From Halopiger xanaduensis SH-6 (lineage in GTDB: Archaea > Halobacteriota > Halobacteria > Halobacteriales > Natrialbaceae): a stretch of 64,000 nucleotides of DNA. Position numbers and translations under genes: made by a program. Positions 1 to 64,000 of this stretch are shown here, piece after piece (within the stretch, counting starts at the first letter, position 1; each line of letters opens with the position of its first letter). Where the stretch lies: positions 1-64,000 of the forward strand of contig NC_015666.1 in the NCBI RefSeq assembly GCF_000217715.1, in the 5' to 3' direction. The notes under the pieces were generated by a model. It saw nothing but the letters and a program-made list of their open reading frames with translations. It had not been told where the DNA came from and ran no database searches.

Positions 1-100
1 ATTAGTCGATCGACCGTTCAACCGTCGGAGTGAGAACGGTCCGACTGACAAACGGACGGCGACCTATGCCGCGGTTTCGCCCGTCGATCCCAGCCGACCC

Positions 101-110
101 GTTTTTAGGA
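101..110 (+). promoter_or_regulatory. TATA-like box for the DUF5800 gene
   Basis: The stretch GTTTTTAGGA is a T/A-rich island in GC-rich DNA, centred about 27 bases before the ATG at 132. That spacing fits a haloarchaeal promoter giving a leaderless mRNA that starts at or near the start codon, and it supports 132 over the upstream in-frame start at 30. Confidence 0.5.
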
Positions 111-131
111 CCCCATCCCGTACGAGCGGAC

Positions 132-329
132 ATGACGACCCTCGCGTTCGACGATGACGGCGTCGACGTCGTGTATGAAGGGACCGAATTCCGCCTCGAG
201 CGGGAGCTGATCGAGGAGGCGACGGAAAAGTCCTACTACGACGTCACCGACCACGAAGTGCTGAAGATCGTCGCAGAGCAGCCGAACCTGCAAGGCGAAC
301 CCCGCCGCGTCGGCGACATTCTCGACTGA
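132..329 (+). CDS. DUF5800 family small protein
   Basis: Encodes 65 residues, strongly acidic, beginning MTTLAFDDDGVDVVYEGTEF. It matches my memory of the short haloarchaeal DUF5800 proteins, whose function is unknown. An in-frame start exists at 30, but the extra residues are arginine/proline-rich and unlike the acidic body, and a TATA-like box is correctly spaced for a start at 132. No membrane segment or metal-binding cysteines are present. It converges on the chemotaxis transducer gene. Confidence 0.75.
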   Translation: MTTLAFDDDGVDVVYEGTEFRLERELIEEATEKSYYDVTDHEVLKIVAEQPNLQGEPRRVGDILD

Positions 330-371
330 GGGAATCGGCCGCTTCCACCCTCGAGCAGCGAACTATCCCTA

Positions 372-1976
372 TCAGTCGATGCGCCCTCGATTCTCGCCGT
401 CAGTTGCGACGGCGGCCCCGCCGGCCGCATCGGTCATTTCGAAGGCGTCGAGACGGTCCTCGAGTTCGGTCGCCTGCGCGGCGAACGCGTCGGTGCTCTC
501 CGAAACCTGCGCGATCGAGGCGGTCTGCTCCTCGGCCGCGGCGGAGACGCTCTGGGTTTCGTCCTCCGTCCGCTCGCTCGCGCCGACGACGTCCTCGACC
601 ATCGAGACCACTTCCTGCGCCGACGCCGCCTGCTGGTCCGTGGCGCGGTTTACCTCCTGAATGCTCATGTGGACCGTTTCGACGTGGTCCGTGATGTCCT
701 CGAGCGCGTCGATGCTTCCCTCGATAGTGGTGACGCCGTCGGTGACCTGATCGCGCATCCCCTGAATCTCGTCGACCGTTTCGGTCGTCGAGGACCGAAC
801 GTTTGCGATCTGTGACTCGATGCGCTGCGTCGCCTCGCTGGCCTCGCCGGCGAGCGATTTGATCTCGTCGGCGACGACGGCGAATCCGCTCCCGGCGCTG
901 CCGGCCGTCGCCGCTTCGATGGAGGCGTTCAGCGCGAGCAGGTTCGTCTGGTCGGCGATTCGGTCGATGAGGTCGACAATTTCGATGATCTCCCCGATGT
1001 CCTCGTCGAGGGCCTCCACCTTGGCCACAGTCTCTTCACTCGTTTGGCGGATATCCGCCATCGCGTCGGCCGCGTCCCTGGCGTTTGCTCGGCCCGCCTC
1101 GCCGCGCTCGGCGGCTTCCGTCGCGGTCGATGCGACGCCGTCGGCCGACGACGCGACCTCCTCGATGGTCGCCGAGAGGTCGCCCATCTCGTCGGCGACC
1201 GTCTGCAGGCTCCGCGTCTGCTCGGCGTTCGTCGTCGCGATCGATTGCACCGATTCGCTGACCTGCTGGCTCGCCCGCTCGACGTCGCTCGCGCTCTCGG
1301 TGACGGCGGTGCTCTCGGTCGCGACTTCGGTCGAAAACGCGCGCAGTTCCAGCATCGTCCGCTCGAGGTCGGCGAGCATCGCGTTGAACGCCGTCGCGAT
1401 GGCCGTCATCGCCTCGCTCTCGCTTTCGGGGTCCAGCCGTCGCGTGAGGTCGCCCGCCGCGGCTGCCTCCATGGTCCCTTTGAAGTCCGTCGCCGTCCGC
1501 TGGAGCGACTCGGTGAGCGCTTCGGCCTCCCGTTTGGACGATTCCGCGACGCTTCGGGCGTCCTCCGCGTCGCGTCGCGACTCCTCGGCCTCGGCTCGAG
1601 ACGCCTCGGCTTCTTCTCGGCGCCGATCGGCGGCTTCTTTCGCCGCGACGGCCTCGCGCCGCGATGCCTCGACGGAGCGTCGTTCGCGCTTCAGATCGAC
1701 GACGGCCGACAGCGAGCCGGTGGACGTGATGGCGAAGACGCCGGTCGTGATCCCGAGCAGGATGAGGCTCAACAGGTCCCAGAATCCGCCGCTGATGCCG
1801 AGCCACTCCGCGGCGACGACGCCCGCCCACAGCGCGCCGAGGAAACAGCCGAACGCGACGTTCGACCAGAAGCCGGCCTCGAGTTCGAACTCGAGGTAGT
1901 TCCGGATCGCGAGCGCGCCGCCGACGGCGAACGCACCGACGCCGACGACGTCGAACAAAGCGGTGATTGCGACCAT
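372..1976 (-). CDS. methyl-accepting chemotaxis-type transducer with N-terminal membrane region and no sensor domain
   Basis: Encodes 534 residues. The first ~85 residues hold three hydrophobic segments (about 5-25, 38-56, 63-85) with only short loops, so no extracellular sensor domain is visible. A long charged coiled coil follows (about 95-150), then a HAMP-like stretch ([15 protein letters not shown]) and the full signalling hairpin, with the conserved tip [19 protein letters not shown] near residues 335-353. Such proteins control CheA kinase activity in the archaellum chemotaxis system. It lies 3 bases after the small membrane protein gene ending at 1980, so the two are almost certainly co-transcribed. 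Lack of its own sensor suggests that the input comes from the membrane region or from the neighbour. Confidence 0.9.
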
Positions 1977-1979
1977 CGC

Positions 1980-2342
1980 TTACGCCTCCGGGGCGTCGAT
2001 GCCGACGCTCGTGTCGCTCTCGTCGTTCGTTCCGTTTTCGGCCGCCGAGTCGACTGCGTCCGCTGAGGCCGCTAGCAGCGCTTGCCGACGGTGGTAGACG
2101 GCGTACGCGAACGCGATTCCGGACCCCATAATGCCGACGCTGTGTTCGATGCCGTTAAACACGCCACCGAGCGCGATTCCCTCGGCGTTCGTCGCGATCA
2201 GCCCGGCGACGATACAGCCGTATCCGACGGCGAACCACTTCGCTTCCGACGTGTACCTGAGGAGTATCGGTGCCAGCCCGACGACCGACACGATCAGCAG
2301 GATCAGTTCTCCCGGCTCGAGTGCAGACAGTCCACTTGCCAT
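1980..2342 (-). CDS. small three-helix membrane protein paired with the transducer
   Basis: Encodes 120 residues from the ATG at 2342; a TTG five codons upstream is less likely. Three hydrophobic segments are visible (about residues 12-29, 36-53, 66-87), the last containing FNGIEHSVGIMGSG, followed by an acidic ~35-residue tail. I do not recognise a named family. The gene immediately precedes the transducer at 372-1976 with a 3-base gap. By analogy with haloarchaeal sensor-transducer pairs (for example sensory rhodopsin with Htr), it could be a sensing or anchoring partner. It is too short to be a rhodopsin and shows no retinal-lysine motif, so this role is inference. Confidence 0.75.
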   Translation of the reverse strand: MASGLSALEPGELILLIVSVVGLAPILLRYTSEAKWFAVGYGCIVAGLIATNAEGIALGGVFNGIEHSVGIMGSGIAFAYAVYHRRQALLAASADAVDSAAENGTNDESDTSVGIDAPEA

Positions 2343-2470
2343 GAGGGTGGCTCGCAAGACCTCGCAAAAAGCCTTCTTGCCGAACTGACGGAGAGAATGG
2401 ACGTCTCGAGAGATCTTCCGTTCGATTCCGACGGGACCGCCGAACCGGAACCGTCCCCTCGTCTATCGAG

Positions 2471-2941
2471 CTACCGATCGTCTTCCTCGCCCCGGTCCCG
2501 CGTGACCGTTCGATCGCCGTGCGGCGGCGCGTCTTCGTTGTCCTCGTGGCGGTCCGCACCGGCCTCGCCCTCGACCTGTGGCTGTGGTTTCCCGGCTCCG
2601 ACGCGTTGCTCCGATGCGTCGCCGTCTTCGCCGCCAGATCCGGCGTCGCTTCGCCGGCCGACGCTATGCTCGCCCCGCTCGACCGCCGGGTCGTCAGCAT
2701 CCCTCTCGCCCTCGAGGCGCACGACCTCGCCGGTGATCACACCGACGGAGTCGGGCTCGATCGGCACCGTCTCGTCGGTGTTCAGGTTCCAGCCGGGCCT
2801 TGCCTTGATCGACTCTAGCGCGTCGTGATCCGGCTCGACGAGGGCAGCGTCGTCCTCGACGGACGAGACGACGCCGATCTTCGTCCCGCCGGAGTCCTCG
2901 ACAGTCTTTCCCACGTCGTCCTCGGTGAAGGTCGCGCACAT
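2471..2941 (-). CDS. PRC-barrel-like domain protein
   Basis: Encodes 156 residues from the ATG at 2941, beginning MCATFTEDDVGKTVEDSGGT. Residues 1-75 have the small beta-barrel pattern of PRC-barrel proteins (DDVGKTVEDSGGTKIGVVSS, then a second half with GVITGEVVRLEG). The C-terminal half is a hydrophilic, charged and probably disordered tail. Haloarchaea carry many such proteins; PRC-barrels occur in RNA processing and photosynthetic reaction centres, but here the role is unknown. An upstream in-frame start at 3049 would add a basic, cysteine-rich segment unlike haloarchaeal proteins, so it was rejected. Confidence 0.75.
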   Translation of the reverse strand: MCATFTEDDVGKTVEDSGGTKIGVVSSVEDDAALVEPDHDALESIKARPGWNLNTDETVPIEPDSVGVITGEVVRLEGERDADDPAVERGEHSVGRRSDAGSGGEDGDASEQRVGAGKPQPQVEGEAGADRHEDNEDAPPHGDRTVTRDRGEEDDR

Positions 2942-3089
2942 ACTCGAGGGGCGGCGCCCGCGGGGAAAGCCGCTGTTGCCTGCAGCAGCACCCCGCCTGC
3001 ACAGCTGAAACTGCCACTGACGGCCCGCATTCGCAGCCCCAACGTCCAATGGCGATGATCGCTCGAGTACGTAGCGGAGCGGACAGTCT

Positions 3090-3899
3090 ATGAGTTCGCA
3101 CTCGCACTCGCACTCGGACGATCGGCGGACGGGCGACGAAGCACCGGACGTAACGACTGCGTCGGATCGGGAGGGAGCGGCGTCGCAGGGGAACGTCGGC
3201 CGCGGCGAGCGCGTCGCCTCGGTCGCGCTGGGCGGGCTCCTCGTCGCGCGGGGCCTTCGACGAGGGTCGTTCGGCGGCGCGGCGACCGCGCTCGCCGGCG
3301 GTGCGCTCGTCTATCGGGGAATCACGGGCCGAAGTCGGCTCTACCGGCTGCTCGAGTCGAGCCCCGTCGATACGGAACGGTTGGAATCGCAACCGATGGC
3401 CGAGACGGAGCGGCCGACGGTCGACCGGTCCATCACCGTCGGCGAGGACGCCGACGAACTCCCGGCGTACTGGCGCGATCCGGACCGGTTGAGCCGGATC
3501 GTCGGCGAGTTCGCCGAGATCTCCGACGTACCCGGCGGCGACGGCCACCGGTGGCGGGTGCAGGGCCCCCTCGATCGAACGTTCGAGTGGGAAACCCGAC
3601 TCGTCGAGGATGACGAGGAGCAACTGCGCTGGGAGGCCCGCGAGGGCGCGTCGGTGCCGCACGAGTACGCGATCTCGTTCGAGCCGGAGCCGGGCGGCCG
3701 GGGCACGATCGTCACGCTCGAGGTCGAGTACGAGCCGCCGGGCGGGGCGGTCGGCGACGCGGCGATGGACCGACTCGGGTTCGCCCCCGAGATCGTCGCC
3801 GGACGGATTCTGGGGCGGTTCAAGAGCCTCGTCGAGACGGGCGAGATTCCGACGACCGAGGACAGCATCTCCGCCCGCGGCCGCGGAGATACGGTGTGA
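3090..3899 (+). CDS. SRPBCC (START/cyclase-like) family membrane-associated protein
   Basis: Encodes 269 residues. The N-terminus is an unusual Ser-His run (SSHSHSHSDD), and residues 45-85 include a glycine/alanine-rich hydrophobic pair of segments resembling DUF2892/YgaP-type membrane hairpins. From about residue 105 a SRPBCC-like fold is suggested by SITVGEDADELPAYWRDPDR, the pattern of coenzyme Q-binding/cyclase-like proteins (ITV..PAD.VFAYWRD). The fold binds hydrophobic ligands, and no ligand can be assigned here. It stands alone between convergent and divergent neighbours. Confidence 0.8.
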   Translation: MSSHSHSHSDDRRTGDEAPDVTTASDREGAASQGNVGRGERVASVALGGLLVARGLRRGSFGGAATALAGGALVYRGITGRSRLYRLLESSPVDTERLESQPMAETERPTVDRSITVGEDADELPAYWRDPDRLSRIVGEFAEISDVPGGDGHRWRVQGPLDRTFEWETRLVEDDEEQLRWEAREGASVPHEYAISFEPEPGGRGTIVTLEVEYEPPGGAVGDAAMDRLGFAPEIVAGRILGRFKSLVETGEIPTTEDSISARGRGDTV

Positions 3900-3958
3900 C
3901 GTAGCGGAACACCGTTGCTCGTCCGCGTTTTCGTTGACGCCCGAATCAAAATCCCGGG

Positions 3959-5119
3959 TCAGGGCGCCGACACGTCGACTTCGGGCGGCGCCGATTCGGG
4001 TTTCGACTCGTCGAAGAACCCCTCGACGCCCTCGAGGGCGAGGACGAACTCCGGGCCGAACGCGCCGGCCGGCGTCTGGAACCCGTCTTCGGCGTCGCCG
4101 GCGAGAACCCGTTCGGTAGCGGCCAGGGCAGCCTCGACGGTCACGACGTAAGCGTCCGGCGTTTGCAGCCGGGAGACGACGCGCTCGGTCGGCTCGCCGC
4201 TCTCGTCGCCGCCGAACTCGCCGCCGTCGTCTTCGACGCGCGCTTCGCCCCAGACGTACGTCGAGCCGCGCTTTCGCGACCGCGAGGACGGCCCTTCACG
4301 GACCAGTCCCGCGAACCACTTCAGCCCCTCGCGGACTGGCGTCGGCTCGAGCAACGGCGCGAGGTACCGGTGCGATTTCAACGCGAGTCGGGCGGGCTGG
4401 GGCATCAGCGCGTAGACGGCGACGTTCGGCACCCCGGTCGTATAGTGGGCCGTCGAGACGTCGCCCGTCGGCATCGTGACCGCGGGGCGCTCGCCGCGGC
4501 CGAAGTCGATCCGGCGGGTTCGCCACGCGGTCGGCACGTGCTCGAGGCGGCCGTCGCGGTAGACGGCGCCGCCGTCCTCGAAGCCTTCGATGAGGGTCCT
4601 GACGGTGCCGATAGAGGGCGGGCGCAGCGAGTCGACCCCCATGGCGAGGGTGGTAGCCTCGGGGAGCCGGTCGACGAGGTGGGCGGCGAGACAGTCCATC
4701 GGCACCGCGGAGAACGCGGCGGCCGGCAACAGCGTGACGCCGGCATCCGCCCCGTCGGCGTCCCGGTCCGCGATCGATTCGATGACCGGAATCTCGCCCG
4801 TGATGTCCACGTAGTCGGTACCGGTGCGGACGCAGCCCTCGACGAGCGGCCCGGCCGTGTTCGAGAACGGCCCGGCGCAGTTCAGCACGCAGTCGGCCTC
4901 GGCCCGCTCGAGCGCCTCGGCGACGGTGTCGGGGTCCTCGAGCGCGAAGCGGTAGCCGGGGCGCTCGAGGTCGTCGACCTGTTCGCGTAACCGGTCGCCG
5001 TTGCGACCCGCCAGGAGCAGGTCGAAGTCGGCGTCGCCGTCCTCGATGCGGTCGATCGCTTCCCGTGCCATGAGGTTGCCGACGAACCCGTACGACCCGT
5101 AGAGCAGTACCGATGGCAT
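3959..5119 (-). CDS. saccharopine dehydrogenase-like / trans-acting enoyl reductase family protein
   Basis: Encodes 386 residues from the ATG at 5119. It starts MPSVLLYGSYGFVGNLMARE, a Rossmann nucleotide-binding motif (GSYGFVG, residues 8-14). Then come the family's AGRN motif, a CAGPF motif around residue 92, and DYVDITGE, all typical of the saccharopine dehydrogenase NADP-binding/enoyl reductase group (Pfam Sacchrp_dh_NADP). The substrate is unknown; relatives act on lipids or amino-acid derivatives. Upstream in-frame starts extend into basic sequence overlapping the next gene and were rejected. It follows the HNH-like gene on the same strand by ~76 bases. Confidence 0.85.
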   Translation of the reverse strand: MPSVLLYGSYGFVGNLMAREAIDRIEDGDADFDLLLAGRNGDRLREQVDDLERPGYRFALEDPDTVAEALERAEADCVLNCAGPFSNTAGPLVEGCVRTGTDYVDITGEIPVIESIADRDADGADAGVTLLPAAAFSAVPMDCLAAHLVDRLPEATTLAMGVDSLRPPSIGTVRTLIEGFEDGGAVYRDGRLEHVPTAWRTRRIDFGRGERPAVTMPTGDVSTAHYTTGVPNVAVYALMPQPARLALKSHRYLAPLLEPTPVREGLKWFAGLVREGPSSRSRKRGSTYVWGEARVEDDGGEFGGDESGEPTERVVSRLQTPDAYVVTVEAALAATERVLAGDAEDGFQTPAGAFGPEFVLALEGVEGFFDESKPESAPPEVDVSAP

Positions 5120-5195
5120 GGGAACGAGTGCGCCGGGCCGGCGGGTAAGCGGTTGCCCGGCGACTGCCGTCCGGAAAGGGTCACCGCCGTCCCGT

Positions 5196-5723
5196 TCAGT
5201 CGTCCTCGCCGTACCGCTCCGCGGCCGACTCGAACCCCAGTTCGTCCTGCTCGCGGCCGCGGCGCTGCTCGAGGGCGGCGATCGCGTCCGGATCGGGCGC
5301 GGCATCGTCGGTAATCCGGGCCCAGGAGTTGTGGACCTTCGCGTGGCACCAGCGACAGAGGTAGATCGTGATCTCGTGGGACAGCGTCTCGCCGTCCCGA
5401 TCGTAGGAGAGGTGGTGTTCCTCGAGCAGCGGTCGTTCGTCGTCGTGGGCCATCCGCTTCTCCTCGAGGCCGCAGCGGACGCACTCCCGGTCGTGGTTGC
5501 GCGACCGAAAATGGGGGCAGTCGGCCCACGACCAGTCGGTTTCGGGGTCGACGACGGGACACTCGTAGTCGTCGCTGGCCCGCTCGCGGGCGAACTCGGG
5601 GTCGTGCTCGTAGTGATCGAAGGCGTAGCGACACGTTCCCTCGCCGGTGAGGTAGTCGCAGACGCCGGCGAACTCGTAGGGATCGTCGACGCCGACCGGC
5701 GTTCCGCGCGGCGTTTTCTCCAT
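5196..5723 (-). CDS. HNH-like cysteine/histidine-rich protein (DUF7097-like)
   Basis: Encodes 175 residues. Two cysteine/histidine clusters are visible: CVRCGLEEKR near the middle, and LLEEHHLSYDRD followed by LCRWCHAKVHNSWARI, which resembles the beta-beta-alpha-metal core of HNH nucleases (EHH, then LC..CH...HN). An earlier set (VCDYL, GTCRYAFDHYEHD, DCPHF) may bind a second zinc. Whether it is an active nuclease cannot be told. I associate it with a haloarchaeal family of unknown function. It is upstream of, and on the same strand as, the enoyl reductase-like gene and diverges from the chemoreceptor at 5872. Confidence 0.7.
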   Translation of the reverse strand: MEKTPRGTPVGVDDPYEFAGVCDYLTGEGTCRYAFDHYEHDPEFARERASDDYECPVVDPETDWSWADCPHFRSRNHDRECVRCGLEEKRMAHDDERPLLEEHHLSYDRDGETLSHEITIYLCRWCHAKVHNSWARITDDAAPDPDAIAALEQRRGREQDELGFESAAERYGEDD

Positions 5724-5828
5724 TGCGGTCGCCCGATCTACGGCGCGGACGATGTTGAATCGTTTCGTTTGTTCCGGTCGCTACTCGCCGGCAGCGGCGT
5801 CCCGAATATCGATTCTGATAACGAGAGG

Positions 5829-5861
5829 GGTTACCAACATAACTATTACCAATTGGTTACC
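5829..5861. promoter_or_regulatory. inverted repeat upstream of the chemoreceptor gene
   Basis: Perfect 9-base arms GGTTACCAA (5829-5837) and TTGGTTACC (5853-5861) flank a 15-base A/T-rich spacer that itself ends in ATTACCAA, and ACCAATTGGT (5848-5857) is a second palindrome. The whole lies in the local A/T-rich stretch 11-43 bases before the ATG at 5872. This is the position expected for a promoter and operator; the regulator is unknown. Confidence 0.45.
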
Positions 5862-5871
5862 TTCCGTGAGT

Positions 5872-8502
5872 ATGCTCGGGCCACTTCGGCGATTAATCCC
5901 GTCATTTGTTCGACGGCGGTACGCACTCAAGTTCGGCATTGCACTGCTCGTCCTCGGCCTCTCGGTCGGGGCGATGGGACTCGTTGCGACGGGGGCGCTC
6001 ACCGATAGCGTCGAGAGCTCCGTCCTCGAGGACCAGGAATCGACCGCGCGTCAGGAGGCGTCGGCGCTCGACGAATGGGTTGCGGAACACGAACGCTTCC
6101 TCTCGTCGACATCGAAGGCGCCCGTCGTTCAGAACGGGAACGACGAGGAAATCAACGACTACCTGCTCTCGCTCCGCGGCGAGGTACCCGAAGAAGCGGA
6201 GCACGTCCTCTACGTCGATCGGACGACCGGCGAGGTCATCGCCGACACCGGCCAAGACGTCGGCATCGAGAACGTCAACGATGCAAACTTCCCCGACGGG
6301 GACCGCCTCGAGGGCGACCTCTTGATGGGCGACGTTCAGCGAACCGAACCCTACAAACTGTTCGGCGACAGCGAGCGCGCCGATCGACCGGCGATCTCCT
6401 ACTACGTCGCGACCAGCGAGGACCGCGCGCTCGTCTACACGGTCAACCCGTCGGAGCGACTCCTCTACAGTTCCTCGAGTGTTGTGACGGTCGTCGACGG
6501 CGAGGGACGGATCGTCGGCGACAGCTCCTTCCTCGGGTACAACACCGGCGAGCCGGTCTTCCTCGAGTCCTACGGCGACGACGCCGTCCTCGAGACCGCG
6601 GCGAACGGGGGCACCGGCGCCACCGTGATCGATCGGGCGCCGAGCGAGACGCTCCAGGGTGCGCCCTACCAGTTCACGCCGGACAGCTACGTCGTCGGCT
6701 ACGCGACGACCGACGCCGGCTGGACCGTCCTCGTCCACACGTCCGAGGCCGACGCCTTCGGCTTCGTCAACGCCGTCAACCAGTACGGGATCGGCGTGAC
6801 CGCCGTCGTCGTCCTGCTGATCGGATCGGTCGGCGCGGTGCTCGGGCGCAACACTTCGAAGTCGATCGACCGCCTGAAGTCCAAGGCCGCCGCGATGGAG
6901 GACGGCGACCTCGACGTCGACCTCGAGACGAAGCGGATCGACAGCATCGGCCGGCTCTACGACGGCTTCGACTCGATGCGCGTCGCGCTTCGCGAACAGA
7001 TCGAAGACGCCGAAGCGGCCCGCGAGGAAGCCGAGCGCGAACGCGAGCGCGTCGAGCGGATGAACGACCACCTCGAGGCGAAAGCCGACGAGTACAGCGC
7101 CGTGATGCAGGACGCCGCGGACGGCGACCTCACCGTCCGGATGGAGCCCGAGAGCGAGAACGAGGCCCTGACCGAGATCGGCGAGGAGTTCAACGCGATG
7201 CTCGCCGACCTCGAGGCGACCGTCGCCGGCCTGAACCAGTTCGCGACCGACGTCGCGACGGCCTCCGAGGAAGTGACCGCCTCGAGCGAGGAGGTCCAGC
7301 GGGCCAGCCGCGAGGTCAGCGAGTCGGTCCAGGAGATTTCCGACGGCGCCGACCGGCAACACCAGTCGCTGCAGTCGATCGACTCCGAGATGAACACGCT
7401 CTCGACGACGACCGAGGAGATCGCCGCCTCCTCGAACGACGTCGCGGACGTCGCGGCGCGGACGGCCGAAACCGGACGCGGCGGCCGCGAGACCGCCGAG
7501 GCGGCGATCGACGCCTTCGACGACCTCGAGGCGGAGTACGAGGACGTCGTCGCCGAGTTCGAGCAGCTCCGCAACCAGATCAATCAGATCGAGTCGCTAA
7601 CCGATACGATCGCCGAGATCGCCGATCAGACGAACATGCTCGCGCTGAACGCCAACATCGAGGCCTCTCGCTCGGCGGACGGCGCCGACGCGGAAGGGTT
7701 CACCGCGGTCGCGTCCGAGGTCAAGCAGCTCTCGGCGGACACGAAGGAGGCCGCCGCGGAGATCGACGAGCGCCTCGACGCGCTCCAGAGCCAGACCGAG
7801 GAGTCGGCCGACGTCGTCGATCGGACCAGCGAGGAGATCGAACGCGTCAACGACCTCGTGACCGACGTGGTCGCGTCGCTCGACGACATCGCCGAGTACG
7901 CGGCCGAGACCAACGACGGCGTGCAGGAGATCTCCTCGGCCACCGAGGAGCAGGCGGCGGCCACCCAGGAAGTCGTCGCGATGGTCGACGAAGTCGCCTC
8001 GATCTCCGAGGAGACGACCGCCGAGGCCCAGACCGTCGCCGCGGCCGCCGAGGAACAGACCAGTTCCATGCAGGAGGTTTCGGCCTCCGCGGATCGGCTC
8101 AGCCACCAGGCGACGCGCCTCTCCGGCGCGCTCGACCGCTTCGAGACCGACGTCGAGGGCGACGGTCTCGAGTTCGAGCTCGAGGGTGACGCTCCCGAAC
8201 CGGTCGACGAGGTGACCGAGACGAGCGCGCCAGAAACGACCGACGCAGCGATCGCGGACGCCGAGCCGGGCACCGACGAGGCCGACGACGGTGACGACGC
8301 GGATCCGCTCGCGTTCGTCGAGAAAACGGACGAGGCCGACCTCGAGTCCGACGCGGCGGGAACCGACGGTGACGAGCCGAACGACGCCACCGGCGAGACG
8401 TTCGAGTTCGAGGGGCCGACCTCGACCTCGAGTTCGGACGCCGACGAAGAACCAGAGCGCCCCGACGAGGACGACGAGACGCGAAACGCCGCGAACGAGT
8501 AA
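5872..8502 (+). CDS. methyl-accepting chemotaxis transducer with extracellular Cache-like domain
   Basis: Encodes 876 residues from the ATG at 5872 (MLGPLRRLIPSFVRRRYALK). The layout is: TM1 about residues 18-43; an extracellular region of ~260 residues with double-Cache-like features (VLYVDRTTGEVIADT, a later GEGRIVGDSSF, and GWTVLVHTS before the membrane); TM2 about 305-328; HAMP; a second HAMP-like unit (MQDAADGDLTVRMEPESENE); then the MCP signalling hairpin with tip IADQTNMLALNANIEAS near residue 583. An acidic ~120-residue tail follows. Cache domains usually bind small molecules such as amino acids or organic acids, and the ligand here is unknown. Translation from an earlier in-frame start (5752) would read through the promoter-like region and was rejected. 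Confidence 0.92.
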   Translation: MLGPLRRLIPSFVRRRYALKFGIALLVLGLSVGAMGLVATGALTDSVESSVLEDQESTARQEASALDEWVAEHERFLSSTSKAPVVQNGNDEEINDYLLSLRGEVPEEAEHVLYVDRTTGEVIADTGQDVGIENVNDANFPDGDRLEGDLLMGDVQRTEPYKLFGDSERADRPAISYYVATSEDRALVYTVNPSERLLYSSSSVVTVVDGEGRIVGDSSFLGYNTGEPVFLESYGDDAVLETAANGGTGATVIDRAPSETLQGAPYQFTPDSYVVGYATTDAGWTVLVHTSEADAFGFVNAVNQYGIGVTAVVVLLIGSVGAVLGRNTSKSIDRLKSKAAAMEDGDLDVDLETKRIDSIGRLYDGFDSMRVALREQIEDAEAAREEAERERERVERMNDHLEAKADEYSAVMQDAADGDLTVRMEPESENEALTEIGEEFNAMLADLEATVAGLNQFATDVATASEEVTASSEEVQRASREVSESVQEISDGADRQHQSLQSIDSEMNTLSTTTEEIAASSNDVADVAARTAETGRGGRETAEAAIDAFDDLEAEYEDVVAEFEQLRNQINQIESLTDTIAEIADQTNMLALNANIEASRSADGADAEGFTAVASEVKQLSADTKEAAAEIDERLDALQSQTEESADVVDRTSEEIERVNDLVTDVVASLDDIAEYAAETNDGVQEISSATEEQAAATQEVVAMVDEVASISEETTAEAQTVAAAAEEQTSSMQEVSASADRLSHQATRLSGALDRFETDVEGDGLEFELEGDAPEPVDEVTETSAPETTDAAIADAEPGTDEADDGDDADPLAFVEKTDEADLESDAAGTDGDEPNDATGETFEFEGPTSTSSSDADEEPERPDEDDETRNAANE

Positions 8503-8602
8503 GCGGTCGAGCTTTCGATCGGGGACGACGTCGATTCGCGGACCGGTCGACGCCCCGCCGCGGGCGTGACCTTTTTGATGGCACCGCGCCGAGTGGTCGG
8601 CA

Positions 8603-8965
8603 GTGCAGCTCGTTCACAGGCCCGAGAACGGTTCATCGACGGTTCTCGCGACGACGGTCGATTTCGCGGACTCGGTTTTGAGCCAACTGCGCGGACTCAT
8701 GTTCCGCCGCTCGATTCCCGACGATTACGCGCTCGCGTTTCGGTTCGATTCGGTCGAGACGCAGGACGTCCACATGCTGTTCGTCTTCTTTCCGATCGAC
8801 GTCGTCTGGCTCGTCGACGACACCGTCCAGCGCGTCGAGCGGTTGCGGCCTTGGCTCGGTTTCAAGCGGGCCGAAGCCGACACCATCGTCGAACTCCCCG
8901 CCGGCACCGCCGACGATGTCGAACCCGGCGACAGGCTGCTGCTCGTGGGATCGGACGAGGAGTGA
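8603..8965 (+). CDS. DUF192 family protein
   Basis: Encodes 120 residues from a GTG at 8603. It shows the DUF192 pattern: an early RGLMFRRSIPDDYALAF (family consensus RGLM.R..L....GMLF), then DVHMLFVFFPIDVVWLVDD and a closing ADTIVELPAGTADD before a hydrophobic end. DUF192 is a small beta-rich family of unknown function found in bacteria and archaea, often exported; here no signal peptide is seen. It stands alone between the chemoreceptor and the leuA-type gene. Confidence 0.85.
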   Translation: MQLVHRPENGSSTVLATTVDFADSVLSQLRGLMFRRSIPDDYALAFRFDSVETQDVHMLFVFFPIDVVWLVDDTVQRVERLRPWLGFKRAEADTIVELPAGTADDVEPGDRLLLVGSDEE

Positions 8966-9044
8966 CCGTACCGGCCATCGGTCGCTCGGCAGGCCGTACC
9001 GCACCGCCACGTACCACGGGACACCACCGCACGGAACCGGCGGC

Positions 9045-9050
9045 TTTAAG
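9045..9050 (+). promoter_or_regulatory. TATA-like box before the leuA/cimA leader ORF
   Basis: TTTAAG sits about 32 bases before the ATG at 9079 and about 96 bases before the GTG at 9143. Spacing predicts transcription starting around 9073-9079, next to the short ORF and well before the synthase start. Confidence 0.4.
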
Positions 9051-9078
9051 GCGAGGTGTTCCGATAGGACGAGATACA

Positions 9079-9165
9079 ATGGCGCGAGATTCGTTCTCAA
9101 CGCCGGACGAGGATAGAGGAAGTCGGGGCAACCCGGCTGGGCGTGAAATTCCGCGACGAACGTAG
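9079..9165 (+). CDS. possible 28-codon leader ORF upstream of the LeuA/CimA-type gene
   Basis: ATG at 9079 opens a 28-codon ORF (MARDSFSTPDEDRG then SRGNPAGREIPRRT) ending with TAG at 9163-9165. It overlaps the GTG start of the synthase (9143) in another frame, so the two could be translationally coupled. The promoter-like TTTAAG at 9045 would place the mRNA 5' end almost at this ATG. The peptide is not rich in Leu, Ile or Val, so a classic attenuation peptide is not supported. It may be a coupling or regulatory ORF, or may simply be untranslated leader. Confidence 0.35.
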   Translation: MARDSFSTPDEDRGSRGNPAGREIPRRT

Positions 9166-10714
9166 TCGCAGTTCAACACTCTTGCCTGTCAATCACTCCA
9201 CCGAACAGACGATTCCATCGGATCGTACAGTCCGCCTTCTCGATACGACGCTTCGTGACGGCGAACAAGCGCCGGGCGTCTCGCTGTCGCCCGACGAAAA
9301 AGTCGAGATCGCCCGATCGCTCGAGCGCGCGGGCGTCGCCGTCATCGAAGCGGGCAGCGCCTGTACCGGCGCGGGTGAGCGGCAGGCGATCTCGCGGGTC
9401 ACCGACCTCGACCTCGACGCGCGAGTGACGAGCTTCTGTCGCGGCCTCGAGCACGACATCGACCTCGCGCTCGAGTGCGACGTCGACGGGGTCCACATCG
9501 TCGTGCCCGCCAGCGACCGCCACGTCGAGGAGAAAGTCGGCACCTCCCGCGAGGACAACCTCGAGGCGACCGCCGAACTCGTCGAGTACGCGACGGACCA
9601 CGACCTCTGGGTCGAGGTCATCGGCGAGGACGGCTCCCGGGCCGACCTCGATTACCTCGAGGAACTCATGGAAACCGCCCTCGACGCGGGCGCCGATCGG
9701 ACCTGCTTCGCCGACACCGTCGGCCACACGGGGCCCGAGCGCACCGCCGAGGCGGTCTCGCGACTCGCCGAACTGGGTCCGGTCAGCGCCCACACCCACG
9801 ACGATCTGGGACTGGGCGTGACCAACGCCATCGCGGCCGTGGCCTCGGGCGCCGACCTGGTGCACTGCACGGTCAACGGACTCGGTGAGCGCGCCGGGAA
9901 CGTGGCGCTCGAGGAGGTCGCAATCGCCCTCTCGCACGTCTACGACGTCGAAACGCTCGAACTCGAACAGCTGTACGACCTCGCGCAGGTCGTCTCGCGG
10001 GCGACGGGCGTCCAGCTGCCGCCGAATAAGGCCGTCATCGGGGAGAACGCGTTCACCCACGAGAGCGGCATCCACACGGACGGCACGCTGAAGGACGACA
10101 AGATGTACGAGCCCTACGCGCCCGAGACGGTCGGCCGCGAGCGCCGCCTCGCGCTCGGCAAACACACCGGCCGCGCGGGCGTCAAGGCCACGCTCGACGA
10201 ACACGACGTCGAGGCGACGGACAACGAGATCGCCGAGATCGCCACCCGCGTCACGGAACTGGGCGACCGCGGCCGCCGGGTCACCGACGCCGACCTGCTG
10301 GCGATCGCCGAGGACGTCACCGGCGACGATCGCGAGCGCGTCGTCGAACTCCTCGACCTCAACGCCACGAGCGGGGGCTCGGTCCCCACCGCGAGCATCC
10401 GGCTCGAGGTCGAGGGCGAGGAGCGCGTCGCCAGCGGCACCGGCTCCGGTCCCGTCGACGCGGCCGTCTCCGCGGTTCGGGAGGCGCTCGGGTCGATGGC
10501 CGACGCCGAACTCGAGTCCTACCACGTCGACGCCGTCACGGGCGGCACGGACGCCGTCGTGACCGTCGAAGTGACGATGGCGCGGGACGATCGGTCGGTG
10601 ACCGTCGCCCGCAGCGAGGCCGACATCACGCGCGCGAGCGTCGAAGCGATGGTCGACGCGCTCGATCGGCTGCTCGCGACGGACCGGCAACCGCTCACGC
10701 CGGCCGACGACTAA
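9143..10714 (+). CDS. 2-isopropylmalate synthase / (R)-citramalate synthase family protein
   Basis: Encodes up to 523 residues. The HMGL-like TIM barrel starts with RLLDTTLRDGEQAPGVSLS (the signature RD.EQ.PG that binds the divalent metal), has HTHDDLGLGVTNAIAA and VNGLGERAGNVALEE, and later GENAFTHESGIHTDG. The C-terminal ~110 residues (SIRLEVEGEERVASG onward) form a LeuA regulatory dimer domain, the site of leucine or isoleucine feedback. It condenses acetyl-CoA with 2-oxoisovalerate (LeuA) or pyruvate (CimA), and I cannot decide which from sequence alone. No ilv or leu genes follow, unlike the usual haloarchaeal cluster. The start is uncertain: GTG at 9143 is the longest choice, and a TTG at 9182 would still keep the catalytic core. 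Confidence 0.88.
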   Translation: MKFRDERSRSSTLLPVNHSTEQTIPSDRTVRLLDTTLRDGEQAPGVSLSPDEKVEIARSLERAGVAVIEAGSACTGAGERQAISRVTDLDLDARVTSFCRGLEHDIDLALECDVDGVHIVVPASDRHVEEKVGTSREDNLEATAELVEYATDHDLWVEVIGEDGSRADLDYLEELMETALDAGADRTCFADTVGHTGPERTAEAVSRLAELGPVSAHTHDDLGLGVTNAIAAVASGADLVHCTVNGLGERAGNVALEEVAIALSHVYDVETLELEQLYDLAQVVSRATGVQLPPNKAVIGENAFTHESGIHTDGTLKDDKMYEPYAPETVGRERRLALGKHTGRAGVKATLDEHDVEATDNEIAEIATRVTELGDRGRRVTDADLLAIAEDVTGDDRERVVELLDLNATSGGSVPTASIRLEVEGEERVASGTGSGPVDAAVSAVREALGSMADAELESYHVDAVTGGTDAVVTVEVTMARDDRSVTVARSEADITRASVEAMVDALDRLLATDRQPLTPADD

Positions 10715-10750
10715 GAGCGGGCGGCGAGAACCGGGACGGAAGAGGGCACG

Positions 10751-10804
10751 ATTCGGATTCGGATTCGGATTCGGATTCGGATTCGGATTCGAATTCGCAT
10801 TCGT
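10751..10804. repeat. hexanucleotide tandem repeat (ATTCGG)n
   Basis: Six perfect copies of ATTCGG (10751-10786) are followed by three copies differing in the last base (ATTCGA, ATTCGC, ATTCGT), ending in a T-run. It lies 37 bases after the stop of the LeuA/CimA gene, in non-coding DNA. The T-run at 10803-10807 could serve as an archaeal transcription terminator. The same hexamer in coding form encodes Ser-Glu repeats at about 33757-33781. Confidence 0.9.
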
Positions 10805-10884
10805 TTTTCCGCGGTTCGAACGCGAGCCCCTGACTCGAGTCAGTCGGCCGCTCTCCGATCGGGTGCGATACTGCGAGCAGTCGT

Positions 10885-11082
10885 TCAGTGGAACGGCTGC
10901 CGACTGAGCAGGCCCCAGGGATCGAACAGGTACACGGCGGCGAGAAACAGCGCGACGAGAATCACGACCAGCCGCGCGATCAGTCCGGCCGACAGGCTGC
11001 CGTCCAACTCGAGGGTCGTAGCCATCAGCCCGGCGACGGCGATCCAGATGGTGCCGACGACGATGCGGTCGCGAGCGTTCAT
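10885..11082 (-). CDS. small two-helix membrane protein
   Basis: Encodes 65 residues (start MNARDRIVVGTIWIAVAGLM). Two hydrophobic segments (about residues 8-24 and 31-53) are joined by a short polar loop, ending DPWGLLSRQPFH. I do not recognise a family. Its size, hydrophobicity and codon use look like a genuine haloarchaeal membrane protein. It is downstream of and co-directional with the ferredoxin gene at 11170-12603, separated by a repeat-rich 87-base gap. Confidence 0.6.
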   Translation of the reverse strand: MNARDRIVVGTIWIAVAGLMATTLELDGSLSAGLIARLVVILVALFLAAVYLFDPWGLLSRQPFH

Positions 11083-11125
11083 ACCCGAGTGTTCGACCGG
11101 ACGGTAATGAAGGCCCCGTCCTGCG

Positions 11126-11161
11126 GCGGTCCTCGGACCGCGGACCGCTGACCGCGGACCG
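11126..11161. repeat. inverted repeat and CGGACCG heptamer repeats after the ferredoxin gene
   Basis: GCGGTCC (11126-11132) is complementary to GGACCGC (11135-11141), and CGGACCG-type heptamers recur four times in tandem from 11134 to 11161 (one with two changes). It begins nine bases beyond the ferredoxin stop codon. It may act as a terminator hairpin or be simple slippage repeat. Confidence 0.5.
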
Positions 11162-11169
11162 CGGCGCGG

Positions 11170-12603
11170 TCAGTACAGGCCGCCGTCGACCGTCTCGTCG
11201 TCGAGGACGTTCTTTCGGTTGTCGACCATGCCGACCTCCTCGTAGGAGACCGGACCGGGGACCTGCTCGGCCTCCGACCCCGGCTCGTTCCCGATATAGA
11301 GGACGTTCGGATGGGTGTCGTACTCCTCGAGGAGCCGGTACGTCGAGTCGGCATCGCCGAACTCGCCCGCCAGGAGTTGCGACGCTTCCTCCTCGGTCAT
11401 GCCGTCGCCGCCCTCCTCGTCGGCCGGCTCCTGTTCGCCCTCGAGGATCGCGATCGCTTCCTGTATCTCCTCGTCGTCGTCGGTCGCCTGATTCCGCGCC
11501 CGGGCGAGCGGGACGTTCTCGACGTACTGTTGGGGATCGCTCTCGGGGTCGTTCATGTCGCCGAACTGGATCGCGCCGGGCGGGCAGGCCTGCTCGCAGG
11601 CGGTCGTCCCGACAAGGTCTTCGCCCATCTGGCCGTCCTGTCGGGCCGGGTCGAAGACGCACTTCTGCATGACCCCGCGGGGACCGCGGCCGCTGACCCA
11701 GCGGTCGCGCTGGTCGTACATCATCTCCTCGTCCAACTCCTCCGCGTCGACGTTCGGTTCGTTCCACTGGAAGTAGTTGACGCCGTACGGACAGGCGACC
11801 TGGCAGTACCGGCAGCCGATGCAGACGTCGTAGTCGGTCAGGACGAGCCCGCCCTGATCTCGCGTGTGACGGGCCGTCGTCGGACAGACCTTCTCGCAGG
11901 GCGCGTCCGTGCAGTGCTGGCACGGCCGGACGATGTAGTTGAAGTCCCGCGTCGACTCGAAGTCGTCCGGCTCCGGGGATTCGACGGTCCCGTCCTCGTA
12001 GGCCAGGACGTACATCCAGTTGGCGCCCTCGTCCCAGTTGTGCTCGGCGTTGCACGCGACGACGCAGGAGAGACAGCCGTCGCAGGAGTCGAGGTCGATG
12101 GCCATGCCCCACTGGGTTTCGTCGCCGCCGTGGCCCTCCCCCTCGCCGCCGCTTTCGTTTCCGCTCTCGTTCTGGCTCTCGTTTTGAGCGGCCACGTTGG
12201 GCTCCGCGTCGGCGCCGTCGCTGGTCGCGCTCCACGCGCCGAAGCCGAAGATGCCGGCGCCAGCACCCATCTTCTTCATCATGTCGCGCCGGGATTCGTC
12301 GCCCAGACCGAACCGTGAGAGCGTCCGCTCGAACCGACCCTCCTCCTCGCGCTTCGCTTCGATCTCCTCGGCCATCGGCCGGGAGTCCTCGCCGAACTCC
12401 TCCATCACGTCCTCGTGATACCGATCGTAGAAGGCCTCGTCGCTGAGTTCGCCCTTCGTCACCCGCATGGCGTCTCGGGCCATCTCCATCCCGAGCTCGG
12501 CGTCGTACTCGGTGTCCTCGAGCATCTTCTCGAACTCTTCTTCGGCCGCTTCGCCGAGGGGGTGGAACCCGTCGTCGCTCGCGTCCTCGTCTCGAGGACT
12601 CAT
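11170..12603 (-). CDS. multi-cluster 4Fe-4S ferredoxin (DMSO reductase-family iron-sulfur subunit type, NrfC/DmsB-like)
   Basis: Encodes 477 residues. A ~100-residue acidic N-terminal region precedes a twin-arginine-like motif (SRRDMMKKMG, Arg105-Arg106) and a short hydrophobic stretch. Cysteine clusters follow: C174/C177/C180/C184, C228/C231/C236/C240, C261/C264/C267/C271 (IGCRYCQVACPYGVNYF), and a fourth set with C315, C336 and C340 where the expected second cysteine is Asp (KCVFD). This is the architecture of electron-transfer subunits of membrane molybdopterin oxidoreductases. No molybdopterin subunit or NrfD-type membrane anchor is adjacent, so its partner must be encoded elsewhere. The final ~110 residues are acidic and linker-like. 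ATG at 12603 is the only plausible start. Confidence 0.88.
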   Translation of the reverse strand: MSPRDEDASDDGFHPLGEAAEEEFEKMLEDTEYDAELGMEMARDAMRVTKGELSDEAFYDRYHEDVMEEFGEDSRPMAEEIEAKREEEGRFERTLSRFGLGDESRRDMMKKMGAGAGIFGFGAWSATSDGADAEPNVAAQNESQNESGNESGGEGEGHGGDETQWGMAIDLDSCDGCLSCVVACNAEHNWDEGANWMYVLAYEDGTVESPEPDDFESTRDFNYIVRPCQHCTDAPCEKVCPTTARHTRDQGGLVLTDYDVCIGCRYCQVACPYGVNYFQWNEPNVDAEELDEEMMYDQRDRWVSGRGPRGVMQKCVFDPARQDGQMGEDLVGTTACEQACPPGAIQFGDMNDPESDPQQYVENVPLARARNQATDDDEEIQEAIAILEGEQEPADEEGGDGMTEEEASQLLAGEFGDADSTYRLLEEYDTHPNVLYIGNEPGSEAEQVPGPVSYEEVGMVDNRKNVLDDETVDGGLY

Positions 12604-12823
12604 TGCCCGCCGTCACCCCGGACTCTGGCCGGTATCATGTCACTCAATCCCATAGTAGTCACGAACGTGTGAGCCGACCACACCGACTTCGATAAAAAAC
12701 AGGCCTGCGAGTGATGGGCAAACCGCGGTCCCGAGCGGTTACTCGAGGAATTTCAGCGCTCGAGAGATATCGCTGGGGAACGATTCAGTCTGTAACGGGA
12801 CGCTCGAGACTGCCGTTCGCGGG

Positions 12824-12849
12824 AAAAGCGCCGAGCGGGAGATTTGAAC
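12824..12849. repeat. duplicated 3' end and flank of tRNA-Ser(CGA)
   Basis: The 26 bases at 12824-12849 match 12969-12994 at 24 of 26 positions. The latter span the last ~20 bases of the tRNA-Ser gene plus its 3' flank AAAAGC. A tRNA 3'-end duplication 145 bases away looks like the scar of site-specific integration and excision, or a recombination remnant. Confidence 0.7.
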
Positions 12850-12901
12850 AACGCCCAGACGTGCTCGCTGCGCTGTGCGCGTCTGGCCTCGTTCAAATCT
12901 C
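12839..12901. repeat. imperfect inverted repeat built from the tRNA 3' fragment
   Basis: GAGATTTGAAC (12839-12849) is perfectly complementary to GTTCAAATCTC (12891-12901), and inside it CCAGACG (12855-12861) pairs with CGTCTGG (12880-12886). The T-arm sequence of the tRNA is thus present a third time, inverted. Confidence 0.75.
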
Positions 12902-12909
12902 CGACGTCG

Positions 12910-12972
12910 TTTTGCAGCAACGAGAGTTGGTTCGCACCGCTACGCGGTGCTCATCGGTTTGTTGCTGCAAAA
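12910..12972. repeat. 12-base perfect inverted repeat abutting tRNA-Ser(CGA)
   Basis: TTTTGCAGCAAC (12910-12921) and GTTGCTGCAAAA (12961-12972) are perfect complements, with an inner small hairpin GCACCGC/GCGGTGC. Its right edge touches the tRNA 3' end. The T-run could also terminate the tRNA transcript on the minus strand. Confidence 0.75.
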
Positions 12973-12973
12973 G

Positions 12974-13058
12974 CGCCGAGAGGGAGATTTGAACTCCCGA
13001 GTCCGTGAGGACAGCAGATTTCGAATCTGCCGCCTTGGCCGGGCTAGGCTATCTCGGC
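12974..13058 (-). tRNA. tRNA-Ser (anticodon CGA)
   Basis: On the minus strand the acceptor arms GCCGAGA (13058-13052) and TCTCGGC (12981-12975) pair, with discriminator G at 12974, as usual for serine. The anticodon arm GCAGA-TTCGAAA-TCTGC gives anticodon CGA, reading UCG. A long variable arm and T-loop TTCAAAT mark a class II tRNA of 85 bases. CCA is not encoded. Confidence 0.95.
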
Positions 13059-13187
13059 TCACTCCGATATACCCGGGAGACGTTTTTACCGGTTTCGATT
13101 TTTCTCGCCGGCTGCACCGTGATATCGTATCGAGTATCGAGTGCCGGGAGCGAAAACGATTTGACACGAGGCGCCGACGGCGTCCCT

Positions 13188-14138
<951 letters not shown>

Positions 14139-14167
14139 GCGAGCGCCGGTGCCGGTTCGAACGGTAC

Positions 14168-14479
14168 TCAGGACGGCGAGTGCCCGCACTCGAGACACGC
14201 CGATCCGTCTGCGAGCGTCGGCGCACCGCAGTGCGGGCAGCGGATAACTGACCCGTCACCGAACGCAGACGACTCCGCCTCGCCCGGAAGTACGTCGCTG
14301 AACGTCGGCTCGAGCCCGTCCGCGTACTCCTCGCGCTCGGCGACCCGCTCGAGCAGGGCGTCGTCGCGCAGCCACTCGAGGAAGCGACAGAGCCCGAGAA
14401 ACAGCAGCGTCGGGCCGATCATCACGCCCCCGGCGATGAGGAGTCGATAGGCGAGCGGGATCGACGCGAGGTCGATCAT
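14168..14479 (-). CDS. membrane protein with C-terminal zinc ribbon
   Basis: Encodes 103 residues. One hydrophobic segment (about residues 11-33) is followed by a charged helix (LEWLRDDALLERVAEREE) and ends with a zinc ribbon CPHCGAPTLADGSACLECGH (two C-x2-C pairs). This is a common haloarchaeal arrangement (DUF7577-like) of unknown function, perhaps a membrane-anchored adaptor. It converges with the MoxR gene, whose stop is 29 bases away. Confidence 0.75.
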   Translation of the reverse strand: MIDLASIPLAYRLLIAGGVMIGPTLLFLGLCRFLEWLRDDALLERVAEREEYADGLEPTFSDVLPGEAESSAFGDGSVIRCPHCGAPTLADGSACLECGHSPS

Positions 14480-14604
14480 GCGACTACGTAGCGCGACCGA
14501 TAGATAAGAGTATTTCTCCGGATCGGTTCACCGTCAATTCGCCACCGGTTCAGACCGGTACGCGCTACCGGTTTCGAACCGGGATACCGTCGCCGTGAGC
14601 CGCG

Positions 14605-17295
14605 TTATCCGGTGTTCTTCATGCCGGCCGCAATTCCCTTCACCGTGAGCCGCAGCGTCCGTTCCTCGACGTCGGTGCGGTGGGTCTGATCCAGCAGGTA
14701 GGTCTGGAGTAGGTTCAGCGGATCGACGTAGGGGTTCCGGCGCTCTAAGTTCTCGCCGAGCCAGTCGCGGGTGTGGAGCTGGTCGCGCTGGCCGATCGTC
14801 TTGACCAGTTCGGCCGCGCGCTCGTACTCGTCGGTGAGCCGCGGGAAGAACTGCTCGCGCAGTTCCTCGTCGGCCAGGTCGGCGTACTGCTCGGCGATCT
14901 CGAGTTCGGTTCGAGAGAGCGAGAGCGCGGCGTTGTCCAGCGTCGTCTGGAAGAACGGCCAGTCCTCGTACATCTGCTGGAGCGTCTCGACGTCGCCGCC
15001 GTCCTCGAGGTAGGCGTCGACGCCGGTCGCGATGGCGTACCAGCCCGGCAGGATGCACCGGGATTGGGTCCAGGAGAACACCCACGGGATCGCGCGCAGG
15101 TCCTCGACGGTGCGCTCGCCCGACCGCGAGGCCGGCCGCGAGCCCAGGTTGAGGTCTTCGATGACGGTGATCGGCGTCGCCTGCTCGAAGTACTGGACGA
15201 AGCCGTCGCTCTCTAAGAGGTCGCGGTACTCCTGCCGAGCGGCGTCGGCCATCGTCTCCATCGCGTCCATCCATTCCTCGGGGACGTCCTCCTCGGGCTG
15301 GTGGATGGCGTTGTGGCGGGCGCGCAGTTGCGCGTTCAGCATCTGCTCGATGTTGCGCTCCGCGATGCGGGGGTTGGCGTACTTCTCGGCGATCGCCTCG
15401 CCCTGCTCGGTGAACTTGACTTGGCCCGTCACGGTGCTGTTGGGCAGGGCCAGCAGCGCCTCGTTCATCGGGCCGCCGCCCCGCGAGATGGAGCCGCCGC
15501 GGCCGTGGAACAGCCGCATCGTCACGTCGAAGTCGTCGCAGATCTCGCCGAGTCGGCGCTGGTTCTTGTACAGCGACCAGTTCGCGGCGAGGAAGCCGTT
15601 CTCCTTGTTCGAGTCGGAGTACCCCAGCATGATCTCCTGGGTCTGTCCCCGGGCCTCGAGCGCCTGCGAGTAGGCCTCGTTCTCGAACAGCGAGCCCATG
15701 ATCCGCCGGGCGCCCGAGAGGGCGTATTCCGTCTCGAGCAGCGGGACGATGTCGATCCCGCAGTGCTCGGGGAGGGAGACGACGCCGGCCTGATCCGCGA
15801 GGAAGAGGACCTCGAGGACGTGGCTGGGCTCGTCGGTCATCGAGATGCAGTAGGTGTCGATCGCCTCGACGCCGTACTCGGTCTGCCACTCCGCGAGGTT
15901 GTCGAACAGTCGGAGCACGCGGGCCGAATCGTCGGAGAGATCCTCGGTGTCCGAGAGGTCGATCACGGGCTCGTCCTGCAGGACCGCGTCGGTGAGCCAC
16001 TCGGCGCGCTCCTCCTCGGACATCGCGTGGTAGTCGATCCCCTCGCTCTCGAGCGCCTCCGCGATGGCGTCGGTGTGTTTCTGCTGGTGGTCGCGCAGGT
16101 CCAGACTCGCCAGCGAGAAACCGAAGGTAGCGACGCGTCGCCGGATCGGGTCGACGTGTGCGTCGACGACGCTTTCGGCGCCGTTATCGCGAAGCGTCTC
16201 GGCGATGATCTCGAGGTCCTCGAGGAGTTCGTCGGCGTCGTCGTAGCCGCCGGGCCGGACGTCGCCGACCCGGTCGAGGCGCTCGCGCATGAGCTTGAGC
16301 TTCTGGCGGTAGGGCTCGTCGGGATAGCGCTCCTCGGCGGTGCGGGCGCTGCCCGGGAGCCGCTCGCGGTCGCGCTCGAGGGAGGCCTCGAACGCGGAGT
16401 CCGTTTCGATCCGGCTGCCGTCCTGGCTCAGCACGCCGGAGAGGCGCTTGAGTTGGAGCCGGTACTGCTCGAGGATGACCGATCGCTGGCGCTCTAAGGT
16501 GTTGGCCGTCACCTCGGGGGTAACGTACGGGTTGCCGTCGCGGTCGCTGCCGGCCCACGAGCGGAACTCGAAGAGCTTCGGAATATCGATGTCGCCGTCG
16601 ACCTCCTCGTCGATGGCGTCGGCGAGTTCGTCGTAGACCTCGCCGACGACGTCGAACAGGGTGTTCTCGAGGTACCACTGGACGTTGCGCGCCTCGTCTT
16701 CCGGTTCGGGCTGGCGATTCCGGACCTGGGGCGTCTGCCAGAGGCTCGTCACCTCGGCGTCGACGTCCCGCCAGACCTGGGACTTCTCCTTGTCGGTCAG
16801 CAGGCGCTCGTCGAGCGTCTCGAGGTCGGTGGAGATCGCGCGGAGCTTCGACTTGACGGTCTTGCGCCGCGCCTCGGTCGGGTGTGCCGTAAACGTCGGC
16901 TCGATCAGGACGTCGTCGAGGACCTGCTCGACGGTCTCGACGTCGTCCTCGCCGAGCTGTTCGGCCGCCGTCTCGAGGCTGTCCTCGAGCGTTCCCTCCT
17001 GGGATTCGGTCCGGATCGTGCGGACGCGCTCGCGCTCCTCGGCGAGGTTGATCAGTTCGAAGTAGCTCGTGAACGCCCGCGCGACGATCCGCTGCTGGTG
17101 GGGCGAGAGGTTCTCGAGTTCGGAGATGAGCGGTTGTCGCGAGTCTATCTCGCCCGAGCGGTAGTCGATCGCGGCGCGTCGACACGATTCGACCGTCTCG
17201 AACGATTTCCGCGAGGTCTGTTCCTCGATGACGTCCCCGAGCAGCGCGCCGAGCTCGCGAACGTCCTGCCGAACGTCTCTGTTATGAAGTTGCAT
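14605..17295 (-). CDS. ppc: phosphoenolpyruvate carboxylase
   Basis: Encodes 896 residues from the ATG at 17295 (MQLHNRDVRQDVRELG); the earlier in-frame start adds nine residues without support. It catalyses PEP + bicarbonate to oxaloacetate + phosphate, the main anaplerotic step. The family signatures are all present: TAHPTEARR (catalytic His138), GYSDSNKENGFLAANW near residue 557, FHGRGGSISRGGGP near 595-608, and the conserved C-terminal MKNTG end. The length is typical of the bacterial-type enzyme, not the short archaeal PepcA type, and this bacterial form is normal in haloarchaea. The gene is monocistronic. Confidence 0.96.
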   Translation of the reverse strand: MQLHNRDVRQDVRELGALLGDVIEEQTSRKSFETVESCRRAAIDYRSGEIDSRQPLISELENLSPHQQRIVARAFTSYFELINLAEERERVRTIRTESQEGTLEDSLETAAEQLGEDDVETVEQVLDDVLIEPTFTAHPTEARRKTVKSKLRAISTDLETLDERLLTDKEKSQVWRDVDAEVTSLWQTPQVRNRQPEPEDEARNVQWYLENTLFDVVGEVYDELADAIDEEVDGDIDIPKLFEFRSWAGSDRDGNPYVTPEVTANTLERQRSVILEQYRLQLKRLSGVLSQDGSRIETDSAFEASLERDRERLPGSARTAEERYPDEPYRQKLKLMRERLDRVGDVRPGGYDDADELLEDLEIIAETLRDNGAESVVDAHVDPIRRRVATFGFSLASLDLRDHQQKHTDAIAEALESEGIDYHAMSEEERAEWLTDAVLQDEPVIDLSDTEDLSDDSARVLRLFDNLAEWQTEYGVEAIDTYCISMTDEPSHVLEVLFLADQAGVVSLPEHCGIDIVPLLETEYALSGARRIMGSLFENEAYSQALEARGQTQEIMLGYSDSNKENGFLAANWSLYKNQRRLGEICDDFDVTMRLFHGRGGSISRGGGPMNEALLALPNSTVTGQVKFTEQGEAIAEKYANPRIAERNIEQMLNAQLRARHNAIHQPEEDVPEEWMDAMETMADAARQEYRDLLESDGFVQYFEQATPITVIEDLNLGSRPASRSGERTVEDLRAIPWVFSWTQSRCILPGWYAIATGVDAYLEDGGDVETLQQMYEDWPFFQTTLDNAALSLSRTELEIAEQYADLADEELREQFFPRLTDEYERAAELVKTIGQRDQLHTRDWLGENLERRNPYVDPLNLLQTYLLDQTHRTDVEERTLRLTVKGIAAGMKNTG

Positions 17296-17957
17296 ATCAC
17301 GTGGATTGCGTCGGGAGTCCAAAAATCCCTAGTTAGTCGATTCTCTATTCGATACGTTTCTTTCTGTGATAGTCGATCTAACGTGGCTAACGCTGAACGG
17401 CCCTAGCGCATCGAACGGCGGACCCGCTGTCCGAATCGTGTCAACGTGAACCATCCGCTGATCCAGACATTCACTCACATCGTAATAATTCTACCGTGTT
17501 GTCGCTTTGAACTACCCACCATATTCGGCCCCGTCAGCGGATTTCGAGTCAGTCGGGCGAGTGGAGCCGTGCCCGTCAACGGACTAACCTGATCGCGTTG
17601 GCCGTTGACCGGTCCCCCCTGAACATCGGTCGTCCTTCCAACAGTAACTGTGCGGCTATTCAGAATGATGTTCTGTAAAATTGATATCGGAGCCTACATC
17701 AGCCGAAAGCGGCTGCAGGTGCCGGCAACGACACCGATCGGTACGCTGAACTGCGGCAGGTCGCAATTCCGAACCGGCATATCGGATCCCTTCGCGTGCG
17801 CTGCTGGATTACTATCCGCGACTGCAGCGTGGCTCGAGTCGCGATTCGATCGCGGCCCGCTGCTCGAGCCGATACCGAAATCGTCTCGGGAGAAACGGAC
17901 GTCGAACCGCCGATATTCGGAGATACGGTTTTCTCGCAGCGGCCCCTATAGAACGCG
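17296..17957. other. 662-base intergenic region without a convincing gene
   Basis: This stretch between the divergent ppc and zinc-ribbon genes is lower in GC than its surroundings, notably 17330-17400 and 17470-17560. The only ORF (17650-17961, plus strand, 103 codons) has a composition rich in Ser, Arg and Cys, unlike haloarchaeal proteins. A short palindrome CAGAATGATGTTCTG lies at about 17661. Promoters for both neighbours must lie here; I see nothing else firm. Confidence 0.5.
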
Positions 17958-18206
17958 ATGAAACGAGCAACCCCGACTCGACCACCCCGAGACAACCGGG
18001 AGACCGCGGCTGCGATCGACGCCCTCGGTGCGCGAGTAACCAGACTCGAGCGGGAGCAGCGGCTGTTGCGGACGACGACGTGTGCGATCGCTCGCGAAGC
18101 CGGCGTCACGATCGGCGGGCCGTGCTCCCGCTGCGGTCGGTCGTACGTGCTGGTCGCGAGCAACACGATGCGATGCCCCGCGTGCGGTGACGGACGCTCG
18201 ATGTGA
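17958..18206 (+). CDS. small zinc-ribbon protein
   Basis: Encodes 82 residues (start MKRATPTRPPRDNRETAAAI). Residues 15-45 look like a short coiled coil (IDALGARVTRLEREQRLLR), and the C-terminal part carries CSRCGRSYVLVASNTMRCPACG, a four-cysteine zinc ribbon. The type resembles small haloarchaeal zinc proteins that may bind nucleic acid or serve as adaptors; function unknown. It is basic for a haloarchaeal protein, which fits nucleic-acid binding. It is monocistronic. Confidence 0.65.
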   Translation: MKRATPTRPPRDNRETAAAIDALGARVTRLEREQRLLRTTTCAIAREAGVTIGGPCSRCGRSYVLVASNTMRCPACGDGRSM

Positions 18207-18422
18207 GAGTTCCGGCCGCCTCGAGCAAACTACAGCCCGGCGGGACGCGGCCGGCGTATACAGGCGTCAGGTAGCAACGCATCGGGACCTGCAGTCCAGC
18301 TGTCGATTGCGGCAGCCGACCGCCCACCCCTTTGTCGGTCGGCTGTCGTTCCCGCTCGACGCCGCGGACGCAGCCGTGCTCGACCGGCGACGAGCAACCA
18401 GACTACGACCCTCAACTCCACT

Positions 18423-19436
18423 ATGTCTCAGCCAACGACCCCCCTCGAGGAGCAGGTGATCGTCATCACCGGCGCATCGTCAGGAATCGGTCTCGCAACC
18501 GCGCGCACGGCCGCCGACCGCGGCGCGCGAGTCGTCCTCGCGGCCCGGAGCGAAGACGCGCTGCGGGAGGCGACCGAGGAGATCCGCGCGGACGGCGGCG
18601 ACGCCGAGTACGTCGTCGCCGACGTGAGCGACCGCGACGACGTCCGCGAGATCGCACGGGTCGCCGAGGAGACCGACGGCGGCTTCGATACCTGGGTCAA
18701 CGGCGCCGCCGTCTCCATCTACGGCACGCTCGAGGACGTCCCCGTCGAGGACATGCGCGAACAGTTCGACGTCAACGTCTGGGGGCTGCTCTACGGCTCG
18801 CTCGAGGCCGTCGACCACTTCAGGGAAACCGGCGGCGGTCGCCTCATTAACATCGGGAGCATCGTCTCCGACCGAGCGGTCATCCTGCAGGGCAGCTATT
18901 CCGCCTCAAAACACGCTGTCAAGGGCTTTACCGACACGCTCCGGATGGAACTCGAGGAGGAGGGCGCCCCGGTTTCGGTAACCCTCGTCAAACCGAGCGC
19001 GATTGACACCCCGTTTGCGGAGCACGCGAAAAACTACATGGACGAGGCGGCGACACTCCCCGCGCCGGTCTACGCGCCCGAGACCGTCGCGCGGACGATC
19101 CTCCACGCGGCCGAAGCGCCCGAACCCGAGCGCGAGATCACCGTCGGCGGGGGCGGCAAGAACATGACCGCCCTCGGTCGGACCGCCTCGGGGCTGATGG
19201 ATACGATCATGGAAACGCTCTTCGTCGATCTTCAGCAGAAGGATGCGCCGCCAACCGACGCGAACGGGCTCGACGAGCCGACCGACGACCTCGAAGAACG
19301 CGGCGGGTACGAGGGGCACGTCGCCGAGTCGAGTCTGTACACGCGGCTCCGGCAGCGACGCGATCTTCCGTCGACTGTCGTCGCCGGTCTCGCCGCGACG
19401 GCGCTGTATGCGGGCTATAAGGTACTCCGTCGGTAG
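18423..19436 (+). CDS. SDR family oxidoreductase with C-terminal membrane anchor
   Basis: Encodes 337 residues. It has the classic SDR motifs: TGASSGIG for NAD(P) binding near residue 18, NGAAVSIYG, the catalytic Ser (GSIVSDRAV), and YSASKHAVKGF (Tyr-x3-Lys). After the catalytic domain (~250 residues) comes a linker, then a C-terminal hydrophobic segment (TVVAGLAATALYAGYKV), so it is probably a tail-anchored dehydrogenase. Substrate unknown; this long SDR subtype is often annotated only as short-chain dehydrogenase. It ends 42 bases before tRNA-Glu on the opposite strand. Confidence 0.88.
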   Translation: MSQPTTPLEEQVIVITGASSGIGLATARTAADRGARVVLAARSEDALREATEEIRADGGDAEYVVADVSDRDDVREIARVAEETDGGFDTWVNGAAVSIYGTLEDVPVEDMREQFDVNVWGLLYGSLEAVDHFRETGGGRLINIGSIVSDRAVILQGSYSASKHAVKGFTDTLRMELEEEGAPVSVTLVKPSAIDTPFAEHAKNYMDEAATLPAPVYAPETVARTILHAAEAPEPEREITVGGGGKNMTALGRTASGLMDTIMETLFVDLQQKDAPPTDANGLDEPTDDLEERGGYEGHVAESSLYTRLRQRRDLPSTVVAGLAATALYAGYKVLRR

Positions 19437-19478
19437 AGACCCACGCTCGGCTACTGGACTTGACTCGGAAGGAAGGAG

Positions 19479-19553
19479 TGCTCCGACAGGGATTCGAACC
19501 CTGGTCATTGCCTCGAGAGGGCAATATGATTGGCCGGACTACACTATCGGAGC
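19479..19553 (-). tRNA. tRNA-Glu (anticodon CTC)
   Basis: On the minus strand GCTCCGA (19553-19547) pairs with TCGGAGC (19486-19480), discriminator A at 19479. The anticodon arm TTGCC-CTCTCGA-GGCAA gives CTC, reading GAG, and the T-loop is GGTTCGAATCC. Length 75 bases, no encoded CCA. Confidence 0.95.
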
Positions 19554-19703
19554 GCACCGCACGTCGCGTCTGCACTCAATCGTAACGCGGTCGGATGTTT
19601 AAGCATTCCGTTTCGATTCGGGAGTGATTCGCCGTACCACGGGAGGACGTGGCCACGAGACGGTGAACTACAAACGGCACATTGCCTAAGAGGATGCGAC
19701 CGG

Positions 19704-21143
19704 CTACTCGTCGAACGGCGACTTCGTCGCTTCGGGTTCGAACCCGTCGAGACTGATGATGTTTTCGCGGCCGACGCGGAGCTTGCTGATGAGGCCGTCG
19801 TCCTCCATGTCCGAGAGGAGCATGCTCACCTTGGACTTGGACCAGCCGGTTTCCTCGACGATGTTGACTTGCTTCATGCGGCCGCCGTTCTCGCGGATGA
19901 GTTTGACGACGCGGTCCTCGTCGGTGAGGAGTTCTTCGTCGGAGAGCGGGGCGGAACCGCCGCTGGAGTTGGAATCGGGTCCAGCAGTTGAATCGCCAGC
20001 CTCGCTGCTCGAGCCCGCTGCGGCCGTGGCTGCCGACGCGGCTGACGGCGTGGGTTGCTCCGCGCCGCCTGTACCCGCTGCAGCGGCCGTGTCGGTCCCG
20101 CTTTGTCCTCGGGAGGAACTGCCGGCCGCTGCGGCAGGGGCGTCAGTTGTGCCGTCTTCGACGGCAGCGTCGTCCCGCCGGCGGTACCAGACGGCGCCGC
20201 CGCCGACTGCCAAGAGGACGGCGAGGCCGGCCGTGACGACCGGCAGCGACGGACCTGTGCCCGTTATCGACGACAGGACGCCGCCGCTGGCGGCGGTGCG
20301 GTCGAAGACGACCCGCGGCCGGTCGTCGAAGAACTCCCGCTCGCCGCGCCAGCGCACCGATTCGGCCTCCTCGAGTTCGGTGTCCGAGCTACGGCTATCG
20401 TACTGGTAGGTGTAGTCGCCTTCGGGTTCGACGTGTTGGAAGGCGAGCCCGTCGCCGGCGGCGATGACCATGGACTGGTCGGCGGTCAGGTAGAGGTTCT
20501 GGAAGACGTCGCCGACGATGACGGCGCCGTCCTCGGTGGCCGCGAACCCGTCCCAGCGAAACGACATTTCGACGACGCCCATCGGATTGAGCGGGCCGTC
20601 GATCCGCGCGGAGCGGTCGAAATTCGTCGCCGCCATCTCCCGGCCGGTGAGTTCGGTGCCGGACTCGACCATCGCCCGGGCCTGCTCGGTAAAGAGCGTG
20701 TAGAGTTCGGTTTCCGCCCCTTCGAACTCCTCGGCGAACGCCTCGAAGCTCTCCTCCGACGTCTCGTTATCTCCCTGGCCGAGCTGTTGCTCGTAGCTGA
20801 ACGTCCACGTCGCCGACCCGTTCTCGTGGACGGTAATCTCGAACGTCGTCTTGTCGAAATCCTCGATGCTTACCTCGAACGGGCTGAATCCGGCTGGATC
20901 GGATGGTCCAATAGCCGCCTCCGGTGGCGACGACTCGAGGGCGTGGGAGTGAGTGACACCACTACTGTCGGTGCCGACGGCAGTGCTTCCGGTACCGGGT
21001 CCGACACCCGCACTCGAATCGAGTCCGGAGCCGGACCCGGAGCCGGTGGTCGCGCCGGCGGTCAGTATCGGTCCGCTCCCCGCGGCCGAGACGGTAAGGA
21101 CCAGAACGACGATGAGCACTCCAACGGGGCCCGGCCGGGTCAT
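19704..21143 (-). CDS. membrane-anchored winged-helix protein with extracellular domain (DUF7345/DUF7343-like)
   Basis: Encodes 479 residues. There is an N-terminal signal peptide (MTRPGPVGVLIVVLVLTVSA), a low-complexity Gly/Ser linker, and an extracellular ~200-residue beta-rich domain starting FEVSIEDFDKTTFEITVHEN. A single TM follows near residue 300 (PVVTAGLAVLLAVGGGAVWY), then a ~90-residue Ala/Ser/Gly linker. The cytoplasmic winged helix at the C-terminus includes DEDRVVKLIRENGGRMKQVN and ETGWSKSKVSMLLSDMEDDG. The topology suggests that an outside signal reaches a DNA-binding domain directly. Haloarchaea have several such proteins of unknown target. The gene stands alone. Confidence 0.85.
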   Translation of the reverse strand: MTRPGPVGVLIVVLVLTVSAAGSGPILTAGATTGSGSGSGLDSSAGVGPGTGSTAVGTDSSGVTHSHALESSPPEAAIGPSDPAGFSPFEVSIEDFDKTTFEITVHENGSATWTFSYEQQLGQGDNETSEESFEAFAEEFEGAETELYTLFTEQARAMVESGTELTGREMAATNFDRSARIDGPLNPMGVVEMSFRWDGFAATEDGAVIVGDVFQNLYLTADQSMVIAAGDGLAFQHVEPEGDYTYQYDSRSSDTELEEAESVRWRGEREFFDDRPRVVFDRTAASGGVLSSITGTGPSLPVVTAGLAVLLAVGGGAVWYRRRDDAAVEDGTTDAPAAAAGSSSRGQSGTDTAAAAGTGGAEQPTPSAASAATAAAGSSSEAGDSTAGPDSNSSGGSAPLSDEELLTDEDRVVKLIRENGGRMKQVNIVEETGWSKSKVSMLLSDMEDDGLISKLRVGRENIISLDGFEPEATKSPFDE

Positions 21144-21306
21144 TGGTTTGGAACTACGCGCGGGGGCTAAAAATGCTTGTGAATATGCTAGTCAATGGCG
21201 TGATAAGTCCGTTCGATCGCCACTGCGACCGCGCGGGGCGACGACGGTCGTAGTCGAATGGCGAGGAGACGCAAACGCAAAACGGGGCGACCGCCTACCG
21301 ACGGGC

Positions 21307-21894
21307 ATGATCACCAATCTCGCGGCGGACGTGCAGGCGTTCACGAGCAACGTCTTCCTCGTCGAGGGCGAGCGAACGGTCCTCGTCGACGCGGGCGCGA
21401 ACTTCGACGTCGTCGACCGGATCCGATCGAACCTCGACGGCGACTTCGAGGCGGTCGTCCTCACGCACACCCATCCGGACCACGTCGACAACCTCGAGGC
21501 CGTCACGGACGCGTTCGACGTCGAAGTGTGGGGGTACGACGCCGCGATCGAGGGGGTTGCGATCGATCACGAGATTGCAGACGAGGGGACGGTCCAACTG
21601 GGCGATCACGAATACGTCGCCCTCCACACGCCCGGGCACAAGGACGACCACCTCTGCTTCTACGCCCCCGAACCGGAGATTCTCTTCGCGGGCGACCTCG
21701 TCTTCCAGAACGGCAGTTTCGGCCGGACGGACTTAGAGGAGGGCGACCGGGCGACGCTGATCGAGAGCATCGATCGCGTGCTCGAGCGGATCGACGAGGA
21801 CCTGACGGCGCTGCACGCGGGCCACGGCCCGAGCGTAACCGACGAGCCGTACGATCACGTGGAACTGGCATCCCGGATGGCGCGGCAGGCCTGA
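21307..21894 (+). CDS. metallo-beta-lactamase-fold hydrolase
   Basis: Encodes 195 residues from the ATG at 21307 (MITNLAADVQAFTSNVFLVE). It has the HxHxDH metal motif as THTHPDHVDNL (about residues 57-67), then HTPGHKDDHLCFY, FAGDLVFQ and HAGHGP, i.e. the glyoxalase II/MBL series of His and Asp ligands. Likely a thioesterase or related hydrolase of the glyoxalase II-like group; substrate unknown. The long upstream in-frame extension overlaps the promoter of the divergent membrane regulator and was rejected. Confidence 0.9.
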   Translation: MITNLAADVQAFTSNVFLVEGERTVLVDAGANFDVVDRIRSNLDGDFEAVVLTHTHPDHVDNLEAVTDAFDVEVWGYDAAIEGVAIDHEIADEGTVQLGDHEYVALHTPGHKDDHLCFYAPEPEILFAGDLVFQNGSFGRTDLEEGDRATLIESIDRVLERIDEDLTALHAGHGPSVTDEPYDHVELASRMARQA

Positions 21895-21911
21895 GCGTCG
21901 GCTCGGTTGCG

Positions 21912-23045
21912 TTAGACGCCGTTGACGCCCACGACGTGTGCATCCTCGGGCGCGAACCCGACCGTCAACTCGCTGCCCTCGTCCGGGACGTCAGCGAGTC
22001 GTAACACGATCGGGACGTCGTTCCAGCAACCGTGGACCCGGACCTGCTCCCCGAGGAACTCGGCGGTCTCGACGGTCACGGAGAGTCGGTTCCGTTCGAG
22101 TTCGCGGGAGAGCGCGCCCGGTCGCACGCAGAAACAGACGCGGCCGGTCTCGAGTTCGTTCGCCGCCGTCGCGGACGTCGCTCCCGATCCGTCCGACCGA
22201 GCGTCCGCAGCCGGCAGGCCGGCGAGTTCGACGGCCGCGTCCATCCCGTCGATCGAAACCTGCGCCCGATCGCCGTCGCGGGCGACGATTTCGCCGTCGA
22301 AGACGTTGTTGTCTCCGACGAACTCCGCGACGAACCGGGTGTCGGGCTCGCGGTAGATTTCCTGCGGGCGACCGACCTGTTCGACCCGGCCGTCGCGCAT
22401 CACCGCCACCCGATCCGAGATCGCCAGCGCCTCCGCCTGATCGTGGGTGACGTAGACGGTCGTGATCCCGAGTTCCGACTGGATCCGCACGAGTTGCCGC
22501 CGCAGCGACTCTCGGAGCTGCGCGTCGAGTGCGCTCATCGGCTCGTCGAGCAAGAGGAGATCCGGTTCGGGCGCGAGCGCGCGGGCGAGTGCGACTCGTT
22601 GCTGCTGACCGCCCGAGAGTTGGTCCGGAGAGCGATCGCCCATTCCCTCGAGGTCGACCAGCTCGAGCAGGTCGGCGACGCGCTCGTCGGTCGTCGTATC
22701 CTCGGGCGGCTCGCGGAACTGGAGGCCGTAGCCGACGTTCTCGGCGACGCTCATGTGCGGAAAGAGCGCGTAGCTCTGGAAGACGATTCCGACGTCGCGC
22801 TCCTCGGGCGGGACGCCGGTCGTCGACTCGCCGTCGAAGGCGATGCGACCGGCGGTCGGCGCCTCGAAGCCGGCGATCGTTCGCAGGGTGGTGGTCTTCC
22901 CGCAGCCGGAGGGCCCGACGAGCGTGAAGAACTCGCCGTCGCGGACGGTCAGGTCGACATCCCGGAGTGCAATCGTCGTAGCTTCCTCGTTGCCGCCGGC
23001 GTCGCCGTAGCGCTTCGAGACGCCCTCGAGGCGAAGCTCCGTCAC
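21912..23045 (-). CDS. ABC transporter ATP-binding protein, thiamine/iron type
   Basis: Encodes 377 residues. It has Walker A GPSGCGKTT, Q-loop QSYALFPHMSVAEN, signature LSGGQQQRVALARAL, Walker B LLLLDEPMSALD and the switch His in YVTHDQAEAL. A C-terminal TOBE-like region (from about residue 240) is typical of the FbpC/PotA/ThiQ-type importers. Its start codon overlaps the permease stop by four bases (23042-23045), so it is the last gene of a three-gene operon with a substrate-binding protein and a fused permease. Thiamine specificity is inferred from the binding protein. Confidence 0.92.
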   Translation of the reverse strand: MTELRLEGVSKRYGDAGGNEEATTIALRDVDLTVRDGEFFTLVGPSGCGKTTTLRTIAGFEAPTAGRIAFDGESTTGVPPEERDVGIVFQSYALFPHMSVAENVGYGLQFREPPEDTTTDERVADLLELVDLEGMGDRSPDQLSGGQQQRVALARALAPEPDLLLLDEPMSALDAQLRESLRRQLVRIQSELGITTVYVTHDQAEALAISDRVAVMRDGRVEQVGRPQEIYREPDTRFVAEFVGDNNVFDGEIVARDGDRAQVSIDGMDAAVELAGLPAADARSDGSGATSATAANELETGRVCFCVRPGALSRELERNRLSVTVETAEFLGEQVRVHGCWNDVPIVLRLADVPDEGSELTVGFAPEDAHVVGVNGV

Positions 23046-24970
23046 GGTTCGTACCTCCCGCCGACGCGGTCGACGACGACGAAACTCGCCGCAGTAACGA
23101 GCAACAGCAGGGTGCCCATGGCGATCGCGGGCCCGGAGCGGCGGCCCAGGTAGCGCTCGACGGCGACGGGCATCGTGTAGCTCTCCGAGCCGCTGGCCAA
23201 AATTACCGTCGAAGAGAACTCGCCGATCGAGATGGCGAACGCGAAGGCGGCGCCGGCGACGATGCCGGTCGCGACCAGCGGCAGTTCGACGTCGACCAGC
23301 GCGCGCAGCCGCGAGGCGCCGAGCGCGCGGGCGGACTCGACCATCGCGGAATCGAGGCTCGAGAGCAGCGGCGAGACGTTGCGGGTCACGAAGGGGTAGG
23401 CCGCGACCGCGTGCGCGACGACGATCGCTATCGGTCCCGTAAGCTGCAGCCGCCAGCCGCCCGGAAGCGAGAGGCCGAAGACCAACCCCTGCAGGAGTCC
23501 GATCCCGAAGACGACGCCGCTGACCGCTAAGGGCAACATCGCGAGCGTGTCGATCGCCGTTCCGAGCCGGCCGGCCCGCACCGTCAGCACCGAGATCACG
23601 ACGCCCATCGGCACGGCTACGGCGAGCGTCGCGACGCCGAACACCAGCGAATTCCGGATCGCGGGCAGGGGCTGCGTCTGAAAGTTCGCCCCCTCGAGTT
23701 GGCGCTCGAGGAGGAAGGCGTAGTGGCGCAGCGTCAGCCCGCTCCCGTCGGTGAGACTACCCAGCACCAGACTCGCCAGCGGCCCGACGAAGACGACGAG
23801 CGCGACGAGGCCGTAGGCGACGATCGCGAGTCGCCGGCCGGTCAGGGTCGTCCGCAGGTCCGGAAACAGCGGTTCTTTCGATGGCGGCGACGCGGTCTGG
23901 GAAAAGCCGGCCTGCGCGGACTCGTACCGGAGGTAGGCGTAGGTCAGCCCGAGCGAGAGCGCCGTCTCGAGGATCGCGAGCGTCGCGGCCTCGGCGTAGT
24001 CGAGTTGCTGGATGCGGTCGTAGATCCAGACCTCGACGGTCGCCAGCTGGAGCCCGCCGAGCGCGAGCACGATGGGGAAGGTCATGAAGGTGAACACGAA
24101 GGTCAGCAGGGCGCCGGTGAGGACGGCCGGCGCGAGCTGGGGGACGACGACGTCCCGGAACGCGCGCCGCGGACCCGCGCCGAGACTGCGGGCGGTTTCG
24201 ACGGCACGGACGTCGACCGACTCCCACGCGGCGACGGTGAGTCTGGCGACCAGCGGCGCGTTGTAGAAGGCGTGGGCGACGACGACGATCGCGAGCGGGT
24301 TCGCCTCGATGAACGGAATCGGCCCGACGTCGACCAACCCGAGCAGGCCGTTGAGCGTCCCCGCGCGGCCGAACATCGCGTAGAAGCCGACCGCGACCAT
24401 GATCCCCGGCAGGACGAACGGCAGGATCGTCAGCGAGCGCAGCGTCCGCCGGCCGTAGAACTCGTAGTTCGCGAGGACGTACGCGGCCGGCAGCCCGAGC
24501 GCGACGCTCGCGGCCGTCGAGAGGACGGCCTGGTAGGCCGTGAAGCCGAACAGCCCCTTCCGAACGGCGGGAACGCTAACGTCGAGCCACGGCACCGGAA
24601 TCTCGAGCCCGACGCCGGGTACGGGAACGACAACCCCCTCGAGCGACGCCGAGACCGAAATCGCCGCGAGCCAGCCGGCGAGTCCCTCGAGGTGGCGGCC
24701 GATCGCGAGCGGGTCCGCGAAGACGTCCGCGAGGACGCCGAAATAGAAGGGATCGGTCAGCACCGCGCGGAAGTTGGCGAGCGTCGCCGCTCCGTCCTCG
24801 ACGACGGCGTTGACGAAGACGACGCCGACGGGGACGTAGAGCATGACGGCAAGGATCGCGGCCGTGACGAGGGCCGCGAGAGAGAGCGCGCGACGCTCGA
24901 GCCGGTCGCTCACGGAATCGGGGACGCGCTCGAGCGCCGCACTGATGCGATCGTCTGAGGCGGTGGACAC
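23042..24970 (-). CDS. ABC transporter permease, fused ThiP/FbpB type
   Basis: Encodes 642 residues with about 12 predicted membrane segments in two homologous halves, as in ThiP/FbpB double permeases. Each half carries an EAA loop that contacts the ATPase: VETARSLGAGPRRAFRDVVV in the first half, VESARALGASRLRALVDVEL in the second. It begins 55 bases after the binding-protein gene and overlaps the ATPase gene by four bases. The role is translocation of the ligand, probably thiamine or a phosphate ester. Confidence 0.92.
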   Translation of the reverse strand: MSTASDDRISAALERVPDSVSDRLERRALSLAALVTAAILAVMLYVPVGVVFVNAVVEDGAATLANFRAVLTDPFYFGVLADVFADPLAIGRHLEGLAGWLAAISVSASLEGVVVPVPGVGLEIPVPWLDVSVPAVRKGLFGFTAYQAVLSTAASVALGLPAAYVLANYEFYGRRTLRSLTILPFVLPGIMVAVGFYAMFGRAGTLNGLLGLVDVGPIPFIEANPLAIVVVAHAFYNAPLVARLTVAAWESVDVRAVETARSLGAGPRRAFRDVVVPQLAPAVLTGALLTFVFTFMTFPIVLALGGLQLATVEVWIYDRIQQLDYAEAATLAILETALSLGLTYAYLRYESAQAGFSQTASPPSKEPLFPDLRTTLTGRRLAIVAYGLVALVVFVGPLASLVLGSLTDGSGLTLRHYAFLLERQLEGANFQTQPLPAIRNSLVFGVATLAVAVPMGVVISVLTVRAGRLGTAIDTLAMLPLAVSGVVFGIGLLQGLVFGLSLPGGWRLQLTGPIAIVVAHAVAAYPFVTRNVSPLLSSLDSAMVESARALGASRLRALVDVELPLVATGIVAGAAFAFAISIGEFSSTVILASGSESYTMPVAVERYLGRRSGPAIAMGTLLLLVTAASFVVVDRVGGRYEP

Positions 24971-25025
24971 GGGTTGAGTCGAGGGGACGGCTGTCGCGGT
25001 CTATGGCGGTGGGCGGGCGGTTCCG

Positions 25026-26207
25026 TTACTGGCTGGCGAACTCGCGGGCCCAGTCGTCGACCCACTGATCGAGATTCCCGCGGAGTCGGTCGTAGCCGAG
25101 CGTCACCGGTTCCGGCGGGACGTGGGCGTACTGGTCGAACTCCTCGTCGAGGTCGACGTACTCGTCCGCGACGGCGGGGAACTGGACGTTGCGCTGGGCG
25201 ATCTCGGCCTGGGGTTCGTTCGAGAGGACGAAATCGAAGAACGCCTCGGCGAGATCGGCGTTCTCGCTGCCCTCGAAGATCGCCATCCCCTCCGGGTTCG
25301 CGTACCCCTGGTCGTTCAGGAACGCGACCTGGTGGCGCGAGAAGTCGTAGTCGTACTCGTTGGCGTAGACCTGATCCGTCGAGTAGGAGACGACCATCGG
25401 CCGCTCGCCCTCCATGTACGCGCCGGAGTAGGATTCGGTCCAGTCGTCGAGGATGCGGACGCCGTTGTCGTCCAACTCGCGCCAGTAGTCGAGGTAGCCG
25501 TCCTCGCCGAACGCGTCGATCGTCCACAGGAGGAACGCCTGGCCCGGGTCGGAGGCCTGGGCGTTCTGTGCCAGCAGCGCGTCCTCGTAGGGGGGTTCGG
25601 TCAGGTCCTCGAAGGTCTGGGGTTCGTCGACCTCGTTCTCGTCGTAGACGATGCTGATGTACCCCGTGTCGTAGGGCAGCACGCGGTCGTGGGGGTCGCC
25701 CACGTCGAGTCCGTCACGGACCCGATCTGCGTGCTCGAGGCCGTCGCGCTCGAGTTCGCCGAACAGGCCGCCGTCCCCCAGGTTGTCGTCGACGAGGACG
25801 AGGTCGTCGACGTTCAGCCCGAGGTAGACGTCGGGTTCGATCTCGACGTCCTGTGCGGCGCGCTCGATGTAGTAGTTGATCCCCTGGTCGGGCAGGCGCG
25901 TCCACTCGAGGGTCACGTCGGGGTACTCGGCCTCGAAGGCGTCCTTGAGCCACGGGCCGGCGGGGTTCTCCCCGTCGAGCATCGACTCGTAGGTGACGAC
26001 CTGCAGCGTGCCCTCGAGTGTCGATTCGTCGGCGCCGTTCCCGTCGTCCGTCTCGTTGCCCTCGGAACCGTTTCCGTTGCCGGTCCCGTTTTCGGTTTCA
26101 CCGTCGCCGTTGCCGTCGCCGTTCCCGCTGTTCTCCTGGGTCAAACAGCCGGCGACGCCGACCGCGCTTGCGCCACCGACGGCGCCGAGGAAGGTTCGTC
26201 GTCTCAT
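25026..26207 (-). CDS. thiamine-type ABC transporter substrate-binding lipoprotein
   Basis: Encodes 393 residues. The N-terminus MRRRTFLGAVGG with lipobox VAGC (Cys21) is a Tat-type lipoprotein signal, usual for haloarchaeal secreted proteins. A ~50-residue Gly/Asn/Glu spacer follows, then the periplasmic-binding-protein domain: LQVVTYESM, PDVYLGLNVDDLVLVDD, VLPYDTGYISIVYDEN and YSTDQVYANEY resemble ThiB (TbpA). It captures thiamine outside the cell for the downstream permease and ATPase. First gene of the operon with a well-placed promoter. Iron or another cation as ligand is the main alternative. Confidence 0.85.
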   Translation of the reverse strand: MRRRTFLGAVGGASAVGVAGCLTQENSGNGDGNGDGETENGTGNGNGSEGNETDDGNGADESTLEGTLQVVTYESMLDGENPAGPWLKDAFEAEYPDVTLEWTRLPDQGINYYIERAAQDVEIEPDVYLGLNVDDLVLVDDNLGDGGLFGELERDGLEHADRVRDGLDVGDPHDRVLPYDTGYISIVYDENEVDEPQTFEDLTEPPYEDALLAQNAQASDPGQAFLLWTIDAFGEDGYLDYWRELDDNGVRILDDWTESYSGAYMEGERPMVVSYSTDQVYANEYDYDFSRHQVAFLNDQGYANPEGMAIFEGSENADLAEAFFDFVLSNEPQAEIAQRNVQFPAVADEYVDLDEEFDQYAHVPPEPVTLGYDRLRGNLDQWVDDWAREFASQ

Positions 26208-26228
26208 TACGCGGTTGTTCTACTGAGT

Positions 26229-26238
26229 GGTCTTAACC
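26229..26238 (-). promoter_or_regulatory. TATA-like box of the thiamine transporter operon
   Basis: On the minus strand the sequence reads GGTTAAGACC, centred about 26 bases before the ATG at 26207, so the mRNA probably starts at the start codon. No TPP riboswitch can fit in such a leaderless transcript, which points to control by a protein such as ThiR. Confidence 0.5.
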
Positions 26239-26420
26239 GCTGTGATCGTGCGGCGGGCGTGTCGCTCCCTGTCACTGCGCGTCTCGAGGCCGGTACTCGG
26301 CGGTCGAACGACTGCGATCGCGGTTCTCGAGCGGTCGAACTCGATAACGGTCGTCAAAACGGAGAAAGCGGACCACAACCGGCCGAAGGAGGGATCGAAC
26401 CTCGCCGGCCGCGCTAGCGA

Positions 26421-27266
26421 TCAGACGTCCGTCGCGGCAGCCAACAGCGCATCGTACGCCGCTGCATATGCCTCGGCGATCCGCGCCGGATCGTCCCGCA
26501 CTGTATCACTCAGCGGCGGTAACTTCACGCGCTCGAGCGGGTCGAGATACTCGAGGACGTCGGGAACGCGCTTCTCGAGCTGGCCGTCCTGCGGGCTCGA
26601 ACTCGCGATCTCGCAGGCGCGGCAGTAGCGGTCGCCGGGGTAGATCCGGGCGCGGCCCGGTTCGACGGCCGCGACCGCAGCGACAGCGGCGGGATCGAGC
26701 GATTGGAGCGGCTGAGCGATGTCGCCGTAGGACTCGACGACGGCGACGTCCGCGGATTCGATCTCCGCGGCCAGCGACTCGAAGGCCGGGACGTAGCGTC
26801 GCTCGGCGATCTCGTTGAACTCCTCGACCGTCTCGACGGTGATGGCGTCCTCGAGCGGGAGCGCCTCGGCGACCGCGTCGGGGACGTCCGCGGTGGCGTT
26901 GCGAACGAACGTCGGCTCCCCCGCGGCGTCGCCGTCATCGAGGCGGCCGACTCGATCGACGACGAACTCCCGGTCACTGCGCCCGAGCAGACCGCTCCCG
27001 CCGCCGGGGGACGGTCGCCACAGACGGTGGACCGGATTGAGCCGCTCGGGCGCTCGAGCGCCGTTCTCGGCGCCGGCGAGTCGCTTCGCGTCCTTGCCGT
27101 AGAGACGGCCAGCAGACAGCGCCCGCCGACAGTCGTCGTGGTCGAACCAGTAGTCGTTGCCCGCGCGGGGCTTGTAGCCGACCGCGCCGGTCCGCTCGAG
27201 CAGGCCGGTCGAGAACGTGGTCTTGCCGGCGTCGACGCGGTCGGCGCCGACGACGAGGAAGATCAT
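26421..27266 (-). CDS. P-loop ATPase, dethiobiotin synthetase-like
   Basis: Encodes 281 residues from the ATG at 27266 (MIFLVVGADRVDAGKTTFST). The P-loop GADRVDAGKTT is of the deviant BioD/MinD class, and the next segment GYKPRAGNDYWF resembles the BioD substrate-binding region. A late motif YRACEI-like CRACE with Cys suggests a small metal site (YCRACEIAS). Function unknown; true biotin synthesis genes are not nearby. The start codon overlaps the stop of the DUF5827 gene by four bases (27263-27266), implying translational coupling. Longer upstream extensions are an arginine-rich shadow. Confidence 0.8.
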   Translation of the reverse strand: MIFLVVGADRVDAGKTTFSTGLLERTGAVGYKPRAGNDYWFDHDDCRRALSAGRLYGKDAKRLAGAENGARAPERLNPVHRLWRPSPGGGSGLLGRSDREFVVDRVGRLDDGDAAGEPTFVRNATADVPDAVAEALPLEDAITVETVEEFNEIAERRYVPAFESLAAEIESADVAVVESYGDIAQPLQSLDPAAVAAVAAVEPGRARIYPGDRYCRACEIASSSPQDGQLEKRVPDVLEYLDPLERVKLPPLSDTVRDDPARIAEAYAAAYDALLAAATDV

Positions 27267-27562
27267 TCGTCGGCGTCGTCGGCGTCGTCTGCCTCGTCCT
27301 CCTTGAGCCCGTAGTAACCGGGCTCGTCGTCGCTGCGCGGCTCCGCGACCACGAGGTCGTCCGCGTTCGTCATGATCCACGGAATCGCCCAGTCCAGCAG
27401 GATGGCCTCGGTTTCCTCTTCGATCTCCGCGTCGGGCTCTAAGCCCTGCAGCAGTCGGGCGATCTCGTAGACGGTGTACATCTGATCGGGCTCGAGGAGT
27501 TCCCCGGGCGTGTAGAAGTCACAGGGTGGCAGGCTGTCGAACTCGGATTTCGGAACGGGCAT
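27263..27562 (-). CDS. DUF5827 family protein
   Basis: Encodes 99 residues from the ATG at 27562 (MPVPKSEFDSLPPCDFYTPG). The motif EPDQMYTVYEIARLLQG and an aspartate-rich C-terminus are what I recall for the haloarchaeal DUF5827 family; no function is known. It overlaps the start of the BioD-like ATPase by four bases, so they form an operon and the two products may act together. In-frame extension to 27688 enters basic sequence and was rejected. Confidence 0.8.
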   Translation of the reverse strand: MPVPKSEFDSLPPCDFYTPGELLEPDQMYTVYEIARLLQGLEPDAEIEEETEAILLDWAIPWIMTNADDLVVAEPRSDDEPGYYGLKEDEADDADDADE

Positions 27563-27726
27563 GGTCGAACGTATCGGCGGGGCGCCACAAGACCGCACCG
27601 ATACCGGTCGCGACTCGAACGGCCGTCGGCGCCGGCGCTCCGAACGGGACGGATGCCGATTCGACCGACACGAACCCGTGGGCCACAAGGTTTTCCAAAT
27701 AGTCTCCCAATGATCGAACGATATCG

Positions 27727-29514
27727 GTGGCTATCGTTCAGAACGCGGTGCTCGTCGCGTACGCCGTCGCGACGATAGTCGCTCTCGTTCTTAGCGGCGT
27801 CGTCTGGCGCCACCGTGACGCCGCCGGTGCCGTCCCCTTGACAGCGTCGCTGGTTGCCGCGGCCGTCTGGGCGGGATCGCTGTTCGTCGCGACGTTCGCC
27901 GAGTCGTACGCGGTTTCATCGTTCGCGCTTCGGATCCTCTACGTCGGCGTGGGCGGCACCGTGCTCGGCAGTCTCCTGTTCGCGCTCGAGTACGCGGGCC
28001 GAGAGCGGTTCGTCACGCGACGGCTGGTCGCACTCCTGTCGATCGAGCCCGTGCTCGTCCTCGCCCTAGCGTTCTGGAACCCTGGAAACACCTTCTTTAC
28101 CGTCCTCGAGCCGGATCCGACGGCGCTGACCGGGATCGCAGTCGAGTTCGGCACCGCGTTCGACGCGCATCTGGTCTACTCGTACCTGCTGGTGCTGATC
28201 AGTACCGCCGTGATCCTCGAACTGCTGTACAACTCGCGGGCGCTGTACCGCGGGCAAGCCGCGGCGCTGACCGGGGCGTTGCTCGTGCCGTTGCCGGCGA
28301 ACGCGCTCTACACGTTCGGCCTCGTCGGATTCGACACGACGCCGATCGGGTTTATCGTCGCCGGCGGGCTGTATGCGATCGCGATCGTTCGCTATCAGTT
28401 GACAGACATCGTGCCGATCGCTCGCCACCGCGTTCTCGACACGATCGCTGAGGGCGTGTTCGTCATCGATCGCGACGACCGACTCGTCGACGTCAATCCC
28501 TCTGGCCGTCGGTTCATCGACAACGACGACGAGGCGATCGTCGGCCGATCCATCGAATCGCTCTTTTCGCCCGCGGCGATCGACCTGTACGAAACGCTCA
28601 CGGCAGTTCGGGACAAGAGCCGCGGCGTCCTCTCCGTTAATGACTCGTACTACGATGTCCGGGTGACGCCAATCGACGACAGCCGGAACCGACACGTCGG
28701 CTGGATCGTCGTCGCGTCAGACATCACAGAACGGAAACGCCACGAACGGAAACTCGAGCGCCAGAACGAGCGGCTCGACCGGTTCGCGAGCATGGTCTCG
28801 CACGACCTGCGGAACCCGTTGAGCGTCGCCGACGGCTACGTCTCCCTCGCGCGGGAAACCGGCGACACGTCCCACCTCGAGGACGCCGCGCGGTCGCTCG
28901 AGCGCATGGAGACGATCATCGACGACGTGCTCGCACTGACCCGCGACGGCGACGAGGTTACCGACCCGGAGCCGGTCGCGCTCGAATCCCTCGTCGAGCG
29001 GGCCTGGGACCACGTCGACTCGGCGGCTGCGGAACTGACGGTCGACGCGACCGCGACGATCCGCGCTGACGCGGATCGGACGACGCGCCTCTTCGAGAAC
29101 CTGTTTCGGAACGCGATCGAGCACGGGCGGCCGTCCTCGAGTCCGGCGCCGAAGCCTGTCGACGGCGCTGGCGAGGCGGACGATCCGGCCGCCGATGGAT
29201 CGAACGCGATAGAAATTACAGTCGGAACGATCGGCGGCGAGGGGGCGATCGAGGGGTTCTACGTCGAAGACGACGGGCGCGGCATCCCGTCCGATCGGCG
29301 CGAGCGGATCTTCGAGAGCGGCTACACCGGCGACGGGGACGGCACGGGCCTCGGACTGAGCATCGTGGAGCGGATCGCCGAAGCCCACGGCTGGACCGTC
29401 GCGGCGACCGAGAGCGAGGCCGGCGGCGCCCGGTTCGAGGTGACCGGCGTCGAAAGCGAACGCGCGCCGCCGGATCCGACCGACCGGGACCGGGCGGACC
29501 CGGCCTCGAACTGA
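27727..29514 (+). CDS. histidine kinase with N-terminal 7TM domain and PAS
   Basis: Encodes 595 residues from a GTG at 27727. Seven hydrophobic segments cover residues 1-225 (the N-terminal 7TM histidine kinase domain, 7TMR-HisK type). A PAS domain (VLDTIAEGVFVIDRDDRLVD onward, about 237-335) and the HisKA box SHDLRNPL with phospho-acceptor His359 follow. Then the HATPase: N box LFENLFRNAIEHG, G1 VEDDGRGIP, and G2 GTGLGLSIVERI. Membrane sensor of a two-component system; no response regulator is adjacent, which is common in haloarchaea, so the partner is unknown. Confidence 0.93.
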   Translation: MAIVQNAVLVAYAVATIVALVLSGVVWRHRDAAGAVPLTASLVAAAVWAGSLFVATFAESYAVSSFALRILYVGVGGTVLGSLLFALEYAGRERFVTRRLVALLSIEPVLVLALAFWNPGNTFFTVLEPDPTALTGIAVEFGTAFDAHLVYSYLLVLISTAVILELLYNSRALYRGQAAALTGALLVPLPANALYTFGLVGFDTTPIGFIVAGGLYAIAIVRYQLTDIVPIARHRVLDTIAEGVFVIDRDDRLVDVNPSGRRFIDNDDEAIVGRSIESLFSPAAIDLYETLTAVRDKSRGVLSVNDSYYDVRVTPIDDSRNRHVGWIVVASDITERKRHERKLERQNERLDRFASMVSHDLRNPLSVADGYVSLARETGDTSHLEDAARSLERMETIIDDVLALTRDGDEVTDPEPVALESLVERAWDHVDSAAAELTVDATATIRADADRTTRLFENLFRNAIEHGRPSSSPAPKPVDGAGEADDPAADGSNAIEITVGTIGGEGAIEGFYVEDDGRGIPSDRRERIFESGYTGDGDGTGLGLSIVERIAEAHGWTVAATESEAGGARFEVTGVESERAPPDPTDRDRADPASN

Positions 29515-29527
29515 GCGACCCGGCGGC

Positions 29528-32500
29528 TCACTCCGCGAGCCCGCGAGCGAGCAGTTCGACCGGATGCGGCGGTCGCTCGTAGCCGTCGAAGTCGCCGATC
29601 TGGGTCCGACAGGAGGTGCCCGGGGCGACGACCGTCGGTTCGTCGGCCGCATCGTTGTCGCCGTCGGCGGTCGTCTCGAGGGCCTCGAGTTGTTCCCGCA
29701 GGAGGTCGCCGATCGCCCTCGAGAGATCGTAGTGGTCGGCTTCGTAGCCGAAGCTACCGGCCATGCCACAACAGCCGGAGTCGACGGGATCGACCCGATA
29801 GCCCGCACGGCGGAGCACGCCGACCGCGTGGTGGTCCGCGCCGCGGGCCTTCTGGTGGCAGTGGCCGTGCACCGTCAGCCGTTCGCCGGCCGTCCCGTCG
29901 CGGAAGGAGAGGTCCTCGTCCAGCCGGTGCTCGTCGAAGTACTCGCAGATCCCGTAGGTGTTAGCCGCCAGCCGCTCGAGCCGTTCGTCCTCGGTGTCGA
30001 CTATCGATCGGTACTCGTCGACGACCATCGCCGCGTCCGACGGCTCGACGAAGACGACCGACCAGCCCTTCTCGAGGTAGGGCTCCAACTCCTCGAGCAG
30101 CGCCCGACCGCGGTCGGCGGCGACGTCTAACATCCCCTGGGAGTACGCCGCGCGGCCGGTCGGCCCGAGATCGGGGACCGCGACGTAGACGTCGGCGGCC
30201 TCGAGCACTTCGACGGCGGCTTTCCCCGGTTCGGGGTTTGAGTAGTTCGTGTAGGTGTCGGGATAGAGGACGACACCTGCTGTCGCCTCGTCGGGGTCGA
30301 CCTGCGGCCCTCGCTCGGCGAACCAGTCGACGAGCGACTCGCGCTCGAACGTCGGCAGCGTCCGGTCGGCCGCGACGCCAACGAGTTCCTCGAGGACGGT
30401 CCGCGCGCCCGGCAGTTCCGGTGCGCGGTTCGCGAGCGGCGCGACCGCGCTCCCCAGCGCCGCGAGCCGGTCAACGTTGCCGAACAGCCGCTCGCGCAGC
30501 GACAGCCCCTCGCGCTCGTGGTAGCCGTGTTTCACCTCGGCCTTGAGCTTCGCGAGGTCGACGCCGGTCGGGCAGTCGCTCTGACAGCCCTTGCAGCCGA
30601 TACAGAGGTCGAGCACCTCCTCCTGAAACCGCTCGCTGAACCGCTCCTCGGGCTCGAGGTCGCCGCTGATCGCCGCCCGGAGCAGGTTGGCCCGCCCGCG
30701 GGTGGTCGCGATCTCCTCCTCGGTCGCCCGGTAGGTCGGACACATCACGTCCGAATCCGTCTGTCGGCAGGTGCCACAGCCGTTGCACAGTTCCACGAGG
30801 TGCGAGAAGCCCCCCTCCTCGTCGAAGTCCTGGGCCGTCCGGGGCTCGAGCGAGGCGTAGTCGGCGCCGTAGCGGAGGTGCTCGCGGATATCCGTGGGGT
30901 CGTCGTCCCGGTAGACGACCTTGCCGGGATTCAGCCGCCAGTCGGGATCGAACGCGGATTTCACGTCCTTGAACGCCTGCCAGAGGTCCGGACCGTACAG
31001 CTTCGGATTGAACTCCGTCCGCGCGAGGCCGTCGCCGTGCTCGCCCGAAAAGGAACCCTCGTGCTCGAGCACGAGATCGGTCACGTCGTCAGCGATCGAG
31101 CGCACTTTCTCCACATCGTCCTCCTCCTTGAGGTTCAGTACGGGCCGAATGTGCAGCGTTCCGACGCCCGCGTGGGCGAAGTACGCCGCCGTCGTGTCGT
31201 GGGCCTCGAGAATGTCCTGAAAGCCGTCGACGTACGCGGCGAGTTCCTCGGGCGGGACGGAGGCGTCCTCGACGAACGGGTACGGCTTCGGGTCGCCCTC
31301 CATGCTCATCAGGAGCGGAATCGCGGCCTTCCGGAGCTTCCAGAGGCGATCCCGCTTGGCGGGCGAAAAGGCCTCGATGGAGTCGAACGCGGCCCCCTCG
31401 TCGACGAGGTGCGCCCGCGCGTCCTCGACCGCGTCGGGCAGGTCCTCGTACACCTCCGAATCGAACTCGAGCATCAGCGCCGCGGCGGTGCCGTCGGGGA
31501 TCGGGGCCGCGTACTCGGCGTACTCCTGGGAGTTCGCGGCCAGCCGGAACACCTCCTCGTCCATCAGTTCGACGGCGCTGGCCTCGAGGTCCAGCGCGTC
31601 GGGAACGGCGGCCAGCGCCTCGAGCAGCTCGTCGTAGCAGCAGACGACGAGGGCGGTTTCTTCGGGGCGAGTGACCAGCGAGAGCGTGGCCTCGACGACG
31701 ACGCCGAGGGTCCCTTCGGCGCCGACGAGGAGTTTCGAGAGGTTGATGATGCGGTTCCCGTCGTCGTCCTCCCGGATCACCTTCTGGAGGTTGTAGCCGC
31801 TGACGCTGCGCTTGAGTTCCGGATACCGGGCCTCGATTTCGTCGGCGTTGTCCTCGACGATCGCGCGGACCGTTCGGTAGATCGCGGCCTCGCGGTCGTC
31901 CTTTTCGACGATTCGGTTCCACTCCGGGCTATCGAGGACGACGTCCCGCGTCCGGATCAGCGACCCGTCCGCGAGGACGACCCGACACTCCTCGACGTAG
32001 GCGTCCGTGATCCCGTACCGGACTGAGTGGGCGCCGGTCGAGTTGTTGCCGATCCCGCCGCCGATCGTCGCCCGGTTCGAGGACGCCGGATCGGGCGCGA
32101 ACTTGAGTCCGTGAGAATCGAGGGCGTCGTCCAGATGGTCCTGTACGACGCCGGGCTGGACGACGGCTCGTTGCTCGTCGGGGTCGATCTCCCGGATTTC
32201 GTTCATGTGGCGCGAGAGATCAAGCACGACGCAGCCGGGGCCGACCGCCTGCCCGGCGAGCGACGAGCCCGCGCCCCGCGGAAGTACCGGCGCGCCGTGC
32301 TCGGCTGCGACGCGGACGGCGGCGCGGACGTCGTCGGTATCCCGCGGGAGGACGACGCCGGCCGGCTGCGCGCCGTAGATGCTGCCGTCGGTCGCGTAGA
32401 GCACGCGCGTGTACTCGTCGAACCGGACGTCGCCGCGGCAGGCGGCTTGGAGGGCAGCGGCTAACCGTGCGTCGCCCTCGCCGCTCTCGTCACCCGCGCC

Positions 32501-32578
32501 TCCCTCGCGTTCCCGCTCGCGGTCGCTGCCCTGGATCGATCGATTCCTTTCGGTCGTCCGTCGGTCCTCGACGGCCAT
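29528..32578 (-). CDS. FAD-linked oxidase / iron-sulfur protein fusion (D-lactate or glycolate dehydrogenase type)
   Basis: Encodes 1016 residues from the ATG at 32578 (a GTG four codons upstream is possible). The domains are: FAD-binding type 4 (VLPRGAGSSLAGQAVGPGCV, then NRATIGGGIGNNSTGAHSVR), the FAD-oxidase C-terminal domain with FSGEHGDGLART, a two-cluster ferredoxin (CNGCGTCRQ and CIGCKGCQSDCPTG), and a GlpC-like cysteine-rich domain (HGHCHQK, DSGCCGMAGSFGYE). This resembles the fused GlcD/GlcF or Dld-II layout that oxidises D-2-hydroxyacids and passes electrons to the quinone pool. Substrate unproven. Its stop is 14 bases from the convergent histidine kinase stop. Confidence 0.92.
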   Translation of the reverse strand: MAVEDRRTTERNRSIQGSDREREREGGAGDESGEGDARLAAALQAACRGDVRFDEYTRVLYATDGSIYGAQPAGVVLPRDTDDVRAAVRVAAEHGAPVLPRGAGSSLAGQAVGPGCVVLDLSRHMNEIREIDPDEQRAVVQPGVVQDHLDDALDSHGLKFAPDPASSNRATIGGGIGNNSTGAHSVRYGITDAYVEECRVVLADGSLIRTRDVVLDSPEWNRIVEKDDREAAIYRTVRAIVEDNADEIEARYPELKRSVSGYNLQKVIREDDDGNRIINLSKLLVGAEGTLGVVVEATLSLVTRPEETALVVCCYDELLEALAAVPDALDLEASAVELMDEEVFRLAANSQEYAEYAAPIPDGTAAALMLEFDSEVYEDLPDAVEDARAHLVDEGAAFDSIEAFSPAKRDRLWKLRKAAIPLLMSMEGDPKPYPFVEDASVPPEELAAYVDGFQDILEAHDTTAAYFAHAGVGTLHIRPVLNLKEEDDVEKVRSIADDVTDLVLEHEGSFSGEHGDGLARTEFNPKLYGPDLWQAFKDVKSAFDPDWRLNPGKVVYRDDDPTDIREHLRYGADYASLEPRTAQDFDEEGGFSHLVELCNGCGTCRQTDSDVMCPTYRATEEEIATTRGRANLLRAAISGDLEPEERFSERFQEEVLDLCIGCKGCQSDCPTGVDLAKLKAEVKHGYHEREGLSLRERLFGNVDRLAALGSAVAPLANRAPELPGARTVLEELVGVAADRTLPTFERESLVDWFAERGPQVDPDEATAGVVLYPDTYTNYSNPEPGKAAVEVLEAADVYVAVPDLGPTGRAAYSQGMLDVAADRGRALLEELEPYLEKGWSVVFVEPSDAAMVVDEYRSIVDTEDERLERLAANTYGICEYFDEHRLDEDLSFRDGTAGERLTVHGHCHQKARGADHHAVGVLRRAGYRVDPVDSGCCGMAGSFGYEADHYDLSRAIGDLLREQLEALETTADGDNDAADEPTVVAPGTSCRTQIGDFDGYERPPHPVELLARGLAE

Positions 32579-32760
32579 GTACGCGCCCACTCGACATCCA
32601 TCCTGATAAATAGTGGTAGTTATTCATACTCGAGGAACTGTCGGCTGTCGGAACCAGTTCGGTCGGTGGAACTCGAGGCCACGGGCTCGATGCCGAGCGT
32701 CGCCGCTGGCGGATCAGCGCTCGAAAGAAAACCAGGATTGACCGAGTCGTCGCGTCCTGC

Positions 32761-33363
32761 TTACTCGAAGTGATCGACGCACTTCTGGTACTCTTCCTCG
32801 ACCGAGTCCCAGTTGACGACGTCGAAGAAGGCGTCGATGAACTCCCCGCGGTCCGGGCCGTAGTCGTAGTAGTAGGAGTGCTCCCAGACGTCCAGCGCGA
32901 GGATCGGGTGGGCACCCCAGAGCGCGCCCTGGTCGTGCTTGTCGACCGCGAGGTTGCGCAGCTGCTTGGCGACCGGGTCGTACACCAGCAGGGCCCAGCC
33001 GCCGGCGGCGCCGGCGGCCTTCTGGAACTCGCCCTTCCAGCCCTCGTAGGAGCCGAAGTCCTCCTCGATGCGGTCGGCGACCTCGCCTTCGGGTTCGCCG
33101 CCGCCGTCGGGGGACATGTTCTCCCAGAACAGCGTGTGGAGGTAGTGGCCACAGCCGTTGTGGGTGACGTCCTTGAGGGCCCCGGGCGTCGAGCCGTAGT
33201 CGCCCTCCTCGCGGTTCTCCGCGAGGGTCTCCTCGGCCGAGTTGAGGCCGTTAACGTAGCCCTGATGGTGGGTGTCGTGGTGCCAGGTCAGTACCTGTTC
33301 GGAAATCGACGGTTCCAGCGCGTCGTAATCGTACGGAAGTGGTGGAAGCTCGTGGTCTGCCAT
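32761..33363 (-). CDS. sod: superoxide dismutase, Fe/Mn family
   Basis: Encodes 200 residues from the ATG at 33363 (MADHELPPLPYDYDALEPSI). Metal ligands are visible: His in LTWHHDTHHQGYVNG, His in CGHYLHTLFWENM, and Asp/His in LALDVWEHSYYYDY. Catalyses superoxide dismutation in the cytoplasm; haloarchaeal enzymes are normally Mn-containing. A TATA-like TTAAC at about 33401 and a Shine-Dalgarno AGGTGA seven bases before ATG give a short-leader mRNA. Monocistronic. Confidence 0.96.
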   Translation of the reverse strand: MADHELPPLPYDYDALEPSISEQVLTWHHDTHHQGYVNGLNSAEETLAENREEGDYGSTPGALKDVTHNGCGHYLHTLFWENMSPDGGGEPEGEVADRIEEDFGSYEGWKGEFQKAAGAAGGWALLVYDPVAKQLRNLAVDKHDQGALWGAHPILALDVWEHSYYYDYGPDRGEFIDAFFDVVNWDSVEEEYQKCVDHFE

Positions 33364-33576
33364 ATGAATCACCTACAGGATTCGTGTCGACAGCTTGCCT
33401 GTTAAGCGTTGAGGAGTGAAACGGTATCACACCTCACGGTTTCGTCCCGGCACGGTCTCACGGGACGATACCGGATTCCACCACGAGGGCCGTGTTAAAC
33501 CTTTCAGCGGCACTTGTCGGCGAGCGGGCGCAGAGAAGTCACGTCGCTCGAGCGGCGGCGATCAGCTGCGACCGAG

Positions 33577-34041
33577 CTACAGTTCCTTGTGATAGGCGTG
33601 CTCGAGCCACTCCTCGAGCGACGGCTGGGTCCAGTACCGAACGGTCTCGCTGCGGGGATCGTGTTCGAGGACCCCGGCATCCTCGAGCTTCGGAAGGTGG
33701 ACGTGTTGCAGCTCCGTCCGGATCTGCCGGCGGCGGTCGCCCGATGCGGTCGACGCGGATTCGGATTCGGATCCGGATTCGACTGTCGAATCGGGGGTGG
33801 ACTCGGCCTCGATTTCGGGCTCCGATATGGACTCGGTATCGCCCTCGGCCTCGAGCGTTCGCATCTCGAGCTCGGCAACGTGGTCTGTGAGGTCGCCGGT
33901 CGTCGCGACGCCGTCCGGCTGCTCGTAGAGGTAGTACAGCGCGTAACGCCGCCGTCGATTCGAGAGGAGATCGAAAACGAGGTCCAGCGACGGGGTCGCG
34001 TCGCTCGCCACCATCGCCGATGCCCGCTCCCGTTCACGCAT
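33577..34041 (-). CDS. DUF7344-type haloarchaeal HTH regulator with acidic insert
   Basis: Encodes 154 residues. It has the pattern of the many haloarchaeal DUF7344 winged helices: LDLVFDLLSNRRRRYALYYL, then EQPDGVATTGDLTDHVAELE, and the late RTELQHVHLPKLEDAGVLEH and YWTQPSLEEWLEH. Between the two halves sits a ~40-residue Ser/Glu-rich insert coded in part by a GGATTC hexamer repeat (SGSESESAS). Such proteins are presumed transcription regulators, target unknown. It diverges from nothing nearby; the 245-base region upstream is unusually A/T-rich. Confidence 0.82.
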   Translation of the reverse strand: MRERERASAMVASDATPSLDLVFDLLSNRRRRYALYYLYEQPDGVATTGDLTDHVAELEMRTLEAEGDTESISEPEIEAESTPDSTVESGSESESASTASGDRRRQIRTELQHVHLPKLEDAGVLEHDPRSETVRYWTQPSLEEWLEHAYHKEL

Positions 34042-34286
34042 CCACAGACCACCTACCGTATGTTACCATTCGAAACCACCAACCGCCCCTACTCTAGCCG
34101 ACACATTAGATGTTACGTCTCCCTAGAACAATACCTGTCTTTAATTCGGGACTATGTAAAAAGATGAAATATTCGAACAATCTGTGATCTCCTGTGCAGT
34201 GTCGCAACTAGAGGCGGCGTGAAAAACTGGAAAACGTAATATAGCACGTAGATCGCCGGTACCCCGGCGGATCGAAGCGTCGAGCG
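34042..34286. other. A/T-rich intergenic region between the DUF7344 gene and ndk
   Basis: This 245-base stretch is markedly A/T-rich in 34100-34190 (for example TGTAAAAAGATGAAATATTCG) compared with its neighbours. It should contain the promoter of the DUF7344 gene. I see no ORF or stable hairpin. Confidence 0.4.
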
Positions 34287-34751
34287 TTACTCGTAGAGCC
34301 ACTCGGCGTCGTGCTGTTCGTAGTCGATCAGTTCGTCGTCGTCGAAGTGGATCGCGATCTCGCGCTCGTTGGCGCCCTCGTCCTCGTGGTCGGCCGCGTG
34401 AACGACGTTCCGACCGAGGTCGAGTGCATAGTCGCCGCGGATGGTACCGGGCTCGGCCTCGAGCGGGTCGGTCTCGCCGATCATCTGGCGGACCTGACGG
34501 GTCGCGTCCTGGCCCTCCCAGACCATCGGGACGACGGGGCCGGAGGTGATGAAGTCGACGAGGTCGTCGTAGAACGGCTTGTCCTCGTGCTCGCCGTAGT
34601 GTTCCTCGGCCCGTTCGCGGGGCATGTTCTCGACCTTAATGGCGACGAGCTTGAGCCCGCGGTCCTCGAGTCGGGAGATGACCTCGCCCACGAGGCCGCG
34701 CGCGAAGGCGTCGGGCTTGACCATCACGAAGGTGCGCTCGTGGTCACTCAT
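34287..34751 (-). CDS. ndk: nucleoside-diphosphate kinase
   Basis: Encodes 154 residues. It has the NDK signatures: FVMVKPDAFARGLVGEVISR at the N-terminus, and the active-site region GRNVVHAADHEDEGANEREI, in which His is the phospho-acceptor (consensus NxxHxSD). Balances NTP pools. Its start overlaps the L24e stop by one base (TAATG at 34749-34753), the usual end of the haloarchaeal L7Ae-S28e-L24e operon. An acidic insertion/tail (FDDDELIDYEQHDAEW) is typical of haloarchaeal NDK. Confidence 0.96.
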   Translation of the reverse strand: MSDHERTFVMVKPDAFARGLVGEVISRLEDRGLKLVAIKVENMPRERAEEHYGEHEDKPFYDDLVDFITSGPVVPMVWEGQDATRQVRQMIGETDPLEAEPGTIRGDYALDLGRNVVHAADHEDEGANEREIAIHFDDDELIDYEQHDAEWLYE

Positions 34752-35086
34752 TAGGCCTCACTCTCCTCGGTTTCGGCTTCAGCTTCAGCTTCCTCGTCCT
34801 CGTCGACGGCCTCGGTTTCGGTCTCGAGGTCCTCGTCTTCGCCGGCGTCGACCGCTTCGGTCTGGTCGGCTTCCTCGTCGGCGGGCGTGTCCGCTTCCGC
34901 GGGGCCCTTGCCAGCGCGACCTTCCGCGGTCCACTCGAGATCGCGCGGTTCGCGACCGAGCTTGTAGTTTTTCTCCGCCTTGGAGTCGACGAAGTGCAGC
35001 ACGGTGCCGTCGTTCTTGACGTACATGATGCCCGTGCCGGGCTCGATCTCTTCGCCCGTGTAGTCGCAGGTGCGTTTCTCGACCAT
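34751..35086 (-). CDS. rpl24e: 50S ribosomal protein L24e with acidic C-terminal extension
   Basis: Encodes 111 residues. The first ~60 residues are eL24 ([47 protein letters not shown]). Only one of the family's four zinc-ligand cysteines remains (Cys7). The last ~45 residues are an almost purely acidic tail (Glu, Asp, Ala, Thr), not part of the core fold. It follows S28e by 3 bases and overlaps ndk by one base. Confidence 0.94.
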
Positions 35087-35089
35087 TGG

Positions 35090-35314
35090 TTACTGACCTC
35101 CGATGGAGTCGGCCTCGCGGGCGGTCTCGCGAAGCTGGAGCACGTCCCCTTCGCGGACCGGCCCGAGGCAGTTTCGGGTGATGATACGTCCCTGGTTCTC
35201 GCCCTCCTGAATTCGGCACTTGACCTGCATGGCTTCGCCGTGCATGCCGGTCTTGCCGACGATCTCGATGACCTCGGCGGGCGTTGATCCGCTTTCTTCC
35301 TCTTCAGCACTCAT
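35090..35314 (-). CDS. rps28e: 30S ribosomal protein S28e
   Basis: Encodes 74 residues. The core starts [20 protein letters not shown] and continues [20 protein letters not shown] and [14 protein letters not shown], diagnostic of eS28, a beta-barrel protein of the small subunit. It lies 11 bases after L7Ae and 3 bases before L24e in the same operon. The extra acidic N-terminus (MSAEEEES) is normal for haloarchaea. Confidence 0.96.
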
Positions 35315-35325
35315 GTATAATCACC

Positions 35326-35688
35326 TCAGTCGAGGTCCTCGACCTTGTCGGCGATGTCCTCGACGTCGCCGGAGGCCTCGCCGGCGTCGACGATCGCCGC
35401 GGCGGCCGAGCCGACCTCGAGGCCGGCGGCGTGGCCGACGTCGTCCTGGGTCTCGATGAAGACGACGGGGATGCCCTTCTCGTCGGCGAGGTCCGGCAGG
35501 TGCATCACGATCTCCTCGGGGGAGACGTCTTCGGCGACGTAGACGAGCTCGGCGTTGCCGCGCTCGATGGCCTTCGTCGTTTCGTTGGTTCCTTTCTTTA
35601 CGCGTCCGGTGTCTCGTGCGACCTCGAGCGCCTCGAGGGCGTCGTCGGCGAGGTCGGCTGGGATGTCGGTGTTGACGTAGACTGACAT
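35326..35688 (-). CDS. rpl7ae: 50S ribosomal protein L7Ae
   Basis: Encodes 120 residues. The family core is [40 protein letters not shown] and [21 protein letters not shown]7Ae binds kink-turn RNA in 23S rRNA, in box C/D and H/ACA guide RNPs and in archaeal RNase P. First gene of the operon, with a good Shine-Dalgarno (GAGGTGA) seven bases before the ATG and a highly structured ~130-base leader. Confidence 0.97.
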
Positions 35689-35695
35689 AGGTTGT

Positions 35696-35811
35696 TCACC
35701 TCTCCTACGCGTGGGCTCGCGCTCCCCTGCCGTCCGGGAACTGGGTACCCGGGCCGATAGAAAATCGGCGGGAGTCCTGTGGGGCTAGGAGCATCATCAA
35801 CCCCGCGTAGG
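35696..35811 (-). promoter_or_regulatory. structured 5' leader of rpl7ae with kink-turn-like internal loop
   Basis: Read on the minus strand, CCTACGCG (35811-35804) pairs perfectly with CGCGTAGG (35711-35704), which abuts the Shine-Dalgarno GAGGTGA (35702-35696). Inside, GGG (35803-35801) pairs with CCC (35715-35713), and GCTCC (35792-35788) with GGAGC (35725-35721). The loop between these two stems is TTGATGAT opposite GCGAG, so it contains a box C-like TGATGA facing a GA. Two further hairpins (35753-35769 and 35734-35752) branch above. L7Ae is a kink-turn binder, so autoregulation is an obvious hypothesis. Confidence 0.6.
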
Positions 35812-35839
35812 GTGTACTACGTCAGTAGCGTTGCCCCCC

Positions 35840-35847
35840 TTAAAAGC
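35840..35847 (-). promoter_or_regulatory. TATA-like box of the rpl7ae operon
   Basis: CTTTTAAG on the minus strand predicts a transcription start around 35817, six bases before the outer leader stem (35811) and about 130 bases before the rpl7ae ATG. Confidence 0.6.
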
Positions 35848-35936
35848 GTGTTCAAACGGCTGGGGCCGTGGGATGAGTCCGCACGGCAGGCTCGAGTCGG
35901 CTCGAGTCGGTCCGACCGGCGACGACGAGCGGCCGG

Positions 35937-36266
35937 TTACGCCCGCCGCGTCTTGACCGCCGTCCCCGAGAGGTTGACCCAGAGCATCCCCTCGCCCATC
36001 TCCTCGTAGTCGAAGGTCGCGCCGACGACGGCGTCCGCGCCGAGTTCCTCGGCGTCCGCCCGCAGGTCGGCGATCGCTTCCTCGCGTCCCGTCTCGATCT
36101 TCTTCTCGTAGGAGCCGCTGCGCCCGCCGACGACGTCGCGAATGCCGGCCGCGATGTCGCTGACGACGTTCGCACCGATGACCGCCTCGCCGGAGACGAC
36201 GCCGCAGTACTCGACTACCTCCCGACCCTCGAGGCCGTCCGTGGTCGTGATCGTGATCTCTGCCAT
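35937..36266 (-). CDS. YbjQ/UPF0145 family protein
   Basis: Encodes 109 residues (start [20 protein letters not shown]). It matches the YbjQ family (putative heavy-metal-binding domain; small pentameric beta-rich proteins): [40 protein letters not shown] and [20 protein letters not shown]. Function is not firmly known. It sits alone upstream of the rpl7ae promoter and is co-directional with it. Confidence 0.92.
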
Positions 36267-36418
36267 GTACCCGTAGAGAGACGCGGCCTGGATATAAACC
36301 GGGAGTCGGAGTTTCAGGGTCGGATATCGCCGGCGAGCCGTGTGCTGCTAATCGCGGCTCCGTGTTCCCGGATGCTCGAGTCCGGAGGCTATTACTCGCG
36401 AGCCCCCAAGACCCAGCT

Positions 36419-38716
36419 ATGACCGTCGACGTCGTCGGGCACGCCGAGTCGCTCCGCGCCGAGGCGACGCGCGCGAACGAACGCCGAGCGCTGGTGCTCG
36501 CCGGCGACCGCGAACGCGGGTACGACGAACTCGAGGCCGTCCTCGACGCCCTGCCGGTCGCAATCACCGACACCACGCTCGTCGGCTCCGAGGACCGACT
36601 GCGCTGCGAGCACCTCCCGCAGGCGAACGCGGGCGAACTGCTCGGAACGACCCGCGAGGTCGTGATCCTCGACGCTCACGAGGGGCTGCGCCCGAACGCG
36701 CTCGGGAAGGTCGTCGGTGCGGTCGACGGCGGCGGCCTGCTCGTCCTCCTGACGCCGCCGCTCGAGGCGTGGTCCGACCGCCGTGGTGCGTTCGACGAGT
36801 CGCTGGCCGTTCCGCCGTTCCAGCTGTCCGAGGTCACCGGCCGGTTCCGCCGCCGACTCGTCGAGACGCTGCGAGCTCACCGCGGGATTTCGATCGTCGA
36901 CCTCGAGGGCGACCGACTCGAGTTCGACGGGCTGACCGATCCGGCACCTCGGATCGCGGCGCCGGCGCTCGAGCCGTCAGCCACCCACCGATTCCCGACC
37001 GAAGCGTACGAGGCCTGCCTGACTGTGGATCAGCTCGAGGCCGTCGACGCGTTCGAGTCGCTGCTCGCGGACGGGAGCGACGAAAGTACGGGTGCCGACC
37101 GACAAGCCGTCGTCCTCGAGGCCGACCGCGGCCGCGGGAAATCCAGCGCCGCGGGACTGGCTGCGGGCGCGTTCGCCGCCGACGGACTGGACGTTCTCGT
37201 GACCGCCCCCAACGCACGCAACGCCGCGGAAGTCTTCGAGCGTGCGAGGGAACTGTGCGAGCGGCTCGAGGACGTAGACGTAACGGCAGCGGACTCCCGC
37301 CGCCTCGAGACAACTACGGGCGGCCGCGTCCGGTTCCACGAACCCGCCGAGGCAGTCGACCGCCTCGAGACCGCTGATATCGTCGTCGTCGACGAGGCAG
37401 CCGCGCTGCCGGTCTCTCGGCTCGAGGCGTTCCTCGCGGCCGACCGCGTCGCGTTCGCGACGACGATCCACGGCTACGAGGGTGCGGGACGGGGCTTCTC
37501 CGTCCGCTTCCGAGATCGGCTCGCGGAGAGCGACCACGACGTGACCGATCGCACGCTCGTCGAGCCGATCCGGTACGCGGCGGGCGACCCCGTCGAGGTG
37601 TGGGCCTTCCGCGCGCTCTTGCTCGACGCGCGGCCGCCGGTCGCGCCGCTCGTCGCCGACGCCGACCCCGAAACCGTCGAGTATCGGCGACTCGAGCCCG
37701 ACGACCTGCTCGCCGACGAGACGCTGCTGCGCGAAACCTTCGGGTTGCTCGTGCTCGCGCACTACCGAACCGAACCGAACGACCTCGCGCGGTTGCTCGA
37801 CGCGCCGAACCTCGAGGCCCGCGCGCTGGTTCACGAGGGGCATGTCGTCAGCGTCGCCCTGCTGGCCCGCGAGGGCAACCTCGATCCCGCCACCCGGACG
37901 ATGATGTACGAGGGCGGCCGCGTGCGCGGGAACATGCTCCCCGACGTACTCACGAGCCAGCTTCGGGACGAGTCGGCTGGCGAGCCCGCAGGACTGCGCG
38001 TCGTCCGCATCGCGACCCACCACGAGGCGCGCTCGCGCGGGCTGGGATCGCGCTTGCTCGAGTGCGTGCGCGAGGAATTTGCGGACGAACTCGACTGGCT
38101 CGGAACCGGCTTCGGCGCGACGTCCGGCCTCCTCGAGTTCTGGCGCGCAAACGGCTACCGGACCGTGCACCTCTCGACGACGCGCAACGACGCCAGCGGC
38201 GAGTACTCGGCGCTCATGCTCGCGCCGACCAGCGACGCCGGGCGCGACCTCCACGACCGCCACTCGCGGTGGTTCGCCCGCCGCTTCGCCGCGCTCTGTT
38301 CGGACGCGCTGGACGACCTCGAGCCGGACGTGGCCCGCACGGCATTGCGCAGCGTCGATCGGGCCGCCGCGCCGCCGGTCGACCTGAGCGACCACGAGTG
38401 GCGCGTCGTCGCCGGCGCGGCCTACGGTCCGGGGCTGTTCGACGTCGATCCCGGTCCGTTCCGCCGGCTGGTCGTCCGGTACTTCGTCGAGGATCCCGAC
38501 GCGGTCGACCTGACGGAGCGGAAGGAACGGCTGTTCGTCCTTCGGGTGCTCCAGGGTCGCGACTGGCCGACCGTCGCGGAGCGCCTCGAGTACCACTCGC
38601 CGGGCCAGTGCATGCGCGCGCTCGGCGACGCCGTCTGCCCGCTGGTGGACTACTACGGCGCGGATGCGGGCGTGGACGCGGCGATCGAGGTACGCGAGCG
38701 CTTTAGCGAAAAGTGA
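36419..38716 (+). CDS. tmcA: tRNA(Met) cytidine acetyltransferase
   Basis: Encodes 765 residues from the ATG at 36419 (MTVDVVGHAESLRAEATRAN). It uses acetyl-CoA and ATP to make N4-acetylcytidine at the wobble base of elongator tRNA-Met (and, in some archaea, other RNAs). The DUF1726/helicase-like N-terminal part is followed by a P-loop VVLEADRGRGKSSAAGLAAG, Walker B IVVDEAAALPV, then a GNAT acetyltransferase domain (VVRIATHHEARSRGLGSRLL, LGTGFGATSGLLEFW). Length and order fit TmcA. Monocistronic. The first 19 in-frame codons upstream were rejected. Confidence 0.95.
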   Translation: MTVDVVGHAESLRAEATRANERRALVLAGDRERGYDELEAVLDALPVAITDTTLVGSEDRLRCEHLPQANAGELLGTTREVVILDAHEGLRPNALGKVVGAVDGGGLLVLLTPPLEAWSDRRGAFDESLAVPPFQLSEVTGRFRRRLVETLRAHRGISIVDLEGDRLEFDGLTDPAPRIAAPALEPSATHRFPTEAYEACLTVDQLEAVDAFESLLADGSDESTGADRQAVVLEADRGRGKSSAAGLAAGAFAADGLDVLVTAPNARNAAEVFERARELCERLEDVDVTAADSRRLETTTGGRVRFHEPAEAVDRLETADIVVVDEAAALPVSRLEAFLAADRVAFATTIHGYEGAGRGFSVRFRDRLAESDHDVTDRTLVEPIRYAAGDPVEVWAFRALLLDARPPVAPLVADADPETVEYRRLEPDDLLADETLLRETFGLLVLAHYRTEPNDLARLLDAPNLEARALVHEGHVVSVALLAREGNLDPATRTMMYEGGRVRGNMLPDVLTSQLRDESAGEPAGLRVVRIATHHEARSRGLGSRLLECVREEFADELDWLGTGFGATSGLLEFWRANGYRTVHLSTTRNDASGEYSALMLAPTSDAGRDLHDRHSRWFARRFAALCSDALDDLEPDVARTALRSVDRAAAPPVDLSDHEWRVVAGAAYGPGLFDVDPGPFRRLVVRYFVEDPDAVDLTERKERLFVLRVLQGRDWPTVAERLEYHSPGQCMRALGDAVCPLVDYYGADAGVDAAIEVRERFSEK

Positions 38717-38738
38717 ACGGGGAGGAGTAGAACCGCTC

Positions 38739-38927
38739 TCAGTCGTCGCCGAGCGACGGCGGCACCTCGAGCGCGACGACGTCGTGGCGCGTCTGCTGTC
38801 GGTGATCGTTCCCGATCGCCGCGGCGTTCTCGCGGCCGTCGGCTGTTCGTTCGAACGAACAGCCATCGCAGGTCACGAGGAATCGCTGCGTTGTGGCGCC
38901 GTCGGATGGGGTCCTGTTCGTGAGCAC
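38739..38927 (-). CDS. small zinc-finger-like protein, 62 residues
   Basis: A GTG at 38927 opens a 62-residue ORF (stop 38739-38741) containing LVTCDGCSFERTADGRENAA, then AIGNDHRQQTRHDVVALEVP. The Cys-x2-Cys and His-x6-His spacing, with FERTADGRENA, is the pattern of short haloarchaeal zinc-finger proteins of unknown function. It is too short for standard gene callers and lies inside a long low-quality minus-strand frame, so the start is tentative. It converges on tmcA. Confidence 0.6.
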   Translation of the reverse strand: MLTNRTPSDGATTQRFLVTCDGCSFERTADGRENAAAIGNDHRQQTRHDVVALEVPPSLGDD

Positions 38928-39076
38928 ACCACGCTCTTTCCCGGCAGGGCGCTTGAACCGTTCTCCGAAAGGATTTGGATCGGTCGGATCCGGAGGCTCG
39001 AGATCGCCGCGGAGCAGCCCTGTCGAGGCCGAGCAGACGGTCCTCTCGAATCGTTCGAGTCCTCGAGTACCGATCG

Positions 39077-39814
39077 TTAGGAGAGTAGCCGGCGACGGAT
39101 CGACTCCGGCAGCAGGGCCAGCGCCCAGACCACCAGCCGCCAGCGGCGGGTGACGTAGGCGTGGTTCTTCTCTTTGCGGATTGCGCCGGCGATCTGTTCG
39201 GCCGCCGTCTCCGGCGAACACTCCCAGAAGCCGCCCATCGAGAGGTCGGTGTCGACGAAGCCGGGTTCGATCGTCGTGATCGTCACGTCCGCGTCGCGGT
39301 GCTGCTGGCGGTGGCGCAGCCCCTCGAGGTACCGCGAGACGTACGCCTTGGAGGCGTTGTACGCCTGGGTGCCGCCGGTCCCGAGGTGGGCCGCGACCGA
39401 CGAGATGCCCACCAGATGGCCGTCGGCCTCGCTGGCGTGGTCGGGATAGTTCTCGAAGTACTCCAGCGCCGCCGTCGCGATCGCGGTGAAGCCGCGGACG
39501 TTGACGTCGATGGTCCGCCGCTCGGCGTCCCACTCGAGGTCGGGGTTCATCGCGGCGACGCCGGCGCTGATGACGACGAGATCGACCGCGGGCATCGCCT
39601 CGGCCAGTTCGAAGAAGCCCTCGCGAGCGTCCTCGGGGTCGAGCAGGTCCATCGTCGCGACGTAGGATTTCGTCGGCAACTCGCTGCCGATCTGTCGCAT
39701 GCGTTCGGTTCGGCGGGCTGCCAGCCCGATCTGGTATCCCTCGTCGGCGAGTTCCCGCGCCAGCGCCGCGCCGATGCCGGAGGACGCGCCGACGATGATC
39801 GCTCCGCGTGTCAT
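39077..39814 (-). CDS. SDR family oxidoreductase
   Basis: Encodes 245 residues from the ATG at 39814 (MTRGAIIVGASSGIGAALAR). Motifs are GASSGIG, the NAG-like VISAGVAAMNPD, catalytic Ser in GISSVAAHLG, and YNASKAYVSRYL (Tyr-x3-Lys). The C-terminus ends in a hydrophobic segment (RRWRLVVWALALLP), suggesting membrane association. This layout resembles bacterial/archaeal SDRs close to retinol-dehydrogenase-like enzymes; substrate unknown. It diverges from the DUF456 gene, with 76 bases between starts. Confidence 0.88.
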   Translation of the reverse strand: MTRGAIIVGASSGIGAALARELADEGYQIGLAARRTERMRQIGSELPTKSYVATMDLLDPEDAREGFFELAEAMPAVDLVVISAGVAAMNPDLEWDAERRTIDVNVRGFTAIATAALEYFENYPDHASEADGHLVGISSVAAHLGTGGTQAYNASKAYVSRYLEGLRHRQQHRDADVTITTIEPGFVDTDLSMGGFWECSPETAAEQIAGAIRKEKNHAYVTRRWRLVVWALALLPESIRRRLLS

Positions 39815-39890
39815 ACGTAGGGGTTCGGAGCCCGGTACGTAACGGTATTGAAGACGGCACGACTTTGCCGCGGCCCGCGGTAGGACCGGT

Positions 39891-40376
39891 ATGGTCGATG
39901 CGATCACCGTCGTCGCGGTCGCCTTGCTCGTCGGCGGCGTCCTCGGTACCGCCCTCCCGCTGGTCCCCGGCGGCGCGCTCTCGCTGGCGGGCGTGTTCCT
40001 CTACTGGTGGCACTCCGGCTTTACCGACCCGGGCGCGATCACGGTCGCGGCGTTGACGATCCTCGGCGCGATCGCCCTTGTCGTCGAACTCTTCGGCGGC
40101 TCGATCGCCGCGCGGGCCGGCGGCGCGTCGTGGGCGACCACGGCCGCCGCCGCGGTCGTCGGCATCGCGCTCATGATCGTCACCGGTCCGCTCGGCCTGC
40201 TCGCCGGCCTCTTCGGGACGGTCTTCGTCCTCGAGTTCGCCCGCGAGCGCACGTTCGATCACAGCGCGCGGTCGGCGATCTACACGACGATCGGCGTGCT
40301 CGCCTCGACGGCCGTGGAAGCGCTGCTGACGGCGTCGGTCCTGTTCGGGTTTCTGATCGCCGTCTTTCTCTTCTGA
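39891..40376 (+). CDS. DUF456 family membrane protein
   Basis: Encodes 161 residues, nearly all hydrophobic, with about four to five membrane helices in glycine-rich repeats (GGVLGTALPLVPGGALSLAG, GLLAGLFGTVFVLEFARER). The GALLPVLPG-like motif and the TGPLGLLAGLFGT segment with a following acidic loop are the DUF456 hallmarks. Function unknown. It diverges from the SDR gene. Confidence 0.88.
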   Translation: MVDAITVVAVALLVGGVLGTALPLVPGGALSLAGVFLYWWHSGFTDPGAITVAALTILGAIALVVELFGGSIAARAGGASWATTAAAAVVGIALMIVTGPLGLLAGLFGTVFVLEFARERTFDHSARSAIYTTIGVLASTAVEALLTASVLFGFLIAVFLF

Positions 40377-40463
40377 CTCACATTCTCTATTTCCTGAATT
40401 CAGCCCCTCTCGAGCCCGAATACGGAAGACATATGCTCAACAGTGGGTTCCCTGCGGACGGAA

Positions 40464-41360
40464 ATGAGCGCGAATCGCCGAACGCTGCTCCGGCGGGCGG
40501 GGATCATCGGAACCGGGCTACTCGCCGGTTCGGGCACCCTCGGACCCGCGGCAGCCGACAGTGCGACTGCGGGGCACATCGACGGAACGATCACTGATTT
40601 CGGCGTTCCAGTTGCTGACGCGACGGTTACACTCGCAGACGGCATCGATGCCCACACCGCAACCACCGACGAGGACGGCAGCTACGAGATCGACCTCGAG
40701 CCCGGAACGTACTACCACACGGTGACGGCCGACGGCTACCGGGGCGCGACGAGCGTCGTCGACGTCGCCGCGGACGACCCGACGACGGCGAACGTCTCCC
40801 TCGAGCGCGCGTGGGGCCCCGGCGAGGGCGAACTCGAGGTGTTCGCGACCGAGGTCGGCGGCGGGCCGACGATTCCCTGCGACGTGACGATCTACGGCGA
40901 TACCCAGTACGACGTGACGGCGCCGCTGGGATCGGTCCCGGACGGCGAGCGCTGGAACGCCGGGTTCGCCGTCGCCGAGGGCTGGTGGGAAGTTCGCGTC
41001 ACGAACGCCGAGGGCTACGACGACGGCTACGGGAAGGCGTACGTCGCGGCCGACGAGACCGCCGTGGCGGTCGTCGAACTCCGCGACGTCGACCCGTCAG
41101 GCGAATCCCGCGAACTCCCGGATTTCGGCCGATTCACCGGCACCGTCGTCGGCAACGACGAAGAACCCATCGGGGACGCGACCGTCCGCGCGGACGGAAC
41201 ACGCGTCCGGACGACCGAGGACGGAACGTTCGAGGTCGAACTCGAGCACGGTCGCCACACCGTCACCGTCGATGCGCCCGGCTACGAATCCGCGGCTGCA
41301 ACCGTCGAGGTTCGATTCGCTCGCGAGACGACGGGAACGGTCTCGCTCTCGTCACTGTAA
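40464..41360 (+). CDS. secreted protein with carboxypeptidase regulatory-like domains
   Basis: Encodes 298 residues from the ATG at 40464; a GTG at 40443 is possible. The N-terminus MSANRRTLLRRAGIIGTGLL is a Tat signal (RR-x-LLRR, then a hydrophobic stretch and an Ala-rich cleavage region). Two carboxypeptidase regulatory-like (CarbopepD_reg/prealbumin-like) beta domains follow: GTITDFGVPVADATVTLADG with TTDEDGSYEIDLEPGTYYHT, and later TVVGNDEEPIGDATVRADG with TTEDGTFEVELEHGRHTVTV. Between them lies a ~100-residue segment of unknown fold. Likely extracellular adhesive or carrier role; not assignable. Confidence 0.82.
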   Translation: MSANRRTLLRRAGIIGTGLLAGSGTLGPAAADSATAGHIDGTITDFGVPVADATVTLADGIDAHTATTDEDGSYEIDLEPGTYYHTVTADGYRGATSVVDVAADDPTTANVSLERAWGPGEGELEVFATEVGGGPTIPCDVTIYGDTQYDVTAPLGSVPDGERWNAGFAVAEGWWEVRVTNAEGYDDGYGKAYVAADETAVAVVELRDVDPSGESRELPDFGRFTGTVVGNDEEPIGDATVRADGTRVRTTEDGTFEVELEHGRHTVTVDAPGYESAAATVEVRFARETTGTVSLSSL

Positions 41361-41500
41361 CGAACAGTTCATCGCTACGGTGAGTCATCGAGGGGCGACC
41401 GTCGGTTCGGGAAGAGTTACTTATTTCACTAATATTTCAACCCTAATCCAATATTCTGTGATATTGACCTCTCAGAAGGTCATATGTTCCATAAATGTGG

Positions 41501-41508
41501 TTTAATAA
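41501..41508 (+). promoter_or_regulatory. TATA-like box of the cupredoxin-like gene
   Basis: TTTAATAA centred 28 bases before the GTG at 41532 predicts a leaderless transcript starting at that GTG, and argues against the upstream in-frame ATG at 41484. A short inverted repeat GACCT/AGGTC lies at 41466-41481. Confidence 0.6.
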
Positions 41509-41531
41509 CGCTCTGTCGTGTTCGGTCGAAC

Positions 41532-42296
41532 GTGAAGGACGCTGACCCGATCACTCGTCGCACAGTGCTCAAGATCACCGGTGTCGCCGGCGTCACGACG
41601 GCACTTGCGGGCTGTGGCGGCCCCGGTGGCGGAGGAAACGAATCGGAGGACAACGAGACCGAGACGGACACGACGACCGACGAAACGGAGACCGGCGACA
41701 ACGAGACGGAAACCGAGCCGGGAGACGAAGCGGAGAACGAAACCGAGGATAACGAAACGGACAACGAATCGGCCGAAGACGGCGGTACCGGTGAGGCCAT
41801 CGAACCCGGAACGGAGATCATGCTCGAGGGGTCGACCCAGGCCTGGACCGCCACCGAACCCGAGTCGATCGCCGACGAAGAGAACCCCACGTTGACCCTC
41901 GTGGAGGGCGAATCCTACGACATCACGTGGGAGAACGCCGACGGCGCCCAGCACAACCTCGTCATCTGGGACGACAGCGACGAGATCGTCGACGATTACG
42001 AGACCGACATGGTGAGCGAGGAGGGCGAGACCGCAACCCTCGAGATCGACGAAGTCACCAGCGAGATGGCCCAGTACGTGTGCGAGCCCCACTCCTCCAC
42101 GATGGTCGGCGATATCGAACTCGAGAGTGGAGACGGCGGCGGAATGGGCGACAACGAAACCGACGGAAACGAGTCGGCCGGCAACGAGTCTGACGAGCTC
42201 GGCGGTAACGAGTCCGACAACGAGTCGGCCGGTAACGAATCAGAAGACAACGAGTCGGACGAGAACGAATCCGACGATAACGAGTCCGACCTATAG
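41532..42296 (+). CDS. halocyanin/plastocyanin-like lipoprotein with glycosylation-rich linkers
   Basis: Encodes 254 residues from a GTG at 41532. A Tat motif (TRRTVLKITG, RR at 9-10) and lipobox ALAGC (Cys28) mark a lipid-anchored secreted protein. Residues ~30-85 are an Asn/Glu/Thr linker; ~85-200 form a cupredoxin-like domain with type-1 copper ligands His (GAQHNLVIW), Cys/His (YVCEPHSSTMVG) and Met. A final Asn-Glu-Ser-rich tail follows. The linkers contain many N-x-S/T sequons. Likely an extracellular electron carrier or a sensor. No obvious electron partner is adjacent. Confidence 0.85.
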   Translation: MKDADPITRRTVLKITGVAGVTTALAGCGGPGGGGNESEDNETETDTTTDETETGDNETETEPGDEAENETEDNETDNESAEDGGTGEAIEPGTEIMLEGSTQAWTATEPESIADEENPTLTLVEGESYDITWENADGAQHNLVIWDDSDEIVDDYETDMVSEEGETATLEIDEVTSEMAQYVCEPHSSTMVGDIELESGDGGGMGDNETDGNESAGNESDELGGNESDNESAGNESEDNESDENESDDNESDL

Positions 42297-42429
42297 AACC
42301 GCCGACGATCCAGTCGACCGATTGCACCGCGTCGGTTCCGCCTGCGGTGGTCGAATCTGATCGGCAGCCGTCTCGATTCAGTTTCGCTTTTTCGGGCGCG
42401 ACTACCCCTGACGAAACCGAGCGTCGAGC

Positions 42430-44157
42430 TTACGCGTGAGCGTAGTAGACGACGGTTTCGTCGTCGTCCTGTCGATCGATCCGCACGAAGCCGACGCGCT
42501 CGAACTGGACCATCTCGTCGGCTTCGAGGTCGCCGACGGCGGGTTCGGCGCGCCCGCGGACGTCGCCGTCCATCGTTCGCATGCGGACGGGGACGCTCTC
42601 CTCGGCCGGCACCCAGTGGATCACGTCGACGCCCTCGTCGCGGACCACGTCGATATCGTCGTCGGTGTACTCGAGGACGCCGTCGTCGAAACGGAAACAG
42701 CCCAAGCCCTTCAGCCAGACGCGGCGGTCCTCGGCGTCGTCGTCGGGTAGGTCCTCGGGCTCGAGGAGGACGGAGTCGCCGACGGGAATCTCGCGGACGC
42801 CGCGGTCCTCGTGGTCGGGGTGCAGCGGCGGGTTCGCCTCTGCGGGCGGGTCGCCGGCCAGCGGCACCTGATTGCCTTCACGGACGAGGAAGCGGCGATC
42901 GGTCTCGTCGTCGATCAGGTCGCGGTTGTTGGCGTAGATCGAACTCATCGCGAGGTCGACGTCGCTGGTCGAGGTACCGAGCTCGACCATCGCGTCGACG
43001 ATGGCTTCGCCGCGGATCCCCCGCCGACGGAGGCTCTTGATGGTGGGCGCTCGCGGGTCGTCCCAGCCGTCGAGTTCGCCTTCCTCGATCAACTCGGAGA
43101 TGGTCGAGGTGCTCATCTTCACGTCGTAGGCGTCGAGTTGGACGTGGCCCCAGTGGACGACCTCGGGGTAGTCCCAGCCGAAGTAGTCGTAGACGAACTG
43201 CTGGCGCTTCGCGGAGTCCTGGAGGTCGATCCCGCGGATGATGTGGGTGATCCCGATCAGGTGGTCGTCGATCCCCGACTGGAAGTCCAGCATCGGCCAG
43301 CAGCGGTACTCGCTGGCTTCCTCGCGCGGGTGGGGCGTGTCGATCATCCGGAAGGCGACCCAGTCGCGCAGCGCGGGGTTCTTGTGCTCGATGTCCGTTT
43401 TCACGCGCAGGACCATCTCGCCGCTCTCGTACTCGCCGTCGACCATCGCCTCGAACTCCTCTTTGACGGTCTCGGCGTCCTTGTCCCGGTGCGGGCAGGC
43501 CTCGCCGCTGTTCTTGAGCTCGGAGAACTCGTCGCCCGAACAAGAGCAGGTGTACGCGCCGTCCAGCTCGATCAGTTCCCGCGCGTGGTCGTAGTAGGTC
43601 TCGAGGCGGTCGCTGGCTCGGTAGACGTCGTCGGGCTCGAATCCGAGGTACTCGAGGTCCTCGAGGATGGCGTCGTAGGCGTCCAGATCGGGACGTTTCG
43701 TCTCGGGGTCGGTATCGTCGAAGCGGACGCAGAACCAACCGTCGTAGCGCTCCTTGTAGGTGCCGATGACGGCGGGCATCCGCGCGTGGCCGACGTGCCA
43801 CGGGCCGTTGGGGTTCGGCGCGACGCGCATCCGGACCTCGTCGTATTCGTCGGCGTTCGGAAGCGAAGGGAGGTCGTGCTCGTCTTCTTCCTCCTCGGCC
43901 TCGATCTCCTCGAGTTCCTCGGGGGCCAGTTCCTCGAGGCGCTCGCGTTTCTCCTCGTACTCGAGGTCGTTGACCCGGCCGACGACGCCGCCGATGACGC
44001 CCGGAATTTCGTCCCCGTGCGGGCGGAAGTCGGGGTTGTCGCCCATCAGCGGGCCCATGATGGCGCCGACGTCGGCGTCGCTCTCGTGTTTGACTGCGTT
44101 CAACAGCGCGTGCTTTTCGGCCTCGCGCTCGACGCGCTCTTGTAACTCGTCGTCCAT
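42430..44157 (-). CDS. gltX: glutamyl-tRNA synthetase (archaeal GluRS)
   Basis: Encodes 575 residues. The class I signature HIGH appears as HVGHAR (residues 121-126), KMSKS as KMSTST. A ~100-residue N-terminal extension and a beta-barrel anticodon-binding C-terminal domain (VREIPVGDSVLLEPEDLP onward) show the archaeal/eukaryotic GlnRS-like type rather than bacterial GluRS. It attaches Glu to tRNA-Glu and, in archaea lacking GlnRS, also tRNA-Gln. Last gene of the conserved cluster ending with idsA. Confidence 0.96.
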   Translation of the reverse strand: MDDELQERVEREAEKHALLNAVKHESDADVGAIMGPLMGDNPDFRPHGDEIPGVIGGVVGRVNDLEYEEKRERLEELAPEELEEIEAEEEEDEHDLPSLPNADEYDEVRMRVAPNPNGPWHVGHARMPAVIGTYKERYDGWFCVRFDDTDPETKRPDLDAYDAILEDLEYLGFEPDDVYRASDRLETYYDHARELIELDGAYTCSCSGDEFSELKNSGEACPHRDKDAETVKEEFEAMVDGEYESGEMVLRVKTDIEHKNPALRDWVAFRMIDTPHPREEASEYRCWPMLDFQSGIDDHLIGITHIIRGIDLQDSAKRQQFVYDYFGWDYPEVVHWGHVQLDAYDVKMSTSTISELIEEGELDGWDDPRAPTIKSLRRRGIRGEAIVDAMVELGTSTSDVDLAMSSIYANNRDLIDDETDRRFLVREGNQVPLAGDPPAEANPPLHPDHEDRGVREIPVGDSVLLEPEDLPDDDAEDRRVWLKGLGCFRFDDGVLEYTDDDIDVVRDEGVDVIHWVPAEESVPVRMRTMDGDVRGRAEPAVGDLEADEMVQFERVGFVRIDRQDDDETVVYYAHA

Positions 44158-44256
44158 TAGCGAGTGATTTGCCGCGCCCGTTCAAAATCCCCGCGGTGTC
44201 GGCGCGCCGCACCGTTCGAGACAAGCACTACCCGTTCGCAAGACGTACGGTCGCAT

Positions 44257-44742
44257 ATGCACGTCCAGTTTCCCCGGTCGGCGGGACGAGACGCGATCGT
44301 CGCGCTCGCGTTCGTCCTCGGCGTCAACGCCCTCGGTGCGCTTCCCTCGGTCTTCATCGGTTCCGACACGAGCTGGATCGATCGACCGTGGTTCTACCCG
44401 CCGTCGATCCTCTTCCCGATCGTCTGGACGCTGCTGTTTACGCTCATGGGACTCGCACTGTACCGCATCTGGCGGCGCGGCCCCTCCCGACAAGCCGTCC
44501 GCGTCGCGCTCGCCGCGTTCGGGATCCAGTTCGCGCTGAACCTCGCGTGGACGCCGGCGTTCTTCGGTCTTCAGCGGCCGGATCTCGGGATCGCCGTGAT
44601 CGCCGCGCTCTGGATCGCGATCGTGGGCACGATCGTCGCGTTCGATCGCGTCGACCGGCTCGCGGCCGCGCTCCTCGTGCCGTACCTCGGCTGGGTGTCG
44701 TTCGCAGCGGTCCTCAACTACGCCATCTACGCTGCTGGCTGA
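44257..44742 (+). CDS. tspO: TspO/MBR family membrane protein
   Basis: Encodes 161 residues from the ATG at 44257. Five hydrophobic helices are visible, with family motifs RPWFYPPSILFPIVWTLLF, LYRIWRR, FGIQFALNLAWTPAFFG and LVPYLGWVSFAAVLNYAIY. TspO proteins bind porphyrins or related ligands; the role in archaea is unknown. It sits between, and opposite to, gltX and idsA, interrupting the minus-strand cluster. Confidence 0.92.
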   Translation: MHVQFPRSAGRDAIVALAFVLGVNALGALPSVFIGSDTSWIDRPWFYPPSILFPIVWTLLFTLMGLALYRIWRRGPSRQAVRVALAAFGIQFALNLAWTPAFFGLQRPDLGIAVIAALWIAIVGTIVAFDRVDRLAAALLVPYLGWVSFAAVLNYAIYAAG

Positions 44743-44836
44743 TGACACGCGCCGCTCGAGGATCGTTCGTGGCTCGAGCCGCGAAAAATCGGGCGGACGG
44801 CTATCGCATCGCGGCGACGCCGACCGGCGTCGCTCG

Positions 44837-45934
44837 CTAGTAGCCGCGTTCGATCAGGTAGTCGGCGATGTCGAACAGCAGTTCGCGCGCCTCGTTGTCC
44901 GGGAGGACCTCGAGGCGCTCTTTCCCCTGGGCGACCAGGTCGCGAGCCATCTCGTTGGCGTAGCCGATCGAGCCCGCCGCCTCGAGTTCGGCGACGGCGT
45001 CGTCGATCTCGGCCTCGGTGACGGCGTCGACGTCGTTGGTGTCGACGAGCGACTCGACGTCGACGCCCTGCTCGCGGGCGTGGACCGTGATCAGCGTCTG
45101 CTTGTTCTCGACGAGGTCGCTGCCGCGCTGCTTGCCGAGTTTCTCGCTCGGCACGGTCAGGTCCAGCACGTCGTCCTGGATCTGGAACGCGCGGCCGATG
45201 TCGAGCCCGTAGCCGTAGAGCGCGTCGATCGTCTCGTCGTCGGCGCCCAGCAGGACGGCCGGCAGACACGCCGACGCGGCGTAGAGCACGGCCGTCTTCT
45301 GCTCGACCATCTCGAGGTACTCGTCGGGCGTGACGTCGGTGCGCTCCTCGAAGGTGACGTCCAGCGACTGGCCCTCGCAGATCTTCGTGCAGGTCGTCGC
45401 GAGGATGTCCAGCGCCTCGACCGCGCGCTCGGGTGCGGCGCCGGTCTCGAGCATGATCTCGAAGGCCTTCGAGTAGAGGGTGTCGCCCGCGAGGATCGCC
45501 GTCTCGAGGTCGTACTCGCGGTGGACAGCGGGGACGCCGCGGCGGAGGTCGTCGTCGTCCATGATGTCGTCGTGGATCAGCGTGAACGACTGGATGACCT
45601 CGACGCTGACGGCGGCGTCCATGAGGTCGATCGCGTCGGGACCGTCGGCCCCGTCGGAACTCGAGACGCCGTCGATTTCGCCGGCGCCGTACAGCGTCGG
45701 AAACTCGCGGTAGTCGGCCGTCAGCGGCTCGGCGTCGACCAGCGATTCGCCGGCCGTCAGCAGGACGGTCGGTCGGAGTCGCTTGCCGCCCGCGTCCAGC
45801 AGGTAGCGGGACGCCTCGTAGAGCCGCTCCGGTTTCTGAATCGGCAACTCCTCGGGAATCGCGTCGTTAACGCGCTCGCGGCGCTTGCGAACTGCCTCGA
45901 GTACCGCCTCCTCTCGTGCCTCGGGAGTCGTCAT
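44837..45934 (-). CDS. idsA: polyprenyl (geranylgeranyl/farnesyl) diphosphate synthase
   Basis: Encodes 365 residues. It has the first Asp-rich motif DDIMDDDD, GDTLYSKAFE, and the second Asp-rich motif region FQIQDDVLDLTVPSEKLGK, both binding Mg-diphosphate. It condenses isopentenyl diphosphate with allylic diphosphates; in haloarchaea it supplies C20/C25 chains for ether lipids. The start is 11 bases after RNase J stops, so the two form an operon. Chain length cannot be assigned with confidence. Confidence 0.93.
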   Translation of the reverse strand: MTTPEAREEAVLEAVRKRRERVNDAIPEELPIQKPERLYEASRYLLDAGGKRLRPTVLLTAGESLVDAEPLTADYREFPTLYGAGEIDGVSSSDGADGPDAIDLMDAAVSVEVIQSFTLIHDDIMDDDDLRRGVPAVHREYDLETAILAGDTLYSKAFEIMLETGAAPERAVEALDILATTCTKICEGQSLDVTFEERTDVTPDEYLEMVEQKTAVLYAASACLPAVLLGADDETIDALYGYGLDIGRAFQIQDDVLDLTVPSEKLGKQRGSDLVENKQTLITVHAREQGVDVESLVDTNDVDAVTEAEIDDAVAELEAAGSIGYANEMARDLVAQGKERLEVLPDNEARELLFDIADYLIERGY

Positions 45935-45945
45935 GGCGATCAGTA

Positions 45946-47298
45946 TCAGTCCACGAGCTGGATGAGGTTGCCGTTGCGCGTGACGTGGAGGTCGCGCCCC
46001 ATCTTGTACCCCTCGCTCTCACAGAGGTTGACGTAGCTCGAGAACCCGCTCAGGTCCTGGTGGGCCGGGATGACGTGCTGGGGCTGCAGGGCGTCTAGCA
46101 TCTCGTAGTGGCCCTCCTGGCAGAGGTGGCCCGAGACGTGGATGTCGTCGTAGATGCGGGCGCCCTGCATGCCGAGCAGCTTCTCGGCCTGGTAGCGCTG
46201 GCCCTCGTTGGTCGGCTCGGGGATGACGCGGGCGGAGAAGACGACCTTGTCGCCGTCGTCCAGCTGGTACGGCGTCTCGCCGCGGGCCATCCGAGTGAGC
46301 ATCGCGCGCGGCTCGCCCTGGTGGCCCGTGACGACGGGCAGGAAGTTCTCCTTGCCCTCGTTCATGATCCGCTTGAACGTCCGGTCGACGGACTTGCGGT
46401 GGCCGAACATCCCCAGGTCGTCGGGGAAGTCGACGAAGTCCAGGCGCTCGGCGGTTCCGGAGTACTTCTCCATCGAGCGGCCCAGCAGGACGGGCTGGCG
46501 CCCGATGTCCTTGGCGAACTCGACCAGCGACGTCACGCGCGAGATGTGACTCGAGAAGGTCGTCGCGACGATGCCGCCGTCGTAGTCCTCCATGCTGTAG
46601 AGGACGTCCCGGAGGTGCTCGCGGGCGACGTTCTCGGAGGGGGTGCGCCCCTTCTTGTTCGCGTTGGTACAGTCCTCGATGTAGGCGAGGACGCCGTTGC
46701 CCTCGCGACCGATCTCGCGGAACCGCTCCATGTCGATCGGGTCGCCGATGACCGGCGTGTGGTCCATGCGTTTGTCAAGCCCGTAGACGACCGCGCCCTC
46801 GGGCGTGTGCAGGACCGGGTTGATCGCGTCGATGATCGAGTGGGTGACGTTGACGAACTCGAGTTCGACCTGCCCGCTGTCGCCGATCGACATCGTTTCG
46901 CCGGCGTCCATCTTGATGAGGTCGTTCTCGACGCCGAACTTCTGCTCGCCCTCGATCTGCTGTTTGACGAGTTCGATCGTAAACGGCGTCGCGACGACCG
47001 GCGCGTTGTACCGGTGGGCCAGCTTCGAGATGGCCCCGATGTGGTCGAGGTGGCCGTGCGTGGGCACGATGGCCTGCACGTCGCCCTCGAGGTCGCTCAT
47101 GATCCGATCGTCGGGGATTGCTCCCATGTCGATCAGATCGAGACTGTGCATCCGTTCGGTTTCGACGTTGTCGTGGATCAGGACCTGCGAGAGGTTCAGA
47201 CCCATGTCGAAGATGACAACGTCGTCGCCGGCGCGGACGGCAGTCATCTGCCGTCCGACTTCTTCGTAGCCGCCTATGGTTGCGATTTCGATTTCCAT
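45946..47298 (-). CDS. rnj: ribonuclease J (archaeal, 5'-3' exonuclease/beta-CASP)
   Basis: Encodes 450 residues. It shows the metallo-beta-lactamase/beta-CASP motif HGHLDH (residues 81-86), then [46 protein letters not shown] and [16 protein letters not shown]. This is the archaeal RNase J family (aRNase J), a 5'-3' exoribonuclease active on 5'-monophosphorylated RNA in the cytoplasm. It has its own promoter (47496-47502) and an exceptionally structured ~175-base leader, and it precedes idsA by 11 bases. Confidence 0.94.
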
Positions 47299-47401
47299 GG
47301 TTCGTTGTACTGAAAGCCGCGTTCGTGGCTCTCATCGAAACGGTCCGCGGACTAGTGGTTATGCGGCCCCGGCGTCTTACAGCGCGTCGGCCATCCCGCT
47401 A

Positions 47402-47453
47402 TGCGTTCGGACGGCGAATCCGCCGTTGCTCACAACCGTGAGCCCCGAACGCA
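47402..47453 (-). promoter_or_regulatory. three-way-junction RNA structure in the rnj leader
   Basis: On the minus strand TGCGTTCGG (47453-47445) pairs perfectly with CCGAACGCA (47410-47402). Two hairpins stand inside: GCTCAC-GGTT-GTGAGC (47443-47428) and ACGGCG-GATT-CGCCGT (47426-47411). One unpaired base separates the outer stem from the first hairpin (47444) and one separates the two hairpins (47427). All 21 base pairs are perfect Watson-Crick pairs. Given the promoter at 47496-47502, the junction would lie ~20 bases from the mRNA 5' end. Confidence 0.75.
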
Positions 47454-47491
47454 CTTGCCCGCGGGTCTCGGTATGTACCCTTACACGCCCG

Positions 47492-47506
47492 GGTGTTAAA
47501 AACACC
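47492..47506 (-). promoter_or_regulatory. promoter/operator-like palindrome for rnj
   Basis: GGTGTTAAAAACACC (plus strand) is a perfect inverted repeat with a TTTTTAAC core on the minus strand, which serves as the TATA-like box (47502-47496). Predicted transcription start about 47473. Overlap of a palindrome and a TATA box is a typical haloarchaeal repressor arrangement. Confidence 0.5.
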
Positions 47507-47574
47507 GTGGGTTGATCCTGTCCGATTCTCGAGGTGAGAACGATCGACGGTGGCGACTCCCTCAGGTCGAAGCG

Positions 47575-48330
47575 CTACTGACTGAGGTAGCCACCCTCGA
47601 CGCCGAACCCTTCGCCGGTGACGAACGACGCCTCGTCGCTGCACAGCCAGACGACGGCGGCCGCGACCTCCTCGGGCGTGCCGAGTCGGTTCATCGCGTG
47701 CATACCCTCGATCTGCGCTCGCTCCTCGTCGGACAGCGACTCCTCGATCAGCGGCGTTTCGATGAAGCCCGGACAAACGCTGTTGATGCGAACGCCGGTC
47801 TCACCGTTCTCGAGCGCGGCGCTTTTCGTCAGCCCGAGGACGCCGTGTTTGGCGGCCGAGTAGGCCGACGACGTCGCGAAGCCGACCTTGCCAAGGATCG
47901 AGGAGTTGTTCACGATGGCGCCGCCGGACTCCTGGTCTTTCATCCGCTCGAGTTCGGCTTTCATGCAGTTGAACACGCCGACGAGGTTCACGTCGATGAC
48001 CTGCGACCAGTCCTCGGGCGCGTACTCGTCGACCGGCGCCCGCTCGCCGCCGATGCCGGCGTTGTTGAACGCGCAGTCGAGACTCCCGTACTCGTCGACT
48101 GCTGCGTCGACCATCGCCGCGGCCGACTCGGGGTCGGCGACGTCCGTTTCGACGAAGATCGCGTCGCCGCCGGCGTCCTCGATCGAGTCGACTGTCCCCT
48201 CGCCGCCGTCGACGTCCAGATCCGCGACGACGACGTTCGCCCCGCGCTCGGCGAACTCGAGGGCCGTTTCCTGTCCGATTCCCGAGCCACCGCCAGTGAC
48301 GACCGCCGTCGCTTGATCGATCGAAACCAT
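47575..48330 (-). CDS. SDR family oxidoreductase
   Basis: Encodes 251 residues from the ATG at 48330 (MVSIDQATAVVTGGGSGIGQ). Motifs are GGGSGIG, FNNAGIGG, catalytic Ser in NNSSILGK, YSAAKHG, and SVCPGFIETP. Similar to glucose-1-dehydrogenase/3-oxoacyl reductase-like SDRs; substrate unknown. It sits between isopentenyl phosphate kinase and RNase J, where most haloarchaea that I recall have no gene, so it is probably an accessory insertion into the cluster. It has 95 bases before it and a separate promoter for rnj behind it. Confidence 0.9.
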   Translation of the reverse strand: MVSIDQATAVVTGGGSGIGQETALEFAERGANVVVADLDVDGGEGTVDSIEDAGGDAIFVETDVADPESAAAMVDAAVDEYGSLDCAFNNAGIGGERAPVDEYAPEDWSQVIDVNLVGVFNCMKAELERMKDQESGGAIVNNSSILGKVGFATSSAYSAAKHGVLGLTKSAALENGETGVRINSVCPGFIETPLIEESLSDEERAQIEGMHAMNRLGTPEEVAAAVVWLCSDEASFVTGEGFGVEGGYLSQ

Positions 48331-48425
48331 GCGCGGATTCGCCACGTCGCCTCGCAAAAAAGATCGGGTCGCGGAAGCCGGGTCGGCGTCCTCGTCCGAC
48401 TCGCCGGTTCCCGTCGATGTCCCGA

Positions 48426-49181
48426 CTAGGACGCCTCGAACTCGATCTTCGTCCCCGGTTCCTCACCCGCGAGGAAGGGTTCGACGTCCTCGAGGCCGAA
48501 GATCGACGCCGGCGCCTCGAGATCGAGCAGCGTCCGCACCTTGCCGGCCATGCCGCCGGTTACGTCGGTCGCGTCGCTGGCACCGAGGACGGCTTCGACG
48601 TCCTCGAACGACGTGATGCAGTCGATCACCGCGTCCTCGTCGTCCAGTACACCCGGAACGGTCGAGCAGAGGCCGACCCGATCGGCCTCGAGATCACGAG
48701 CGAGCGCGGCGACGAGTTCGTCCCCGCTGACGACGGTCGCGCCGGCGCCCGCGTGGGCGACGAGGTCGCCGTGGAGGACGGGGACGAACCCCTCCGCGAG
48801 CATCGTCTCGATCTGTCCGGTCGGCAGCGCAAGCGCCCCGTCGGCGTCGCGGCGAGCCGTCGAGAACGGGTGGACCGGCACCGCGTTCACGTCCCGCTCG
48901 AGGAGCCGCTGGAGGACGAACTGGTTCAGCGTCTTCATCGCGCCGTGGATATCGGCGACCGCCTCGGCGTCGCGCGTTCCCGCCGCGGTCGTCACGCCGT
49001 GTTCGCTCGCGTTGTGGTGGCCGAAGCTGCCGCCGCCGTGGACGATCACGAGGTCCTCGGCGTCGCCGCCGTCGAGCGCCGCGCTAATCGCGTCGGCCGC
49101 TCGCCCGAGCGCGTCGCCGTCGAGCGTCTCCGGTCGCTCCTTGTCCGTGATTGCGCTACCGCCGAGTTTCAGGACGATCAT
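48426..49181 (-). CDS. ipk: isopentenyl phosphate kinase
   Basis: Encodes 251 residues, amino-acid-kinase fold. Motifs are MIVLKLGGSAITDKERPETL, VIVHGGGSFGHHNASEHG with the substrate-phosphate His, and DVTGGMAGKVRTLL. It phosphorylates isopentenyl phosphate to isopentenyl diphosphate, the last step of the archaeal alternative mevalonate pathway. The start codon overlaps the mvk stop (49178-49181), so they are translationally coupled. Confidence 0.95.
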   Translation of the reverse strand: MIVLKLGGSAITDKERPETLDGDALGRAADAISAALDGGDAEDLVIVHGGGSFGHHNASEHGVTTAAGTRDAEAVADIHGAMKTLNQFVLQRLLERDVNAVPVHPFSTARRDADGALALPTGQIETMLAEGFVPVLHGDLVAHAGAGATVVSGDELVAALARDLEADRVGLCSTVPGVLDDEDAVIDCITSFEDVEAVLGASDATDVTGGMAGKVRTLLDLEAPASIFGLEDVEPFLAGEEPGTKIEFEAS

Positions 49182-50164
49182 TCGAGTCGCTTCACCCCCG
49201 CTTCGGCGAGTTCGGCGCGGAAGGCGTCCTCGCAGCCCGGCGTGAACGAGAGGGCCGTCTCGGTCTCCGGCGTCGGATCGAGCGCGACGATACAGCCCCC
49301 GCCGCCGGCGCCCGTCAGCTTCGCGCCGTAGGCGTCGGCGTCCCGGGCCGCCCAGACCATCGTGTCGAGCGAGCGCGAGGAGACGCCCAGCGCCGACAGC
49401 AGCCCGTGGTTGAAGTTCATCAGCCGGCCGAGTTCCTCGAGGTCGCCGTCGGCCAGCGCCTCCTCGCCGCGCCTGACGATGTCGCCGATCGCTTCGACGG
49501 TGTCGGCCGCGAAGCCGTACTCCTCGCGCAGGTCGCGCACGCCCGCGACGAGCTGGCCGGTGTCACCGGCGCCGCCGTCGAAACCGATCACGATCGGCAG
49601 GTCGGGGGCTTCGATCGACCGACAGTCGTCGCCCTCGACGCGGACCGCGCCGCCGGTCGCCGAACAGAAGGTGTCGGCGCGGGAGGCCTGCCCGTCCTGC
49701 ACCTCGTGTTCGGTTCGGTAGGCTCGCTCGGCGATCTCGTCGGCCTCGAGACTAACGCCGAGTTCCCGCGCGGCGGCGTCGATGGCCGCGACGACGACCG
49801 CGGCCGACGATCCGAGTCCCGCGCCGAGCGGGATGTCGCTCTCGATGGTCACGTCGAAGCCGACCTCGTCCTCGTCGGTGACGTCGCGAACCTGTGCGAT
49901 CGCCTCGTCGACGTAGCCCATCGCCGCGCTGATCAGCGACTCCGAGACGTCGACGTCGGGTCGATCGTCCGTCGAACCGCCGTACTCGACGGTAAAGCCG
50001 TCCAGACTCAGGTCCTCGGCGTGGACGCGCAGTTTGCTGTCCGCCCGCTGCTCGACGCCGACCCGCGCCCGTCGCTCGATGGCACACGGGACGGCGGGCT
50101 CGCCGTACACGACTGCGTGCTCCCCGAAGAGATACACCTTCCCGGGAGCGCTCGAGACTGCCAT
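49178..50164 (-). CDS. mvk: mevalonate kinase
   Basis: Encodes 328 residues of the GHMP kinase family. Motifs are APGKVYLFGEHAVVYGEPAV, IPLGAGLGSSAAVVVAAIDA (the ATP-phosphate loop), and AKLTGAGGGGCIVALDP near the C-terminus. It makes mevalonate 5-phosphate for isoprenoid lipids. Coupled to ipk by a four-base overlap. It diverges from thiR, 102 bases between starts. Confidence 0.95.
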   Translation of the reverse strand: MAVSSAPGKVYLFGEHAVVYGEPAVPCAIERRARVGVEQRADSKLRVHAEDLSLDGFTVEYGGSTDDRPDVDVSESLISAAMGYVDEAIAQVRDVTDEDEVGFDVTIESDIPLGAGLGSSAAVVVAAIDAAARELGVSLEADEIAERAYRTEHEVQDGQASRADTFCSATGGAVRVEGDDCRSIEAPDLPIVIGFDGGAGDTGQLVAGVRDLREEYGFAADTVEAIGDIVRRGEEALADGDLEELGRLMNFNHGLLSALGVSSRSLDTMVWAARDADAYGAKLTGAGGGGCIVALDPTPETETALSFTPGCEDAFRAELAEAGVKRLE

Positions 50165-50237
50165 ATCCGAGCGTTCGGACGACGACGCTTAATAGCTACC
50201 TTCTCGCGGACGGCGGCGCGGAACGGGAATTACAGAC

Positions 50238-50242
50238 TTAAG
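50238..50242 (+). promoter_or_regulatory. TATA-like box of the thiR gene
   Basis: TTAAG is centred 27 bases before the ATG at 50267, predicting a leaderless thiR mRNA. It lies in the shared region with the divergent mvk start. Confidence 0.5.
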
Positions 50243-50266
50243 CCGGCGTCGGTCGAACGCGGAGGC

Positions 50267-51190
50267 ATGTCGCTTGTACTGCCGAGCGAACTCGTCGTCG
50301 ATCGGTTCCTGCCGACGGTGCGGGCGATGCTCGCGACCGAACTCGCCGAGCGCGGGCTGACCCAGCGGGAGATCGCCGCCGAACTCGGCGTCACGCAGGC
50401 CGCCGTCAGCAAGTACGTCGGGGGCGAGGGCGGCGGGGACGCCCGCTTTCGGGACGACCCCGAAACTGTCGCGACCGTCGAGCGCATCGCCGACGGCCTC
50501 GCCGGCGGCGAGATGGACGGCTACGACGCGCTGGCCGAACTCCTCTCGCTGATCCGCAGCCTCGAGGACCGCGGCCCCATCTGCGAACTCCACGAGGAGG
50601 AGATGCCCGAACTCCGCGGGCTGGGCTGTGACCTGTGCGTTCGCGGGCTCGACCCCGACGTGCGGGCCGAGCGGGACGTCCTCGCGAACGTCCGGACGGC
50701 CGCGCGGACGCTCGCCTCGATCCCCGGCATGGCCCAGTACATCCCGAACGTCGGCACGAACGTGGGGATGGCCTTACCGGACGCGCACGACGAAACGGAT
50801 GTCGCCGCCGTCCCCGGCCGGATCTACGCGATGGGCGGGCGGATCGAGATTCCCGCAAATCCCGAGTTCGGCGCATCGAAACACGTTGCGACGGCCGTTC
50901 TCGCGGCCAGTGACGCCGATCCAGAGATCCGCGGCGCGATCAATATCGCGACCGACGACGCGCTTCTCGACGCTGCTCGCGAGCACGGGATCGACCCCCT
51001 CGAGTTCGACGCCGACTACGAGGACCGGGGCGAACACCTCCGCGATCGCTTCGCGGAGCGCGGCGACGTGCCGCGCGTGGCCTACCATCAGGGCGCGTTC
51101 GGGATCGAGCCGACCACTTACGTGTTCGGCGCAACGGCTGTCGACGCCGCCGAGCGAGTCGCGACGTTACTGGAAACTGCTGCTGTGTAG
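50267..51190 (+). CDS. thiR: ThiR-type thiamine regulator (HTH plus ThiN/thiamine-phosphate synthase domain)
   Basis: Encodes 307 residues from the ATG at 50267. An N-terminal helix-turn-helix (LTQREIAAELGVTQAAVSKY, about residues 26-45) precedes a four-cysteine region (GPICELHEEE, LGCDLCVRG). A ~180-residue ThiN-like domain follows (ASIPGMAQYIPNVGTNVGMA, PGRIYAMGGRIEIPANPEFG, ASKHVATAVLAA). In archaea this architecture is the ThiR regulator, which senses thiamine phosphates through the ThiN domain and controls thiamine genes. A good candidate to control the transporter at 21.9-26.2 kb. Confidence 0.88.
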   Translation: MSLVLPSELVVDRFLPTVRAMLATELAERGLTQREIAAELGVTQAAVSKYVGGEGGGDARFRDDPETVATVERIADGLAGGEMDGYDALAELLSLIRSLEDRGPICELHEEEMPELRGLGCDLCVRGLDPDVRAERDVLANVRTAARTLASIPGMAQYIPNVGTNVGMALPDAHDETDVAAVPGRIYAMGGRIEIPANPEFGASKHVATAVLAASDADPEIRGAINIATDDALLDAAREHGIDPLEFDADYEDRGEHLRDRFAERGDVPRVAYHQGAFGIEPTTYVFGATAVDAAERVATLLETAAV

Positions 51191-51210
51191 AAAGAGCGGT
51201 GAACCGGTCG

Positions 51211-51336
51211 TTACAGCAGCGTCACTAGCACTCGGAGCGGAATCCCGAGCGCGAACAGCGCGATCAGTCCCATCGTCGCGAGGACGACCGGCGCGGGGAG
51301 TTTCTCCTTCTCGAAGTCGAACAGTAGGGAGTCCAT
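51211..51336 (-). CDS. 41-residue single-span membrane protein
   Basis: Encodes MDSLLFDFEKEKLPAPVV and then a hydrophobic helix (ATMGLIALFALGIPLRVLVT). Small, with one predicted membrane segment. A short haloarchaeal conserved-looking ORF placed after the S2 operon; its stop is 20 bases from the convergent thiR stop. Function unknown. Longer in-frame versions (to 51453) begin in basic sequence and were rejected. Confidence 0.6.
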   Translation of the reverse strand: MDSLLFDFEKEKLPAPVVLATMGLIALFALGIPLRVLVTLL

Positions 51337-51523
51337 AGGCGCCCTTCGAACGGTCGCGAGGTAATTCCTTCGCTCGCGGTTCGACGCCGCTCGAGCGACT
51401 CGAGCGATCACCGAAACAGTCGGCGATGCAGCTGCAACTCGAGGACGCATCACGCGAGGCTGTCGGGGTGACCAACAGGGAAAACGAACAGCGCAATCGA
51501 TTCGATTCGAAATTAAATCCGCG

Positions 51524-52342
51524 TTAGACGGAGCTCTCGAAGTCCTCGAGGGCGTAGGACGGCTCGGCGCCGCGGCGGTCGAGGACCTCGTTGGCGAGCA
51601 GCCAGTAGACGACCGAGAGGGCCTTGCGACCCTTGTTGTTGGTCGGGACGACCAGGTCGACGTTGCTGACCTGGTTGTTCGAGTCGCACATCGCGATGAC
51701 CGGAATGCCCACCGTGATGGCCTCCTTGACTGCCTGGGCGTCGCCGATCGGGTCGGTGACGACGACGACGTCGGGTTCGATGTAGCCGTCGTACTTGGGG
51801 TTGGTCAGCGTGCCCGGGATGAATCGACCCGTGCGCGCTCGAGCGCCGACCGCTTCGGCGAACTTCTCGGCCGGGAAGCGACCGTACTGGCGGCTCGAGG
51901 TGACCAGGATCTGCTCGGGGTCGTAGTTGGCGAGGAAGTCCGCGGCCGTGCGGATGCGCTGGTCGGTCTTGGAGACGTCCAGCACGTAGAGGCCGTCGGT
52001 CCGGACGCGGTGGATGAACCGCTCCATGTCCGCGGTCTTCTGCTGGGTACCGATGTGGACGCCGGCGCCGAGGTAGTCCTCGACGGGGATCAGCAGGTCC
52101 GCTTCCTCGTCGGACATCACGTCGTCGTCGAGGGTGGGACCGGCGTCTTCCGCTTCTTCGGCGTCGGTTTCCTCGGCTACTTCTGCGTCGGCCTCGGCCT
52201 CGTCGGCCGCGGCGTCTGCGGACTGTTCGTCTACTGGCTCGACGTCCTCCTCGGCGGCGGGGCCAGCCCCTTCGGCTGGCTCCTCGTCGATTTCCTCCTC
52301 GGCGGCGTCGAGCCCTTCTTGGGTCGTGTCGTTATCTGTCAT
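51524..52342 (-). CDS. rps2: 30S ribosomal protein S2
   Basis: Encodes 272 residues. The core from about residue 80 has [60 protein letters not shown] and [20 protein letters not shown], diagnostic of uS2. The first ~75 residues are a pure acidic extension typical of haloarchaeal S2. Overlaps the enolase stop by four bases. Last gene of the long operon. Confidence 0.97.
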
Positions 52343-53550
52343 GTCGCGTCGTCTGCGATTCGAATGAGCTCGTTGAGCTTTGCGGTTCGCTCGCCGCCGA
52401 CGGCACCGGTCTTGATGAACGGTGCGTCGGTCGCGACGGCGAGGTGTGCGATCGTCGTGTCCTCGGTCTCGCCCGAGCGGTGGGAGATGACCGAGTCGTA
52501 GCCGTTCTGCGTGGCGAGTTCGATCGCGTCGAAGGCGTCGGTCAGCGTGCCGATCTGGTTCGGCTTGATCAGGATGCTGTTCGCCGCGCCGCGATCGATC
52601 CCGTCGACGAGACGGTCGGTGTTCGTGACGAACAGGTCGTCGCCGCAGATCAGCGTCTGGTCGCCGACCTCGTCGGTGAGGTCGGCGAACGCGTCGTAGT
52701 CGTCCTCGTCGAGCGGATCCTCGACGTAGACGAGGTCGTACTCCTCGACGAGATCAGCGATGTACTCGATCTGTTCCTCCGTGTCGCGGCTGATGCCGGC
52801 CGACTCGTACTCGTAGGTTTCCGAGTCAGCGTCGTACATCTCGGCGGCCGCGACGTCGAGGCCGAAGCCGATGTTGAAGCCGACCTCGTCCTGCACCGTC
52901 GACACCGCCTCGTCGACGATTTCGAACGCCTCCGCGTCGTCGATCGAGGGTGCCCACGCGCCCTCGTCGCCCTTGCCGGAGGGGTGACCGCGCTCCTCGA
53001 GCAGGTCGGCGACTTCGGCGTGGACGGCAGCGTTCGCGAAGACGGCGTCCTCGACGCTCGGTGCGCCGACGGGCGCCGCGAGGAACTCCTGAATGTCGGT
53101 CGCGTCGGCGGCGTGTTCGCCCCCGCCGACGACGTTACCGAGCGGCGTCGGGAAGTTCTCCCCGCGGAAGGTGCCGCCGAGGTGCTGGAACAGCGGCGCG
53201 CCGAGCACGTCGGCGCCGGCCTTCGCGGCGGCCATCGAGATGGCGACCGCGCTGTTGGCGCCGATCTCGGAGAAGTCGTCGGTGCCGTCGGCGGCGCGCA
53301 GGATCGAATCGACTTCGCGCTGGTTACCGGCGTAAGCCTCCCCGACGAGTCGGGGGACGGCGTGTTCGCGGGCCGCGGCGATCGCCTCGGTCGGCGGTCG
53401 CTCGACGGCTTCGTACTCGCCGGTGCTGGCACCGCTCGGTGCTGCTGCACGGCCGAAGCCGCCGCTCTCGGTGACGACGTCGGCTTCGACGGTCGGGTTG
53501 CCGCGCGAGTCGAGGATCCGTCGGAGTCGGATGTCTGTGATCAGCGTCAT
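52339..53550 (-). CDS. eno: enolase
   Basis: Encodes 403 residues. Family motifs are [36 protein letters not shown]-type loop, [36 protein letters not shown] and [20 protein letters not shown], covering metal ligands and the catalytic Lys. Converts 2-phosphoglycerate to PEP in glycolysis/gluconeogenesis. Its ATG nearly overlaps the rpoK stop, and its stop overlaps the S2 start. Confidence 0.97.
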
Positions 53551-53551
53551 C

Positions 53552-53731
53552 TCACTCGTTCCCCCGTTTGACGGTAAAGGGCAACACGCCGGCGTCGTAC
53601 TCTTCGGCGGCGATCAGGATCGGCTGCGTCTGATCCGTTTCGATCAGTACGGGCGCCCCGTAGGACACCTGCAGCGCTCGCGCACCGAGGATTCGCGCCT
53701 TCTCGTAGCGGTTGTGTCGTTGCTGTTGCAT
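53552..53731 (-). CDS. rpoK: DNA-directed RNA polymerase subunit K (Rpo6)
   Basis: Encodes 59 residues from the ATG at 53731 ([20 protein letters not shown]). The motifs [20 protein letters not shown] and PVLIE...[13 protein letters not shown] match archaeal Rpo6/omega-like subunits. Shorter than many archaeal K subunits. Between Rpo10 and enolase in the operon. Too short for longer-ORF detection but certain from sequence and context. Confidence 0.92.
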
Positions 53732-53746
53732 AGGTTGGGTGGTGCG

Positions 53747-53941
53747 TTACTGGTAGGGGGAGACGATGTCGACGAGGTCGGTGTGACTGACGAGCATCCG
53801 CCGACAGCAGTAGCGGTCGACGCCGAGCTCGTCGAGGACCTTCTCGGGATCCTCGTCGCCCTCGTTGGCTCGCTCGTCGAACTCCTCCCAGTGTTCGCCG
53901 ACGACGTTGCCACAGGTGAAACACCGGACCGGTACCATCAT
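53747..53941 (-). CDS. rpoN: DNA-directed RNA polymerase subunit N (Rpo10)
   Basis: Encodes 64 residues. The zinc site Cys7-x2-Cys10 (RCFTCGNVV) and the diagnostic CCRRM box (Cys45-Cys46) identify the Rpb10-like subunit. The start may be either of two adjacent ATGs (53941 or 53938). Operon position is between S9 and Rpo6. Confidence 0.96.
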
Positions 53942-53953
53942 GAGTGGATCACC

Positions 53954-54352
53954 TTAGCGGTAGGACTTCTGGTAGCGCGCCCGAGCGCCCGGGCCGCCCC
54001 ACTTTTTCGGTTCGGACTGGCGAACGTCGTTGACCAGCAGCGAACGGTCGAACTCCATGAACGCGTCCCGGAGCTCGGCGTCGTTCGTGTGCTGGACGAT
54101 ACCGCGTGCGATGGCGGTGCGGACGGCGTCCGCCTGCCCGCTGATACCGCCGCCCTCGACGCGGACGTCGATGTCCATCTCGCTTCGCAGGTCCTCGCCC
54201 GCGATGCGGAACGGCTCGAGCATCTTGAGCCGGGACATCTCCGGCTCGACCAGCTCGACCGGCTTGGAGTTGATTCGCACGCGACCCTCTCCGTCGCGCA
54301 CGGTGGCGCGAGCGACGGCCGTCTTTTTCTTGCCACTCGTGTTGGTTACCAT
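53954..54352 (-). CDS. rps9: 30S ribosomal protein S9
   Basis: Encodes 132 residues. Family motifs are [40 protein letters not shown] and the basic C-terminus RARYQKSYR that reaches the P-site. Start overlaps the L13 stop by 7 bases (54346-54352), in the conserved L18e-L13-S9-Rpo10-Rpo6-enolase-S2 operon. Confidence 0.97.
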
Positions 54353-54795
54353 GTGACGTTAGCACCCAGTTGGTCCGCGACTTCGCCCAGCTGGACGAAG
54401 CGGATGTTCGAAAGCCGATCCAGCGACGTTCCCTCGAGGATCTGGGCGTCCTGCTCGTCCTCGTAGGGGTTGCCGACGTAGACGCGGACGTTCTCGAACG
54501 CCTCGCGACCGCGCGGCTTCTTGTACGGCAGCATGCCCCGGATGGACCGCTTGAAGATCGTGTCCGGTCGCTTCGGGTAGTAGGGGCCGCTGTCGGAACC
54601 CAGCTGGAGCCGGGTTCGGTAGGTCTCGAAGATGTCTTCCTTGTCGCCGGTGATGATCGCGTCCTCGGCGTTGACAACCGCGACGCGCTCGCCGTCGAGC
54701 GCGCGCTGGGCGACCTCGCTGGCGACGCGACCGAGAATGCAGTCCCGGGCGTCGACGACGACGTCGGCGTCGAAGTCGGAAATGTTCACACTCAT
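54346..54795 (-). CDS. rpl13: 50S ribosomal protein L13
   Basis: Encodes 149 residues. Recognised by [40 protein letters not shown] and [20 protein letters not shown], the uL13 signatures. Overlaps L18e stop by four bases and S9 start by seven, showing tight coupling. Confidence 0.97.
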
Positions 54796-55145
54796 GCGAT
54801 CACCCGCACGTCGGATCCTTCGGGGTTCTCTTCGAGCAGTTGCTCGAGCTGTACGGTCTCGCCGACCTGATCGATCTTCGTCTCGGCCGACGAACTGAAG
54901 TCGACGGCTGCGACGGTGACCGACTTCTGCAGTGCGCCCGAACCCAGCACCTTGCCGGGAACGACGACGGTCTCTTCTTCGCGTGCGTATCGCTCGATGC
55001 GGCCCAGGTTAACCTCAGCGTGGGTGCGCCGGGGCTTCTCGAGTCGATCCGCGATGTCTCGCCAGACGTCGGCGTCCGTCTCGCGGGACGTCGACTTCAG
55101 CTCGGCGATGAGATCAGTGAGCCTCGGATTCGTTTTGCTACTCAT
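54792..55145 (-). CDS. rpl18e: 50S ribosomal protein L18e
   Basis: Encodes 117 residues from the ATG at 55145 ([20 protein letters not shown]). The eL18 core is [20 protein letters not shown] and [20 protein letters not shown]. First gene after tRNA-Leu in this operon. A GGAGG ribosome-binding site is near 55151-55155, with a long hairpin just upstream (55169-55197). The in-frame extension to 55232 passes through that hairpin and was rejected. Confidence 0.96.
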
Positions 55146-55168
55146 TGGTATCCTCCAAATAACTGCGA

Positions 55169-55197
55169 GCGGTTGCGACACGTCGTGTGGCAACCGC
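55169..55197 (-). promoter_or_regulatory. long hairpin in the L18e leader
   Basis: GCGGTTGC (55169-55176) pairs with GCAACCGC (55190-55197); after a single mismatch, ACAC (55178-55181) pairs with GTGT (55185-55188) around a three-base loop. It lies 24 bases before the L18e ATG and about 14 bases from the ribosome-binding site. It may regulate translation or mark a processing site between tRNA-Leu and L18e. Confidence 0.7.
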
Positions 55198-55346
55198 GAC
55201 TGTAGTGATTGTGTCTGTGACGGTGACTGCAATACCGACGACCGACGACTCGAGCACTGCGTCCGAGAGGTCGAAGCCGACCCCGACCGGTCGCAACGCT
55301 CGTCGGTCGCGTGGTACCGATGTGAGAGAAACGGAAGTGGGATTGA
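55198..55346. other. spacer between L18e leader and tRNA-Leu
   Basis: About 150 bases of GC-rich DNA with no ORF. It should contain the processing or promoter signals separating the tRNA from the L18e operon; nothing else is seen. Confidence 0.4.
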
Positions 55347-55431
55347 TGCAGGGAGCAGGATTTGAACCTGCGGACTCCTACGAGACAGCGCCCTGAACGC
55401 TGCGCCGTTGGCCTGACTTGGCTATCCCTGC
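55347..55431 (-). tRNA. tRNA-Leu (anticodon CAG)
   Basis: Acceptor arms GCAGGGA (55431-55425) and TCCCTGC (55354-55348), discriminator A at 55347. Anticodon arm CAGCG-TTCAGGG-CGCTG gives CAG, reading CUG. A long variable arm and T-loop GGTTCAAATCC mark a class II tRNA of 85 bases. It lies between the Rpo3 and L18e genes. Confidence 0.95.
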
Positions 55432-55591
55432 TCGCACTTCCGTGTACCCGTCGCCCCTTCAAACCCCTTTCGATTCCATCGAACGAGGACGCTGCCGTCC
55501 CGGCCTCGCGGCTCACGGCGCCGGAACGGACGGTGCCGTCCTCGCGCAGACACGCAGACACGATGGGTCGGGGGCGTCGGGTCATGTTCGT

Positions 55592-56341
55592 CTAAAGCTG
55601 TACCGCTTCTTCGAGTTCAGTTGCGCGCGATTCGATCGTCTCGGCGGCTCGAGTCACGAGCTCTTCGACGGTGAAGGAGCCGTCCGTCTCCACGTGGAAG
55701 ACGAAGGCGTTGGGCACGTCCTCGACCGACACCTGCTTGTCGGGGTAGCGGTTCGAGAGGTCGTGGTCGAACTCGCTCGTGGGAACGAGTTCGCCGTCGT
55801 CCTCGACGACGCCGCGGACGATCTGGGCCTCGGACTCCTCGAACTCCGGCAGGTCGTCTTCGACGACGACCCGCTGGAGGTGTCGGTAGCCGACCGCGAC
55901 CGCGCCCTGGTGTTTGGCGTGGTCCTTCCCGCGATCGAGTACGGCGTCGGCCTCGGCCTCGAGGCGCTGGTCGTCCTTGAGTTCGATGATCGGAACGTTC
56001 TCGTCCGCGGGTTGGACGAGCTCGTCGCTGGACTCGAGATCGCCGGAGTAGGCGGTTGCGGGCCCTTCGACGTCGATCGAGAGCGTGACGGTGGCGTCCT
56101 CGCCGAACTCGTCTTCCGGCGGGGTCGTCAGCGGGACGAGCCCGAGCCGCAAGGCGAGTTGCTCGTCGAACATCACCGACGAGTTCTCGACGAAGCGAAC
56201 GGTGTCGATCGCCATCGTCGGCACGTCGGCGAGCATCGCGCGGCGGATGCCGTTGGCGAACGCGGGCGTCACGCCGCGGACGAGGAACCGCGCCTCGCGG
56301 TCGTCGCGTTCGACGAACTCGACGTCGTACTCTTCGCTCAT
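55592..56341 (-). CDS. rpoD: DNA-directed RNA polymerase subunit D (Rpo3)
   Basis: Encodes 249 residues, the archaeal alpha-like subunit. Recognised by [40 protein letters not shown], and the late [12 protein letters not shown] dimerisation end. The central domain lacks the cysteines of the optional [4Fe-4S] cluster seen in some archaea. Last gene of the S13-S4-S11 operon, 3 bases after S11. Confidence 0.96.
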
Positions 56342-56344
56342 GGT

Positions 56345-56734
56345 CTAGTAGCCGCCCTTGCCTTTGGGTGCGCGCGATCCGTCGTGCGGGATCGGCGTGA
56401 CGTCCTCGATGCGCCCGATTTCGATGCCCGAGCGGGCAAGCGCGCGGATCGTCGCCTGCGCGCCGGGACCGGGGGATTTCTGGAGGTTGCCGCCGGGGCC
56501 GCGGACTCGCACGTGGAGTCCGGTGATGCCCGCAGCCTTGACCTCCTCGGCGACGGACTCGGCCATCTGCATGGCCGCGTACGGCGACGCCTCGTCGCGG
56601 TTCTGCTTGACCGCCGTCCCGCCGGAGGACTTGGCGATCGTCTCCGCGCCGGTGAGGTCCGTCACGGTCATGACGGTGTTGTTAAACGATGCGTGCACGT
56701 GGGCGATGCCCCACTTTTCGTCGTCCTGACTCAT
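56345..56734 (-). CDS. rps11: 30S ribosomal protein S11
   Basis: Encodes 129 residues. Recognised by [60 protein letters not shown] and the C-terminus [13 protein letters not shown]. 3 bases after S4, 3 before Rpo3. Confidence 0.97.
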
Positions 56735-56737
56735 GGT

Positions 56738-57259
56738 TTACTGACCCTCCGCTCGTTCGGGGTGGAGTTCGTCCGCAAGCGGGCTCGTCTCGTCGAACTC
56801 GACGAGGTCCTCCTCGTCGACGTCGACGACGTAGGACGGAACCCGGTGGCGCTGCCCGTCGACCACGATGTGGCCGTGCGTGATGAACTGGCGGGCCTGC
56901 TGGGTCGTGTTGGCCAGTCCCTTCCGGTAGACGACCGTCTGGAGTCGGCGCTCGAGGATGTCTTCGACCTCGAGCGACAGGACGGCGCCGAGCTCGTCGG
57001 CTTCGTCGAGGATGCCGACGCGCTTGAGTCGACCGAGGAACTCCTCGGAGCGTCGTTGGACGGTCTCGTCGCCCTGAGCCTGACCGAGCAGGTCGCGAGC
57101 CTCGCGCCGGTAGGAGCGAAGCTCGGACTGCGCTCGCCAGAGCTCTTCCTTGTTCTTTAGGCCGTAGCGGTCGATAAGGGAGTGTTCGTTGGCGATGCGC
57201 TCACCCTGGTAGGGGTGGTTCGGAGTCTCGTACTGCTTGGTCTTCGTTCCGAGCGGCAT
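56738..57259 (-). CDS. rps4: 30S ribosomal protein S4
   Basis: Encodes 173 residues. Recognised by the N-terminal [20 protein letters not shown] and the S4 RNA-binding motif [20 protein letters not shown] with [20 protein letters not shown]. Overlaps the S13 stop by one base (TAATG). Conserved S13-S4-S11-Rpo3 order. Confidence 0.97.
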
Positions 57260-57780
57260 TATTCGCCCTCACCCTCTTCGGCGGCCTCTTCGGCCTGTTC
57301 TTCGCGGATCTCTTCGACGTTGACCCCGATGGTGCCCTCCGTACGACCGGTGGACTTCGTTCGCTGGCCGCGGACCTTCTGGCCGCGCTTGTGGCGAACG
57401 CCCTTGTAGGAGTCGATCATCTTCATCCGGTTGATGTCGTGCTGCCGGGTCAGCTCGAGATCGTTGCCGATCTCGTGGGTCGTTTCGCCGGTGTAGAAGT
57501 CCTCCGGCCGGTTGTTGAGCCAGTCGGGAACTTCGTCGGCGTAGTTCTCTACGAGTTCGACGACCTCGTCGATGACGTCGTCGTCGAGTCGACCGAACGT
57601 CGCCGTTCGGTCCACGCCCGCTTCCTGGGCGATGATCCGGGCGGTCCGGTGACCGATCCCGTTCATCTCCGTCAGCGAGCGCTCGACGGACTTCGTCCCG
57701 TCAAGGTCGGTCTGACCGATGCGGACGAAGTACTGAAGGTCTTCGTCCTCCTCTTGTTCTTGGGGTTCTTCCGCGCTCAT
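57259..57780 (-). CDS. rps13: 30S ribosomal protein S13
   Basis: Encodes 173 residues. Recognised by [20 protein letters not shown], the helix-two-turns-helix tRNA-contact motif, and the C-terminal [20 protein letters not shown]. First gene of the operon, just after tRNA-Ser and a hairpin. The N-terminus is acidic ([13 protein letters not shown]). Confidence 0.97.
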
Positions 57781-57819
57781 ATGTTGGGTATGTGTGTCTG
57801 GTCTGCGTGCGGTGCAAAC

Positions 57820-57840
57820 GACTGACGGAAAACGTCAGTC
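57820..57840 (-). promoter_or_regulatory. perfect hairpin between tRNA-Ser(GCT) and S13
   Basis: GACTGACG (57820-57827) pairs perfectly with CGTCAGTC (57833-57840) around a five-base loop. It lies between the tRNA 3' end and the rps13 ATG. A regulatory leader element, a processing signal or a weak terminator is possible. Confidence 0.65.
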
Positions 57841-57852
57841 CGGTAAGTCCGA

Positions 57853-57935
57853 CGTCGTGGCGGGGATTCGAACCCCGGAGGCTTGACGCCACATGGTTAG
57901 CAACCATGCGCCTTGGGCCGCTTGGCTACCACGAC
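57853..57935 (-). tRNA. tRNA-Ser (anticodon GCT)
   Basis: Acceptor arms GTCGTGG (57935-57929) and CCACGAC (57860-57854), discriminator G at 57853. Anticodon arm CATGG-TTGCTAA-CCATG gives GCT, reading AGC/AGU. Long variable arm, T-loop GGTTCGAATCC. 83 bases. Promoter-like CTTAAGTA on the minus strand at 58012-58019 lies upstream. Confidence 0.95.
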
Positions 57936-58231
57936 ACCGTGTGCTATCATCGCCCTCTCGGACTCGGGGATCGCTCCCCTACACGTATCGCACTCGAACG
58001 TACTCCCGTCTGGTACTTAAGCGCAACGAATGAAAGTAACGGGTGGCCGACGGTACCACACGATCGTTTTCCCGTCGCTCGGGTCCTCGTGATCGAGCGA
58101 CGGAGTCGACGGTCGTCGAGGGCCGACCGAATCGACGCCGCCGATCGATCGACGCAAACTCTCGACGACCCGACACCGTTCATTCGATGAATACAACTTA
58201 TTAGTGAAGCGGCAGAAGGTGGTGTCAACAC
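57936..58231. other. divergent promoter region between tRNA-Ser and the DUF4129 operon
   Basis: About 300 bases with no convincing ORF. It contains a minus-strand CTTAAGTA (58012-58019) for the tRNA/S13 side and ACTTATTA (58196-58203) for the DUF4129 gene. No strong hairpin seen. Confidence 0.45.
58196..58203 (+). promoter_or_regulatory. TATA-like box of the DUF4129-DUF58 operon
   Basis: ACTTATTA is centred about 32 bases before the GTG at 58232, consistent with a leaderless or very short-leader mRNA starting at that GTG. Confidence 0.5.
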
Positions 58232-59215
58232 GTGTCAAGCAATACACGTCTCGTTCGACTCCTCGCCGCGGTCAGTGCGATCGCCGCAATTGCGCTCGCA
58301 GCCGCGACGATCGAAAATCCGCTCGAGACCGGCGGTTCCGAGGGTGTCGGCCCCGGAGAGGGCGGCGGTCCCGGCCAACAGCCGATGCCCACCCAGCCCG
58401 TCGCGGGCGGCGATGCGCCGCCGTTCCTCGAGTATCTCGTGTACGCTGTGCTAATCATCATCGCGGTCGCGCTCGTCTGGTACCTACTCGCGTACCGTCG
58501 GGACGCGGTCAAGATGATCGCCGTCGTGCTGGCCGTCTGCCTCGTCGGCGCCCTCCTGTTCGCGTTCCTGTTTCAGGGGTTCTCGCCCGAGCTCGACGCC
58601 CAGCCGATCGAGGAGCCGGCGACGGTGAACAACTCGAGCGGCGGGGGTGATTTCGGCTCCGGCGAGGGCGAGACCGACTCGTTCTCGACCGGCCCGCTGT
58701 TGTTCGTCCTCTCAGTTATCACCGCGATCTTCGTCGGCGGGCTCCTCGTGAGCCGACGCGGCGGAAACTCGGAATCGGACGCGCCACCCGTCGTCGAGAA
58801 CGAGCCCGACGAGTCGGGGACCGAGGCCGCCGCCGTCGGCAGCGCAGCCGGACGTGCGGCCGATCGGATCGACGGCGCAGCGACCGACGTCGACAACGAG
58901 ATCTACCGCGCCTGGAAGGAGATGACCGCCCTCCTCGAGGTCGACCGGCCGGACTCGAGCACGCCGCGGGAGTTCGCGACGGCCGCGGTCGAGGCGGGGA
59001 TCGATCGCGAGTACGTGGGCGAACTTACCCGACTGTTCGAAGAGGTCCGATACGGCGACGTCGAGACGACTTCCGAGATGGAAACGCGCGCGGTCGACGT
59101 GCTGCGGCGGATCGAGGACGAGTACGCGGCCGGGGACGAGCGAGGCGATCGGACGGACGGCGGAACCGACGACGCGGGAACGGGTAGGGACGCGAGCGGA
59201 GGTGGCGGGCGATGA
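58232..59215 (+). CDS. DUF4129 domain membrane protein
   Basis: Encodes 327 residues from a GTG at 58232. Hydrophobic segments occur near residues 9-26 (signal or anchor), 68-87, 90-112 and 152-171. The C-terminal cytoplasmic part has the DUF4129 pattern DVDNEIYRAWKEMTALLEVD, STPREFATAAVEAGIDREYV and ELTRLFEEVRYGDVET. DUF4129 proteins usually accompany MoxR-DUF58 systems. Overlaps the next gene by four bases. Confidence 0.85.
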   Translation: MSSNTRLVRLLAAVSAIAAIALAAATIENPLETGGSEGVGPGEGGGPGQQPMPTQPVAGGDAPPFLEYLVYAVLIIIAVALVWYLLAYRRDAVKMIAVVLAVCLVGALLFAFLFQGFSPELDAQPIEEPATVNNSSGGGDFGSGEGETDSFSTGPLLFVLSVITAIFVGGLLVSRRGGNSESDAPPVVENEPDESGTEAAAVGSAAGRAADRIDGAATDVDNEIYRAWKEMTALLEVDRPDSSTPREFATAAVEAGIDREYVGELTRLFEEVRYGDVETTSEMETRAVDVLRRIEDEYAAGDERGDRTDGGTDDAGTGRDASGGGGR

Positions 59216-61206
59216 CGACGATAACCGGCCGCCGACTCGCGCTCGTCCTCGGCGTGGTTGCGTTCGTCGGCGCGATCGCCATCAGTGCCGGCGTCGTCGC
59301 CGTCCCGCTGGACGGCTGGGTCGTCCTGGTCGTCGGCCTCCTCGCCACGGGGATCGGCGTCGTCGCCGTGTTCCGACGGCGCGGCGTGCGGCGTCAGGCC
59401 GAGACGCCGACGCCGGAGCACCGAACGCCGGTACCCGCACCCGGTGCGACGGTCTCCGACGCGATCGGCGAGTTCCGAACGATGGCCGGGGAGTACTCCG
59501 CCGGCAGCCGACGGATCGCCGGCGGGCTGCGCCTCGCGGCGATCGCCGCGCTCACCCGATTCGGCGGATACTCGGCGGAGGAAGCGGCCGATCGGCTCGA
59601 AGACGGCTCCTGGACGGACGACGCGACGGCAGCCGGGTTCCTCTCGGAACGGAAGGACACGTCCGCGTCGCTCGGCGACTGGCTCCCGCGGCTGTTGAAC
59701 CCCGGTCGCGACACGTCGTTCCAGGCGGGCGTCCGCCACGCCGTCGCCGCCATCGTCGCGATCGGGTACGCGAACGAGAACGCGGGCGCCGACGGCGACT
59801 CGAGGCCGCTGCCCGCCTACGAGGACGAGCGGATCGACCGCACCGGCGGCGACTCGCGGACGACCGCCAGATCGGTGTCCGGCGTCGAACCGTCCGCGCA
59901 GCGGTCGACGAACTACTGGACCGGGATCGGCGTCGTCGCGCTCTTCGCCGTCGGGATCGGCGCGCTCGCGGAATCGCCCGGCGTCGTGCTCGCCGGCGTC
60001 GTCGGCGTCGGCTACGCGGGATTCTCCCGCGCGTTCGAACCCCCGGAACTGGATCTCGCCATCGCGCGCGAACTGAGCGACGACGACCCCGAACCGGGCG
60101 ACGAAATCGACGTCACCGTCACGATCACCAACGAGAGCGGGCGGTTCGTTCCGGACCTCCGGCTCGTCGACGGCGTGCCGCCGGGGCTGGCCGTCATCGA
60201 GGGTTCGAACCGGCTCGGAACCGCGTTGCGACCCCACGAGTCGGTCGCGCTCGAGTACACCGTCGCCGTCCGACGGGGTACCCACGAGTTCGACCCCGCG
60301 CTCGCGATCGTCCGGGACGTCTCGCGGTCGCGGGAGCGGGAGTTCCTCGTCGGTAGCGAGACCACCGTCGTCTGCGAACCCACGCTGCGGCCGATCGAGG
60401 CGCCGGTGCCGCTGCGGGCCACCGCGGCGTCGTTCGCCGGGCGCCTGACGACCGACGAGGGCGGGTCCGGAACGACGTTCCACTCGGTGCGGGAGTACCG
60501 CGCCGGCGACCCGCTCTCGCGGGTCGACTGGAACCGCCGCGCGAAGACCGGCGAACTCGCAACTCTCGAGTTCCACGAGGAGCGGGCGGCCCGCGTGGTC
60601 GTGTTGATCGACGCGCGGAAGGCGGCGTTTCTCGCGCCCGACCCCGACGGCACTCACGCCGTCGACCGCTCGGTCGCCGCCGCGGGGCGGATCGCCGCCT
60701 CGCTGCTGGCCGACGGCGACACCGTGGGGCTCGCGGCGCTCGGGCCGATCGGCCGCGAGTTCGAGGCCGGCGCGCCGAGCGACGCCGACCCGTGCTGGCT
60801 CGCGCCGGCGTCGGGCCGCCACCACGAGATCCGATTCCAGGACCTGCTCGCGACCCATCCGCAGTTCGATTCGACGCCGCCGCGCTCGGAGAGCCGCTGG
60901 CTCCCGCAACTCCGGACGATCCGGCGCCGGCTCTCGGCGGAAACGCAGATCGTCCTGCTGACGCCGCTCTGTGATACCGGCGCCGTCACGATCGCGCGGC
61001 GACTCGAGTCGCGGGGCCACCCCGTGACGGTCGTCAGTCCGGATCCGACGGCCGACCGGACGGCGGGCCACCAGCTCGCGTCCGTCGCCCGCCGCGTTCG
61101 GCGATTCGACCTCCAGCGGATCGGGATTCCGGTGATCGACTGGCCGGCCGACGAGACGATCGACGACGTGTTCGCGCGCTACGCTCGCGGGGGTGGTCGC
61201 GCATGA
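59212..61206 (+). CDS. DUF58 (vWA-like) protein with N-terminal DUF7269-like membrane region, apparently fused
   Basis: Encodes 664 residues. Residues 1-60 have two hydrophobic segments, then ~150 residues with SAGSRRIAGGLRLAAIAALT and RFGGYSAEEAADRLEDGSW that look like the haloarchaeal DUF7269 protein normally encoded separately. A second membrane hairpin (about 240-265) leads to the DUF58 domain with EYRAGDPLSRVDWNRRAKTG (about 427-446) and LATLEFHEERAARVVVLID. DUF58 partners with MoxR ATPases. Overlaps neighbours by four bases on each side. Confidence 0.82.
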   Translation: MTTITGRRLALVLGVVAFVGAIAISAGVVAVPLDGWVVLVVGLLATGIGVVAVFRRRGVRRQAETPTPEHRTPVPAPGATVSDAIGEFRTMAGEYSAGSRRIAGGLRLAAIAALTRFGGYSAEEAADRLEDGSWTDDATAAGFLSERKDTSASLGDWLPRLLNPGRDTSFQAGVRHAVAAIVAIGYANENAGADGDSRPLPAYEDERIDRTGGDSRTTARSVSGVEPSAQRSTNYWTGIGVVALFAVGIGALAESPGVVLAGVVGVGYAGFSRAFEPPELDLAIARELSDDDPEPGDEIDVTVTITNESGRFVPDLRLVDGVPPGLAVIEGSNRLGTALRPHESVALEYTVAVRRGTHEFDPALAIVRDVSRSREREFLVGSETTVVCEPTLRPIEAPVPLRATAASFAGRLTTDEGGSGTTFHSVREYRAGDPLSRVDWNRRAKTGELATLEFHEERAARVVVLIDARKAAFLAPDPDGTHAVDRSVAAAGRIAASLLADGDTVGLAALGPIGREFEAGAPSDADPCWLAPASGRHHEIRFQDLLATHPQFDSTPPRSESRWLPQLRTIRRRLSAETQIVLLTPLCDTGAVTIARRLESRGHPVTVVSPDPTADRTAGHQLASVARRVRRFDLQRIGIPVIDWPADETIDDVFARYARGGGRA

Positions 61207-61868
61207 GCGGCGCGACGGCGGCGACCGACACGGCGATCGAGACGCCGAGCGACGACAGTGCAGGCGACCGCGACCGGGCTGAGACCGAAGGCGAAGACGA
61301 GGTCGCGGACGGCGCCAGCGTCGATATCACGCGCAAACCGACTCGCGTCGCGAGCGTCGCCGCCGCGCTGGCCGCCCTCGTCGCCGTCTTCGCCGGCGCC
61401 GCTGCGCCGGCCGGGCTCGCGTTCGGCGCCGTCGGCGCGCTCGCCCTCGCCGCTGCGCTCGTCCTCGGCCACCGGACGGCGGCCGACGTCGGCGCGGTCG
61501 CGCTCTTCTTCGGCGTCGTCGCCGGCGGCCTCGAGGCGACGCCCGTCGCGGCCACGATCGTCGGGACGATCGCGACCGTGCTGGCGTGGGACTTCGCCCA
61601 CACCGCGATCGACGTCGGGGAGCAACTCGGACGCGAAGCGCGGACGATCCGCCTCGAGGCGGTCGCGATCGTCTCGAGTCTGCTGGTCGGGCTGGTGACG
61701 GGGACGATCGGCTACGCGGTGTACGTCGCCGGAGCGGGCAGCCAGCCGGTCGCGGCGGTCGTCCTGCTGCTGGTCGCCGGGTTGCTCGTGACGGTCGGGC
61801 TCGGATCGGGCCGCGACGGTTCGGGAACGCGGCGGTCGGGCCGCTCGAGTCGATCGCGGCGGCGGTGA
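61203..61868 (+). CDS. DUF7519-like membrane protein
   Basis: Encodes 221 residues. An acidic N-terminal ~45 residues are followed by about six hydrophobic helices (for example LAALVAVFAGAAAPAGLAFG) and a basic Ser/Arg-rich tail. It is the last gene of the DUF4129-DUF58 operon; the same neighbourhood in other haloarchaea ends with a DUF7519 protein of unknown function. Confidence 0.75.
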   Translation: MSGATAATDTAIETPSDDSAGDRDRAETEGEDEVADGASVDITRKPTRVASVAAALAALVAVFAGAAAPAGLAFGAVGALALAAALVLGHRTAADVGAVALFFGVVAGGLEATPVAATIVGTIATVLAWDFAHTAIDVGEQLGREARTIRLEAVAIVSSLLVGLVTGTIGYAVYVAGAGSQPVAAVVLLLVAGLLVTVGLGSGRDGSGTRRSGRSSRSRRR

Positions 61869-61913
61869 CTCGAGCGGAGAAAGGAGCAGTGGGAACGGCG
61901 GAGAAGCGAGCGA

Positions 61914-62948
61914 TCAGGCCTGCGCGTACTTCTCGATGTACTCGTCGTTGACCACCCACTCGCCGTCGTCGTTTTTGACCATGTACTCGCCGTAGTAGGG
62001 GACGCGGTTCGCGACGACCTCGCGGAAGGCCTCGCGGATCTCGGGTTTGGTCATCTCGCCCATCGACTTGAGGTCGTCGTTGCGGTTGAGACAGCCCTTC
62101 AGGTAGCCCTCGTGGGTGACCCGAACCCGGTGGCAGTTCGCGCAGAACGTCGGGTTCTCGACGGGGTCGACGATCTCGACCATCCCCAGTTCCGATCGGT
62201 CCGCGGCCTCGAGTGTCACGTCGCCGGCGTCCTCGTCGTCGACTGCACCCTCGGCGATCCAGTACCGCCGTCGGTCGTGCATCTCACGGTGTTCGACCTC
62301 GACGGCCCGTTCCTCGAGCCAGTTGTGAACCCGCTCGATGTCGATGTTCCACTCCGGTTTGCCGGTTAGCTCCGGCATGTACTCGATGAGTTGGAGCTGG
62401 AGGCCGTCGTGTTTCGCGACGTGGTCGACCATCTCGGGCACGTAGCCCGCCGTATGCTTGAAGACGACCATGTTGAGTTTGACCGGGTCTAGGCCGGCCT
62501 CGAGCGCGGCGTCGACCCCCTCGAGAACCTTCTCGTAGGCGCCGCTTTTGGTGATCTCGGCGAAGTCTGCGGGATCGAGCGCGTCCTGAGAGACGTTGAC
62601 GCGCTCTAAGCCGGCGTCGACGAGGTCCTCGGCGCGGCCCGGCAGGAACGTGCCGTTGGTCGTTAGCGAGACCTCCATCTGATCGGGTGTGCGTTCGATG
62701 ATCTCCTCTAAATCCTGGCGGAGCATCGGCTCGCCGCCGGTGAATTTGACGGCGTCGACGTCGAACTCGGCGGCGACCTCGAGAAACCGGACGACGTCGT
62801 CGGTGTCCATCTCGTCGTCCTGCGGATCCATCGGTCCCCGCGTGTCACCCAACCCCTCGTTGTGACAGTAGACGCAGTCGAAGTTGCACCGATCGGTAAG
62901 GGAGACGCGGACGCCCGTGACCTCGCGTCCGAACTCGTCGGTGAGCAT
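61914..62948 (-). CDS. moaA: GTP 3',8-cyclase MoaA
   Basis: Encodes 344 residues from the ATG at 62948 ([20 protein letters not shown]). The radical-SAM cluster is Cys21-x3-Cys25-x2-Cys28 (CNFDCVYC), and the second [4Fe-4S] site near the C-terminus is [18 protein letters not shown]. It starts molybdenum cofactor synthesis from GTP. The family's usual C-terminal GG is absent here (ends EYIEKYAQA), as in many archaeal forms. Monocistronic. Longer in-frame versions were rejected. Confidence 0.95.
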
Positions 62949-63130
62949 GCTACGCAATTGCAGTCGGATCCGCTTAAACTCGCCGGGTATTTCCGCCCTC
63001 CGTAACCGATTTCGGTTTCGTATCGCGGCCGCTGCGGTCGCTCGTCCAGTTATCACGGACGAACGTTTCGGTCCATGACAGGATCGGACCGGGTATAGCA
63101 CTCTTGAGGGAGGGCGTGGTTCACAACCCC

Positions 63131-63799
63131 ATGAGTACGATTGCCAAACTCGCCATTCCCGCCGCGGAGTTCGCATTGCGCCATACGCTCGAGGAGAGCG
63201 GCGACGTCGACGTCGAAATCGAGCGCGTCGTCGCCTACGATCCAGACCACGTCATGCCCTACGTCTGGTTTTCCGGCGACGAGTCGACGCTGTCGGTCGT
63301 CGCCGACCGCCTCGAGGCCGATCCGAGCGTCGAGGCGTTCGAACTGCTGACCGACCTCGACGACGAGCGGCTCTACCGAATGAACTGGGTCGACGACGTG
63401 ACCGTGATGATCCGCCTGCTAACCGAGGAGAAAGCGACGGTGCTCGACGCGTGGGTCGAGGGCACCCAGTGGCAGTTTCGGGTGCTCTTTCCCGAGCGCG
63501 AGTCGCTGTCGAACGTCTACGAGTTCGCGACCGACGAGGGGATATCCGTTAGCATCCAGAAGATCCACCGCGTCGAGGAGGATCGGCACAACCGGTACGA
63601 CCTGACCGACGCCCAGTACGAGACGCTGGTCGCAGCCCTCGAGCGCGGCTACTACGAGATTCCCCGCGATATGGACATGGAGCATCTCTCGAACGAACTC
63701 GGCGTCTCCCACCAGGCGCTGTCGGAGCGGCTCCGGCGGGCCCACCGGACGCTCGTCGAGGAGGTGGTCAGCATCGGGCCGGAACGCGAGGGAGCGTGA
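63131..63799 (+). CDS. HTH_10 (bacterio-opsin activator-like) regulator
   Basis: Encodes 222 residues from the ATG at 63131. N-terminal ~150 residues ([20 protein letters not shown]) have the Bat-like sensor-associated domain, and the C-terminal HTH_10 is [58 protein letters not shown]. Such proteins regulate metabolism or light responses in haloarchaea; target unknown. Divergent from moaA with a 182-base gap. Confidence 0.9.
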
Positions 63800-63905
63800 C
63801 GCCACTCGTCGGTAGCACCGACGCGGGGATCGCGGGAGATCGCGTGATCGTACTCGGCCGCGCGCCGGCGGAAGACCTACCCCGCTCACCGACGAACGGG
63901 GACGC

Positions 63906-64000
63906 ATGGACGAGGACATGCTCGCGGACCAGCGCCGGCTCGTCGAACTCGTCGAAAACGAAGGCTGGGACGTTACCGACCTCGAGATATCGGCCTACGA
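63906..64000 (+). CDS. truncated ORF running off the window, hypothetical
   Basis: ATG at 63906 opens an ORF (MDEDMLADQRRLVELVENEG, then WDVTDLEISAY) still open at the end of the window. Acidic and haloarchaeal in character. Too short to identify; the gene continues beyond 64000. Confidence 0.5.
   Translation, partial: MDEDMLADQRRLVELVENEGWDVTDLEISAY

Follow-up and report, generated by a model that had tools for sequence, protein, structure and literature searches.

The gene for RNase J (rnj) lies on the reverse strand of the window, that is, of the whole 64,000-nt stretch of DNA analysed here, and was identified by a match to TIGR00649 above the cut-off. Its upstream neighbours encode a short-chain dehydrogenase (SDR), an isopentenyl phosphate kinase and a mevalonate kinase, and the next gene downstream is of the idsA type, an rnj-idsA adjacency that recurs in nearly all loci with the main RNase J copy. 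The SDR gene (47575-48321, minus strand) sits between the isopentenyl phosphate kinase gene and rnj, and, among the 80 named loci, a close homologue occupies the same place only in Haloterrigena salina (L082). The typical activity of the RNase J family is that of a 5'-3' exonuclease, and the enzyme of Haloferax volcanii, an organism without an exosome, is essential and has endonuclease activity (PMC10470531). Between the promoter of rnj and its start codon lies a folded RNA, referred to below as the class A leader. The features of the locus, all on the minus strand, are as follows.

44837..45934, minus strand: idsA-type geranylfarnesyl diphosphate synthase, next downstream gene, 11 nt past rnj
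45946..47298, minus strand: RNase J (rnj, beta-CASP ribonuclease), 450 aa; ATG 12 nt past P5
47299..47473, minus strand: class A RNase J leader RNA, match to covariance model R1 (175.6 bits, E 8e-43)
47311..47334, minus strand: P5 hairpin, UGAGAGCC / GGC-UUUCA, with double changes in most pairs
47337..47352, minus strand: P1 3' strand, GUCCGCGG-ACC-GUUUC, from the covariation analysis
47356..47398, minus strand: P3 (47398-47396 with 47358-47356), 82-84% of cells paired
47365..47392, minus strand: P4 hairpin, GGCC-GA-CGnGC-UGYAAGAY-GCCG-GG-GGCC, with loop UGUAAGAC (47381-47374)
47401..47408, minus strand: P2 3' strand, GAACGCAU, from the covariation analysis
47411..47443, minus strand: two crown hairpins (47443-47428 and 47426-47411), form kept, sequence and number variable
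47447..47454, minus strand: P2 5' strand, GUGCGUUC, holding most of a 9-bp outer stem, with double changes in all 8 pairs
47457..47469, minus strand: P1 5' strand, GAGAC-CCGCGGGC (consensus GAAAC-CCGCGGGC), at the predicted mRNA 5' end, 95-99% of cells paired
47496..47502, minus strand: TATA box TTTTTAA within GGTGTTTTTAACACC

The leader begins some 25-30 bp past the TATA box and extends as far as the start codon of RNase J, a length of about 165-175 nt; its consensus fold comprises five helices (P1-P5), of which P3 is short and the weakest (its third pair is absent in the window) and P5 ends about 12 nt ahead of the AUG. Alignment upstream of the start codon gave a conserved order of elements, GAAACCCGCGGGCAAGUGCGnnCG - variable hairpins - CGnnCGCAUAGCGGGAUGGCCGACGCGCUGUAAGACGCCGGGGCC...GUCCGCGGACCGUUUCGAUGAGAG...GCGGCUUUCAGU...AUG, in which the variable stretch is exactly the interior of a three-way junction. 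This junction was the subject of the earlier note, and its 52 nt (47453-47402, minus strand: UGCGUUCGG GGCUCACGGUUGUGAGC AACGGCGGAUUCGCCGU CCGAACGCA), which lie 103 nt upstream of the RNase J gene, do fold as claimed there: the outer stem has 9 bp, each of the two hairpins has a 6-bp stem and a 4-nt loop, and two bases of the junction are unpaired. The folding energy is -32.8 kcal/mol, compared with a mean of -18.25 (sd 3.01) for shuffled sequences (z = -4.83), and 0 of 200 shuffles were as stable. The view of the junction as the sole structure, placed near the 5' end of the transcript, has to be corrected, however: it is the P2 subdomain of the larger P1-P5 fold (47469-47311), and the predicted transcript 5' end adjoins P1 instead. 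Nor is the junction conserved as a unit, its crown hairpins being the least conserved part: of the 76 class A leaders scored, 54 have two hairpins, 20 have one and 2 have none (8 further leaders deviated from the pattern), and the mean fold z is about -2 in 25 of those scored. Judging from these counts, the crown retains its form, not its sequence, in most species and has been lost in some.

Among the near genomes, RNase J was present in 40 of 41 and the upstream DNA in 21, and an alignment of 30 genomes showed conserved blocks, with the leader 72-80% identical in many relatives. A plain MAFFT alignment comprising 37 leaders shows standard pairing in 95.6% of the pair cells and changes on both sides in 10 pairs. 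The model-fitted alignment A3 (55 distinct sequences, including those of Halogranum, Haloprofundus and Salinarchaeum) has 94.5% standard cells over 40 pairs and double changes in 24 of these pairs, amounting to 103 cells vs. 18 ± 4 in shuffled and at most 21 in slid controls; being fitted to the model, A3 leans towards it, and hence the unfitted MAFFT alignment, which agrees, is the more independent test. Base pairs covary strongly and are maintained by compensatory change, as in a conserved leader. P1 is mostly invariant and its support therefore comes mainly from conservation, with few double changes. Alignments and covariation both uphold one part of the earlier note, namely that a conserved, covarying RNA stands at the start of the predicted RNase J transcript, and its stems are conserved and covary in close relatives. 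A chance hairpin in GC-rich DNA was considered separately and is ruled out by the shuffles and the covariation. The P4 core is found again in other families and its loop, UGYAAGAY, is near-invariant; the loop of the window (UGUAAGAC, 47374-47381, minus strand) is a candidate T-loop, fitting the pattern UNNRA. In the leader of Natronosalvus hydrolyticus (L116), about 70 nt are inserted after the core and before the P1 3' strand, and the terminal parts are retained.

The covariance model R1, built from 37 leaders, gave 66 matches in 65 of the 116 Halobacteria genomes searched, among them 27 of the 28 genomes of the window's family; RNase J itself is present in 116 of 116. A comparison of coordinates places 65 of the 66 matches immediately 5' of RNase J and in the same orientation; the gap from the end of the model to the rnj start codon is 0-16 nt in most of them, and the sole match away from rnj is weak (E 0.004). 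No match was seen outside Halobacteria, all 18 matches in 197 genomes of the phylum being haloarchaeal. The RNA thus holds a fixed position 5' of one gene and on its strand, as a conserved leader does, and that gene is the ribonuclease's own, as with autoregulatory leaders of the rne type. This linkage, together with the small gap, is therefore the pattern of a cis leader and argues against the free small RNA that had also been suggested for the locus; that is, instead of an RNA unlinked to one downstream gene, we found linkage only to rnj, with a near-zero gap. A cis-acting structured 5' leader of the rnj-idsA mRNA is, in our view, a well-supported reading of these comparisons.

An archaeal TATA box usually lies at a fixed distance from the transcript start. 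Of 73 class A leaders, in which the spacing from the first TATA base to P1 ranges over 32-35 nt, 53 have a spacing of 33 nt; the corresponding value is 32 nt in 22 of 27 leaders of a second class (class B, below). This spacing, combined with the usual archaeal distance, leads us to predict a transcription start at about 47472 (±2), i.e., about 2-4 nt ahead of P1. The 5' end is thus predicted to be recessed beside a helix in every class of leader; in classes A, B and C alike, it would fall within about 2-4 nt of a long-range helix. The promoter block AACCCACnGnGTTTTTAACACCnGGnGTGTAG (47480-47515, minus strand) is conserved well past the TATA box across families and may contain a regulator site.

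Many RNase J genes without class A carry another folded leader, and we distinguish two further classes, B and C, characterised by alignment and motif counts only; some leaders match none of the three (e.g., L072 and L073). Class B is found in Halosimplex, Halovenus, Halomarina, Halocatena and most of another family (L192-L211, L125-L130, L138 and L143-L152). These leaders start with AACCGAG, so that CCGAG stands at the 5' end, and CUCGG follows 8-11 nt before the AUG in 33 of 33; they have a 5' hairpin (e.g., GGUCGCCC/GGGCGACC, with the compensated variant GGCCGCCC/GGGCGGCC), and a Shine-Dalgarno (SD)-like GGAG overlaps the 3' strand of P1, here the closing helix just ahead of the AUG, in 25 of 36. 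Class C is found on second RNase J copies and combines AACCGAAA...GUCC at the 5' end with GGAC...UGAUCGG placed 8-12 nt ahead of the AUG, with the closing pairing CCGA...UCGG, compensated as CCAA/UUGG in L227. Such second copies, about 76-90% identical and with their own conserved class C leader, occur at L056, L058, L059, L062 and L064-L066, and further ones at L068, L069, L071, L131, L135, L218, L220 and L227-L231. Within the named set, class C is represented by two loci, L131 and L135; neither is followed by idsA, as opposed to the main-copy loci, which are. Since these loci still have a leader, RNase J and not the isoprenoid gene is the factor shared among them, and service to the downstream isoprenoid gene in particular, one of the options raised in the earlier note, is disfavoured, these copies carrying leaders of another type.

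Searches of Rfam 15 gave no gathering-level match at the locus, a single chance match outside the fold at E<=5, and no match to known riboswitch aptamers at the locus; leaders of classes A, B and C at other loci likewise matched nothing. A known family was thus ruled out, since a limit as wide as E<=5 yielded nothing at the locus beyond chance. We found no published description of the leader in the open-access literature, to which the search extended (subscription papers were outside its scope). Hence, class A represents a new RNA family, apparently undescribed. Among haloarchaeal cis-regulatory RNA families, leuA-Halobacteria RNA (RF03001) is of a likewise kind but is 53 nt long, belongs to a different gene and does not match the RNase J leader; one copy lies elsewhere in the window (9102-9154, plus strand, 70.7 bits). 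Structured ncRNAs and riboswitch-related RNAs of Thermococcales (PMC3124441) are likewise covarying structured RNAs in Euryarchaeota, but they lie at other loci, and RNase J is named there only as a possible processing enzyme. The majority of haloarchaeal mRNAs have no leader (72% in Haloferax), and structured leaders were judged atypical there (PMC4983044), a point against the feedback model proposed below.

Structured leaders on ribonuclease mRNAs are a known kind in bacteria. The Escherichia coli rne 5' UTR serves RNase E autoregulation (Diwa 2000 and Schuck 2009, as cited in PMC10989929), and in E. coli and its relatives it is, like the RNase J leader, a long, structured and conserved cis leader on the mRNA of a central ribonuclease. 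The two differ in enzyme, domain of life, sequence and fold, and the predicted 5' end of the RNase J leader is closed by a long-range helix; moreover, the rne leader senses the enzyme in E. coli, whereas feedback through the RNase J leader is what we infer. In the Synechocystis rne 5' UTR (PMC10989929), the RNase acts on its own leader, as proposed here for RNase J, but through a U-rich cleavage site and premature termination, and with no fold similar to the RNase J leader.

Building on the observed structure, covariation, conservation, rnj-only linkage and fixed TATA spacing, we propose the following model. Transcription would begin about 2-4 nt ahead of P1, which would tie the 5' end to sequence shortly before the start codon and enclose the hairpin-crowned P2 and the conserved P4, with P5 coming last, before the AUG. 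At low RNase J levels, the mRNA would be shielded from 5'-end-dependent decay by its recessed, paired 5' end and would be translated; when RNase J is in excess, it would bind or cut its own leader and open it, leading to removal of the mRNA. RNase J, an essential enzyme in Haloferax, would in this way be under negative feedback. Given that the leader appears to conceal the 5' end and is confined to RNase J genes, it is best read as a control element for the amount of RNase J, and probably, by analogy with the bacterial cases, one whose most likely sensor is RNase J itself. Structural conservation does not name the sensor. Taken as a whole, a cis leader with a P1-closed 5' end and negative feedback by RNase J is the explanation we lean towards, with modest confidence.

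The main rival to this feedback is that the leader acts as a passive 5' shield or as a translation-initiation scaffold, protecting the 5' end or positioning the ribosome with no sensing of RNase J. The predicted recession of the 5' end in P1 in all three classes would suit such a role, as would the placement of P1 or P5 8-16 nt ahead of the AUG and the overlap of the SD-like GGAG with P1 in class B. The occurrence of three unlike folds also speaks against feedback as the sole function, for which a single persisting fold might have been expected. However, a plain clamp needs neither the near-invariant loop of P4 nor the crown of P2, and would leave the confinement to RNase J genes unexplained; we consider this alternative unlikely, though worth keeping in mind. 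Quite improbable, in our judgement, is a switch that adjusts rnj-idsA expression to another signal, be it a metabolite, an ion, salt or some protein besides RNase J, for instance in connection with isoprenoid supply. The compact multi-helix fold with conserved loops does resemble aptamers generally and rnj and idsA are nearly always adjacent at main-copy loci, but second RNase J copies without idsA also have folded leaders, of another class, and the class A RNA stands at no other gene in the 116 genomes, save for the one weak match. It is harder still to see in it an independent small stable RNA gene that lies before rnj by chance, given that, despite its own strong promoter and compact fold, the gap to the start codon is usually only 0-16 nt, no conserved promoter motif lies in between, and dispersed copies are missing.

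Two further alternatives carry very little weight. Translational attenuation by a five-codon upstream frame, AUG GCC GAC GCG CUG UAA (47394-47377, minus strand), which overlaps P4, could draw on the in-frame AUG or GUG kept in 55 of 64 distinct leaders and on the stop right after CUG in 39, but Halogranum, Haloprofundus and some other leaders have the RNA core and no start codon, the codons coincide with conserved paired bases, and the stop is missing in CUGCAA variants, all of which makes this explanation a very doubtful one. The least credible is that the palindromes CCCGCGGG and GTCCGCGGAC, nearly invariant and palindromic as DNA, bind a regulator as double-stranded operators with the RNA fold incidental, as the compensatory changes in P2, P4 and P5 track RNA pairing and are unexplained by DNA binding.

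Returning to feedback by RNase J, if it holds, the class A leader would be an archaeal version of the bacterial ribonuclease-leader kind. A broader idea, which we put forward tentatively as a serious possibility, is that haloarchaeal RNase J genes are under feedback through structured leaders, which would have originated as, or split into, no fewer than three folds (A, B and C), all of which would close the 5' end against the region before the start codon; if true, archaea would have their own equivalent of the ribonuclease autoregulation known from bacteria, centred on 5'-end access. The class A leader supplies a new RNA family for annotation and, as a conserved leader of about 170 nt on the essential RNase J gene, offers a named RNA at which to test how RNA decay is controlled in archaea.
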